A stretch of 31,406 nucleotides of DNA, taken from positions 1-31,406 of IMG/VR virus record IMGVR_UViG_3300017770_000084; one strand, written 5' to 3'. Both the position numbers and the translations under genes were made by a program. Positions 1-31,406 of this stretch are shown piece after piece. The notes under the pieces are model-generated. The model saw only the letters and a program-made list of their open reading frames with translations, made no database searches and had not been told where the DNA came from. Position 1 is the stretch's first letter. Each line of letters opens with the position of its first letter. The DNA is from a virus.

Positions 1-781
1 AGGTTCGATAAGACTCAATAACAGTTTTATGTTTTTCTAAAATCTTATCTAAAACCTTTAGGTCTGTTTCATTATATTGTGGGTTAACTAAAGTTTCATA
101 TAATGAAGTAATAAAATGTTCGGTCATTGAAAGTATTGTAGAATACTTCTTTTCATAATCAGCACCACCAAGATATCTAAATTCAATATAGCCTTTTTGT
201 AGCTTCTCAAAATTAATACCATAATACTTCTCTTTGACAAACATATAGTTTTTCCAAAGATTTTTTTCCGGTGATGGTTGAGTCATTCCACTCAAAGGTA
301 TAATAAACTTTATTGATTTTGCATAAACAGAATTTTTTCTGTTTGGGAAAGCTTCATATACTTTGTTTTCATCAAAATTAAGTACAAATTTACCTATATC
401 TAATTTAGACATATTTGTAATAGGGCCTAGCTTCTTTCCATCAAATGCAATGTTAACATGAATAGAACATCTTTCATTAGTCTTTCCGTTTTCTCTAATC
501 CATTTTAAAGTTTTAGCCATGACTAATTTAGCCTCAACGAATGGAAGAGGTCCTGTGACTAGCTCAATCATCCCGGTTCCACCAGAATTATCCGGTTCTA
601 ATTTAAATATATCTTGTGTAGGGGCAAAGTCACTATGAGCCTTTTCCTCTATCCTAATTGTTTTGTTTAATGTTTGCGCTAAGTTATCTTTTGTAAGATC
701 AAGGTTTTCATTTGAAAAGAACTCAAATTCAAAACCTATCTTTGAAGAATGTATAGCATTTAGTTGTTCGTTAGAATACAT
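1..781 (-). CDS. Amidoligase-like (carboxylate-amine ligase fold) protein, C-terminus cut by window edge
   Basis: An open frame runs from ATG at 781 to the window edge (about 260 codons, no stop), so the C-terminus lies outside. I see an N-terminal IGFEFEFF strand (residues 15-22), then LEPDNSGGTGMIELVTGPL (about 60-79), a SIHVNIAF segment (about 107-114) and a GYIEFRYLGG segment (about 200-209). The order 'G-x-E-x-E ... D/N-S-G ... E-L-V-T-G-P ... H-x-N/H ... E-F-R' matches the putative amidoligase family (Amidoligase_2), relatives of glutamine synthetase and glutamate-cysteine ligase that form amide bonds using ATP. These residues would bind metal-ATP. The substrate cannot be told. A promoter-like motif lies 17 nt upstream of the start, inside a hairpin (783-821). 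The family call is from motif memory, so moderate confidence; that a real gene is here is nearly certain. Confidence 0.62.
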   Translation of the reverse strand, partial: MYSNEQLNAIHSSKIGFEFEFFSNENLDLTKDNLAQTLNKTIRIEEKAHSDFAPTQDIFKLEPDNSGGTGMIELVTGPLPFVEAKLVMAKTLKWIRENGKTNERCSIHVNIAFDGKKLGPITNMSKLDIGKFVLNFDENKVYEAFPNRKNSVYAKSIKFIIPLSGMTQPSPEKNLWKNYMFVKEKYYGINFEKLQKGYIEFRYLGGADYEKKYSTILSMTEHFITSLYETLVNPQYNETDLKVLDKILEKHKTVIESYRT

Positions 782-782
782 A

Positions 783-821
783 TTTATCCTGATTTGTTTA
801 TATATTCTAAACCAGGATAAA
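783..821 (-). promoter_or_regulatory. Bulged 14-bp hairpin enclosing a promoter-like motif, just upstream of the amidoligase-like gene
   Basis: A perfect 9-bp inverted repeat (783-791 with 813-821) is continued by a 5-bp inner repeat (796-800 with 808-812). It leaves a 4-nt bulge (792-795) and a 7-nt loop (801-807). The loop and inner stem contain the recurrent motif tatatattc (799-807, minus-strand GAATATATA). The hairpin begins 2 nt after the S1-like gene's stop codon (read on the minus strand) and ends 1 nt before the next ATG. It could be an operator, a leader structure masking the start, or an attenuator; there is no T-run, so it is not a standard terminator. Confidence 0.55.
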
Positions 822-823
822 GG

Positions 824-1996
824 TTATACTAAGTTCATAGTAATCTTACGATCACTGGTATTTACACTGCCAATTTTAACATTAACAATATCACCTTTTG
901 AAACTTCAGTATTTTTTAACTTAGTTTTATGAATAAGTCCACTGATACCTTTTTCTAATTCCACAAATGCACCATACTTAGTAACCTTAGTAACTTTACC
1001 TTCGGTGATCATCATAGGTTTATACTTTTCATCAGCACCATCCCATAGATCAATTTTAGGACCTTCTTGACTTAGTATAATTTTTCTGTCTGAGATTATC
1101 TCCTTTGTCCAGAAATTAATTTCATCGCCAGGCTTAATACTTCTTTTATCAAATAATTCTAATGTTGCTTCATCCAATTCATTTTTTGGTATAAGACCTG
1201 TTAAAGATTCATTAAATTCTGCAAATACACCAAACTTAGTTGTACCAGTTACTATACCTGTAATATGTTCTTTGATATTTTCTCTAAGATTTTCTACAGC
1301 AGTAGGAATCATTGTTCTTAAGTATTCTCTATGAGATACTACTATAGTTTGTTTTTCGTTAGAATATGTAATAGGCATTACGATTAATTCTTTACCTACA
1401 AGTTTTTCAAAATTATGTAATTTATTTAAACCGCCTAATGAACCTGGCATAAAACATTGTACTCCACCAACTTCAACCCAATATCCTCCATGAATTAATT
1501 CTTTAACTTTACCAGTGAAACCTATTGTCTTATCTCCGATTGCATTGTAAATCTCATTACGTTTTACTTCATTCATTGCATCACTGATTGATGCATAAAG
1601 AGTACCTTGCTTGTAACTTTTAACTTTAATATCAACAGACATCCCAATTTCTAATTGGTCAACAATTTCTTTAGGTTCTTTTTCTAAATTACAAACAGCT
1701 GTATTCTTTCTTGATATATCTACTAATGCTTCTATCTTAACTTCAGTATCTACACCATCAATATTTTGAATCTCTTTTTTGATATATGCAATTTCACCTT
1801 GAGTAATATAGTTAGTACTCTCTTCAGACATTTGTAGTTTTTTAGCTTCATCATCAGCTAAATCATATAAAGCCATTGCATCTGCTGCATACATTTCAGT
1901 ACACATTAATTTAGTTCCTTTAGGTACCTTTACTTTTACTACCTTTGTATCAAATGGATCATCACTTAATTGGATTGTGATTTCTTGTTCTGTCAT
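824..1996 (-). CDS. S1-domain RNA-binding protein (ribosomal protein S1-like)
   Basis: 390 residues. After an N-terminal region unlike S1 (1-110) there is a degenerate S1-type segment (about 115-140) and three recognisable S1 OB-fold domains. These are about 158-224 (FTGKVKELIHGGYWVEVGG... then ...IVVSHREYLR), 242-310 (ITGIVTGTTKFGVFAEF... then ...DRKIILS) and 328-390 (GKVTKVTKYGAFVELEKG... then ...DRKITMNL). The 'G-x-V ... G-V/A-F-V-E ... G-L-I ... D-R-K-I' pattern is diagnostic. Cellular bS1 has six such domains and delivers mRNA to the 30S subunit, so this is a short, phage-type version. It could bind phage mRNA or the host ribosome, or protect RNA. The start at 1996 gives a complete frame behind an A/T-rich leader with AATATATA 29 nt upstream. 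It is followed closely by the amidoligase-like gene. Confidence 0.85.
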   Translation of the reverse strand: MTEQEITIQLSDDPFDTKVVKVKVPKGTKLMCTEMYAADAMALYDLADDEAKKLQMSEESTNYITQGEIAYIKKEIQNIDGVDTEVKIEALVDISRKNTAVCNLEKEPKEIVDQLEIGMSVDIKVKSYKQGTLYASISDAMNEVKRNEIYNAIGDKTIGFTGKVKELIHGGYWVEVGGVQCFMPGSLGGLNKLHNFEKLVGKELIVMPITYSNEKQTIVVSHREYLRTMIPTAVENLRENIKEHITGIVTGTTKFGVFAEFNESLTGLIPKNELDEATLELFDKRSIKPGDEINFWTKEIISDRKIILSQEGPKIDLWDGADEKYKPMMITEGKVTKVTKYGAFVELEKGISGLIHKTKLKNTEVSKGDIVNVKIGSVNTSDRKITMNLV

Positions 1997-2083
1997 TATT
2001 TTTTTATTAAAGTGTTATTATAGATTATATATTACTTGTATTGAATTCAATTATTATACCTTAGAATATTTAATAGTTTAAGA

Positions 2084-2362
2084 TTATACAATTACACCTG
2101 GGCCGGTAGTTGCACCAACTTGTGCAGAAGGTGATCCTGCGGTAGCAACAGTAATTCCAGGAACTACGGTAGCGGATTTTATATATGCAGTAATTGCAGG
2201 TCCAGCAACTGCAGCAAAGGCAGCTGCGCCAGCGGCTATAACTTGATCTTGAGTAACTTCTCTGGCTGGATCATCTCCGGTTGAAAAGGCTGTCATGGCT
2301 TGCATCCCAGCTACGAAAGCTGCGTCCATTGCAGAATTAATCACGGGTGGTACTAAAGGCAT
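2084..2362 (-). CDS. Small Ala/Gly-rich protein next to the baseplate spike gene, function unknown
   Basis: 92 residues, beginning MPLVPPVINSAMDAAF and ending in a glycine/valine-rich tail (GATTGPGVIV). Composition is rich in Ala, Val and Gly with few charges; there is no signal peptide, and the alanine-rich middle (about 40-60) is probably helical. I do not recognise the family. It lies directly after the gp5-like spike gene in transcription order, with a TATAAATA box overlapping the spike gene's stop codon, so a small virion or tail-tip role is plausible. T4 encodes a spike-tip protein (gp5.4, PAAR) in a comparable place, but no PAAR repeat is visible here. Confidence 0.7.
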   Translation of the reverse strand: MPLVPPVINSAMDAAFVAGMQAMTAFSTGDDPAREVTQDQVIAAGAAAFAAVAGPAITAYIKSATVVPGITVATAGSPSAQVGATTGPGVIV

Positions 2363-2390
2363 AGTTTAAAGTTTTAATTTATAGTTTATA

Positions 2391-2398
2391 TATTTATA
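2391..2398 (-). promoter_or_regulatory. Candidate late promoter, T4-type TATAAATA box
   Basis: The minus strand reads TATAAATA exactly, the T4 late-promoter -10 consensus, 28 nt upstream of the ATG at 2362. It continues into ATATAAAC, so the AATATATA variant seen elsewhere in the window is also present. The box includes the TAA stop of the upstream spike gene. It is unproven and the region is AT-rich. Confidence 0.45.
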
Positions 2399-3290
2399 AA
2401 GATTTTACCTCTTTCTGGCTTAATAGTGAAGTTGTCATTGGAGATATAGGTGGACTTGTTGGAGCTCCTAAATTACCAACATGATTATGCCCATTAAAAT
2501 ATGCCATAAAAGAATCACCTAATACAATCTTTTCACTAGCACCTTGACCTAACTCAATAGATGATGCATGATTTATAATTGTATTTTCACAGTTAACAAT
2601 AGCATCTGTACAATTTATTTCGGTATTAGCCCCACTGTTTATAGTAAATTGTGCAGAGTGAGTAAATGTTATATTTCCATCATTTAACATTACTATGGAA
2701 TCTCCATTTGCATTTATTATTTCAACTGAATTATCAGGCTTTATATTTATTGTAGTTGGACCTTCCGTTGTGGTATAGTCCATCATCAAACCTTTTTCTT
2801 CGGTAAAGAAAACTTTAATGTGTTCGCCTTCTCTCTCGTTTGTTACTTCAGTGCTACCAGATTGTAGATCACCTGTTAACCCAAATGCAGTGTCATATAT
2901 TAATACGTGTGAATTAGGATAGGCTGCTTCTATCTCCGCCTTGGTCTCATCAGAAGGGTATAGTGATTCATGGTATACTGGGGAATAATAATTACCATTA
3001 TCAAAACTTACTCTTACTATAGTTCCTATCTTAGGTACAGAAAATGTACCGCTTCCTGTGTTACTTCCACCTGAAGATGATACGGATGGTCTTGCCCACG
3101 GTAAAGATTCAGTAGGCATAAGGTATGCGCTGGCAGGATCTTCAGGATCTTCTCTTTGATCCATTTTACCATAAACTCTAACACGACATCTACCTTCAAA
3201 TAAATCATCTTCAGTGTTCTCAACTATTCCTATCCATTGAGTACCTTTAAGATTATCATCCTTTAAATCTTTAGTTGTTAATTTTCCCAT
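2394..3290 (-). CDS. Baseplate central spike protein, gp5/gpV/VgrG-like, no lysozyme domain
   Basis: 298 residues. Residues 16-110 look like the OB-fold of gp5/gpV/VgrG spikes: a WIGIVEN start, the RCRVRVYGKM strand, the SLPWARPS element, and KIGTIVRVSFDNGNYYSPVY, where a fluid-conducting spike family usually has 'G..V.V.F..GD...P'. A regular beta-repeat region follows (about 170-260, short alternating strands such as SVEIINANGDSIVML), as in the triple-stranded beta-helix needle. The C-terminus carries NGHNHVGNLGAPTSPP, a tail common in baseplate assembly protein V relatives. T4 gp5 has an inserted lysozyme domain; none is seen here, so peptidoglycan cleavage must come from elsewhere. Its stop overlaps a TATAAATA box, and its start touches the end of the next gene upstream (shared base 3290). 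Confidence 0.85.
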   Translation of the reverse strand: MGKLTTKDLKDDNLKGTQWIGIVENTEDDLFEGRCRVRVYGKMDQREDPEDPASAYLMPTESLPWARPSVSSSGGSNTGSGTFSVPKIGTIVRVSFDNGNYYSPVYHESLYPSDETKAEIEAAYPNSHVLIYDTAFGLTGDLQSGSTEVTNEREGEHIKVFFTEEKGLMMDYTTTEGPTTINIKPDNSVEIINANGDSIVMLNDGNITFTHSAQFTINSGANTEINCTDAIVNCENTIINHASSIELGQGASEKIVLGDSFMAYFNGHNHVGNLGAPTSPPISPMTTSLLSQKEVKSL

Positions 3291-4684
3291 TATTCAAAAA
3301 TGTTTCCGCCATTAAAACCACCACCTGGCCCAGATGGTCCATTACTAAATATATTATCATTTCCACTTAAATCATCCCCACTCGCAGAAGGTATTTGTCC
3401 AGAAAATATATTATCATCTATAGTTTGATTTATACCTTGTGATACCTCTCCAGCTAAAGCTTGAACGGCAGCACCGTTTAGCGAGTTAATTAAACCTTGT
3501 GGATTATTAATTGCACCTACTATATCATTTCGTAAACCAAATACATTACCAAAAGCTAACCCTTGTGTAAATGAATTAATTGTTCTCTGTGCAAAATTAG
3601 CTGCACCTTTTACAAGGTTATCTTTAAATGCATCAAACTTACCTTCAACAATATCACCAAACTTCTGTTTATCTAACATTTTATTTTGGAGATTAGTTTT
3701 ACCATCTATTGAAGTTGGTTGTAATTTTGCCTGATCTTTTATAGCTGAATCATAACCAGAAAACTGAGCCTCCATTTCACATCTCCCATAACTCCATTTC
3801 ATAGATGAGGTTGCCCATGAGCTACTCCCATCATTTGCAACATTAGCAAATACTGCACCGCTCGCAGTAGGATCCCAGAGACATTCCTCAAACCTAAATG
3901 TAATAGTTGAAGTATTATTATTTACAATTTTAGTTGTATCATTTTCTGGTGAATTAGGATTACCTCCAGTAGTAGCCTTTTTAACAGAATGGAATTTTCT
4001 AATTTCTAATATGTCAACATAACAATTAAAATACCTTAAGTTAATAGGAATAATGTTTCTTCTATATTTTACATCATAACATGCAGCTTTATATAAATTA
4101 AATAAAGCAGACATCTTTAAATCAATAGCTTCCAATAATCCTATTGTGATTCCTTCGCCATCTGCAGATCCACCATAACCATCCGTCATAACCATGGTTT
4201 TATTATATGCTTCGGTTATTCCTTCAATAGTTTGAAAATAATAAGGCCTAGATATTTCTATTTCTCTAATGCCTTGAATGAATGCCTTTAAATAACCTGC
4301 TCTGGTAGTTTGTCCAATAGCCTCTAAATAACCAACGGCAGATTCTCCAGCTGGATGAGAGTTTGACGTATTATGTGCACCAGGTTCGGCTGTTACTGAA
4401 TCGCTGCCACCTGGTCTAGGTTGCTGAGGAGCTCCAGTGGTAGCCCCAGCAAATAAAGGACTCATAATATCAAACCTAATATTAAATCCTAAATACGTAG
4501 GATCGTCTATAGCAGTAACACCATTACCTCCACCGATAGCACTAAATGATGGGGAGACAAAGGATTTTGCAAATTCATAAGAACTTGGAAACTGTCCTGT
4601 TAAATTACCTAGCTTATCAGCATTTAAGTAATTTTCAGGAACTCCTCTCGGATCCAACGGATTATATAACTCAAGTTTAGGCAT
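3290..4684 (-). CDS. Virion structural protein, probable baseplate/tail-tube-associated
   Basis: 464 residues. An N-terminal strand region includes DDPTYLGFNIRFDIMSPLF (about 61-79). A middle section has KYRRNIIPINLRYFNCYVDI followed by LEIRKFHSV (about 205-235). The phrase 'R-x-x-I-P-x-N-L-R-x-F-x-x-x-V-x-x-x-E' is of the kind found in T4-like tail-tube and tube-initiator proteins (gp19, gp48, gp54). The C-terminal third is rich in Gly, Asn, Ser and Pro and ends in a glycine-rich tail. It has no signal peptide. It sits between the spike and hub genes, in a block transcribed together, which supports a baseplate position. I cannot assign a T4 gene number. A shared pattern also occurs in the protein encoded at 6775-8574, which may be a distant relative. 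Confidence 0.72.
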   Translation of the reverse strand: MPKLELYNPLDPRGVPENYLNADKLGNLTGQFPSSYEFAKSFVSPSFSAIGGGNGVTAIDDPTYLGFNIRFDIMSPLFAGATTGAPQQPRPGGSDSVTAEPGAHNTSNSHPAGESAVGYLEAIGQTTRAGYLKAFIQGIREIEISRPYYFQTIEGITEAYNKTMVMTDGYGGSADGEGITIGLLEAIDLKMSALFNLYKAACYDVKYRRNIIPINLRYFNCYVDILEIRKFHSVKKATTGGNPNSPENDTTKIVNNNTSTITFRFEECLWDPTASGAVFANVANDGSSSWATSSMKWSYGRCEMEAQFSGYDSAIKDQAKLQPTSIDGKTNLQNKMLDKQKFGDIVEGKFDAFKDNLVKGAANFAQRTINSFTQGLAFGNVFGLRNDIVGAINNPQGLINSLNGAAVQALAGEVSQGINQTIDDNIFSGQIPSASGDDLSGNDNIFSNGPSGPGGGFNGGNIFE

Positions 4685-4690
4685 ATAAAT

Positions 4691-4705
4691 TTTTTTTATT
4701 TATTC
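4691..4705 (-). promoter_or_regulatory. Candidate late promoter, GAATAAATA plus A-run
   Basis: The minus strand reads GAATAAATAAAAAAA, ending 6 nt before the ATG at 4684 and starting just after the stop of the hub gene. The same string, GAATAAATAAAAAAAG, precedes the fibre gene (14978-14992). The recurrence supports a real element; promoter function is inferred. Confidence 0.4.
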
Positions 4706-4706
4706 T

Positions 4707-6206
4707 TTATGTTGTAGGAGTAACTTCCCTCCTACGTAAATGCAATCTTTGTCTTAAACCTTGCCCACCAGGCTGTGGTCCTTTTGTCATAAAATATTCT
4801 ATTCCCGTGATAACATAAAAACCAGAAAGATATTCATTAATAACACCGAATTCATTTGATGTATCACTCCCTGCATTATCAGGGGTATCCTTTCTTCTTT
4901 GTGTATCAGTTGGAGCATCCTCATCATTCTCGGTAGCGGTTAAAACACCTTTTACCATCTGTGCGGTTTCCATCATATGACAATATATTCTACTATACCT
5001 TAATATAGCAGGATTTACAGTATCTAATTCCACGACCATTCCTAACTTATTAATTTCTGCTAAGTTTTGGAAATTTTGAATAGATGCATAGTAATAATTT
5101 TCATGAACATTATCACCTTGTGTACCTAAGAATTTAAATTTAATTTGATCATTTCTTGGTCCTTCTACTTCACCTTCAGGTGTTACTCTACCTTTAGTGA
5201 CTGGTACCATACCGGGTGTGTCATTAGTTAAAGGATCAACAAATTCACTTATAAATTCTTTTGCATTAAGATCCCAATATTGTGTATATCTTTTATATCC
5301 ATTATTTTTACTAATCTTACCACTCTTATTTACTTGCTGATATTTTGATATGTATCTAGCAGTACCTTGAAAATCTAATTGATTACTTATCATATTTGGA
5401 AAATCTGGATTAGTTTCGCTATCATCACCACTTCCCATAGTATCCATTGCATTCTGTTGAAACATTTGGCTAGCTTCTAAATCATCTTCTTGTCCAAAAA
5501 ATTTATTGGCATCAACAAAGGTTAAATAATAGTAAGGGTCAATGTAAGCAGTAAAAAAAGATTCATCATTTAAATATGAATTGGACGTTATGTCCTGTAT
5601 AAATTTTTCAGAAGTATCATAAGGATTTGTCCATACTTGTTGATCTGCGGTATCTTCTACATTAGAAGCATACCCTAATTTTAATTCTTCTGCAATTGAA
5701 AGTAAAGAATTCCAACTAGTATTATCCTGGAATTGTACCTTCTCTGTAAACAAATTTGGTACATTCATTCTACCTTCAACCATTAATAATGATGATGTAT
5801 TTGTTGCACCACCTCCACCTAAAGGTTTAATATCTTCAACGGTAAAATCAATTCTTATTGGCTTAAATGTTGTTTCGTCACCTTGTGATCTAATGTATAA
5901 TTGAATTAAATCCCCATCCTTAGGAAAAAACCTAGCAGTAAACATACCATCCCTATCATAAAAAGAAAACCTACATGTTGGATAAAACCCGGTTGATTCT
6001 AATTCAAACATTTCTAGCCTATCACCCTGTACTTCATAATTATTAATTTTAATAAGTGGTATCATCGTAGAAAACTTTGAAGGTTTTTCTTTCATAGTTT
6101 CACCATCCGAGTTTTCTGAACCGCTTTCAACATCAGTCATTTCTAGCTCATCAAGTACAATGGTAGGTTCTACCACAGTTAATATATTTCTTTCTACTGC
6201 AGACAT
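4707..6206 (-). CDS. Baseplate hub protein, gp27/gpD-like
   Basis: 499 residues. Early residues (about 45-130) form a strand-rich domain with NNYEVQGDRLEMFELESTGF and SFYDRDGMFTARFFPKDGDL, resembling the first tube-like domain of phage hub proteins (T4 gp27, P2 gpD). Next comes WNSLLSIAEELKLGYASN (about 165-182) and a segment in which FIQDITSNSYLNDESFFTAY is followed by YYLTFVDANKFF. This is the typical hub pattern of a short helix, 'Y.Q....D..FL......Y.D....L.F'. In T4 the gp27 trimer joins the tail tube to the gp5 spike. Its gene lies two genes from the spike gene here, as expected. The C-terminus has FYVITGIEYFMTKGPQPGGQ near the end. The fold assignment is by pattern; the order of neighbours raises confidence. 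Confidence 0.75.
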   Translation of the reverse strand: MSAVERNILTVVEPTIVLDELEMTDVESGSENSDGETMKEKPSKFSTMIPLIKINNYEVQGDRLEMFELESTGFYPTCRFSFYDRDGMFTARFFPKDGDLIQLYIRSQGDETTFKPIRIDFTVEDIKPLGGGGATNTSSLLMVEGRMNVPNLFTEKVQFQDNTSWNSLLSIAEELKLGYASNVEDTADQQVWTNPYDTSEKFIQDITSNSYLNDESFFTAYIDPYYYLTFVDANKFFGQEDDLEASQMFQQNAMDTMGSGDDSETNPDFPNMISNQLDFQGTARYISKYQQVNKSGKISKNNGYKRYTQYWDLNAKEFISEFVDPLTNDTPGMVPVTKGRVTPEGEVEGPRNDQIKFKFLGTQGDNVHENYYYASIQNFQNLAEINKLGMVVELDTVNPAILRYSRIYCHMMETAQMVKGVLTATENDEDAPTDTQRRKDTPDNAGSDTSNEFGVINEYLSGFYVITGIEYFMTKGPQPGGQGLRQRLHLRRREVTPTT

Positions 6207-6208
6207 AA

Positions 6209-6766
6209 TTAATTAGTTTGAGATTTCTTTAATGTACTTTTACTTTTTAGATTAGTTCCTAATTGAATCTTTCCACCAGTATATGTTTTTGCTTCTTGGC
6301 CAGGCTGTAGCATATTAGGAGGCATTGGCTGTTTGACACCTGCTTCACTACTTTTCGCTTTTTCAATAAGTCTCTGCATTCTCCCTTGATCCTTTTCACT
6401 CTGTCTACCAGTATCTATGTATGCAGCTTGTGCAGTGTTAGGTGTTGTCGCAGGATTAGGTTTCTTATAAACTATATCCTTTCTTTTTAAATTTGGAATA
6501 ACTAAAACATCACCTTCATTAACACTAAAAGGATTAAAGATATTATTTACTACACAGATAGCATCTATGAATTCTCCACTACCAAAATAAATTTCTGATA
6601 TCTTATCTATTCTTCCTATCTGATCCATAGTAACATAATGTAATGCCCTAACACCAAGATCAGAATCATAAATAAATGATGGTGCAGTAAGGTCCCAATA
6701 ACCTTCACCTGTTTTATCTAAAGTTAATTTATTTTTTAAAGTTAATGATTTTACGTTCATATTCAA
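6209..6766 (-). CDS. Baseplate wedge protein, gp53-like with LysM-type domain
   Basis: 185 residues. The middle (about 40-93) reads as T4 gp53-type: a TMDQIGRIDKISEIYFGSGE start, an A/V-I-C-x-x-N-N-I-x-N-P-F segment, and the ending VNEGDVLVIPNL. The 'D.IS...YG.......I...N.I.NPF.V..G..L.IP' pattern is the LysM-like core shared by gp53 and tail LysM proteins. In T4, gp53 links baseplate wedges. The C-terminal half is Lys/Gln/Pro-rich and probably disordered. There are two possible starts (Met1 or Met3). It lies 2 nt from the hub gene and 8 nt from the next structural gene, so it belongs to the same transcript. Confidence 0.75.
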   Translation of the reverse strand: MNMNVKSLTLKNKLTLDKTGEGYWDLTAPSFIYDSDLGVRALHYVTMDQIGRIDKISEIYFGSGEFIDAICVVNNIFNPFSVNEGDVLVIPNLKRKDIVYKKPNPATTPNTAQAAYIDTGRQSEKDQGRMQRLIEKAKSSEAGVKQPMPPNMLQPGQEAKTYTGGKIQLGTNLKSKSTLKKSQTN

Positions 6767-6774
6767 TAGTTATA

Positions 6775-8574
6775 TTAAGAATCAATAAACATACTAACAG
6801 TGTTAGAAATATACTCGGCTGAATCACTAGTAGCTTGTTTATTTGGATTATTTTTAATGTTACTTATCTTATTGCTTTTTGCTGATCCGGCAGGTGCACC
6901 TTGTGTTGCTTGTGTATTTGTTTTCCCAGTCTTAACTGCTCCATAAGTTGCAACATCTAAACCTGCTAAATTTAAAATATCTTCTTCACCTTCTGCTGAA
7001 GCATAAATTCTACCACGGCCTGCATTAAACATATTTTCTATATCTCCTTTATCTCTAGGCTTACCGTGCTTAAGATCAATTTCAAATTTTACTTCCATTG
7101 GAAAATCATCATAACCTAAACCATGTCCTAATGTCATTGTTGAATTATCACAATACATATTACCCATTGTTACAATTGGATTTAATGGATTCCCCACAGT
7201 AACATGCCAATCACCAGTAGGCTCAGCACTAATTAAAGCTTTAGATGCCTGTGTACCGGAAACAGCACCAACATTATCACTTAAGAAACCACCTAACATA
7301 TTACCTAATAATGTTTTACCAACTTTAAGTATTCCTTCAATTCCACTTTCAGCCGTTACATTACCGTCAGCCCCACCAAACACACTTTTAAATCCGGTTT
7401 CAACATCAGTAACTACACTTCCAATATATCCACTGAAGTCACCTTGTTTTAATTTATTAATATCTCCAAATTGACTAGCCACTGCACCAGCACTACCATA
7501 GTATCTTTGGCCGCCTCCGAAGAACTGTCCATTATTATAAGTCATAGTTAACATATTACTAATGATGTCAATCATTGCAATTTTAGGATTAACATAATTA
7601 AGAGATTTTAGTTCATATTCAAAATTAAGTTTTAAGTCATTTGAAAATTTCATACCACGATCTCTAATCTGAGTAGAATCAATAACATTAACAGGACCTA
7701 TTACAAAGTTGGCATAAGTGGTTCCTAATTGGTCTCCAGTACTCATATTCTGTTTAGCAAACTTTTGCCTTGAACTGATACCTTTAAATGCATCAGCTGT
7801 TGCTCTACCAACACCACCCATCTTAGAATAAAACGGCTGAGAAGTATAACCACCATCACCGCTACTGATATCTTCCATTTCAGATTTAACTTCTTTATAA
7901 TTTAACCCATAAGACATAGATAAAATTTCATCTAATTTATTACCTGCCTTTTCACCTAAGTAGGTAATAGCGGTAACACCTGCAGTTTGAGTAGCATCAA
8001 CATTCTCAGCGGCTCTAGGAGTATCTGGATCCTTTCCTGCAATATCCATTTTTAAATCAAATATGTTATCATTTACTGGTGTTGGGAACCTTCTTAATGT
8101 TATTAAATGATTAACAGGAATTTGTTTGTAATATTTACAGTATAAAAAATCTTGTGCAGTATATCCAATTCTAGGATAATTAGTATTAAAATATTCTATA
8201 AGCTTAGCAATAGAAACATTCTTTGAATCGCTTCCACCCATTGTGGCATTATCAGCATTATCAAAAAAATCATTAAACGGTTTACCACCAGTTAATCCTC
8301 CATGCATACCTCTAAAATTAAATAATGCATACCTATTAAATATTGATCTAGGTATAACAGCTTTCATACCGAAAGCAACACCAAATTGATCAGGCACAGC
8401 ACCGTTTGAATAAAATGATTTAGCAATAGCAGTTTCAACCCCATGAGCAAACCCAGTAGATTCTCCACCAAAAACACCTAGCCTAGTTGCAGTTGATGAG
8501 TTAGGATTAGGTGGTGTATTATCATTTACACTGCTATTTCCTGTTGTGTTTGTTGAATAAGGGCCTCCGAACAT
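6775..8574 (-). CDS. Large virion structural protein, probable tail-tube-like baseplate component
   Basis: 599 residues. An N-terminal Asn/Thr/Ser-rich stretch (1-32) is followed by a conserved-looking region (about 70-115, with FNRYALFNFRGMHGGLTGGK) and KYYKQIPVNHLITLRRFPTP (about 147-166). Near the C-terminus (about 455-530) are PTGDWHVTVGNPLNPIVTMG and a D-D-F-P-M-E-V-K-F-x-I-x-L-K-H-G-K-P-R-D-K stretch leading to NMFNAGRGRIYA. The latter looks like the tail-tube/gp48-gp54 type of fold, in which a strand pair and a 'kPRD' segment precede the last helix. A Gly/Ser/Ala-rich central part (about 340-440) could be a flexible or membrane-active region. I infer a tube-initiator or tube-adjacent role. 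No exact T4 counterpart can be named. Confidence 0.68.
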   Translation of the reverse strand: MFGGPYSTNTTGNSSVNDNTPPNPNSSTATRLGVFGGESTGFAHGVETAIAKSFYSNGAVPDQFGVAFGMKAVIPRSIFNRYALFNFRGMHGGLTGGKPFNDFFDNADNATMGGSDSKNVSIAKLIEYFNTNYPRIGYTAQDFLYCKYYKQIPVNHLITLRRFPTPVNDNIFDLKMDIAGKDPDTPRAAENVDATQTAGVTAITYLGEKAGNKLDEILSMSYGLNYKEVKSEMEDISSGDGGYTSQPFYSKMGGVGRATADAFKGISSRQKFAKQNMSTGDQLGTTYANFVIGPVNVIDSTQIRDRGMKFSNDLKLNFEYELKSLNYVNPKIAMIDIISNMLTMTYNNGQFFGGGQRYYGSAGAVASQFGDINKLKQGDFSGYIGSVVTDVETGFKSVFGGADGNVTAESGIEGILKVGKTLLGNMLGGFLSDNVGAVSGTQASKALISAEPTGDWHVTVGNPLNPIVTMGNMYCDNSTMTLGHGLGYDDFPMEVKFEIDLKHGKPRDKGDIENMFNAGRGRIYASAEGEEDILNLAGLDVATYGAVKTGKTNTQATQGAPAGSAKSNKISNIKNNPNKQATSDSAEYISNTVSMFIDS

Positions 8575-8583
8575 AGTTATAGT

Positions 8584-8602
8584 CTATTTTTAGTATATAT
8601 TC
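8584..8602 (-). promoter_or_regulatory. Candidate late promoter, GAATATATACTAAAAATAG
   Basis: The minus strand reads GAATATATACTAAAAATAG, 9 nt before the ATG at 8574. The 5' end overlaps the TGA stop of the gene at 8601-9164. A 19-nt copy with one difference lies at 15578-15596, also overlapping a TGA stop, and the 3' part (ATACTAAAAATAG) recurs at 30651-30670. It resembles the T4 late box. Function is inferred. Confidence 0.5.
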
Positions 8603-9164
8603 AGCCTAAGCTGTTGAGATACTTATCGATGTCAATATCTCCGTTTTGGAATTTATCTACCCAGCCTTTTTTAAACCTAGCATTAAACTCTTGTGGGCTA
8701 TCAGTAGAAAGAGAACCTTTAAAAAATGGCCTTGATGATATATCTCTTATTTCTTTTAGGTTTTTTGATATTATATAAAACTGAACTTTTTCAAACAAAC
8801 CTTGTAAATCATTTTTAGTTTTTTTACACATGACAGATTCTACTATTACATATAACCGTTCTCTATCACTTTCATCAAACCTATCCTCTAATGATTTTAC
8901 ATTTTTAAAGTCTTCTTTTTTAATAGGCATTTTTCTAGCTCTATTATTAAACTCATATTTAAAATTCATATCAAAAAAATGAGACTTAAGATACTTCATA
9001 TTATCATACATCTTAATAATACGAATTTGATATAAAGGATTAATAGGATCCCATTGGGTATCTACAATAAGACCTTTTACTGGCAATAAAACATTAGGCC
9101 TACTAAAAGATGATAGTAGGCAATACACAGTTTGTCCTTTGGTAAATATTCTATGGGCTTTCAT
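8601..9164 (-). CDS. Unknown protein of the virion block
   Basis: 187 residues, basic, with no signal peptide or membrane segment. The N-terminal half is predicted strand-rich (KGQTVYCLLSSF, then LLPVKGLIVDTQW), which could be a small SH3/KOW-like barrel; the C-terminal half is helical and charged. I do not recognise a family. The stop codon (TGA) is part of the downstream promoter-like motif. The start overlaps the end of the next upstream gene by 4 nt (ATGA-type), so the two are probably translated together. It may be a tail assembly factor, but nothing in the sequence proves this. Confidence 0.7.
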   Translation of the reverse strand: MKAHRIFTKGQTVYCLLSSFSRPNVLLPVKGLIVDTQWDPINPLYQIRIIKMYDNMKYLKSHFFDMNFKYEFNNRARKMPIKKEDFKNVKSLEDRFDESDRERLYVIVESVMCKKTKNDLQGLFEKVQFYIISKNLKEIRDISSRPFFKGSLSTDSPQEFNARFKKGWVDKFQNGDIDIDKYLNSLG

Positions 9165-9547
9165 TCAAACTCTATGACATTTTTAAATAGCTTAGCGCTA
9201 CCATTTACATTAATGTCAGGTGAATGATATATGTTATATGTTATGTCGTTATTAGTCAAAGACTCTACATATGATTTTATCCCGGTAACAGTATGTTCAT
9301 TTAAATTACCTAACACATAAAAAATAGATACAGCATTTCTATCAAATACCGTTTGTAACTGTTTCATTAAGTATGAAGATACAACGGCATCAGATGGTTC
9401 AAATTGATAAAAATCATTTTTCGTTAATTTATTAAAAATGTCCATATAATTGATACACTCAATATTTCTTGGTACATTTCCTAAAAACGATTTTACTTTT
9501 ACTGCGTCTTTTGAATATATGAAATTAAATTCTATGTTTGTTTCCAT
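9161..9547 (-). CDS. Unknown small protein of the virion block
   Basis: 128 residues, mixed alpha/beta, acidic overall. Segments such as AVSIFYVLGNLNEHTVTGIK suggest a strand-loop-helix unit, but no nucleotide-binding or catalytic motif is present. It overlaps the genes on both sides (4 nt at 9161-9164, 16 nt at 9532-9547), so it lies within one translation-coupled chain running from 10228 down to 8601. No family is recognised. Confidence 0.65.
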   Translation of the reverse strand: METNIEFNFIYSKDAVKVKSFLGNVPRNIECINYMDIFNKLTKNDFYQFEPSDAVVSSYLMKQLQTVFDRNAVSIFYVLGNLNEHTVTGIKSYVESLTNNDITYNIYHSPDINVNGSAKLFKNVIEFE

Positions 9548-9861
9548 TCAGATAATAAATCGATCTCAGCTTGGAGTTCTTTTATTTTACTTTCTATTTC
9601 TTTTTTGTTAGGTTCATAATGAGTTCCCCACTCGGTGCCAATTTTTAAAACTTGTTTTTCAAATTTATTACCGCAATCTAAACCTAAGTCATCAGTAAGT
9701 TCATAAAAGAATCTCATAATATATTCAAACTTATTCCTATGTTCTTCATTAGATTCAAATACATCGGTTGAGGTCCACTGTTCTTTACCACCACCATGAT
9801 TATCATTAATCACTCTTTTTATTACTCCATTTCTGGCAGGTTCTAAAACAATTTTAATCAT
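9532..9861 (-). CDS. Unknown small protein of the virion block
   Basis: 109 residues. The first half has a strand with a GGGKEQWTS loop; the second half ends in a long charged helix (about 83-109, KKEIESKIKELQAEIDLLSE), which is a short coiled coil. It overlaps its upstream neighbour by 8 nt and its downstream neighbour by 16 nt. It may be an assembly chaperone or part of an oligomer, but no family is recognised. Confidence 0.65.
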   Translation of the reverse strand: MIKIVLEPARNGVIKRVINDNHGGGKEQWTSTDVFESNEEHRNKFEYIMRFFYELTDDLGLDCGNKFEKQVLKIGTEWGTHYEPNKKEIESKIKELQAEIDLLSEWKQT

Positions 9862-10228
9862 TTAATCTTTTATTTAAAGATTCTCTGGCTTCTTTCATTA
9901 GCTTCCTAGCAATCTTTTTATCAGTATGCCAAGTTTTTTTATCTTTAACAGATAGGATAGCATTAGCTTCTCTTAGCATTTCAATCTCACTTTCATTATA
10001 TCCTATTTCTTTCCATGCTACTATCTTTTGACTTTCCATACTTTCTAAAAGTTCTGATATTCTTTTATCTTGCGCGTCTACTGTAGCTGCATGCAACTCT
10101 TTCCCTCGTTTAATATTTTCTCGAGTAACTTCCATCCACTCATGAAAAGGTAATTTACTTTTTGCTTTAAGAAGTCCTTGATACTTCATTGCTAATCTTC
10201 TCTGTCTTCTGTTTGGTGCCTGTGTCAT
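9854..10228 (-). CDS. Unknown helical, basic protein of the virion block
   Basis: 124 residues, almost wholly helical, with a strongly basic N-terminus (NRRQRRLAMKYQG) and C-terminus (KKIARKLMKEARESLNKRLN). There is a coiled-coil-like middle. The basic ends suggest nucleic-acid or acidic-protein binding, and such short basic helical proteins are often assembly factors. It is the first of four overlapping genes read toward lower coordinates. A TATAATATATAATAAAA sequence lies just upstream of the ATG, so a promoter may start here. No family is recognised. Confidence 0.65.
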   Translation of the reverse strand: MTQAPNRRQRRLAMKYQGLLKAKSKLPFHEWMEVTRENIKRGKELHAATVDAQDKRISELLESMESQKIVAWKEIGYNESEIEMLREANAILSVKDKKTWHTDKKIARKLMKEARESLNKRLND

Positions 10229-10264
10229 ATGATTGATTTTATTATATATTATAGCTTAAATTGC

Positions 10265-10756
10265 TTAGTCAATTTTATACCTGGTTTTAATTAGCTCAGT
10301 GATACTATCAAAAAGACTATCTAAGATTAAGTCATCTGATATTTGATTTTTAATAAAAGATTCTAATTCATCATTAACTTCATCTAAATCAAATGATGAA
10401 CTAATAATTTCATATATAGCCTTTTTAGGAACTTCTATCGGAAAGGTAAGATTAAGCTTTATCTTATCATTCTTTTTCTGTTTGTCAAATAGAGTTCTTA
10501 TTGGAGACGATGGTATTTCTTGTATTGGTATTTTTTCTTTATAAATATCGGCTGCTTTTTTTAAAGCAGGTGAAGGTGGTTTAAAATCTAAAGGGTCACC
10601 ATCCACAGGTTCTAAAAATTCATTAAGTAAGTTTGTTGCTATTCTACCTCCGCTATTAAAAATAGTCCATTCACCTTCAGTAGACTTAATAGTTTCAACT
10701 GAACCAAACTTATCACCTTTAATCCATTGTAAGATTACTTCTTCTGTATTTTCCAT
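10265..10756 (-). CDS. Unknown acidic protein downstream of the fibre gene
   Basis: 163 residues. The N-terminal 50 residues look strand-rich (GSVETIKSTEGEWTIFNSGG); a Pro-containing linker (about 55-85) follows; and the C-terminal part (about 100-160) is acidic and helical (FDLDEVNDELESFIKNQISD). The layout of a small beta domain, linker and acidic helices could suit a tail or fibre assembly chaperone, and it lies directly after the giant fibre gene (49-nt gap). This is inference from position only; no family is recognised. Confidence 0.65.
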   Translation of the reverse strand: MENTEEVILQWIKGDKFGSVETIKSTEGEWTIFNSGGRIATNLLNEFLEPVDGDPLDFKPPSPALKKAADIYKEKIPIQEIPSSPIRTLFDKQKKNDKIKLNLTFPIEVPKKAIYEIISSSFDLDEVNDELESFIKNQISDDLILDSLFDSITELIKTRYKID

Positions 10757-10805
10757 ACTTGTATCACTTTATAATTATTATACTCAGAAAAAGAAAATTG
10801 TTTAA

Positions 10806-13800
10806 TTAAGGGGACGCATCTGCTCCTTCAATAAGCTTCCATGTACATCCTAGATCATTACTACAAGGATTGTCATCATTTGAGACTGAATCCGTAGCAA
10901 CCGCTATTATTAAGCGATCGTCAAATCGGTCTAGATTAACACCACTTATTGTAAGAATACTATTCATACATACTTGAGCTCGACCGGTCCCGCTATTAAG
11001 GTTAGAGACAGTCATAGTAAGTGAGTTGGCTACATTAGAAATCAATTCATATTCACCAGTTCCATTCAATGGCTCATTTGAACACTTCCATCTATATAGA
11101 GCAACCACTATTCTTCCAGTTACAGGAACCGAGAATGAGTTAACCGAGCTTTCTGCTGTCCATGTAGCCCTATATGTAAAACTATCTCCGTCAGTATAAC
11201 TATTGTTAAGTATTATACCAGATGTAGCTAACCAAAATAAATCTGCTGAGCCGGAACCTCCTACTATGGTTGCACCAGTACCGGGGGCTAGACCAGTCCA
11301 ATTTGACGAAGCCCACCCAAGACCTTGGTTTGATGTGGCACTAACATCGCCAGTGTTATTTATCAAGAAAGTAGAGTTTAATAAATCACCTCCTATGTAT
11401 CTAGGTAATCCTCCAGCTATAGCCATTGAACCTTCTGCGACAACAATACTAGAATTTCCACCGGCTCCACTAACACCTTGTATACCTTGGGCACCTGTAC
11501 CAAGCAAACCTTGCAAACCTTGGGTACCTTGAGCTCCTGTCGTAGGTGCAGGGTATATACAATATGTATAGGTGTTAATTGAAGGTCCACTAGCAGCTGC
11601 TATAGTATAATTTCCAGTTTGGAATGTAACACCTAAAGCATCATATCCAACATTAGCTGTAATACTGTTTACTGTATATAATGCGTCTATACCATTAAGA
11701 GATACCCTAAGTGAAATAGTATCACCCACACTAAGGGTAACTGGATGGTTAATATCAGTACCTATATAAATTATAGTAACACTACTTGTGGTACCAGAAG
11801 AATTCAATGCAATCTGATCCGCTTGTGGGGAAGACAAAGTATTAGTTACGCCGTCCCAACCAACTGTATTTCCAGGTATACAACCGGAACCTATTCCACC
11901 TCCACCTTTAGGACCGATGGTTCCTTGTACACCTATAACTCCTTGTAAACCAGTAGTTCCTTGTACACCTTGCGGTTGAATACAATAAACAGTATCAGTT
12001 GATGAAGAGAATGTTTGACCAGAACCACCAATATAAGATACGCCCATTACTTGACCGACTACAACATTATTAACCAGATATGTATCAGATTCACCATCAC
12101 TCTGTGATAGCGATATTCTATCTCCCGCAATCGCAGTACCTAATGTACTTGATGATGTGGAGCTTACAAACACTTGAGTAACAGCAGTGGCATTTGAATT
12201 ATTTATAGCAAAGGTTCCAGCATTTGTTGAATTAGTTATAAGTACCTCAGCACCTGGTATTATTTCACAGCCTGTATTTAGCGGTGTTGTTCCTATAGTT
12301 CCTTGTGAACCGGTATTTCCTACAGTTCCTTGTAAGCCTTGGGTTCCTTGAGTACCGGTACCTATGATACCTTGTAAACCTTGAGTTCCTTGCGTACCAT
12401 CAGTTCCTTGTAAACCTTGTAAACCTTGAGTTCCTTGTAAACCTTGGGTTCCTTGAGTTCCATCAATTCCTTGTGTCCCATCAGTTCCTTGTAAACCTTG
12501 CAAACCTTGAGTTCCTTGTAAACCATCAGTTCCTTGTAAACCTTGTAAACCTTGAGTTCCTTGTAAACCTTGAGTTCCTTGGCTACCTAAACCAGAAATA
12601 CCTTGTAAACCTTGGGTACCTTGTGCGCCAGGATCTCCGTTACCAACAAGTTTTGTTAATGTTAAACTAGCATTTGAAATTGTAAAGGTATTAGCAGATG
12701 TGATGGCATTCATTATGATGCCAACAGTATCACCACCATTAAGATCTAAAATATCAACCATTGATATATTAGTACTACCATCTATATTTGTTATTACCTG
12801 AGTTTCTCCTGAAACTCCATAAGGACCTCCATTAAGTAGCACCTCGGTTGCAACATCATCAACAGCACCGGTTAAAAATCCAGTTATTGAAACATTTAAT
12901 GCATATTCGCCAGCTTCAGCGGCATCTATTTGTAATGTCCCAGTCGGGTTTGGGCCACCTCCACCTATATTGAGATATCCCATTTGATTCCTTTCACCTG
13001 AATTAAAAGGTATACCTCGATCAAATCCAGACGCAGCAGTATCAATTCCTATAGAAGAAGAATCATTTGTAGTTAGTATTAACGAACCGTATGCAACGGA
13101 TCCACTTATAGAACCTGATAAACCTTGAGTTCCTTGAGAACCTGAACCTTGTACACCTTGTAAACCTTGTGTTCCTTGAGAACCTGAACCTTGTAAACCT
13201 TGTAAACCTTGTGTTCCTTGTAAACCTTGTGTTCCATCAGTTCCTTGTAAACCTTGAGTTCCTTGTAAACCATCAGTTCCTTGTAAACCTTGTAAACCTT
13301 GAGTACCTTGTAAACCTTGAGTTCCTTGTAAACCATCAATTCCTTGTAAACCTTGTGTTCCTTGTAAACCTTGGGTTCCTTGAGTTCCTTGTACACCTAT
13401 AACTCCTTGTAAACCAGTAGTTCCTTGTACACCTTGCGGTCCTTGCGGTCCTGCAGGCCCTTGGTCACCAGTTACAACAAATGATAATAAAACATCCTCA
13501 TCCATTGTAAACGGTGCAACTTCAGTATATGCAACAGGTACAACTTCTAATTCCCACCATGTACCTCCAGTAGAAGGCCTGTCATATACTTCAGTTATTT
13601 GCCAAAGTATAAATTCATTAGCATCAGATTGAGCTGTAATTCTAACATGACCTTTAATTGGATTTGTAGAAGTTGCTATTGTTTGTAAAAATGTTGATAT
13701 GTTATTCCCGGTAACACCAAAGTCATTAATTGACATTATAGTAGATACATTTTGGTTTACATTATTTACTGCAACATAACTAAATCCTGGATCATCTACA

Positions 13801-14966
13801 ACGGTGGTTATATTAAATTGATAATCAAAAGATGCACCACCAAAACCACCAGCATCACCTTTAGTTCCTTGTATTCCTGTAAAACCTTGTAAACCGGTTC
13901 CACCGATTGTTCCTTGGGACCCTGCACCTTGTGCACCTTGTGATCCGGTAGGACCTACTATTGTTGAAGCTTCACCTTGGACACCTTGTGTACCTTGTAA
14001 TCCAAAGCCATCATTTCCTTGTACTCCTTGGATTCCTTGAGTTCCTAATATACCTTGAGCACCAACAGTTCCTTGTAAACCAAAACCATCATTACCTTGT
14101 AAACCTTGTAGTCCTTGGCTACCGGTTATACCTTGAGCACCAAGTAAACCAGCAGCAGCTGCTGTTACATTTACCCAATTCTGACCATCATATTGTAAAA
14201 ACTCAGATGAACTAGCAGAAGATGCATTAACATTACCTAAGCTATTTATATCAGTATTATTATTATTAAGTGTTGCTAAATCAATTAAAGACGAATCAAA
14301 ATTATAAACAACAGATTGATTAGGTATATTTGTAGCAACAGCTAAAGGTTCACCTAATGTTGTATATGTATTAGATGCGTTAAGTCCTTTGAATGTTAAA
14401 GTAGTACCACTCATTCCACCAAATATATTCTGGACACCTGTGCCTATACCTATATTTAGCCCTTGGTTTATTTCACCACCGGCAGAAGAGTTAATTAATT
14501 TAATTGCATTAACAGTACTGTCATATTGTAATTGAACGCCGTCACCTGCAATTAATCTAAATGTATCATTTGCGATCGAAGAATTTAATTCAAAATCATT
14601 AGCAGAACCTAATGAAGGCGTAACTCCTGTATAATTAACAACTATTTTACCATACCCATTAGCTGAACCTACAGTTACATCACCAGTTCCAATACCACCA
14701 ATAATATCCCATTCATCTGTTACAAATGTACCTTGTGTGGTTCGTGTATTTGCTCTCCACCAAACTAATGTCTCTGATACTACACTAGTGGAGCCACTAG
14801 GTTCTATTACTTCTACAGGGTGATACACAATATGACCAGTGTCGTATGTTCTATTATCTACCCACGGGTTTGCTACTGCCTTAAAATTTTCATCTACCTC
14901 ACCATTAAAAAGTTCCCTTTTAACTTCATTTCTATAGAGGATATATTCTTTTAGATTGAATGCCAT
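10806..14966 (-). CDS. Giant collagen-like tail fibre/adhesin with Gln-rich Gly-X-Y repeats
   Basis: 1386 residues. The N-terminus (1-95) is a small attachment domain ending LVWWRANTRTTQGTF then a W-D, resembling carbohydrate-binding or tail-hook modules. Five Gly-X-Y collagen-like stretches follow at about 273-376, 499-619, 778-892, 998-1029 and 1141-1171. Most triplets are GLQ or GTQ, with Gln in the Y position and very little proline. Between them are beta-rich globular domains: about 620-777 has the spacing of a C1q/TNF-type jelly roll (GEYALNVSITGFL ... LNGGDTVGIIM ... LTLTKLVG), and two related domains start with GC (about 893 and 1030). The C-terminal 215 residues form a beta-rich head with several cysteines, probably the receptor-binding tip. 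Likely a trimeric fibre. The glutamine codon is nearly always CAA, matching the phage tRNA-Gln(UUG). GAATAAATAAAAAAA precedes the gene. Confidence 0.85.
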   Translation of the reverse strand: MAFNLKEYILYRNEVKRELFNGEVDENFKAVANPWVDNRTYDTGHIVYHPVEVIEPSGSTSVVSETLVWWRANTRTTQGTFVTDEWDIIGGIGTGDVTVGSANGYGKIVVNYTGVTPSLGSANDFELNSSIANDTFRLIAGDGVQLQYDSTVNAIKLINSSAGGEINQGLNIGIGTGVQNIFGGMSGTTLTFKGLNASNTYTTLGEPLAVATNIPNQSVVYNFDSSLIDLATLNNNNTDINSLGNVNASSASSSEFLQYDGQNWVNVTAAAAGLLGAQGITGSQGLQGLQGNDGFGLQGTVGAQGILGTQGIQGVQGNDGFGLQGTQGVQGEASTIVGPTGSQGAQGAGSQGTIGGTGLQGFTGIQGTKGDAGGFGGASFDYQFNITTVVDDPGFSYVAVNNVNQNVSTIMSINDFGVTGNNISTFLQTIATSTNPIKGHVRITAQSDANEFILWQITEVYDRPSTGGTWWELEVVPVAYTEVAPFTMDEDVLLSFVVTGDQGPAGPQGPQGVQGTTGLQGVIGVQGTQGTQGLQGTQGLQGIDGLQGTQGLQGTQGLQGLQGTDGLQGTQGLQGTDGTQGLQGTQGLQGLQGSGSQGTQGLQGVQGSGSQGTQGLSGSISGSVAYGSLILTTNDSSSIGIDTAASGFDRGIPFNSGERNQMGYLNIGGGGPNPTGTLQIDAAEAGEYALNVSITGFLTGAVDDVATEVLLNGGPYGVSGETQVITNIDGSTNISMVDILDLNGGDTVGIIMNAITSANTFTISNASLTLTKLVGNGDPGAQGTQGLQGISGLGSQGTQGLQGTQGLQGLQGTDGLQGTQGLQGLQGTDGTQGIDGTQGTQGLQGTQGLQGLQGTDGTQGTQGLQGIIGTGTQGTQGLQGTVGNTGSQGTIGTTPLNTGCEIIPGAEVLITNSTNAGTFAINNSNATAVTQVFVSSTSSSTLGTAIAGDRISLSQSDGESDTYLVNNVVVGQVMGVSYIGGSGQTFSSSTDTVYCIQPQGVQGTTGLQGVIGVQGTIGPKGGGGIGSGCIPGNTVGWDGVTNTLSSPQADQIALNSSGTTSSVTIIYIGTDINHPVTLSVGDTISLRVSLNGIDALYTVNSITANVGYDALGVTFQTGNYTIAAASGPSINTYTYCIYPAPTTGAQGTQGLQGLLGTGAQGIQGVSGAGGNSSIVVAEGSMAIAGGLPRYIGGDLLNSTFLINNTGDVSATSNQGLGWASSNWTGLAPGTGATIVGGSGSADLFWLATSGIILNNSYTDGDSFTYRATWTAESSVNSFSVPVTGRIVVALYRWKCSNEPLNGTGEYELISNVANSLTMTVSNLNSGTGRAQVCMNSILTISGVNLDRFDDRLIIAVATDSVSNDDNPCSNDLGCTWKLIEGADASP
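11920..11976 (-). repeat. 57-bp exact direct repeat, copy 1 (copy 2 at 13384-13440)
   Basis: Positions 11920-11976 and 13384-13440 are identical over 57 bases and stand in the same orientation, in two different collagen-like tracts of the fibre gene. Recombination between them would remove 1464 bp (488 codons, in frame), including the jelly-roll-like domain and one GC-domain. Confidence 0.85.
13384..13440 (-). repeat. 57-bp exact direct repeat, copy 2
   Basis: Second copy of the exact repeat at 11920-11976. It ends 5' to the GPAGPQGPQG stretch on the minus strand. The distance between copies is 1464 bp, a multiple of three. Confidence 0.85.
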
Positions 14967-14977
14967 TTAACCTATTC

Positions 14978-14992
14978 TTTTTTTATTTATTC
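14978..14992 (-). promoter_or_regulatory. Candidate late promoter of the fibre gene
   Basis: The minus strand reads GAATAAATAAAAAA, overlapping the end (GAA TAA) of the upstream gene, 11 nt before the fibre ATG at 14966. It is almost identical to the element at 4691-4705. Function is inferred from recurrence. Confidence 0.4.
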
Positions 14993-15568
14993 AGGAGGTT
15001 CAGGAATAATATTAACATCATCATAAGGAAATTCTGCAACATCATCCTTTTCTGTAAATGCTATTCTTAATTGATTTAAATACCAAGTTCCTTCTGACCA
15101 GCCTGGCTCTGCATAACATGGTGAATAAATGCCTGTTGTATATATTCTGTTGATCTCATTCCAAAATGCTTGGTAATCTTCCACCGCTTTGTTTATAAAA
15201 CCTACTTGCCTATTTGTTAGTACCTCTCTTTGTTTATTTCGTTGTATATCAAAGGAAGAACCTGAGGTAAGTTTAAAAATACCTGATACATCTTCACATC
15301 TGTATTCTGTTGTAAAGCCGTATAAATCACTAGCTCCTATAAACACTTCTATGGATACTAAGTCTCCAACGAAACATGGATCAAAAGGTACATAATTATT
15401 TTGGTAAAATAATTCAATTTCTTTAATACTTTTAAAATCAGTGTATGTTGATTTATTATCAGCTATATCAAAAAATCTCATGCGAATTTTTGACACTGCT
15501 ATTTTATACTTTTTTAAGTAAACAAAAAAGTCTAAAGAAAGTTTAAATGTTAATGCTTCAACGACCAA
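14987..15568 (-). CDS. Unknown protein upstream of the fibre gene, probable TTG start
   Basis: 193 residues. No ATG lies near the beginning; the frame opens after an in-frame TAG four codons upstream of TTG at 15568, and the first internal Met is residue 29. I chose TTG because the peptide from it (VVEALTFKLSLDFFVYLKKY) forms a coherent strand/helix, and the promoter-like motif (15578-15596) ends 9 nt upstream. The protein is strand-rich with several aromatic residues and a Pro/Glu-rich end. It lies 20 nt from the giant fibre gene, so it may be a fibre-attachment or baseplate protein. No family is recognised. Confidence 0.65.
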   Translation of the reverse strand: MVVEALTFKLSLDFFVYLKKYKIAVSKIRMRFFDIADNKSTYTDFKSIKEIELFYQNNYVPFDPCFVGDLVSIEVFIGASDLYGFTTEYRCEDVSGIFKLTSGSSFDIQRNKQREVLTNRQVGFINKAVEDYQAFWNEINRIYTTGIYSPCYAEPGWSEGTWYLNQLRIAFTEKDDVAEFPYDDVNIIPEPPE

Positions 15569-15577
15569 GAGGCTATA

Positions 15578-15596
15578 CTATTTTTTGTATATATTC
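15578..15596 (-). promoter_or_regulatory. Candidate late promoter, GAATATATACAAAAAATAG
   Basis: The minus strand reads GAATATATACAAAAAATAG, one base different from the element at 8584-8602. In both places the first bases belong to the TGA stop of the preceding gene (AGCTGAATATATAC and GGCTGAATATATAC). The conserved distance to the start codon (about 9 nt from the motif end) supports a promoter. Confidence 0.5.
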
Positions 15597-16068
15597 AGCT
15601 CTTTATTGTGTGGTAGTCATTTACTAGGTTAGAAATTTTACCGTGAGTAACATTACATTCATTAAAAATTTCAAGGTGAGCAGTATCTCTATAATCTTGA
15701 ATCCAATAAACATGTTTAAATCCTGCATTAACCAGAATCTTAGTACACATTTTACACGGTGATAATGTTAAGAGTATTATATAATTTTGTGGATCATATT
15801 CCTGAAACTTAGCAATCATATTTACTTCAGCATGAATAAATCCACTTTGTCCTGGTGTCAAAGAATCTTCTTCAGTTCCAGTATCATTATTAATTTCAGC
15901 TCCACTATAAGAGCCATTATACCCAAAGCTTGCTATTTTACTAAAGTCTTTTTTTAAGGCCATGCAACCAACCTTAGTAGTAGAAGAATTTGAAAGATCT
16001 CTAATACTTAATAAAATATTAGTGAATGCTTTTAACTTTATTTGAAGTCGCTGAAGTTTGGGATCCAT
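15595..16068 (-). CDS. dCMP/cytidine deaminase family protein
   Basis: 157 residues. The zinc-deaminase signature is complete: His79-Ala-Glu81 (the HAE motif) and Pro104-Cys105-x-x-Cys108 (PCKMC). The N-terminal RDLSNSSTTKVGCMAL and the GYNGSYSGAE segment match the dCMP deaminase/ComE group, where the latter contacts the substrate. The length is that of phage dCMP deaminases. It should deaminate dCMP to dUMP, feeding dTTP synthesis for phage DNA. Its start overlaps the end of the HAD phosphatase gene by 31 nt, and the DNA ligase is next, so this is a nucleotide/DNA metabolism group. The stop codon merges with a promoter-like motif for the virion genes. The exact substrate (dCMP versus CMP or a modified base) is not certain. 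Confidence 0.9.
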   Translation of the reverse strand: MDPKLQRLQIKLKAFTNILLSIRDLSNSSTTKVGCMALKKDFSKIASFGYNGSYSGAEINNDTGTEEDSLTPGQSGFIHAEVNMIAKFQEYDPQNYIILLTLSPCKMCTKILVNAGFKHVYWIQDYRDTAHLEIFNECNVTHGKISNLVNDYHTIKS

Positions 16069-16628
16069 TTTTGTTTAATTAAAGTAGCCTTCATTTTTAC
16101 CTCAGGTAAATCTTTATTAAGACTGTTTGCAATTCTTATGTTTTCTTTATCGTCATCAAAGAATTTAAAATTCCTAAATCCCATTTGAACAAATTTCATA
16201 AATGCGTCCTTTTTCTTCTGTGCAGTAGAACCCGTGAATCCTAAATTAGGATCATTAATTGCAAATATAAAATCAGGGTTAACATCTACACCGTTATGCA
16301 TTAGAAAATCATAGATAAGCTTTGAGTCATCTCTCGCGGTGATAATTCCAACAGCAGTACCTTTTGCGATTGTTCTTTTAAGTATATTAAAAACCCAATC
16401 AATTATTTTACCGGCTTTAAGAATTTCTAAATCTCTAAAATCATTAAAATCAAACTCATCATGAGGCTTGGTTTTAAATGTATTAAATTCTTGCGGCGTA
16501 AGATCTATCTCATACCCTGTCTTTGGATTAAAAACTTTAATTTTACTTTTGGTTACAATCAAAGTATCATCAACGTCAAAGACAGTTATGTCTTTCCCCC
16601 ATTTTCTATACTTTTCAAATAATTCCAT
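16038..16628 (-). CDS. HAD-superfamily phosphatase
   Basis: 196 residues from the ATG at 16628. An upstream in-frame ATG (16694) would add 22 residues unlike the family and overlap the ligase gene, so I prefer the internal start. Motif I is FDVDDTLIVTKSKI (nucleophile Asp18 and acid Asp20), motif II/III is within VGIITARDDSK, and motif IV is FKFFDDDKENI, the metal-binding aspartates. There is a cap insert (about 30-80). This is a Mg-dependent phosphohydrolase; T4-like phages often carry such genes beside ligase or nucleotide genes. A role in nucleotide or DNA-end 3'-phosphate removal is plausible, but the substrate is not shown. It overlaps the deaminase gene (31 nt), so the two are probably co-translated. 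Confidence 0.8.
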   Translation of the reverse strand: MELFEKYRKWGKDITVFDVDDTLIVTKSKIKVFNPKTGYEIDLTPQEFNTFKTKPHDEFDFNDFRDLEILKAGKIIDWVFNILKRTIAKGTAVGIITARDDSKLIYDFLMHNGVDVNPDFIFAINDPNLGFTGSTAQKKKDAFMKFVQMGFRNFKFFDDDKENIRIANSLNKDLPEVKMKATLIKQKWIPNFSDFK

Positions 16629-16687
16629 ACAATATATATTAGTTAATTTCTGTTGATTCACCACAGGTGAGATATGGAATGGATACA

Positions 16688-18010
16688 TTAACAATTTCTT
16701 CCATTCTCATATATGTGTTTCACTACTGGGAACCTTAATGAATATCCACCATTTTGGTTTTGGCTTTCTTCAAAATATTGAACAGTTACAGTTTTACCTA
16801 GAAGTTCATTATGATTGTTAAGGTAATGTTCTCTCTGTTCTTTAGAGAACCCAGATCCTACACTTACACGGTTACCTTTATGTTCAATAATAATATTACT
16901 TAAACCTTCTTTTTCAACTTGTTTTCCATTTTCTGTCCATCTCATTGTACCGTTCATGCATTCTAGTATTGTATATTCAGCATCATGGAATTTTTTAACC
17001 TTTAAAAGATTATGGCTTCTTTTACCTTCATAGCCAATATTCTTTCTAACCATGATTCCTTCAAACCCAGCCTCTTCGGCTTCTTTTGCCATTTCAGTAA
17101 ATTGCTCCTCGGTAGTTAATTGTTCTTGTGGTAAGAATTCTAACATAGAAGAGTTAATGTTTTCTGGAAGAATATCATATCCATTCTTAAGTCTCTCGGT
17201 AAGAGGTGTAGTTCCAACCTTATCATCAAATTCGTCTAAGGTTAAAAAATCAAATATAAAGAATTTAGGATTTTCAATTTGATGATCCTTCTTTCTGATT
17301 TGTTTCATAATTCCTTGGAAGTCTTCATTACCATCTTTATCTACCATACAGATTTCTCCATCTAAAATAAAGTCTCCACCTATCTTAGAAATTTCATTTT
17401 CTAAATTACCTAAGGTTGTAAATTCTTTACCGTTTCTTGAAAAGAATGTTACAGTATTCATTTCCTTTCTACAGATACATCTTACACCATCCAATTTTCT
17501 GGATCCGTACCATTCTCCACTTTGAAAATCCACTCTCTTAGGATTATATGCATTTGCTAAAGCGACCTTAAAGGTTGGAATTAAATCTGGGTGGATTGCC
17601 TTATTAATAGAAGTAGTACCACATCCCATATTAAGGTCTCGGTTTAGCATATAGTAAATAATATCTTCCCATTGTTTATTCTCTAGGACGAATCTATTTA
17701 CATTTGCAATTGCAGTATGACCGGTACATACCCTATTTCTTAAATCATCCAACAAGGTAAAGATACTACCGTATGTATTTGGGTGACCTAGTAAATCTGA
17801 ATTCTTTTTGCAATTCTTAGGAGTTACATTATATTTAAAATAAGGATTGTAAGTATAGAAGAAAACTTTTTGGAGAAATTCTCTATCAGAATTTTCGTCA
17901 GAGTTATCGGCATACTTTTTAAGAGTTGCAATTTTGTGATTTCCTGAAGAGGAAGAACGCATTTCATCCAAGAAGGATTGTAGATAAGTAAGGTTTGTGT
18001 ATTCAGTCAT
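16688..18010 (-). CDS. ATP-dependent DNA ligase
   Basis: 440 residues. The adenylation domain shows motif I as SRKLDGVR with Lys172 the AMP-linked lysine, motif Ia/III as FFSRNGKEF (about 189-197), the acidic LDGEI (216-220), motif IV in EGIMVRKNIGYEG and motif V as LLKVKKFHD. A C-terminal OB domain follows (VSVGSGFSKEQREHY, then TVTVQYFEES, then LRFPVVKHI). The N-terminal 160 residues are a helical DNA-binding region with LNMGCGTTSINKA, as in T4 gp30. The enzyme seals nicks in duplex DNA during phage replication and recombination. The next genes toward lower coordinates are the HAD phosphatase and dCMP deaminase. The leader is A/T-rich with a TATTATATTTATAATATAA stretch. Confidence 0.95.
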   Translation of the reverse strand: MTEYTNLTYLQSFLDEMRSSSSGNHKIATLKKYADNSDENSDREFLQKVFFYTYNPYFKYNVTPKNCKKNSDLLGHPNTYGSIFTLLDDLRNRVCTGHTAIANVNRFVLENKQWEDIIYYMLNRDLNMGCGTTSINKAIHPDLIPTFKVALANAYNPKRVDFQSGEWYGSRKLDGVRCICRKEMNTVTFFSRNGKEFTTLGNLENEISKIGGDFILDGEICMVDKDGNEDFQGIMKQIRKKDHQIENPKFFIFDFLTLDEFDDKVGTTPLTERLKNGYDILPENINSSMLEFLPQEQLTTEEQFTEMAKEAEEAGFEGIMVRKNIGYEGKRSHNLLKVKKFHDAEYTILECMNGTMRWTENGKQVEKEGLSNIIIEHKGNRVSVGSGFSKEQREHYLNNHNELLGKTVTVQYFEESQNQNGGYSLRFPVVKHIYENGRNC

Positions 18011-18093
18011 ATTCCGTTTATTTAATTATATTATAAATATAATAAAAAAAATTGGGAATTGAAAATTTTTCTAGGACTTTTTTCTAAAAGTTA

Positions 18094-18348
18094 TTAACAA
18101 TTTTTTATTTGGTCCTGTATCTTTTTAAGCTTTGCGCATTTTTCAAAATCTTCTTTGTTTTCAAAATGTAGTAAAATTCTATCCAAGCTTTTAATTTTAT
18201 GTTTGGCAGTTTTTTCATCATACTGAAGTACCTGGTCAGGAAACATCATTATGGTATTATAACATAGGTTCATATATTGATCCCAACTAGTATTTTCTAA
18301 TTGGTCTAATAGTGACCTCATAAATTCATCGTTATCAAACTCTTCCAT
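18094..18348 (-). CDS. Small protein with UVR-type helical motif
   Basis: 84 residues, acidic at the N-terminus. The C-terminal helix pair contains ENKEDFEKCAKLKKIQDQIK, matching the UVR motif (E-D-F-E-x-A-A-x-L-R-D-x-I) that mediates UvrB-UvrC or McsA-McsB contacts and occurs in many small Bacteroidetes proteins. No other domain is seen. It overlaps the end of the DnaJ-like gene by 14 nt, suggesting the two are made together and perhaps act on the same target. The motif assignment is fairly good; the function is unknown. Confidence 0.7.
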   Translation of the reverse strand: MEEFDNDEFMRSLLDQLENTSWDQYMNLCYNTIMMFPDQVLQYDEKTAKHKIKSLDRILLHFENKEDFEKCAKLKKIQDQIKNC

Positions 18349-19171
18349 CTAAGTCTTTTACTTTTTTAATTAATTTTTCTTGCTCCTCAGTTAAGGCCTT
18401 AGGCAAATCTACAAATATGTTTATATAAAAATCACCATGCAAGTCAGGATTGTTGTATGAAGGAAACCCTTTTCCTTTTATTCTTAGCATAGTACCATTC
18501 CTTACACACTTAGGAATAGTATAAGTAATCTTTTTGTCAAAAACATCTATTGTTCCTTTACCTCCTAATAGAGCTTCATACATATCAATATGTCTTATTG
18601 TATGTAAACCTTTTTTGTCCAAATAAAAATTAGGGTCATCTTGTATTAGAATGGTTAAAATAAGATCTCCGTTTTGTTCTTCTGTCATCCCACGCTGACC
18701 TAAACCTTTCAGCCTCATTCGCTGTCCATTTTTTACACCAGGTCTAATGTCAACATTAATGGTTCGTGTGCCTAACCTAATTTCCTTAACACAACCATAA
18801 TAAGCATCATATAAGGTAATGTAAATTTTAGAATCTACGTTACCACCTCTTGTACTAAAACCATGATGACCTCTGAATCCACCACCAAACCCTGGATTAT
18901 TATAACCACCTGTCCTTATGAAGTCTTCAAAAAATGAATCGTCAAATGGCCCACTTCCAAATGGATTGCTTGCTCTTTGATCATACTGGGCTTTCTTTTT
19001 AGGATCACTAAGAGTTTCATACGCGTCTGCTATTTCTTTAAATCTCTCTTCATTACCAGATGATTTATCTGGGTGATATTCTTTAGCTAACTTTCTGTAT
19101 GCTTTCTTTACTTCGGCTTCTGTAGCATTTTTGTTTACACCTAGTGATTGATATGGATCTTTCATTTCCAA
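18335..19171 (-). CDS. DnaJ-type co-chaperone (class B, CbpA-like, no zinc finger)
   Basis: 278 residues. The J-domain (about 4-65) has the HPD motif at 33-35, with AYRKLAKEYHPDKSSGNEER just around it. A Gly/Phe linker follows (about 68-106), then two C-terminal substrate-binding beta domains (about 108-265) with the signature LKGLGQRGM and GDLILTILIQDDPNF and, in the second, LRIKGKGFPSY and HGDFYINIFVDLP. The CxxCxGxG zinc repeats of DnaJ class A are absent, so it is CbpA/class B. It should stimulate the host DnaK ATPase and deliver substrates. Phages such as lambda depend on host DnaJ; here the phage brings its own, perhaps for replication or virion assembly. It overlaps genes on both sides (10 and 14 nt). 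Confidence 0.92.
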   Translation of the reverse strand: MEMKDPYQSLGVNKNATEAEVKKAYRKLAKEYHPDKSSGNEERFKEIADAYETLSDPKKKAQYDQRASNPFGSGPFDDSFFEDFIRTGGYNNPGFGGGFRGHHGFSTRGGNVDSKIYITLYDAYYGCVKEIRLGTRTINVDIRPGVKNGQRMRLKGLGQRGMTEEQNGDLILTILIQDDPNFYLDKKGLHTIRHIDMYEALLGGKGTIDVFDKKITYTIPKCVRNGTMLRIKGKGFPSYNNPDLHGDFYINIFVDLPKALTEEQEKLIKKVKDLDGRV

Positions 19172-19506
19172 AATAACTGTATGCCTATAAGGCTACACGC
19201 CAAGCATAAGGATACTATTGTTTTTGTGGTAATACCTTCACCAAGAAAATACCAAGTTAAAAATGTAAAAGAAATAATACCTGACCCAAATGCAATAAAT
19301 CTACCAGGCCATAAAAGACCATCATAATACTCAACTATAAACCGAGTACCATAAATTAGTACATAACTTATACTGGTTCCAAATAAAATTGATACGGTTA
19401 AAGGGTTCTTTTTAAACCAAGGCCATACAAATTGACCATTTGTTTGAAACCATATTGCCGACTGTCCTAAAAAGAACAATAAAAATGCTAGGATTAATTT
19501 ATTCAT
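19162..19506 (-). CDS. Four-helix integral membrane protein
   Basis: 114 residues, nearly all hydrophobic, with four probable membrane helices (about 3-20, 36-56, 66-86, 92-112) separated by short loops. The topology resembles small drug-transporter-type proteins, but there is no conserved SMR glutamate in helix 1, so I do not call a transporter. It is a phage inner-membrane protein. It overlaps the DnaJ-like gene by 10 nt and the next gene upstream by 8 nt. Possible roles are holin-like, superinfection exclusion or host envelope change; none is shown. Confidence 0.75.
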   Translation of the reverse strand: MNKLILAFLLFFLGQSAIWFQTNGQFVWPWFKKNPLTVSILFGTSISYVLIYGTRFIVEYYDGLLWPGRFIAFGSGIISFTFLTWYFLGEGITTKTIVSLCLACSLIGIQLFWK

Positions 19507-19768
19507 TTGTATAATATTTATATCCCATTCTTACCATGTGGTCCATGTGGGATTCCATTTGTTTTGCAGTTATCCATACAGAAGGCTCAGGTGAAACGAT
19601 ACCATCTTCTCTTTTATCAAATGCTTTATTTAAAAACCACTTTTCTTTTTTACTCTCCCACCAAAACCAAACCTTTTGCCATGATCTCGGTTTTTTCATA
19701 TAAACCTTATTACCTTTATCCATGTGAGCTATGAATTGCTTATAGGTAACATCTTTATCCTTTTTCAT
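19499..19768 (-). CDS. Unknown small aromatic-rich basic protein
   Basis: 89 residues, with many tryptophans and lysines (WQKVWFWWESKKEKWFLNKA) and no signal peptide or membrane segment. Possibly a small fold binding nucleic acid or protein. The gene overlaps both neighbours (8 and 14 nt) in the DnaJ cluster. No family is recognised. Confidence 0.6.
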   Translation of the reverse strand: MKKDKDVTYKQFIAHMDKGNKVYMKKPRSWQKVWFWWESKKEKWFLNKAFDKREDGIVSPEPSVWITAKQMESHMDHMVRMGYKYYTNE

Positions 19769-19940
19769 TAATGTCTTTAATTTGAAGCTTCTTTATCTTT
19801 TCATCTAAACGAAACTTCTTTTCTTCTATCTTATTTGATAATTCCATTTGATTTGCAATTCTTTCAAGGACACTTGTTAATTTAGGGATATCACTTTCAT
19901 AATATTTACGACCCATGCTAGTTCTAAAAAATTCTGACAT
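19755..19940 (-). CDS. Unknown small helical protein, first gene of the DnaJ cluster
   Basis: 61 residues: a MGRKYYESDIPKLTSVLERI segment followed by a charged helix likely to form a coiled coil (about 30-58). Short phage proteins with 'YY-x-S-x-x-P-K-L ... L-E-R-I-A' are common in marine T4-like genomes, in my memory, but their function is unknown. It opens the minus-strand cluster running down to 18094, facing the plus-strand island across a 71-nt divergent spacer that holds GTATATAAAAATAAAC on its own strand. Confidence 0.6.
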   Translation of the reverse strand: MSEFFRTSMGRKYYESDIPKLTSVLERIANQMELSNKIEEKKFRLDEKIKKLQIKDINEKG

Positions 19941-19984
19941 AATAAGTTGTTTATTTTTATATACAAAAATAAGACTTAGTTTTA

Positions 19985-19994
19985 TGAATATATA
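19985..19994 (+). promoter_or_regulatory. Candidate promoter of the plus-strand island
   Basis: TGAATATATA lies 17 nt before the ATG at 20012, in the only divergent spacer of the window (19941-20011). The same AATATATA box is used on the minus strand before other genes. Its occurrence in the correct orientation for the only plus-strand genes supports it as a promoter element. Confidence 0.45.
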
Positions 19995-20011
19995 ATCAAA
20001 ATAACTACATT

Positions 20012-20515
20012 ATGAAAAAGGTACCTTTATTTGAAGATTTTATCCCTGTAGGTTTTGCCACAGATAATGCTGCTCAATTTTCCTTAGGAGGAGTTAGCAA
20101 CACTGAGACTGGATATAACATGGATGCTATCGTTGGTCCAGTTGAACAATGCTCAAACCATGTAGCAGAACAGGCTAACAGTTACGAAACAAATGACAAT
20201 GCTGAACATACAGCAGAAGCATATATTAAAGAAGCAAAGAAACATATTAATGATAAGATAGATGAAGCATGCGAAAACTATTCTGCTATGGATGAATCTA
20301 CTCTTAATGAAGGAACCGATATTAGTTCATGGAACCAAGCAGGAATTAAAGGTGATGCAAATGCGCAGATAACTACCTTCGCTGGTCCTAAGGATATTGA
20401 ATCTTTTGGTTTAGGTAGAAAATGTATGCAAATAAATATCGGCAGAAATTATGTACAGCTAAACCCTGCTGATATTGTAGAACTAAAAGACCTTCTTAAA
20501 AACTATAAAGTATAA
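20012..20515 (+). CDS. Putative internal head protein or precursor with capsid-targeting-like N-terminus
   Basis: 167 residues. The start, MKKVPLFEDFIPVGF, has the aromatic-x-x-aromatic-Ile spacing of the T4 internal-protein capsid-targeting sequence (which begins MKTYQEFI), although Val13 stands where the cleavage Glu is expected. A second candidate site for a T4-type prohead protease (Leu-x-Glu) is Leu98-Asn-Glu100, in DESTLNEGTD. The middle is acidic and Asn/Ala-rich; the C-terminus (about 125-167) is a compact NIGRNYVQLNPADIVELKDL domain. It overlaps the next gene by 1 nt. I infer that it is packaged in or processed with the head; the family is unknown to me. Confidence 0.7.
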   Translation: MKKVPLFEDFIPVGFATDNAAQFSLGGVSNTETGYNMDAIVGPVEQCSNHVAEQANSYETNDNAEHTAEAYIKEAKKHINDKIDEACENYSAMDESTLNEGTDISSWNQAGIKGDANAQITTFAGPKDIESFGLGRKCMQINIGRNYVQLNPADIVELKDLLKNYKV

Positions 20516-20760
20516 TGATACCTAAATTTAATAAATATTTAAATGAAGCATCTGATTATGAATTTAAACCTAATGAGGCTGCTGCTAGATTAAAAGCTAG
20601 AGAAAAGGAAAATATCCAAAGATATAGAGCTGCTCAAGATAGAGGTGATAATTTTGCAATTGCTTTATATGAACTAAAAATCAAAATGGATAAAATTGAT
20701 CTTGAAGGTTTAAAGGTACAAACAGAGATCCATAAGCTTAAACAAAAATTCGGTAAGTAA
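20515..20760 (+). CDS. Putative internal head protein with Leu-Asn-Glu cleavage site
   Basis: 81 residues. The first 11 residues, MIPKFNKYLNE, contain the T4-type prohead protease site L-x-E at 9-11 with two aromatic residues ahead (Phe5, Tyr8), as in T4 internal proteins, whose targeting peptides end in F-I-x-E at residue 10. After the predicted cut the rest is a charged helical protein (about 20-80), a likely coiled coil. The start codon overlaps the previous stop (TATAATGATA) and its own stop overlaps the next start (AAGTAATGATAG), so the genes are coupled. Not recognised as a known family. Confidence 0.7.
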   Translation: MIPKFNKYLNEASDYEFKPNEAAARLKAREKENIQRYRAAQDRGDNFAIALYELKIKMDKIDLEGLKVQTEIHKLKQKFGK

Positions 20761-21080
20761 TGATAGGTAAATTTAAAGAATTCTTAAATGAAAAAAACTT
20801 TATGGTAGCAACAGCTGATACTGCTGTTAAATATAGACTATCACATATGCCAATGTCAGGTTATATTGTAGCAATGGCAGCAAGCGGTAAAGAATTAGAT
20901 AAAGAAATAAAATCAGGATTTTCTAAAACCGTAATTGCTAAAGATATAGAAGATATGTTAAATGATCAATTAAAAAAGTATAGACAGTTTATTACTGTAA
21001 GTGTTGATAATACTTATAAAGGAGCAGGTTATGCATTTACGATTGACATGGATGAATTACTAAAAACATTAAACAGATAA
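20760..21080 (+). CDS. Putative internal head protein with Leu-Asn-Glu cleavage site
   Basis: 106 residues. The N-terminus MIGKFKEFLNE aligns with that of the preceding gene at every key position (Met1, Lys4, Phe5, aromatic 8, Leu9, Asn10, Glu11), yet the remaining proteins are unrelated. This is what is expected if the peptide is an address tag removed by the prohead protease. The body has a small alpha/beta pattern (AMAASGKELDKEIKSGF and a final ITVSVDNTYKGAGYAF strand pair). Starts and stops overlap neighbours by 1 nt. Function after cleavage is unknown; in T4 such proteins are injected with the DNA and counter host defences. Confidence 0.72.
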   Translation: MIGKFKEFLNEKNFMVATADTAVKYRLSHMPMSGYIVAMAASGKELDKEIKSGFSKTVIAKDIEDMLNDQLKKYRQFITVSVDNTYKGAGYAFTIDMDELLKTLNR

Positions 21081-21511
21081 TGGAGAATAACCAAGAAAGA
21101 GAAGACTTAAGTAAAATCCGCCACTATAAAGGTACAGTAAAAGATTTTAAAAATTACTGGGATGAAATGGCTGGGGTAGAAACCAATGCATTCGGTACTC
21201 CAGAATATCAAGGCTTTAATAATGTTCACCCAACTCGTGGTGCTAATGATAGTGATCATTGGAAAACTTCAAATGTAACCGAAGGTAGAAAAACAACCGA
21301 CGGTTTAGGTGATGAAGGTATGGAGATATACCGAGACTTAGATTTACAGATAGGTCTTGACGATCCTAAGTACACTATTCGCAGTTACAAAGATATTGAA
21401 CCTGCTATGAAAGATCATAAGTTATTTAAAAAGTTAAATCCTAGAGAAGTAAGAATATTAGGTAATGCATTAGGTAACTTAATGAGAATAGCAATTAGAA
21501 TGGAAAGGTAA
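21080..21511 (+). CDS. Unknown protein, last gene of the plus-strand island
   Basis: 143 residues, hydrophilic, with a Gly/Asn-rich middle and a C-terminal helical part (PREVRILGNALGNLMRIAIR, about 121-140). It has no clear capsid-targeting peptide; DFKNYWDE (about 22-29) is only weakly similar. It is coupled to the preceding gene by a 1-nt overlap and meets the oppositely oriented oxygenase gene 3 nt away, so there is no room for a terminator between them. No family is recognised. Confidence 0.6.
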   Translation: MENNQEREDLSKIRHYKGTVKDFKNYWDEMAGVETNAFGTPEYQGFNNVHPTRGANDSDHWKTSNVTEGRKTTDGLGDEGMEIYRDLDLQIGLDDPKYTIRSYKDIEPAMKDHKLFKKLNPREVRILGNALGNLMRIAIRMER

Positions 21512-21514
21512 TTT

Positions 21515-22111
21515 CTATTCCAATATAATATACCCTTTATCAACAGACCATGGTTCTTCGGCCCAAAGGTTAATTGCAATCGCCCCACGTCTTCCTTCAG
21601 TTACTGGTGACACACAGTGTGCGACATCACCAGGATTAAATATTACTAATCGGTTAGGTTTAGTTTTTATTACCTCTGGTGATTTATCTTCACCATCAGT
21701 ATAAATCAAAAGATCACCACCAGTAAATTCAAAACCCTCTGGGTAATATACACAACCTAAAACTGGCTTAAGAGGTATACCATCATAATCTTTGTTTTCT
21801 TTTCTATAAGCAACATCATCGTCAAAATGCATTTCTAAATTATCTTTAAAAACTACACCTTCTTCATGATTGCCTGTAGCTTCCTGTAAGCCAGTCCAAT
21901 ATTCAAAACCGTCTAATGGTAAATCTATTCTTAACGGAAGGTTTTCATTAAAAATGTAATTTGCTAATTTTTGTTTAGTGTTATTTGGTTCTTTAGTCCA
22001 CCATCCTTTCCAATACTTGTATATACCTGGGTCACTGAAAAAGGTATCATCATTTTTTATTTCATCTAATAAAGATTGGTCTACTATAAAGTTATCGAAT
22101 ACTGCTATCAT
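21515..22111 (-). CDS. 2-oxoglutarate/Fe(II)-dependent oxygenase (prolyl-4-hydroxylase-like)
   Basis: 198 residues. The double-stranded beta-helix core shows the metal triad and co-substrate residue: His95-x-Asp97 (LEMHFDDD), His165 (GDVAHCVSPV) and Arg175 ten residues later (TEGRRGAIAI). The spacing and the strand FTGGDLLIYTDG fit the prolyl-4-hydroxylase-like branch. The enzyme should hydroxylate a substrate using O2 and 2-oxoglutarate. The substrate is unknown. T4-like marine phages often carry such genes. In this window the collagen-like fibre is one conceivable protein substrate, although its repeats contain few prolines. The stop is 3 nt from that of the plus-strand island. The upstream gene is the glucosaminidase, 3 nt away. 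Confidence 0.87.
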   Translation of the reverse strand: MIAVFDNFIVDQSLLDEIKNDDTFFSDPGIYKYWKGWWTKEPNNTKQKLANYIFNENLPLRIDLPLDGFEYWTGLQEATGNHEEGVVFKDNLEMHFDDDVAYRKENKDYDGIPLKPVLGCVYYPEGFEFTGGDLLIYTDGEDKSPEVIKTKPNRLVIFNPGDVAHCVSPVTEGRRGAIAINLWAEEPWSVDKGYIILE

Positions 22112-22114
22112 AGT

Positions 22115-22687
22115 TTATTTAAATAATTTTTCAAGATCATTTTTCTTGATTACTTGTTTTAGCATCTTAACATAGTTTTTTGCCTCGGCATAACTTGCCC
22201 CTAAATATTCAAAGTATTCTTCTTCAGAATCCAACTTACTTAAATATCTACATTGATAAAAAGCATAATCATACACCGATTCTCTCCAATGATTGTAATA
22301 TGCATGATTCCTTGATGTACCTTCTGCTGTTGTAATTCTACGTCTTGCTTGTTTCATTCCAAAGAGGTTATGATTTTCTAAAAAGATATCACTTTTCCAA
22401 TGACCAGTTTCTAAAATGGATTGTGCCATAACTATATGTGGGTAGTCAACGTTAAGATCTTTTAACATAGAGACTAACCTATCCTGTGAAAATGTATCTA
22501 CCTCAGCTATGAAAACTTGTGTTTCACCTTCTTGTAAATTTTCAATGATTATCTCCTTTGCGGTATTCCTACCTATAGAAAATCCAATGATAGCAATTAA
22601 TAATAGAATTGATAAAAGATAAAGAATCCATGTCTTTATACATAGTTCACTATACATTAGTCTTTCTTTGTCGTATTTAAATATCAT
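22115..22687 (-). CDS. Membrane-anchored glucosaminidase-type peptidoglycan hydrolase (probable endolysin)
   Basis: 190 residues. A hydrophobic segment (about 19-38, with KTWILYLLSILLLIAIIGF) anchors it to the membrane or acts as a signal-anchor. The catalytic domain (about 65-185) matches the FlgJ/GH73 glucosaminidase fold: MAQSILETGHWKSDIF with catalytic Glu93, then NHNLFGMK and the TTAEG...YNHWRESVYDYAFY segment. It should cut the N-acetylglucosamine to N-acetylmuramic acid bond. Two starts are possible, Met1 or Met11 (MYSELC). A tiny membrane protein gene lies 9 nt upstream, then a PspC-domain gene, so this may be a lysis group. The N-terminal anchor would hold it inactive until release, as signal-anchor endolysins do, but that is inference. 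Confidence 0.87.
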   Translation of the reverse strand: MIFKYDKERLMYSELCIKTWILYLLSILLLIAIIGFSIGRNTAKEIIIENLQEGETQVFIAEVDTFSQDRLVSMLKDLNVDYPHIVMAQSILETGHWKSDIFLENHNLFGMKQARRRITTAEGTSRNHAYYNHWRESVYDYAFYQCRYLSKLDSEEEYFEYLGASYAEAKNYVKMLKQVIKKNDLEKLFK

Positions 22688-22696
22688 ATACTTTTT

Positions 22697-22792
22697 TTAA
22701 GTTAATAAGGCAAATAGCATTAAAGAAAAATATGCCAATGCAAAGCCTAAGAATATATCTATTGATTTTAATTTAGTTAAAAAGTTTTTCAT
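22697..22792 (-). CDS. 31-residue single-helix membrane protein
   Basis: This short ORF begins MKNFLTKLKSIDIFLG and continues with a hydrophobic helix (residues 13-30) ending in Leu-Thr. Its ATG overlaps the stop of the PspC-type gene (ATGA), and 9 nt separate its stop from the glucosaminidase ATG, so it is probably translated in a chain with them. The N-terminus is basic and the helix has few polar residues. Size and position make it a candidate holin or holin regulator, but it could also be a partner of the PspC protein. Spurious reading is less likely because of the overlap and the good codon pattern. Confidence 0.55.
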   Translation of the reverse strand: MKNFLTKLKSIDIFLGFALAYFSLMLFALLT

Positions 22793-22959
22793 AATTCCTT
22801 TGATAAAAAGATCCACAGTATTACGTATATCCAAAATGCCGCAGGTATTAAAAATAGAAATGCAATCCTAAATAAAATTGAAGGTATGCCTAACCAATTA
22901 CCTAGCCCTTCACAAACTCCACCAATATACCCGGAACCTCTGTATAGTTTATTTCCCAT
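22789..22959 (-). CDS. pspC: PspC-domain membrane protein
   Basis: 56 residues. It is a nearly complete PspC domain: a basic start (NKLYRGSG), the hallmark GGVCEGLGNWLGIPS, then a membrane helix in LFRIAFLFLIPAAFWIYVIL and the end ILWIFLS. PspC is an inner-membrane component of the phage-shock/envelope stress system in bacteria and binds PspA and PspB; in Bacteroidetes short PspC proteins are common. The phage version consists only of this domain. It follows the PNK-type phosphatase gene (10 nt) and its stop overlaps the next start (ATGA). It may stabilise the host membrane during infection or modulate the host stress response. It is shorter than 60 codons and would be missed by ordinary cutoffs. 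Confidence 0.88.
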   Translation of the reverse strand: MGNKLYRGSGYIGGVCEGLGNWLGIPSILFRIAFLFLIPAAFWIYVILWIFLSKEL

Positions 22960-22969
22960 AAGTTTATTT

Positions 22970-23479
22970 TTAAAAATTACCTTCTGCTACCTGAAAACAA
23001 TCCAAACCGTTTTCTCTCCACATCTTAACAACTTTATCTCTGTCATCAAATACACAAACAATATCGTTTTTCTTATCGCCTGGAAATAAAGTATCTAACC
23101 ATTGTTGTTTTAATTTATCATCAGGCATCCATTTGAACGGATGACCAGTAGGTCTCATTTTCAATATGTCAAAAGGGACACCGAATTTTTCTAACCATTC
23201 TTTGGTCGTTTCCTTAGTTGCCTTACTTCTTCCACTTAAAATTATAATTCTATGACCAGAGTTTTTTAATATTCTAGCCATCTGAATTACTGGCCAGTTA
23301 GGTTTGTCTAAATTAATATTAGAAGGATCAAAGAATTTATCCCAATCCATTTTACCATCTTCCTTAGTTGAAATTTTTCGTCTTTCTTCAATATCAGCAA
23401 GAGTTCCGTCAAGATCAAAAATTACAGTATTAGATTTACTGTCCATTTCAAATTCATTAATGTCTAATCCTATATCCAT
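22970..23479 (-). CDS. Polynucleotide kinase-type 3'-phosphatase domain (HAD), without kinase domain
   Basis: 169 residues. HAD motifs are complete: FDLDGTLAD with nucleophile Asp22 and Asp24, SGR (82-84) in IIILSGRSKATK, a later Lys122, and FDDRDK with Asp145-Asp146. Between them is GKMDWDKFFDPS and NWPVI; the end is GLDCFQVAEGNF. This is the pattern of the C-terminal 3'-phosphatase domain of T4 PseT/polynucleotide kinase, which removes 3'-phosphates from nicked RNA or DNA ends. The N-terminal P-loop kinase of T4 Pnk is missing, so 5'-phosphorylation must be done elsewhere or not at all. In T4 the enzyme repairs tRNAs cut by host anticodon nucleases; here it lies near the tRNA-Gln gene. It starts an operon containing the PspC-type gene, the tiny membrane protein, glucosaminidase and oxygenase. 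Confidence 0.87.
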   Translation of the reverse strand: MDIGLDINEFEMDSKSNTVIFDLDGTLADIEERRKISTKEDGKMDWDKFFDPSNINLDKPNWPVIQMARILKNSGHRIIILSGRSKATKETTKEWLEKFGVPFDILKMRPTGHPFKWMPDDKLKQQWLDTLFPGDKKNDIVCVFDDRDKVVKMWRENGLDCFQVAEGNF

Positions 23480-23531
23480 ATTTTTATTATTTTATTTAAA
23501 TATAACAAAAGAATATGTAATGTGAAAGTTT

Positions 23532-23732
23532 TTAGGATTCTTTTTCTTCATTAGATCTTAGACTTTGAATATACATGGCCTTTTGTTTTTGTGCTCTTTT
23601 AATCTCAGATGGTTTAGTATAATGCTTTCTATTGGTAAGTTGTGATTTAAGCTTGGTTCTTTTTGCTTTAGCTTTATATCTTTTAAGCATTCTATCAATA
23701 GACTCCTTTTCCTTCTTTTTAATTATAATCAT
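23532..23732 (-). CDS. rpsU: Ribosomal protein bS21 homologue
   Basis: 66 residues, highly basic. IDRMLKRYKAKAKRTKLKSQ, the R-K-H-Y-T-K-P-S step (about 35-42) and the final KRAQKQKAMYIQSLRS match Bacteroidetes bS21 closely (ID.AL.RYK.K....T....L..R....KPS...RAQ.QKA.YIQ.LR). Host bS21 binds the 30S platform near the anti-Shine-Dalgarno end of 16S rRNA. Phage bS21 genes are known, in my recall, from several marine and jumbo phages and are thought to replace host bS21 in ribosomes. The gene lies 15 nt from the tRNA-Gln 3' end and upstream of the PNK-type phosphatase gene. No purine-rich ribosome-binding site is visible. The frame is full length. Confidence 0.9.
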   Translation of the reverse strand: MIIIKKKEKESIDRMLKRYKAKAKRTKLKSQLTNRKHYTKPSEIKRAQKQKAMYIQSLRSNEEKES

Positions 23733-23747
23733 ATAGTATATATTTTG

Positions 23748-23820
23748 TTGTGCCTAAAGGGATCGAACCTCTACTCTTCTGGACCAAAACCAGACGTGTT
23801 GCCAGTTACACCAAGGCACA
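23748..23820 (-). tRNA. trnQ: tRNA-Gln (anticodon UUG)
   Basis: 73 nt, read on the minus strand. The acceptor pairs TGTGCCT with AGGCACA (7/7). The D-stem is GTGT/ACAC, the anticodon stem TCTGG/CCAGA with loop TTTTGGT (anticodon TTG at 34-36), the variable loop has 5 nt, and the T-stem AGAGG/CCTTT has loop TTCGATC. Discriminator A; the 3' CCA is not encoded (CAA follows). It reads CAA (and weakly CAG). It lies between the coiled-coil membrane protein gene (10 nt) and bS21. Confidence 0.96.
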
Positions 23821-23830
23821 AGGTAATTAC

Positions 23831-24175
23831 TTACCTATTGTTTTTTACAATGAGAGATGCAATAGTGCCTTCTAATTGTTCAAATCTTTTATTGATTAGA
23901 TTGTCATACTTATCAAATCTTGAATCAATCATTTTTCCTAACTCATCAGATTCTTCTCTGAACTCACTATCAAGTCTGCTTATTTCCTTTTCATAATGAG
24001 AATGTAATTTTTCTAACTCTTCAGATAAATCATCAGCAGTATCGCCAATGTAATCTTCAATGTCACTTGTGTTAAATTCAATTTTTGAAATTTTTGTCCA
24101 AACCTTAACCATACCAAAAATCCCTATGATGATAAGAACCGATAATACGCCTAAAGTAAAATAAAATGTTTCCAT
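23831..24175 (-). CDS. Membrane-anchored coiled-coil protein, function unknown
   Basis: 114 residues. One membrane helix near the N-terminus (about 5-25, TLGVLSVLIIIGIFGMVKVW) is followed by an acidic region (about 33-50) and a long coiled coil (about 50-110) with regular heptads in DDLSEELEKLHSHYEKEISR. There is no lipobox. The layout, one anchor and one rod, resembles spanin subunits or attachment factors, but I do not see the second half of a spanin pair. The tRNA-Gln gene starts 10 nt beyond its stop. No family is recognised. Confidence 0.7.
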   Translation of the reverse strand: METFYFTLGVLSVLIIIGIFGMVKVWTKISKIEFNTSDIEDYIGDTADDLSEELEKLHSHYEKEISRLDSEFREESDELGKMIDSRFDKYDNLINKRFEQLEGTIASLIVKNNR

Positions 24176-24252
24176 GTGTTTTTGTTTTTTTATAAAATAA
24201 AGTTCATTCCTTATTTATTATTATATACCTAAATGATCAATTGTTTAAGCAC

Positions 24253-24282
24253 AAAAAACCCAGGGTCCTAGAATCCTGGGTT
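24253..24282 (-). terminator. Rho-independent terminator after the outer-membrane barrel gene
   Basis: On the minus strand, AACCCAGG (24282-24275) pairs with CCTGGGTT (24264-24257), 8 bp with a 10-nt loop, and the T-run TTTTTT covers 24258-24253. It lies 21 nt beyond the stop of the gene at 24304-24732. No T-run follows on the plus strand, so it acts in one direction. The rest of 24176-24303 shows only AT-rich leader for the 24175 gene. Confidence 0.9.
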
Positions 24283-24303
24283 CAATGATTTATGTAAATT
24301 AAT

Positions 24304-24732
24304 TTAGAATCGTAATCCGAATCCTAATGTAAGATTAGTTGTTTTTGTTCCAGTATGGTAAACCAATTTTGGATCAACGAACAATGCATCTTTATGAAAA
24401 GTAAACATTTTACCAATACCTAATTCAAGGTTATCAGTTTCAAATTCACTCATTCCTGCATATAGGAAAAAGTCCTGCTCACCAGCAGTAACAAAATATC
24501 TTGCATGTATATCAACAGCAAGGTCTTCAGATGAATCAGCTTGTGCTACTCCAAATCCAACCATAAGTTTATCAGTTACACCGTAACCTAATGTTGGGGA
24601 AATAGCCCAGTCAGTCCATGCTACATTTGCAACGTCACCAGTACCTACATACCAATCACCTTTTGCATTTTGCGCGTTTGCTCCAAAACCTACTAGGATT
24701 GTTAGAGCTAATGTTAAAATAAAATTTTTCAT
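24304..24732 (-). CDS. Small outer-membrane beta-barrel protein with signal peptide
   Basis: 142 residues. The signal peptide (1-20) ends in GFGANAQ, a Bacteroidetes-style site. The mature part has alternating-residue strands (LGYGVTDKLMVGFGVA, FFLYAGMSEF, TTNLTLGFGLRF) and a C-terminal Phe, as in outer-membrane barrels of about 8 strands. It belongs with small OmpW/OmpX-like and Bacteroidetes porin-type barrels. A phage needs no such protein in its virion, so it is probably inserted into the host outer membrane during infection; blocking receptors for other phages is a known role of lambda Lom-like or TraT-like proteins, but it is only a guess here. It is monocistronic: terminator 21 nt downstream and 192 nt of upstream space. 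Confidence 0.78.
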   Translation of the reverse strand: MKNFILTLALTILVGFGANAQNAKGDWYVGTGDVANVAWTDWAISPTLGYGVTDKLMVGFGVAQADSSEDLAVDIHARYFVTAGEQDFFLYAGMSEFETDNLELGIGKMFTFHKDALFVDPKLVYHTGTKTTNLTLGFGLRF

Positions 24733-24846
24733 TTTTAAAATTTGTTTTTGTTATTATTAATTAATTGTTGTCACGTTTTAAAACACTTTACTTTTATGAG
24801 AATGAATCTAGTACTTAAATTACCATAAATTTTTAAGTGAGTAGCC

Positions 24847-24873
24847 GTGAACAGAAATGTCCACAGTTTTTTT
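24847..24873 (+). other. GAAA-loop hairpin with T-run on the plus strand
   Basis: Within the 192-nt gap 24733-24924, GTGAACA (24847-24853) and TGTCCAC (24858-24864) form a 7-bp stem with one non-Watson-Crick pair and a GAAA tetraloop, followed by AG and TTTTTTT (24867-24873). This has terminator shape on the plus strand, where no gene reads into it. The rest of the gap is AT-rich and holds nothing else I can support. Confidence 0.4.
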
Positions 24874-24924
24874 AATGTTTTTGTTATATTTAATTATATA
24901 GCATTTTATATATTTGTTTCACAT

Positions 24925-25365
24925 TTATTTTATAGACTTTTCAATAGCCTTTTTAACTGCTGAAGCAAATGATGTTTTATTAAAAGGTAATTCATCGTTT
25001 TGTAAATCTATAAATGTAGCTTCTACTGTAGATTTAGCCTTTCCTTTAACTTCTATTATCTTACCGTCTATATAAACTAGTAAAGTAACTATAGTCTTTT
25101 TGCTGACTTTAGTCCATGGTCCTATTTCTATTCCCGTAGTTGGTGCTTCTATTGAAGTTACTTGTACCTCAACAGGTTTTCCGTTTATGCATAGATCATA
25201 TTTGTCAGAGATAATATCTTCCATCATCTGCTTAATACCAAATGTAATTCTTCTTTGGCTAATCTCTTCCATTTCAACTGTGGTTTTTACAGCTTTAATA
25301 GTATAACACTCTTGTGATAGTGCAAATACAGGTAAGCACATTAATGCTATAATTAAATTCTTCAT
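24925..25365 (-). CDS. Secreted/periplasmic protein of unknown function, last gene of the export operon
   Basis: 146 residues. A signal peptide (about 1-17, MKNLIIALMCLPVFALSQ) precedes a mature alpha/beta domain with many Val/Ile strands (VEVQVTSIEAPTTGIEIG, then TIVTLLVYIDGKIIEV) and a basic C-terminal helix (SFASAVKKAIEKSIK). A Cys follows soon after the cleavage site (QECYT), but the bases around it do not form a lipobox. The size resembles periplasmic accessory proteins (such as CsgE or LpoB types), yet I cannot show homology. It starts 1 nt after the outer-membrane protein gene ends, so the two are probably co-translated. Confidence 0.7.
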   Translation of the reverse strand: MKNLIIALMCLPVFALSQECYTIKAVKTTVEMEEISQRRITFGIKQMMEDIISDKYDLCINGKPVEVQVTSIEAPTTGIEIGPWTKVSKKTIVTLLVYIDGKIIEVKGKAKSTVEATFIDLQNDELPFNKTSFASAVKKAIEKSIK

Positions 25366-25366
25366 A

Positions 25367-26656
25367 TTAAAATCTTATTTTGCCACCAGTTAGTATTTGG
25401 TAGTTTAGGGCATTACCGTTAGAATGCCAAACACCGGTAAAGCTAATATTATATTTAAAGGTTTTTGTTATCTTAATATCCCATGAACTAAATGGAACTA
25501 TTAAAACCCCAGGATCCCACCACTTACCTTCATAGTATTGAGTGAAAGGTGAATAAACACCTAGTATTAATGTTGAGGTAGTAATCCTTGGACTGATTCT
25601 AAAATTTCTATGTGCACCACCAACAGCTGATAAGTTTTGTAAATTTCTTTTTCCTAATTTCCCAAATGTAAAATTAGCACCAGCCATACCTGTAACTTTA
25701 CCCCACTTCCATGATTCCAACGCAGTTGTAGTATTAAAATGATTTTGGTCAAAATCAGTCATTGTTGTATTGGCTCCTACTAGGTTAAATGTTTTGTTAG
25801 GATTAATCCAAGATTTGTAAAAGGTCAAACTAAAATCGTTTGTAACAGATGTGAATGTAAAAAGGGCGCCTTGGATTCTATTCTGTTCTGTGTTAGCTCT
25901 TGTAATAGAACCTACCACCTTTAATTGTTGACCATTAGAATTATCTCTATTATCAATAACTATGATGTCACCTGATGCAATTAGTGAACCTCTATTTTTA
26001 TTATCTGCATCTCCGCCGTCTATTGCATTTGAAATAGAATTAGCTAATGACAAATTTGCACTACCTTCAGTTTCCTCCTCCTCTGTTACTTCTCCACTAT
26101 TACCTTCACCACCATTACTACCTTCACCACCGCTACTTTGATTTGTATTACTTGATGTATTATTTTGAGATTCAGAACTAGAACTGTTATTATTACTATT
26201 TTGATTTTTAGATGAACCTTTCTTGTTTTCTTCTTCTTCACCAGCTGCATTATCTATAGCTTCTGCAACTGGAACCGCTGATGCGGATATTGCTTTAGGT
26301 AACATTTCTCCACCTAAGATTGACATAACATTCGTAACAACCAAGATAGTATTTTGAATAGCAATAGTATTTGAAGTATTCATAATTACTTGTGTTACAC
26401 CTTGACACGGTGATGAACTATTGGCTTGTGTAACTAAATTCATCCATGAGTCAAATGTACCGTTTGTAAAATCATTCTGTGTAAATGTTTGAACATTGCC
26501 AAAATAATTTAAAGCAATAGAATTACTAGATCCCATTTGAATTGTTTGCTGATTTAATGTACAAGGATCTGTAAACGTATAAGACCATTGACTATAACTA
26601 GCTAACGGTATTAAGAATAGTAAAAATGTAATTATTTTATTCTTCAAATATTCCAC
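25367..26656 (-). CDS. Outer-membrane protein with Ser/Asn-rich linker and C-terminal barrel
   Basis: 429 residues. The signal peptide ends about residue 22 (IPLASYSQ). A short N-terminal domain (about 23-110) with paired cysteines (Cys32 and Cys84) follows. Then comes a hydrophobic helix-like stretch (about 95-130) and a long Ser/Asn/Gly/Glu-rich linker (about 137-200, e.g. NQNSNNNSSSSESQNNTSSN). The last 220 residues alternate polar and hydrophobic, with Gly/aromatic strands (SLTFYKSWINPNKTFN, STLILGVYSPF, ISFTGVWHSNG) and end GGKIRF, as in outer-membrane barrels. It overlaps the CsgG-like gene by 20 nt. It may be the anchor for the surface proteins of this operon. The family is unknown to me. 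Confidence 0.72.
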   Translation of the reverse strand: MEYLKNKIITFLLFLIPLASYSQWSYTFTDPCTLNQQTIQMGSSNSIALNYFGNVQTFTQNDFTNGTFDSWMNLVTQANSSSPCQGVTQVIMNTSNTIAIQNTILVVTNVMSILGGEMLPKAISASAVPVAEAIDNAAGEEEENKKGSSKNQNSNNNSSSSESQNNTSSNTNQSSGGEGSNGGEGNSGEVTEEEETEGSANLSLANSISNAIDGGDADNKNRGSLIASGDIIVIDNRDNSNGQQLKVVGSITRANTEQNRIQGALFTFTSVTNDFSLTFYKSWINPNKTFNLVGANTTMTDFDQNHFNTTTALESWKWGKVTGMAGANFTFGKLGKRNLQNLSAVGGAHRNFRISPRITTSTLILGVYSPFTQYYEGKWWDPGVLIVPFSSWDIKITKTFKYNISFTGVWHSNGNALNYQILTGGKIRF

Positions 26657-27341
26657 GCTTAATCATTCTTTTTATAATACGAGCCGATGCGGTCTCTAAA
26701 GCCTTCTTGGTTGAAATACCAATTGTTGATTTATTAAACTTGACTTTATTATCTTCGCCAATTTGAGTTCTTTTAATTGTGACTGCTTCACCACTACCAC
26801 TTCCTGTAAAAATAGTACCAGTCTCGGCATTAACAAATCTTACTTGCATTCCAATAATGGTCTTAAGAACTGTTTTAGTACCATTGATTGTAACCTCTTC
26901 TTCCTCTGATACAGAATAATCATATATTTCTACATATACAAAATATTCTGCCAATACAACATTACCTACCACTTTAATATCATTTGAGGATATACCTTTA
27001 GCAGCTGCTTTATGTTGTTTTACCATTCTTTGTTTTATATCTTCCTTATCTTCTGTAAATATAAATCTATCGGTCCATTCCAAATATGATAAGGTAATAT
27101 TACTTACACCAAGACCTACTCGGTTCTCTCTTAACTCTGGATAAAATTCATATAGTTCTGGAGTAAAGCCAATATTTAAAACTTGGATAGGCAATTGGTA
27201 ATCCAACATATAATCTGATACCTCATCTATATCTGATTTTTGTTCAAAGCCAGCTTTATAGTCTTCGGTTTCAGTTTTTCCTATTTGAGCATTAGCTGTA
27301 AGATTAAATAAAAGTAATGCAATTAAAAATATTCTTACCAT
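26637..27341 (-). CDS. CsgG-like curli-secretion/outer-membrane pore family protein
   Basis: 234 residues. The signal peptide ends about residue 19 (LTANAQ), without the lipobox Cys of E. coli CsgG. The mature part follows the CsgG layout: an N-terminal helix-strand unit (VLNIGFTPELYEFYPELREN, about 54-73), the VGNVVLAEYFVYVEIYDYS strand (125-143; compare 'G-A-D-Y-I-V-x-G-x-V'), QVRFVNAETGTIFTGSGSGE (166-185; compare 'R-x-V-D-x-x-T-G-x-V') and a C-terminal TKKALETASARIIKRMIK helix. CsgG forms a nonameric secretion pore for curli. Phage-borne csgG genes have been described in marine T4-like phages, from memory. The start overlaps the small membrane protein gene by 7 nt. The family call is by pattern; loss of the lipid anchor suggests a changed assembly route. 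Confidence 0.68.
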   Translation of the reverse strand: MVRIFLIALLLFNLTANAQIGKTETEDYKAGFEQKSDIDEVSDYMLDYQLPIQVLNIGFTPELYEFYPELRENRVGLGVSNITLSYLEWTDRFIFTEDKEDIKQRMVKQHKAAAKGISSNDIKVVGNVVLAEYFVYVEIYDYSVSEEEEVTINGTKTVLKTIIGMQVRFVNAETGTIFTGSGSGEAVTIKRTQIGEDNKVKFNKSTIGISTKKALETASARIIKRMIKRGIFEE

Positions 27342-27595
27342 GATATTTCTTCTTCTTTTTTCTTTTCCTTTGGAGGTATGACTATTGTTTTAGTTACTAC
27401 TACTGTATCTTTTGTATTACTTGGTACATTGATTCTTTGCTCCATGACAGGTAAATCTACCTTGTCTTCTTTAGGCTCAAACACAGATTGCATATTGGCT
27501 ATTAATAAACCGAAGGCTGCTGTTATAACTAAACCTATCCCGGTTACTATTTGATTTTTAATTTCTGAAAAGAACCCTCCTTTTTTGTCTTCCAT
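27335..27595 (-). CDS. Small single-pass membrane protein of the export operon
   Basis: 86 residues. It lacks a cleavable signal peptide; one helix (about 16-37, IVTGIGLVITAAFGLLIANM) follows a basic start, and the C-terminal half is Lys/Glu/Pro-rich (KKEKKKEEE-type), probably periplasm-spanning or disordered. A short proline-containing tail next to a CsgG-like gene recalls envelope adaptors (TonB/TolA-type) in size only. It is separated by 1 nt from the cohesin/T9SS gene upstream and overlaps the CsgG-like gene by 7 nt. Function is unknown. Confidence 0.68.
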   Translation of the reverse strand: MEDKKGGFFSEIKNQIVTGIGLVITAAFGLLIANMQSVFEPKEDKVDLPVMEQRINVPSNTKDTVVVTKTIVIPPKEKKKEEEISW

Positions 27596-27596
27596 C

Positions 27597-28334
27597 TTAT
27601 TTCTTTATTATTTTAAAAGTTTTTACAAATACTCCATTTGTTATTTGCAACAAATAAACACCTTGGCTTAAATCAGATAAATCTGTTTGGAATGAAACAT
27701 ACCCACTAAAGAATTTTTTCCTAAAGGTTTTGTATACCACTCCGCTATAACTAATTATTCTTATTTCATAATCACCATTATCAGGCACGGTTAAATCAAA
27801 AGTTAATAATCCTTGTGTTGGGACTGGATATACTACACCATAAATGCCATCTATTGGATTAGTGTCAAATGGTGCCATTCTTTTATTAACATACCCATCA
27901 GTATTTAAAACTTCAATATCCCAGCCTAATTCTGTACCTGCTGTTTTTCTACCAATCGTAATAGGAATAGTATCCCAGTCTTGGTTAGTGACTCTAAATC
28001 TTATTGTAAATAATTCAGTAGTGTTACTTATTGTATAGGTACCAAATGAAGCATCATAACCACCCCACCTAACAGTTTCCCCTTCCCAATCCATTGTATA
28101 GGTTAACCATTCTTGTGCTTTAACAGTAACACTAATTGATACAAATTCTAAATAATCAGAATCATAATTTAGTGCAAATTCCAAACTACCAACATCTTCA
28201 CCTGTAGTTTCAATTTCAATAGGTAAGTTAATGTACTCACTAACAGGCACATCAATCTCAGGTACGTTAAATACGACCTGAGACTGAGCGCTTGTAGCTA
28301 GTAAAAATAGTAATGTTAGTAATATACACCTCAT
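27597..28334 (-). CDS. Secreted cohesin-like protein with T9SS C-terminal sorting domain
   Basis: 245 residues. The signal peptide ends about residue 18 (TSAQSQ). Residues about 20-150 form a cohesin-like jelly-roll: 'V...V.VPI.I....VGSLEFALNYDSDYLEFVSI ... FTIRFRVT'. Residues about 166-245 are the type IX secretion sorting domain (type A): YPVPTQGLLTFDL, EIRIISYSGVVYKTF, then TDLSDLSQGVYLLQI and the final VKTFKIIKK, the usual order of motifs. Host T9SS would export this protein and attach it to A-LPS at the cell surface. This sorting domain is specific to Bacteroidetes, which is strong evidence for host phylum. It is separated by 1 nt from the genes on both sides. Confidence 0.86.
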   Translation of the reverse strand: MRCILLTLLFLLATSAQSQVVFNVPEIDVPVSEYINLPIEIETTGEDVGSLEFALNYDSDYLEFVSISVTVKAQEWLTYTMDWEGETVRWGGYDASFGTYTISNTTELFTIRFRVTNQDWDTIPITIGRKTAGTELGWDIEVLNTDGYVNKRMAPFDTNPIDGIYGVVYPVPTQGLLTFDLTVPDNGDYEIRIISYSGVVYKTFRKKFFSGYVSFQTDLSDLSQGVYLLQITNGVFVKTFKIIKK

Positions 28335-28335
28335 A

Positions 28336-29430
28336 TTAGTTTAAACCTGTACCATTGGCATCACCTAAGATTAATAGGTAAAAGTTACCAGTGGTAGTTC
28401 CATTAATCTGTGGAGATAAAAACTCTGTTAGACCTGGAATAGAACCTGACTGATCTGAACTTGACGCATTAATAGTATTGTATTGTGCTTCAGTAAAAAA
28501 CAATACATCTGGATTAGAAGCGTAACTTGAGTTACCTTGTGCTAATCTAGAAAATACTAAATATGAATCTGATGCTGTAATTCCAGAAGCTTGATTTGTA
28601 TTTGCAGTATAGAATTGAATACCAGAAGCTGATTGTACGCCTGCAGCAATTTGTGCTATCATATTTGCATCAGCTGTTGATAGTGCTGTACTTGCATCTA
28701 ATCCACTTGCAATCTTAAGTCTGATTTGCCAATAAGCTTCATCAATGTTCTCTGAAAATACCGCCGTTCCATTTGCAGCAGTTGTTACAGTGGTAACATC
28801 TGTCCAAGAAGAACCATCCGATGATTTTTGTAAAATTACAGGGATTGATTCAGCTGGGTTAGTTGCGTTGTTTAAAATAGTAGCAGTATAATCAAATGCT
28901 GGTTCTATAAAGTCACCACCATTATCTGATGTACCTAAGACCCCATCCGTACCATCAGCTTTTACATAATAAGCAGTAAGATCAGTAGTAAAATCTACAT
29001 CAGCAATTGATCCATTTGTATAGCTTGATTTAAAAGGTACTTCTATTGTAAACATGTTACCCGTGATCATATTGAAAGTAGTGGATGATCCAGTGTAAAC
29101 CCACACTACTTTTATAACACCATTTGTTGTATCAGCATCATAAGACAAATAACCGGCAGGACCAGATGTATTGTTATATGCTACTGTTGGTTCATCAAAT
29201 ACTGTGTTATCATAACTGAACGAAAACTGAATACCTTTAACTGCATTACCAGATGTGTTATCATAGTAAATATCAAACTCGGTGTTTGAACTAGACGCAG
29301 TGGATTCTAAAGAATACGTTGAATCAAGAATAACATAAGGCTTGGTAGCATCAGGTGCAGTCGTCTGCGCAGAGACAGTCATTGTACTGATTGCTAAAGC
29401 CAGTGTTAAAAGAATGTTTTTTAGTTTCAT
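28336..29430 (-). CDS. Secreted cohesin-like protein with dockerin-like repeats
   Basis: 364 residues. The signal peptide (1-21) ends TVSAQ. Residues about 32-180 look cohesin-like: VILDSTYSLESTASSSN, then GIQFSFSYDNTVFDEPTV and MFTIEVPFKSSYTNGSIADV. A strand linker follows (about 190-240, QKSSDGSSWTDVTTVTT). Residues about 245-300 show dockerin-type repeats, LDASTALSTADANMIAQIA and GITASDSYLVFSRLAQGN (D-x-S/T ... D-x-x-L/M-x-x...), less perfect than in cellulosomal dockerins. The end, ILGDANGTGLN, resembles the first loop of another EF-like repeat. There is no T9SS domain. It lies 1 nt from the next gene and 16 nt from the PA14 gene. It may be an adaptor between dockerin and cohesin partners. 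Confidence 0.7.
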   Translation of the reverse strand: MKLKNILLTLALAISTMTVSAQTTAPDATKPYVILDSTYSLESTASSSNTEFDIYYDNTSGNAVKGIQFSFSYDNTVFDEPTVAYNNTSGPAGYLSYDADTTNGVIKVVWVYTGSSTTFNMITGNMFTIEVPFKSSYTNGSIADVDFTTDLTAYYVKADGTDGVLGTSDNGGDFIEPAFDYTATILNNATNPAESIPVILQKSSDGSSWTDVTTVTTAANGTAVFSENIDEAYWQIRLKIASGLDASTALSTADANMIAQIAAGVQSASGIQFYTANTNQASGITASDSYLVFSRLAQGNSSYASNPDVLFFTEAQYNTINASSSDQSGSIPGLTEFLSPQINGTTTGNFYLLILGDANGTGLN

Positions 29431-29446
29431 TTGTTTTTAATTATTT

Positions 29447-30640
29447 TTAGTTTTTATGACCCGCTCTTATTACATAGAAAGTAGTTTGATTTCCATTGCT
29501 CAAATCAAAGAGGGACCATGCTCCATATCCGGAGAGTTGTGATTTGTCATCTATGTCTACTGAAACCGCATCCCAGACATAAGGTTGCTGCCAGTAATTT
29601 GTAGTCCATATTTCCTGTCCTCCACCAGGGTAACTGGAAATGTTGCCTTGTCTCTTCTGGTGCATTAGATAAATGTCAGATGCTGAAAATGAACCTGTGT
29701 TATTTATATCAAGCCTCCAATAATCTTTTGAACTAAATGTATCTGATAATAACCTATCTTGAAACCAGTTAATATCTGAAGTTGTAAGTGTTGCTATTGT
29801 TGGAGAGATATCTATTGTAAAATCGTAATCATTGTAATTTAATGTAGTATTAAATGAATAATACCCATTTGAATCTGTTGTTGTAGTGGCTTGAGTTGTA
29901 TATGAGAATCCAACTTGGTTTTTATTCTGTGTCTTTAGATAAACAGTTTGTCCTGCAATACCTTGTTCTTCTGCACCTTTAATATAACCACTCGCTGTGA
30001 TAGGTACTGCGTTAGGATCTGTAGCAGACCATTCTGCAAATGGATGGCCGGGACTGAGTTGATTAAATTGACCTGTATTGTAGTTAGCAGGTATTTCATA
30101 TTGAAAATTAGCAGCACCTATACCACCAAAATTCTGTATTCTATATTCAAACTCATACCATGTATCTTTATCTAAGGTTGCCGTACCATAAGCCCATACA
30201 TTCCAACCATAATGTTTAGTAACTATATCATTAGTCTTACCAATACCTTTAATCATAAACTCATGTGAGTCATCTGTAAAAGTTCTAAATCTATATGTAC
30301 CTGTTTTATTAGGCTTAAACCAACCGGAATAGATAATTGCATATCTTTGGCTACTCCATCTTGGTGGATTCCATAGTTGATAAGGAGTATGATTACCACC
30401 TCTTGGACCTTGGTAACTTGTTATATCTATAGGTCCTTCCGTATAGAGTGTAGTACCGCCATCGGCAAGATTAACCATAGCGTCAAATTCTGAGTGAGAA
30501 TTAGCATTACCTGTATAATATTGACCTGATTGATTCCCACCGTAATGAGTCTTAAGTGACTTTATGTTTACGGTAGTCTGTGCATTAAGAATAGGCATTC
30601 CTAGAATAAAACATAAAAGGAATAACTTAAAGAATCTCAT
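29447..30640 (-). CDS. Secreted PA14-domain protein with a dockerin-like module
   Basis: 397 residues. The signal peptide ends about residue 20 (PILNAQ). A PA14-type beta-barrel (about 45-190) shows YSGWFKPNKTGTYRFRTFTD, DSHEFMIKG and WYEFEYRIQNFGG, all typical. Next, a CNA-B/carboxypeptidase-regulatory-like beta domain (about 212-280: TASGYIKGAEEQGIAGQTVY, then TTTTDSNGYYSF). Then a dockerin-like module (about 284-335) with LTTSDINWFQDRLLS and DINNTGSFSASDIYLMHQKR, whose D-x-N-x-x-G-x-x-x-x-x-D loop matches type I dockerins. It ends with a strand-rich tail. PA14 binds glycans in many adhesins. It opens the operon behind a promoter-like motif 10 nt upstream. Its dockerin could bind the cohesin-like domains of the next two products. 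Confidence 0.8.
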   Translation of the reverse strand: MRFFKLFLLCFILGMPILNAQTTVNIKSLKTHYGGNQSGQYYTGNANSHSEFDAMVNLADGGTTLYTEGPIDITSYQGPRGGNHTPYQLWNPPRWSSQRYAIIYSGWFKPNKTGTYRFRTFTDDSHEFMIKGIGKTNDIVTKHYGWNVWAYGTATLDKDTWYEFEYRIQNFGGIGAANFQYEIPANYNTGQFNQLSPGHPFAEWSATDPNAVPITASGYIKGAEEQGIAGQTVYLKTQNKNQVGFSYTTQATTTTDSNGYYSFNTTLNYNDYDFTIDISPTIATLTTSDINWFQDRLLSDTFSSKDYWRLDINNTGSFSASDIYLMHQKRQGNISSYPGGGQEIWTTNYWQQPYVWDAVSVDIDDKSQLSGYGAWSLFDLSNGNQTTFYVIRAGHKN

Positions 30641-30650
30641 ATTAGTCTAA

Positions 30651-30670
30651 ACTATTTTTAGTATTTATTT
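30651..30670 (-). promoter_or_regulatory. Candidate promoter of the export operon
   Basis: The minus strand reads AAATAAATACTAAAAATAGT, ending 10 nt before the ATG at 30640. The ATACTAAAAATAG part is identical to the element at 8584-8602 and differs by one base from that at 15578-15596. This suggests expression with the virion genes, that is late, although the products are exported. Confidence 0.45.
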
Positions 30671-30718
30671 TTAATGACCAATATTTTTAATAGAAATTTC
30701 TTATTTCCTTATAAAACT

Positions 30719-30744
30719 AAAAAAGACCGGATAAACCGGCCTTT
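30719..30744 (-). terminator. Rho-independent terminator after the hexapeptide-repeat gene
   Basis: On the minus strand AAAGGCCGG pairs with CCGGTCTTT around a 5-nt loop (9 bp, one G-T), followed by a T-run. It is 16 nt beyond the stop at 30761. It separates that gene from the export operon, which begins 79 nt further on. Confidence 0.85.
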
Positions 30745-30760
30745 ATAAAAATACTATTTT

Positions 30761-31207
30761 TTATTCTTCAATATGAACTACTGATCCTGATGGGATAACA
30801 GTATTTGCAGGAATATTTACACCTTCATTAATAGTTACATTATCTCCAATTGTTACACCGTCCCCAATAATACAATTATTGTCAATAATAGTGCCGGCTC
30901 CAATGTAAACACCATTACCTATACTAGTACCTGGTCTAATTAGTGAACAGCAGCCAACAATTAACCCTTCACCTACTCTTACATCATCTAAGTTATTGCA
31001 TCCTTTAAAAAATGTATTAATAGTACTTCCTTTTAATTGAATATCCATTGCTGATAATCTATCTTCACCGGATTGTAATGCAACGACCCATTCACCTGGT
31101 CCTGCTTGCGGGTAATCATCCTTGTTAAATAATTGATAAGACCCTTGTGTTAAGAGAGAAGAAACTTTAGTATACCAATCGCCTTCTCCACAGTAAATGT
31201 TTAACAT
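30761..31207 (-). CDS. Left-handed beta-helix (hexapeptide repeat) protein, acyltransferase-like
   Basis: 148 residues. From about 75 to 143 the sequence is a run of hexapeptides (VRVGEGLIVGCCSLIRPGTS, IGNGVYIGAGTIIDNNCI, IGDGVTIGDNVTINEGVN), i.e. a left-handed parallel beta-helix as in sugar N- or O-acyltransferases (NeuD/PglD, LpxA, WbbJ types). The N-terminal 70 residues are short and I do not recognise them; NeuD/PglD would have a nucleotide-binding domain of similar position but larger. No catalytic His within the coil is seen, so it could also be structural (phage spikes use beta-helices). Possible role: modification of surface sugars. It has its own terminator, and the promoter-like ACTAAATATATA lies 17 nt upstream. 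Confidence 0.72.
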   Translation of the reverse strand: MLNIYCGEGDWYTKVSSLLTQGSYQLFNKDDYPQAGPGEWVVALQSGEDRLSAMDIQLKGSTINTFFKGCNNLDDVRVGEGLIVGCCSLIRPGTSIGNGVYIGAGTIIDNNCIIGDGVTIGDNVTINEGVNIPANTVIPSGSVVHIEE

Positions 31208-31224
31208 ATTCTTTATTGTTTTTT

Positions 31225-31233
31225 TATATATTT
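31225..31233 (-). promoter_or_regulatory. Candidate promoter for the hexapeptide-repeat gene
   Basis: The minus strand reads AAATATATA, 17 nt before the ATG at 31207, followed by an A-run (AAAAAAAC). Its first bases belong to the TAA stop of the truncated gene upstream (AACTAAATATATA), as in several other spacers of this window. Confidence 0.4.
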
Positions 31234-31406
31234 AGTTAGTGTAAGTTATATCTAAATTACCTGCTGTAGTATCAGTTACCCAATAAGGTGGTGGTGAAGT
31301 AACACTTTGTAAGTAAATGCTACTTTCAGGTTTCATCATCTCTTCAATCTCTTCATCAGTAAAATCCTCTAACATATTATTCATTACCATATCCAATGCA
31401 TGATCC
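31232..31406 (-). CDS. C-terminal end of a protein cut by the window edge
   Basis: 57 codons plus TAA remain; the start lies beyond the window. The visible end has an acidic helix (MLEDFTDEEIEEMMKP) and a polar tail with SPPPYWVTDTTAGN. No family can be assigned from this fragment. Confidence 0.7.
   Translation of the reverse strand, partial: DHALDMVMNNMLEDFTDEEIEEMMKPESSIYLQSVTSPPPYWVTDTTAGNLDITYTN

Follow-up and report, generated by a model that had tools for sequence, protein, structure and literature searches.

Organization of the plus-strand island

The window analysed here is a 31,406-bp IMG/VR virus record, taken at its full length, and represents a fragment of a T4-like phage. Nearly all of its genes lie on the minus strand. 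Four overlapping genes, designated A–D, form a plus-strand island at 20012–21511. The initial annotation had described three genes as the sole plus-strand island of the window. The island is indeed the only one, all other gene-like ORFs being on the minus strand, and it includes a fourth gene at 21080–21511 that had been overlooked. A late-promoter-like box, ATATATAA, is located at 19988–19995, 24 nt upstream of the gene A ATG. The box and all island features described below are on the plus strand.

Gene A (20012–20515) encodes a protein of 167 residues that consists, in order, of a diverged leader (MKKVPLFE/DF), a conserved N-module (g1N), a predicted protease junction, and module D. The junction, Leu98-Asn99-Glu100/Gly101, is encoded at 20303–20311. 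Module D is a cargo module of 67 residues (GTDISSWNQAG...LLKNYKV, 20312–20512) that makes up the C-terminal part of the protein. Gene B (20515–20760) encodes 81 residues, which comprise a leader and module Y, a charged module rich in Ala, Glu, and Lys. Gene C (20760–21080) encodes 106 residues with a leader and module G3, and is a facultative member of the cassette. Gene D (21080–21511) encodes 143 residues. Its start overlaps gene C by one base in the TAATG style of the other island genes. The product is composed of an N-module (g4N) that lacks a typical T4-type leader, a predicted junction at Val66-Thr67-Glu68/Gly69 (21275–21283), and cargo module T (GRKTTDGLG...IAIRMER, 21284–21508) in the C-terminal part.

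The bodies of the island proteins share no mutual similarity, in agreement with the earlier description of the products as otherwise unrelated. Profile searches of the four products against PHROGs and Pfam gave nothing above the cut-off, and they showed no resemblance to known anti-defence inhibitors. Genes A, C, and D had no tblastn match in 50,697 phage records, and the island matched named phage records at neither the DNA nor the protein level. Relatives of gene C were also sought in bacterial and archaeal genome contigs, where none was found. An AlphaFold2 model of the gene C product has an α/β structure with a pLDDT of 66, and a fold search with it returned no significant match. The model of the gene A product is poor, with a pLDDT of 51, and was for that reason left out of the fold search. 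Its sole confident part is a helical hairpin formed by residues 38–95.

N-terminal leaders of the island proteins

The product of gene B, MIPKFNKYLNEA, displays F5, Y8, L9, N10, and E11, and that of gene C, MIGKFKEFLNEK, displays F5, F8, L9, N10, and E11. In the capsid-targeting sequence (CTS) of T4, residues 4 and 7 serve targeting, residues 8 and 10 serve processing, and gp21 cuts at L/I-x-E (PMC9026906). T4 IPII and IPIII carry the leader MKTYQEFIAE/A, which is cut by gp21. The leaders of gene B (MIPKFNKYLNE/A, 20515–20547) and gene C (MIGKFKEFLNE/K, 20760–20792) follow the same capsid-targeting layout, shifted by one residue. The T4-like Leu-x-Glu leaders previously proposed for these two genes are thus confirmed. 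In relatives of gene B, the aromatic-x-x-aromatic arrangement is kept together with NE or TE (MSIPKFNEYLTE, MSISNFKDFDLNE). The five leader residues F5, F8, L9, N10, and E11 of gene C are identical in all seven aligned sequences, one of which is only 41% identical overall.

The N terminus of gene A, MKKVPLFEDFI, and the internal LNE at residues 98–100 were correctly noted in the initial annotation, and its remark that the start contains no Glu holds only for the canonical place. L6-F7-E8 is present, and relatives of gene A hold a proper leader Glu (MSKIPKFEKFNE/A, MSKIPNFDKFEVNE). The leader is therefore considered diverged, not foreign.

A T4-derived pattern, [FYL]..[FYW][LIV].E within residues 2–16, matches 3 of the 40 window genes, compared with 0.18 in shuffled N termini. 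None of 1000 shuffles reached three genes. One of the three matches is to LQSFLDE in the DNA ligase at 16688 and has very probably arisen by chance. Because such a short motif also matches a DNA ligase, the pattern alone is no proof of a leader, and the case rests on comparative evidence. A looser regular expression, with 15 matches observed and 7.4 in shuffles, was dropped in favour of stricter patterns and a profile. As judged from their sequences, the leaders of genes B and C, and probably also the diverged leader of gene A, are very probably address peptides of the T4 CTS kind. A function of the leaders in capsid targeting is highly likely.

Leader proteins in related genomes

A leader profile was trained solely on leaders of this phage family, including those of the relative G024, and was applied at a threshold of 10 bits. 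T4 ipII and ipIII rank first among the 248 T4 genes, each with 14.8 bits. Two relatives of the training set that were not part of it, G032 and G033, contain 11 of 248 and 7 of 193 genes, respectively, that score at least 10 bits, compared with 0.70 and 0.22 in shuffles. G033 has further likely leaders below 10 bits, for example MKHIKLFEQFINE. Each relative encodes approximately 7–13 leader proteins. The bodies behind the leaders include no similar pair among 13 proteins of G032 and one similar pair among 12 proteins of G033. The background of the profile is non-zero in every genome scanned, and crAss001 and PTm1 display no clear excess of leaders.

Two proteins of P-SSM2 stand out under the profile, starting with MKSFKQFLEEA and MKSFSQFLTET. 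The second is an NMNAT-like cytidyltransferase of cluster T4-GC 190 (YP_214426), in which the leader MKSFSQFLTE/T is followed by about 100 residues and the NMNAT-like domain. The same architecture is found in an NMNAT-like polyprotein of the relative G001 (72240–73616; L089 12240–13616), where a joint precedes the enzyme domain. P-SSM2 contains only one or two such leaders, whereas the NMNAT protein of the window's family is a polyprotein that additionally possesses a second copy of the leader inside the chain and C-terminal modules that can be exchanged. Sullivan et al. 2010 list cluster T4-GC 190 among the virion structural proteins determined by experiment (PMC3037559), and S-CREM2 virions contain a cytidylyltransferase (PMC10665884). 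Of all the observations, the virion cluster T4-GC 190 comes closest to experimental evidence for the leader, but it belongs to another phage group and is silent on cutting.

Recognisable domains in leader proteins of relatives include the NMNAT-like enzyme and an enzyme of the CCA-adding/poly(A)-polymerase type (PF01743, 2.4e-34), and further leader proteins are an ATP-grasp protein and a SnoaL/CaMKII_AD-type protein. The CCA-adding family protein is encoded at 61395–62549 of G033 (L229 1395–2549), bears the leader MKIKTYTEFKLLTE/A, and may be an enzyme for tRNA repair that travels in the head. A PARP-like match of a leader protein in contig L198 is below the cut-off (E 0.024) and is not claimed. 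RNA-ligase-like KTDG motifs in leader proteins of 421–423 residues were seen by eye only and lack profile support. In G006, a leader protein, MQLLSYDEFLVENNLNE, adjoins the island (22732–23115; L096 2732–3115, minus strand). It contains an HEYVERA stretch that recalls a metal-binding motif, and it has no match in Pfam.

Relatives of the island and their prohead protease

Relatives of genes A and C were found at about 80 loci in scans of viral contigs, with 17 loci for gene C; the scans also revealed 34 loci of a distant leader protein and 28 loci of a cargo module. The gene A N-module recurs in about 70 contigs. The relative G024 (181,663 bp) is collinear with the window. It matches 27 of the 40 window proteins with a median identity of 65%, and its island is likewise inverted relative to the neighbouring genes.

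G024 encodes a gp20-type portal (PF07230, 4.3e-73) and a gp23-type capsid protein (PF07068, 7.8e-31). A gp21-type S77 prohead protease is encoded between these genes, at 18182–19903 (PF03420, 6.0e-16, above the cut-off), and also matches the PHROG 207 head maturation protease (2.3e-40). PF03420 exceeds the cut-off in all four leader- or module-bearing relatives larger than 100 kb that were tested, namely G024 and three genomes found via a cargo module, G032 (205 kb), G033 (149 kb), and G034 (108 kb). The protease gene is absent from the 31-kb window, itself a genome fragment. The lack of a prohead protease, named in the initial annotation as grounds for refutation, is countered by the gene in the collinear G024. 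The search for PF03420 in 23 contigs of at most 81 kb gave no match. The contigs read do not span the portal and capsid genes, and the result is not taken as absence, since G024 has the protease.

Hydrophobic-(N/T/S)-Glu-(A/S/G) sites are numerous in the C-terminal region of the related protease ORFs. PTm1, which belongs more distantly to the same broad phage group, likewise has a protease ORF full of such sites, although it displays no excess of leaders. In addition, nearly all capsid proteins of the group start with (L/Q)INE(A/S)E. These sites and starts fit a protease that cuts mostly after h-N-E, where h is a hydrophobic residue. The annotated prohead protease ORF of Chryseobacterium phage MA9V-1 (L106 27087–31130) is a chain of 1347 residues with 16 h(N/T/S)E(A/S/G) sites, mostly INES-like, and from its sequence resembles a fusion of a protease with a self-cut polyprotein. 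An LNPNMNVQ piece is common to a 75-residue protein of G001 (73616–73843; L089 13616–13843) and the N-terminal region of the G024 capsid protein.

A box nearly identical to that of the window precedes the island in the nine relatives displayed. G024 contains 46 boxes, 27 of which are located within 60 nt upstream of a gene, compared with 1.6 expected. The genes concerned mainly encode portal, protease, sheath-like, tube-like, baseplate, fibre, and leader-bearing proteins, with the tail genes named from position and inspection. A box common to the island and the head genes fits late expression of the island together with the head, as packaging requires.

Several features of the contigs concern the host and the assemblies. 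The gene at 27597–28334 of the window (minus strand) combines a Cohesin-like domain with a type IX secretion sorting domain behind it (PF18962, 1.5e-8), which is unusual in a phage. The sorting domain marks Bacteroidetes and hence supports a Bacteroidetes host. A complete-looking gene for a TonB-dependent receptor of 909 residues, composed of CarbopepD_reg, Plug, and β-barrel domains, is located near the island in two relatives (L067 12819–15548 and L072 10306–13035, both minus strand). The window also encodes a fibre-like protein of 1386 residues with long collagen-like repeats of the GLQGTQ type (10806–14966, minus strand). In relatives, similar repeats lie where contigs end and may be a cause of broken assemblies.

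Exchange of modules at predicted cleavage sites

The modules of the island recur behind different partners. In G024 77476–78051, module D is located behind SITE/G after an unrelated upstream part; this copy of the module (L174 17845–18045), about 43 kb from the G024 island, has 76% identity. The gene A N-module precedes module M or Y in other contigs, and g4N precedes module K, H, or V. Module T is placed behind NVTE/G, FLNE/A, or FINE/A, or forms a separate protein of 88 residues, MKKHIPLFEDFNLNE/G. Module K is fused behind TSNIDE/S inside gene D and behind FDIFE/S in another fusion, and alone it follows MKANKNHITNFNLFE/S, MKHTTDFNEFINE/S, MKTFKEYSEEGFVNE/S, or MKHLQLFKEFLNIISE/S. Module Y either has its own leader or is fused, at MSE/A after the gene A N-module and at IME/A, VTE/A, or VAE/A behind other modules. 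Module M follows TNE/A in a fusion or MSIPKFNEYVNE/A when alone. Module X lies inside the NMNAT polyprotein in some contigs and has its own leader in the L076 island.

An aligned hydrophobic-x-Glu is present near 38 of 48 non-redundant cargo module starts, which are not independent and are dominated by module Y, versus 19 of 128 boundaries in other proteins. The motif has a frequency of 11% at positions inside modules. A first boundary test, which included all proteins and allowed a tolerance of ±3 residues, gave 41 of 350. Most boundaries in that test represent ordinary N-terminal divergence, and local alignments overrun the joint by a few residues. The test was redone with a wider search range and a non-cargo control, the range being widened after the first result had been seen. 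The counts are given without a p-value, because the pairs are not independent and the range was widened after the first pass.

The 63 distinct cassettes, some of them cut by contig ends, display 23 module orders. The g1N, Y, and g4N parts are near-constant, and D or M, G3, B, S, X, and T, K, H, or V are gained and lost. Docking or core functions may reside in the constant parts, with the variable modules as the cargo. The literature searched, which covered few subscription journals, yielded no description of module exchange at prohead-protease sites.

Discussion

The island would be a late-expressed cassette of capsid cargo. An N-terminal peptide of the T4 CTS kind would dock the products of genes B and C, and probably that of gene A through its diverged leader, in the prohead core. 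A gp21-type S77 protease would cut after hydrophobic-x-Glu, here mostly h-N-E, and remove the leader. It would also cut the two products that contain two modules each, that of gene A behind Glu100 and that of gene D behind Glu68, so that the modules are set free as small proteins. These would remain in the head with the DNA and then enter the host at infection. Because every module starts right after a cutting site, the modules could be exchanged, fused, and provided with new leaders without loss of delivery.

The capsid-targeting reading put forward in the initial annotation agrees with the match of the leaders to IPII and IPIII, the gp21-type protease in relatives, the late-type box, and the exchange at the predicted cleavage site. 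The mosaic build of the proteins and the extent of the leader set had gone unnoticed in that annotation. For the island products we infer packaging, cutting, and injection. Cutting after the leader or junction Glu is likely, and injection into the host, argued by analogy, is rather likely. The reading as a whole, a late-made, capsid-targeted, protease-processed cargo that accompanies the DNA, is very likely. The products are very probably T4-like internal proteins in an expanded, modular form. An anti-defence role for at least one window module, also suggested by analogy, is possible but somewhat short of probable. Any action in the host is speculative and would most likely be directed against host defences or at repairing the damage that they cause. 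No virion proteomics was found for this phage lineage.

The island proteins might instead belong to the prohead core or scaffold, like T4 gp67, gp68, and gp22, and would then be targeted and cut but degraded or kept for shape, not injected. Such a role would explain why g1N, module Y, and g4N occur in nearly all cassettes, as structural parts would. It is also consistent with the helical hairpin in the gene A model and with the cutting of T4 core proteins at several sites (PMC9026906). However, D, M, G3, B, S, X, T, K, H, and V are gained, lost, and swapped among close relatives, unlike core proteins, and other leader proteins of the relatives are enzymes. We consider a core or scaffold role unlikely.

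Mere recombination at gene starts could spread a common translation-start region that is unconnected with the head, and the leaders are indeed short, located at gene starts, and part of cassettes that recombine often. This origin is very improbable, given that conservation is seen at the amino acid level, in the positions known to matter in the T4 CTS, that the same h-x-E is present at internal fusion joints, where a gene start is not needed, and that the genome of a relative encodes the cognate type of protease. A chance resemblance between two adjacent genes is scarcely credible. The regular expression does match the DNA ligase of the same window, and the profile has some background in every genome, but no shuffle reached the window count, the leader residues are identical even in a gene C homolog of 41% overall identity, and the relatives hold many leader proteins each.

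The preferred reading, processed capsid cargo, can be compared with three known systems. T4 IPI–III likewise combine a short leader, aromatic residues three apart, and a hydrophobic residue and Glu at the cut with unrelated bodies. Ip1–3 have only the leader in common and inhibit GmrSD restriction enzymes, a different one in each case (PMC12373910). The resemblance to T4 extends to the T4-type portal, capsid, and S77 protease of the relatives and to the late-type promoter box. In contrast to T4, the predicted cut sites here are mostly h-N-E instead of L/I-x-E, and the products can fuse two or more modules at such sites, with modules moving between leaders and loci. Two T4 leader proteins reach the profile threshold, compared with roughly 7–11 in relatives.

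The inner-body and ejection proteins of phiKZ and SPN3US are similar in that many head proteins are cut after Glu by a gp21-related protease (PMC5694885, PMC9026906). Most SPN3US propeptides are long, several exceeding 100 residues, and have A-x-E sites (S/A-x-E in phiKZ), whereas the leaders here span about 9–18 residues and the modules are exchanged at cut sites. Polyvalent proteins, known from phages and conjugative elements (Iyer et al. 2017, PMC5512222), also contain several domains with different tasks per chain and are probably both delivered to the host and released by proteolysis. They are large and may embed a peptidase domain, whereas the modules here are small and the likely processing enzyme is a separate head protease. 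The window products, with 81–167 residues and no Pfam match above the cut-off, do not qualify as polyvalent proteins.

The exchange of modules provides natural evidence that the joints are functional. We give an even chance to a modular form of virion delivery, in which prohead-protease sites are universal joints and small effector modules are fused, split, swapped between loci, and re-addressed. If this is true, the set of injected proteins would differ from phage to phage and number up to roughly twelve, some of them enzymes that may restore NAD+ and mend defence-damaged tRNA. NAD+ and tRNA are targets of host defences, which makes a repair role of the leader enzymes an attractive possibility. 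NAD+ is described as such a target in PMC12774641.

Proteins packaged in the head are among the earliest phage products that host defences encounter, and few of them are known outside T4 and the phiKZ group. The signature of a leader and h-N-E joints makes it possible to list straight from contigs what a large, uncultured lineage of marine phages probably carries as payload. As candidate tags, the leaders could serve to load proteins into the heads of such phages, and the variable modules represent a new set of anti-defence candidates.

Follow-up and report, generated by a model that had tools for sequence, protein, structure and literature searches.

What use could a phage have for a protein that bears the sorting signal of a bacterial secretion system? 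The question is raised by a 31.4-kb linear IMG/VR virus record (IMGVR_UViG_3300017770_000084, positions 1 to 31,406), the whole of which is referred to here as the window. A first-pass annotation made from the letters alone had proposed that the open reading frame (ORF) at 27597-28334 ends in a type A C-terminal domain (CTD) of the type IX secretion system (T9SS), and that the host therefore probably belongs to the Bacteroidetes. The ORF had been placed exactly (minus strand, 245 aa), and the four motifs on which the proposal was built (YPVPTQG, GVV, LSQGVYLLQI and KTFKI) are all found in the C-terminal part of its product. Baseplate/tail, collagen-like fibre and endolysin genes are all present in the window (Table 1). 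The gene itself, which we call the cohesin-CTD gene, occurs in 16 IMG/VR contigs and in the isolated Flavobacterium phage vB_FspM_immuto (MW353176; genus Immutovirus; 160 kb; host Flavobacterium sp. LMO8), where a homologue with 51% identity is annotated as a "cohesin domain-containing protein". Its presence in this closest isolate supports the proposed host phylum.

Table 1. Features of the window; the seven operon genes are listed first, in minus-strand order.
Position	Strand	Product (aa)	Description
29447-30640	minus	397	Secreted; PA14-like head, SdrD_B/CarboxypepD_reg-like Ig domain, dockerin-type loop
28336-29430	minus	364	Secreted; cohesin-like sandwich (inspection), Ig-like domain, degenerate dockerin-like module
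27597-28334	minus	245	Cohesin-CTD protein; ATG start; PF00963, PF18962 and TIGR04183 matches; signal peptide ~1-19, cohesin 22-127, linker, T9SS type A sorting domain 168-245
27335-27595	minus	86	One transmembrane-like segment (inspection)
26637-27341	minus	234	Exported; predicted CsgG fold (AlphaFold2 model, Foldseek, VIA-align)
25367-26656	minus	429	Exported; small N-terminal domain, low-complexity linker, predicted C-terminal ~12-stranded outer-membrane beta-barrel
24925-25365	minus	146	Exported
24304-24732		142	Small protein resembling an outer-membrane barrel; immediately downstream of the operon
23747-23820			tRNA-Gln gene
16688-18010, 18335-19171			ORFs reading like ATP-dependent DNA ligase and DnaJ-type chaperone (inspection)
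10806-14966		1386	Probably tail fibre; long collagen-like GXX (GLQGTQG) repeats; between tail genes
824-1996		390	Reads like S1-type RNA-binding repeats; beside baseplate genes; no PHROG match

The two profile searches that the first-pass annotation had named as checks both bear the sorting domain out. TIGR04183 is matched over its full length (profile 1-72 of 72) by residues 168-245 with an E-value of 1.3e-10 and 41.1 bits, against a curated cut-off of 23 bits, and the match ends at the very C-terminus of the protein (residue 245 of 245). The Pfam model Por_Secre_tail (PF18962) matches residues 168-241 (1.5e-8; 35.2 bits, cut-off 27), and a six-frame search found a single sorting-domain match in the window. 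The domain also scores above the TIGR04183 cut-off in 11 of the 11 related virus records first searched and in 30 of 32 further ones, with a dN/dS of about 0.18, which argues against a chance resemblance. In the 32 further records the match lies inside an open frame of the expected size, and the 43 operon-bearing records searched have exactly one match each. At the level of sequence, we therefore regard it as confirmed that the protein ends in a genuine type A T9SS sorting domain.

The annotation had made no mention of a cohesin domain (PF00963), which occupies residues 22-127 and scores well above its gathering cut-off (2.9e-9; 37.7 bits against 24.1). Ahead of it, the leader MRCILLTLLFLLATSAQSQ reads as a signal peptide by inspection and is hydrophobic in the aligned relatives too. 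A profile of the family matches solved structures corresponding to both parts, namely the sorting-domain proteins 5jvk_A (1.8e-4) and, weakly, 8glj_D (0.35), and the cohesin 2xdh_A (0.0086). Type A cargo is exported by Sec, folds in the periplasm and is directed by the CTD across an outer-membrane translocon, after which PorU removes the CTD and, in Porphyromonas, the cargo attaches to anionic LPS (PMC5445135). Within the cohesin-CTD gene, the cohesin part is the more constrained (dN/dS 0.076), and the looser constraint on the sorting domain is as expected if the CTD serves as a removable tag. The protein resembles usual type A cargo, such as the surface proteins of Flavobacterium and Porphyromonas, in having an N-terminal signal peptide and a C-terminal CTD, but it is phage-encoded, small, has cohesin as its sole other recognised domain and lies near a gene for a CsgG-fold protein.

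The idea that a phage encodes a sorting-domain protein thus stood, but the picture of a protein standing alone did not: the protein belongs to a conserved module of several genes, of which the annotation had said nothing. Neighbouring genes among the seven at the head of Table 1 lie no more than about twenty bases apart or overlap by no more than that, and this nearly contiguous arrangement on one strand suggests that they form a single transcript. Because the cohesin-CTD gene belongs to such a tight phage operon, it is unlikely to be a stray host gene. Their order is maintained in the loci L002-L018, as far as each of them reaches, and their products have signal peptides by inspection, the 86-aa protein having a membrane segment instead. 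All six genes for which it was estimated are under purifying selection, with pairwise dN/dS values of 0.05-0.28 (CsgG-like, 0.05-0.08; cohesin-CTD, 0.09-0.16; barrel, 0.09-0.14; the two large partners, 0.12-0.28). The 142-aa protein just beyond the operon has relatives in near-identical contigs only.

The gene for the CsgG-like protein has relatives in at least 181 viral stretches, from which 80 loci were retained; these counts are of loci rather than independent species, some contigs being near-identical, and many of the loci share contigs with the 16 cohesin-CTD relatives. The CsgG-like and barrel genes are present in all 80 retained loci, the small membrane protein in 75 and the 146-aa gene in 72. 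According to a length-based and thus approximate sorting of the 44 loci with enough flanking sequence, a cohesin-CTD-type gene or a fused form of it is found in 43, and every one of the 44 encodes one or more additional proteins of the secreted-protein cluster. No match to the CsgG-like gene was found in 84,980 bacterial and archaeal species genomes by a pattern-based search, which distant relatives could escape. The fused protein matched only two contigs from bacterial genomes, both from metagenome-assembled genomes (MAGs): a 254-kb "Bacteroidetes" contig (L100), where the operon has tail-collar-like genes nearby, and a 16.5-kb "Sphingomonadaceae" contig (L101), where it lies beside a 1,762-aa ORF matching no known family. 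These are most likely misbinned phage contigs.

Comparison with immuto suggests that the operon has a history of its own. Gene order is the same in the two phages, and the six larger operon proteins of the window match the complete immuto genome at 28-63% identity, as do the endolysin, one small membrane protein and, weakly, a hexapeptide-repeat protein, whereas none of the 13 ORFs of the baseplate/tail region has a match there. Conversely, the phages MaF61, PTm1, MA9V-1, pT24 and PAU, which are linked to the window by a tail protein, lack the sorting domain as well as the CsgG-like gene, and the cassette is therefore no constant feature of that tail lineage. Since the operon is common to phages with unrelated tails and missing from tail relatives, it travels separately from the virion genes, and gene content thus indicates that it moves between phage lineages.

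Neither single-sequence nor profile searches of solved structures identified the CsgG-like protein; only its predicted fold did so. An AlphaFold2 model built from 29 sequences (pLDDT 69.9) has CsgG structures (the best being 4uv2, 6l7a and 4uv3) as its top 19 PDB matches in Foldseek (E 2.5e-7 to 5.2e-5), and VIA-align likewise places CsgG first (6lqh_A; Z 11.1 over 153 residues at 3.5 A), with PelC, LptE and other outer-membrane proteins that share this broad fold coming next (Z about 8-10). The model therefore points to a CsgG-like fold. We do not claim membership of the CsgG family, because PF03783 is not matched by the window protein and its N-terminus, MVRIFLIALLLFNLTANAQ, has no cysteine and hence no lipobox; 4 of the 29 relatives match PF03783 (best 8.5e-5), and an hhalign comparison with Escherichia coli CsgG was uninformative owing to a low-diversity alignment (Neff 1.7). 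The model of the 429-aa protein (pLDDT 56 overall, about 70 in the barrel) matches porin and autotransporter barrels with a probability of 1.00 and a low TM-score, and this level of confidence permits no closer description than "outer-membrane barrel". Pfam found no CsgE, CsgF or curlin repeat in the operon, of which distant versions could escape such a search. The 146-aa protein was considered as a CsgE and the barrel protein as a CsgF, and neither proposal gained support from hhalign comparisons with the E. coli proteins, which gave insignificant results. The 146-aa protein also resembles ribosomal protein S1 weakly over 53 residues, which was put down to chance.

The two large partners encoded upstream of the cohesin-CTD gene have an Ig-like and a dockerin-like part in common and differ in their N-terminal heads. 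In the window, the 397-aa protein has a PA14-like head that is sub-threshold in Pfam (13.7 bits) and one canonical dockerin-type loop, DINNTGSFSASD; the 364-aa protein has no Pfam domain above cut-off, both of its dockerin-like loops are degenerate, and its conserved C-terminus reads GDANGTGLN. Dockerin_1 (PF00404) matches neither of them. Among 64 family members it is matched by 11 at E<=0.01 (best 7.8e-5), below cut-off in those scanned singly, and a pattern search found a canonical DxNxD-type loop in 30 of 30 fused homologues. The heads are variable: Pfam recognised Lectin_C in 15 of the 64, Laminin_G_3 in 4, GEVED in 4 and PA14 in 2, and the C-type lectin, Laminin_G_3 or GEVED heads in related phages score above cut-off. 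The corresponding head in immuto is a C-type lectin as against the PA14-like one of the window. A diversity-generating retroelement was considered as a source of the variable lectins, and none was evident, as reverse transcriptase was missing from all 16 records searched. In 30 of the 80 retained loci the homologue of the 364-aa protein and the cohesin-CTD protein form a single protein of about 635 aa, in the order cohesin-like, Ig-like, dockerin-like module, cohesin and sorting domain, so that the GDANGTG motif at the end of the split protein is found in the interior of the fused one. The lectin gene in these phages usually lies downstream rather than upstream. Fusions of this kind are generally accepted as evidence that the two parts function jointly.

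How, then, might the module act? We favor, with moderate confidence, the interpretation that this mobile cassette alters the surface of Bacteroidetes cells during infection by displaying a lectin scaffold through the host T9SS. Operon products would be taken into the periplasm by Sec, and the host T9SS (PorV/SprA translocon and PorU sortase) would then carry the cohesin-CTD protein over the outer membrane and anchor or release it. There it would act as a scaffold that keeps the dockerin-like lectin and PA14 proteins outside via cohesin-dockerin-like contacts. With a CTD on one partner only, the T9SS alone leaves the arrival of the others at the surface unexplained; they may cross together with the cohesin-CTD protein, or else through an assembly of the CsgG-like ring and the barrel, which would serve as an outer-membrane channel or platform, supplied by the phage, for passing or positioning the partners devoid of a CTD. 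The weakest step concerns purpose: the adhesin, by binding glycans, may trap nearby host cells for the progeny virions or, alternatively, mask or occupy receptors against superinfection. The display interpretation draws support from the single sorting-domain match at the expected place in each operon-bearing record (11/11 and 32/32), from sorting and cohesin domains above their cut-offs, from the swapping of sugar-binding or adhesive heads and from the fusions. It is also supported by the invariant CsgG-like and barrel pair with its predicted folds, by the low dN/dS throughout and by a parallel in a Pelagibacter phage described below. Against it weigh the degenerate dockerin-like modules of the window, below the Dockerin_1 threshold, the departures of the CsgG-like protein from PF03783 and from the lipid-attachment cysteine, and the low confidence of the barrel model.

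Other functions would account for parts of the same data. The CsgG fold and the barrel could mean that the operon mainly makes an outer-membrane pore for lysis or solute uptake, with the secreted proteins as accessories, and there is precedent in the proposals made for CsgGF in Melnitz and the pelagimyophages (PMC9004378, PMC7029224). We consider this unlikely: the annotated holin of immuto is about 30 kb away from the operon, which argues against a dedicated lysis role, the window endolysin gene lies outside the operon, a lysis gene did not turn up in the conserved set, and the secreted proteins look central, being conserved and either fused or swapped. A similarly small chance attaches to the idea that the cohesin-CTD protein blocks the host T9SS or competes for it, with the result that T9SS-exported surface proteins serving as phage receptors are no longer displayed and superinfecting phages are excluded, display being secondary. 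A strong CTD on a small, cheap and conserved protein, present exactly once per phage record, is what such an agent might look like, but the lectin heads and their domain swapping, the CsgG fold and the barrel would be left unexplained.

The presence of a cohesin, dockerin-like modules and lectins also brings to mind a small cellulosome-like device that gathers polysaccharide for the infected cell, an idea to which the glycoside hydrolases among the T9SS cargo of Cryophage lend some weight (PMC7468147). We regard it as quite doubtful, given that no catalytic carbohydrate-active domain was found by Pfam among the 64 family members. The operon resembles cellulosomal and non-cellulosomal cohesin-dockerin systems in its above-threshold cohesin and in the dockerin-like loops of the partners, and departs from them in that its dockerin-like modules are weak, with one canonical calcium loop in the window copy, and that enzymes are missing. 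Cohesin and T9SS domains are ordinary in Bacteroidetes, and on this ground the gene could be a host adhesin gene acquired recently and carried as a passenger with no phage function. This is very improbable and already largely contradicted by the purifying selection and whole-operon conservation, by the CsgG-like gene having at least 181 viral relatives and no bacterial match, and by the CTD gene appearing outside viruses in two viral-looking MAG contigs only.

The cohesin-CTD protein is not the first T9SS cargo to be found in phages. Cryophage encodes three type A cargo proteins, with endoglucanase, GH39 and PA14 genes that each carry a CTD and vary between variants, and a role in superinfection or competition has been proposed for them (PMC7468147); sorting-domain proteins have also been reported in crAss-like cluster 2 contigs (PMC6949934). 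Cryophage thus shares with the window phage-encoded cargo that includes a PA14-domain gene, but it has a CTD on each cargo gene, in contrast to the single conserved cohesin-CTD protein and variable, CTD-less lectins of the window, and the text of the Cryophage paper does not mention cohesin (PMC7468147). The curli (CsgGF) operons of pelagimyophages and Melnitz are comparable: in them too, a CsgG-fold gene that the host lineage lacks is accompanied by genes for small membrane proteins and for partners that are exported (PMC7029224, PMC9004378). In the window, by contrast, CsgF, CsgE and curlin repeats are not recognisable and their place is taken by a barrel, proteins of the cohesin/dockerin-like type and a T9SS tag, and the CsgG-like protein is far diverged and has no lipobox. 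For the phage curli genes, one proposal is the capture of siblings together with uptake (PMC7029224) and another the control of lysis (PMC9004378), and CsgA and CsgB are said to be missing from pelagimyophages (PMC7029224).

In Pelagibacter phage HTVC008M (KC465899), we observed a 441-aa protein downstream of CsgF/CsgG (L099:7585-8910) that combines PA14 (27.7 bits, cut-off 24) with curlin repeats (Curlin_rpt, 33.1 bits, cut-off 20.7). No paper noting a PA14-curlin fusion was found in a literature of which our coverage was partial. HTVC008M and the window phages infect very different hosts, and each pairs a CsgG-fold gene with an exported protein of adhesive type, the adhesive part consisting of curlin repeats in the former and of cohesin/dockerin-like parts with a T9SS tag in the latter. 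The curli operon of HTVC008M may likewise display an adhesin, which offers a testable reading of the so far unexplained curli genes that abundant marine phages carry.

While phage T9SS cargo (PMC7468147; PMC6949934) and phage curli genes have already been reported separately, the union of T9SS cargo, a CsgG-like protein and cohesin/dockerin-like proteins in one conserved operon appears to be new, as does the spread of that operon over many large phages, an isolate included, and its movement between lineages. A search of the literature that combined cohesin, dockerin and phage genomes turned up no relevant paper, and the operon genes of immuto are annotated merely as lectin, cohesin or hypothetical. 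One broader possibility, which we advance tentatively, is that phages exchange a surface display machine in which the T9SS and a phage CsgG-like channel jointly build a cohesin-dockerin-like lectin scaffold, with CsgGF/PA14-curlin fibres of the HTVC008M type as a convergent solution. If so, the adhesive coating of infected cells would be a general phage strategy. Phage changes to the host surface mostly involve glycosyltransferases, lipoproteins or single membrane proteins, and a conserved, mobile, multi-protein display module that borrows the T9SS would be a new route to such change. Because the operon occurs in a cultured phage-host pair, these ideas are open to testing. Finally, a 462-kb uncultured phage (LR756500.1), which has a tail protein 47% identical to that of the window and no CsgG-like gene, encodes at about 36.9-38.0 kb (L111:4881-5990, minus strand) a protein unrelated to the cohesin-CTD protein of the window, 369 aa long and exported, that likewise ends in a T9SS sorting domain (37.1 bits).
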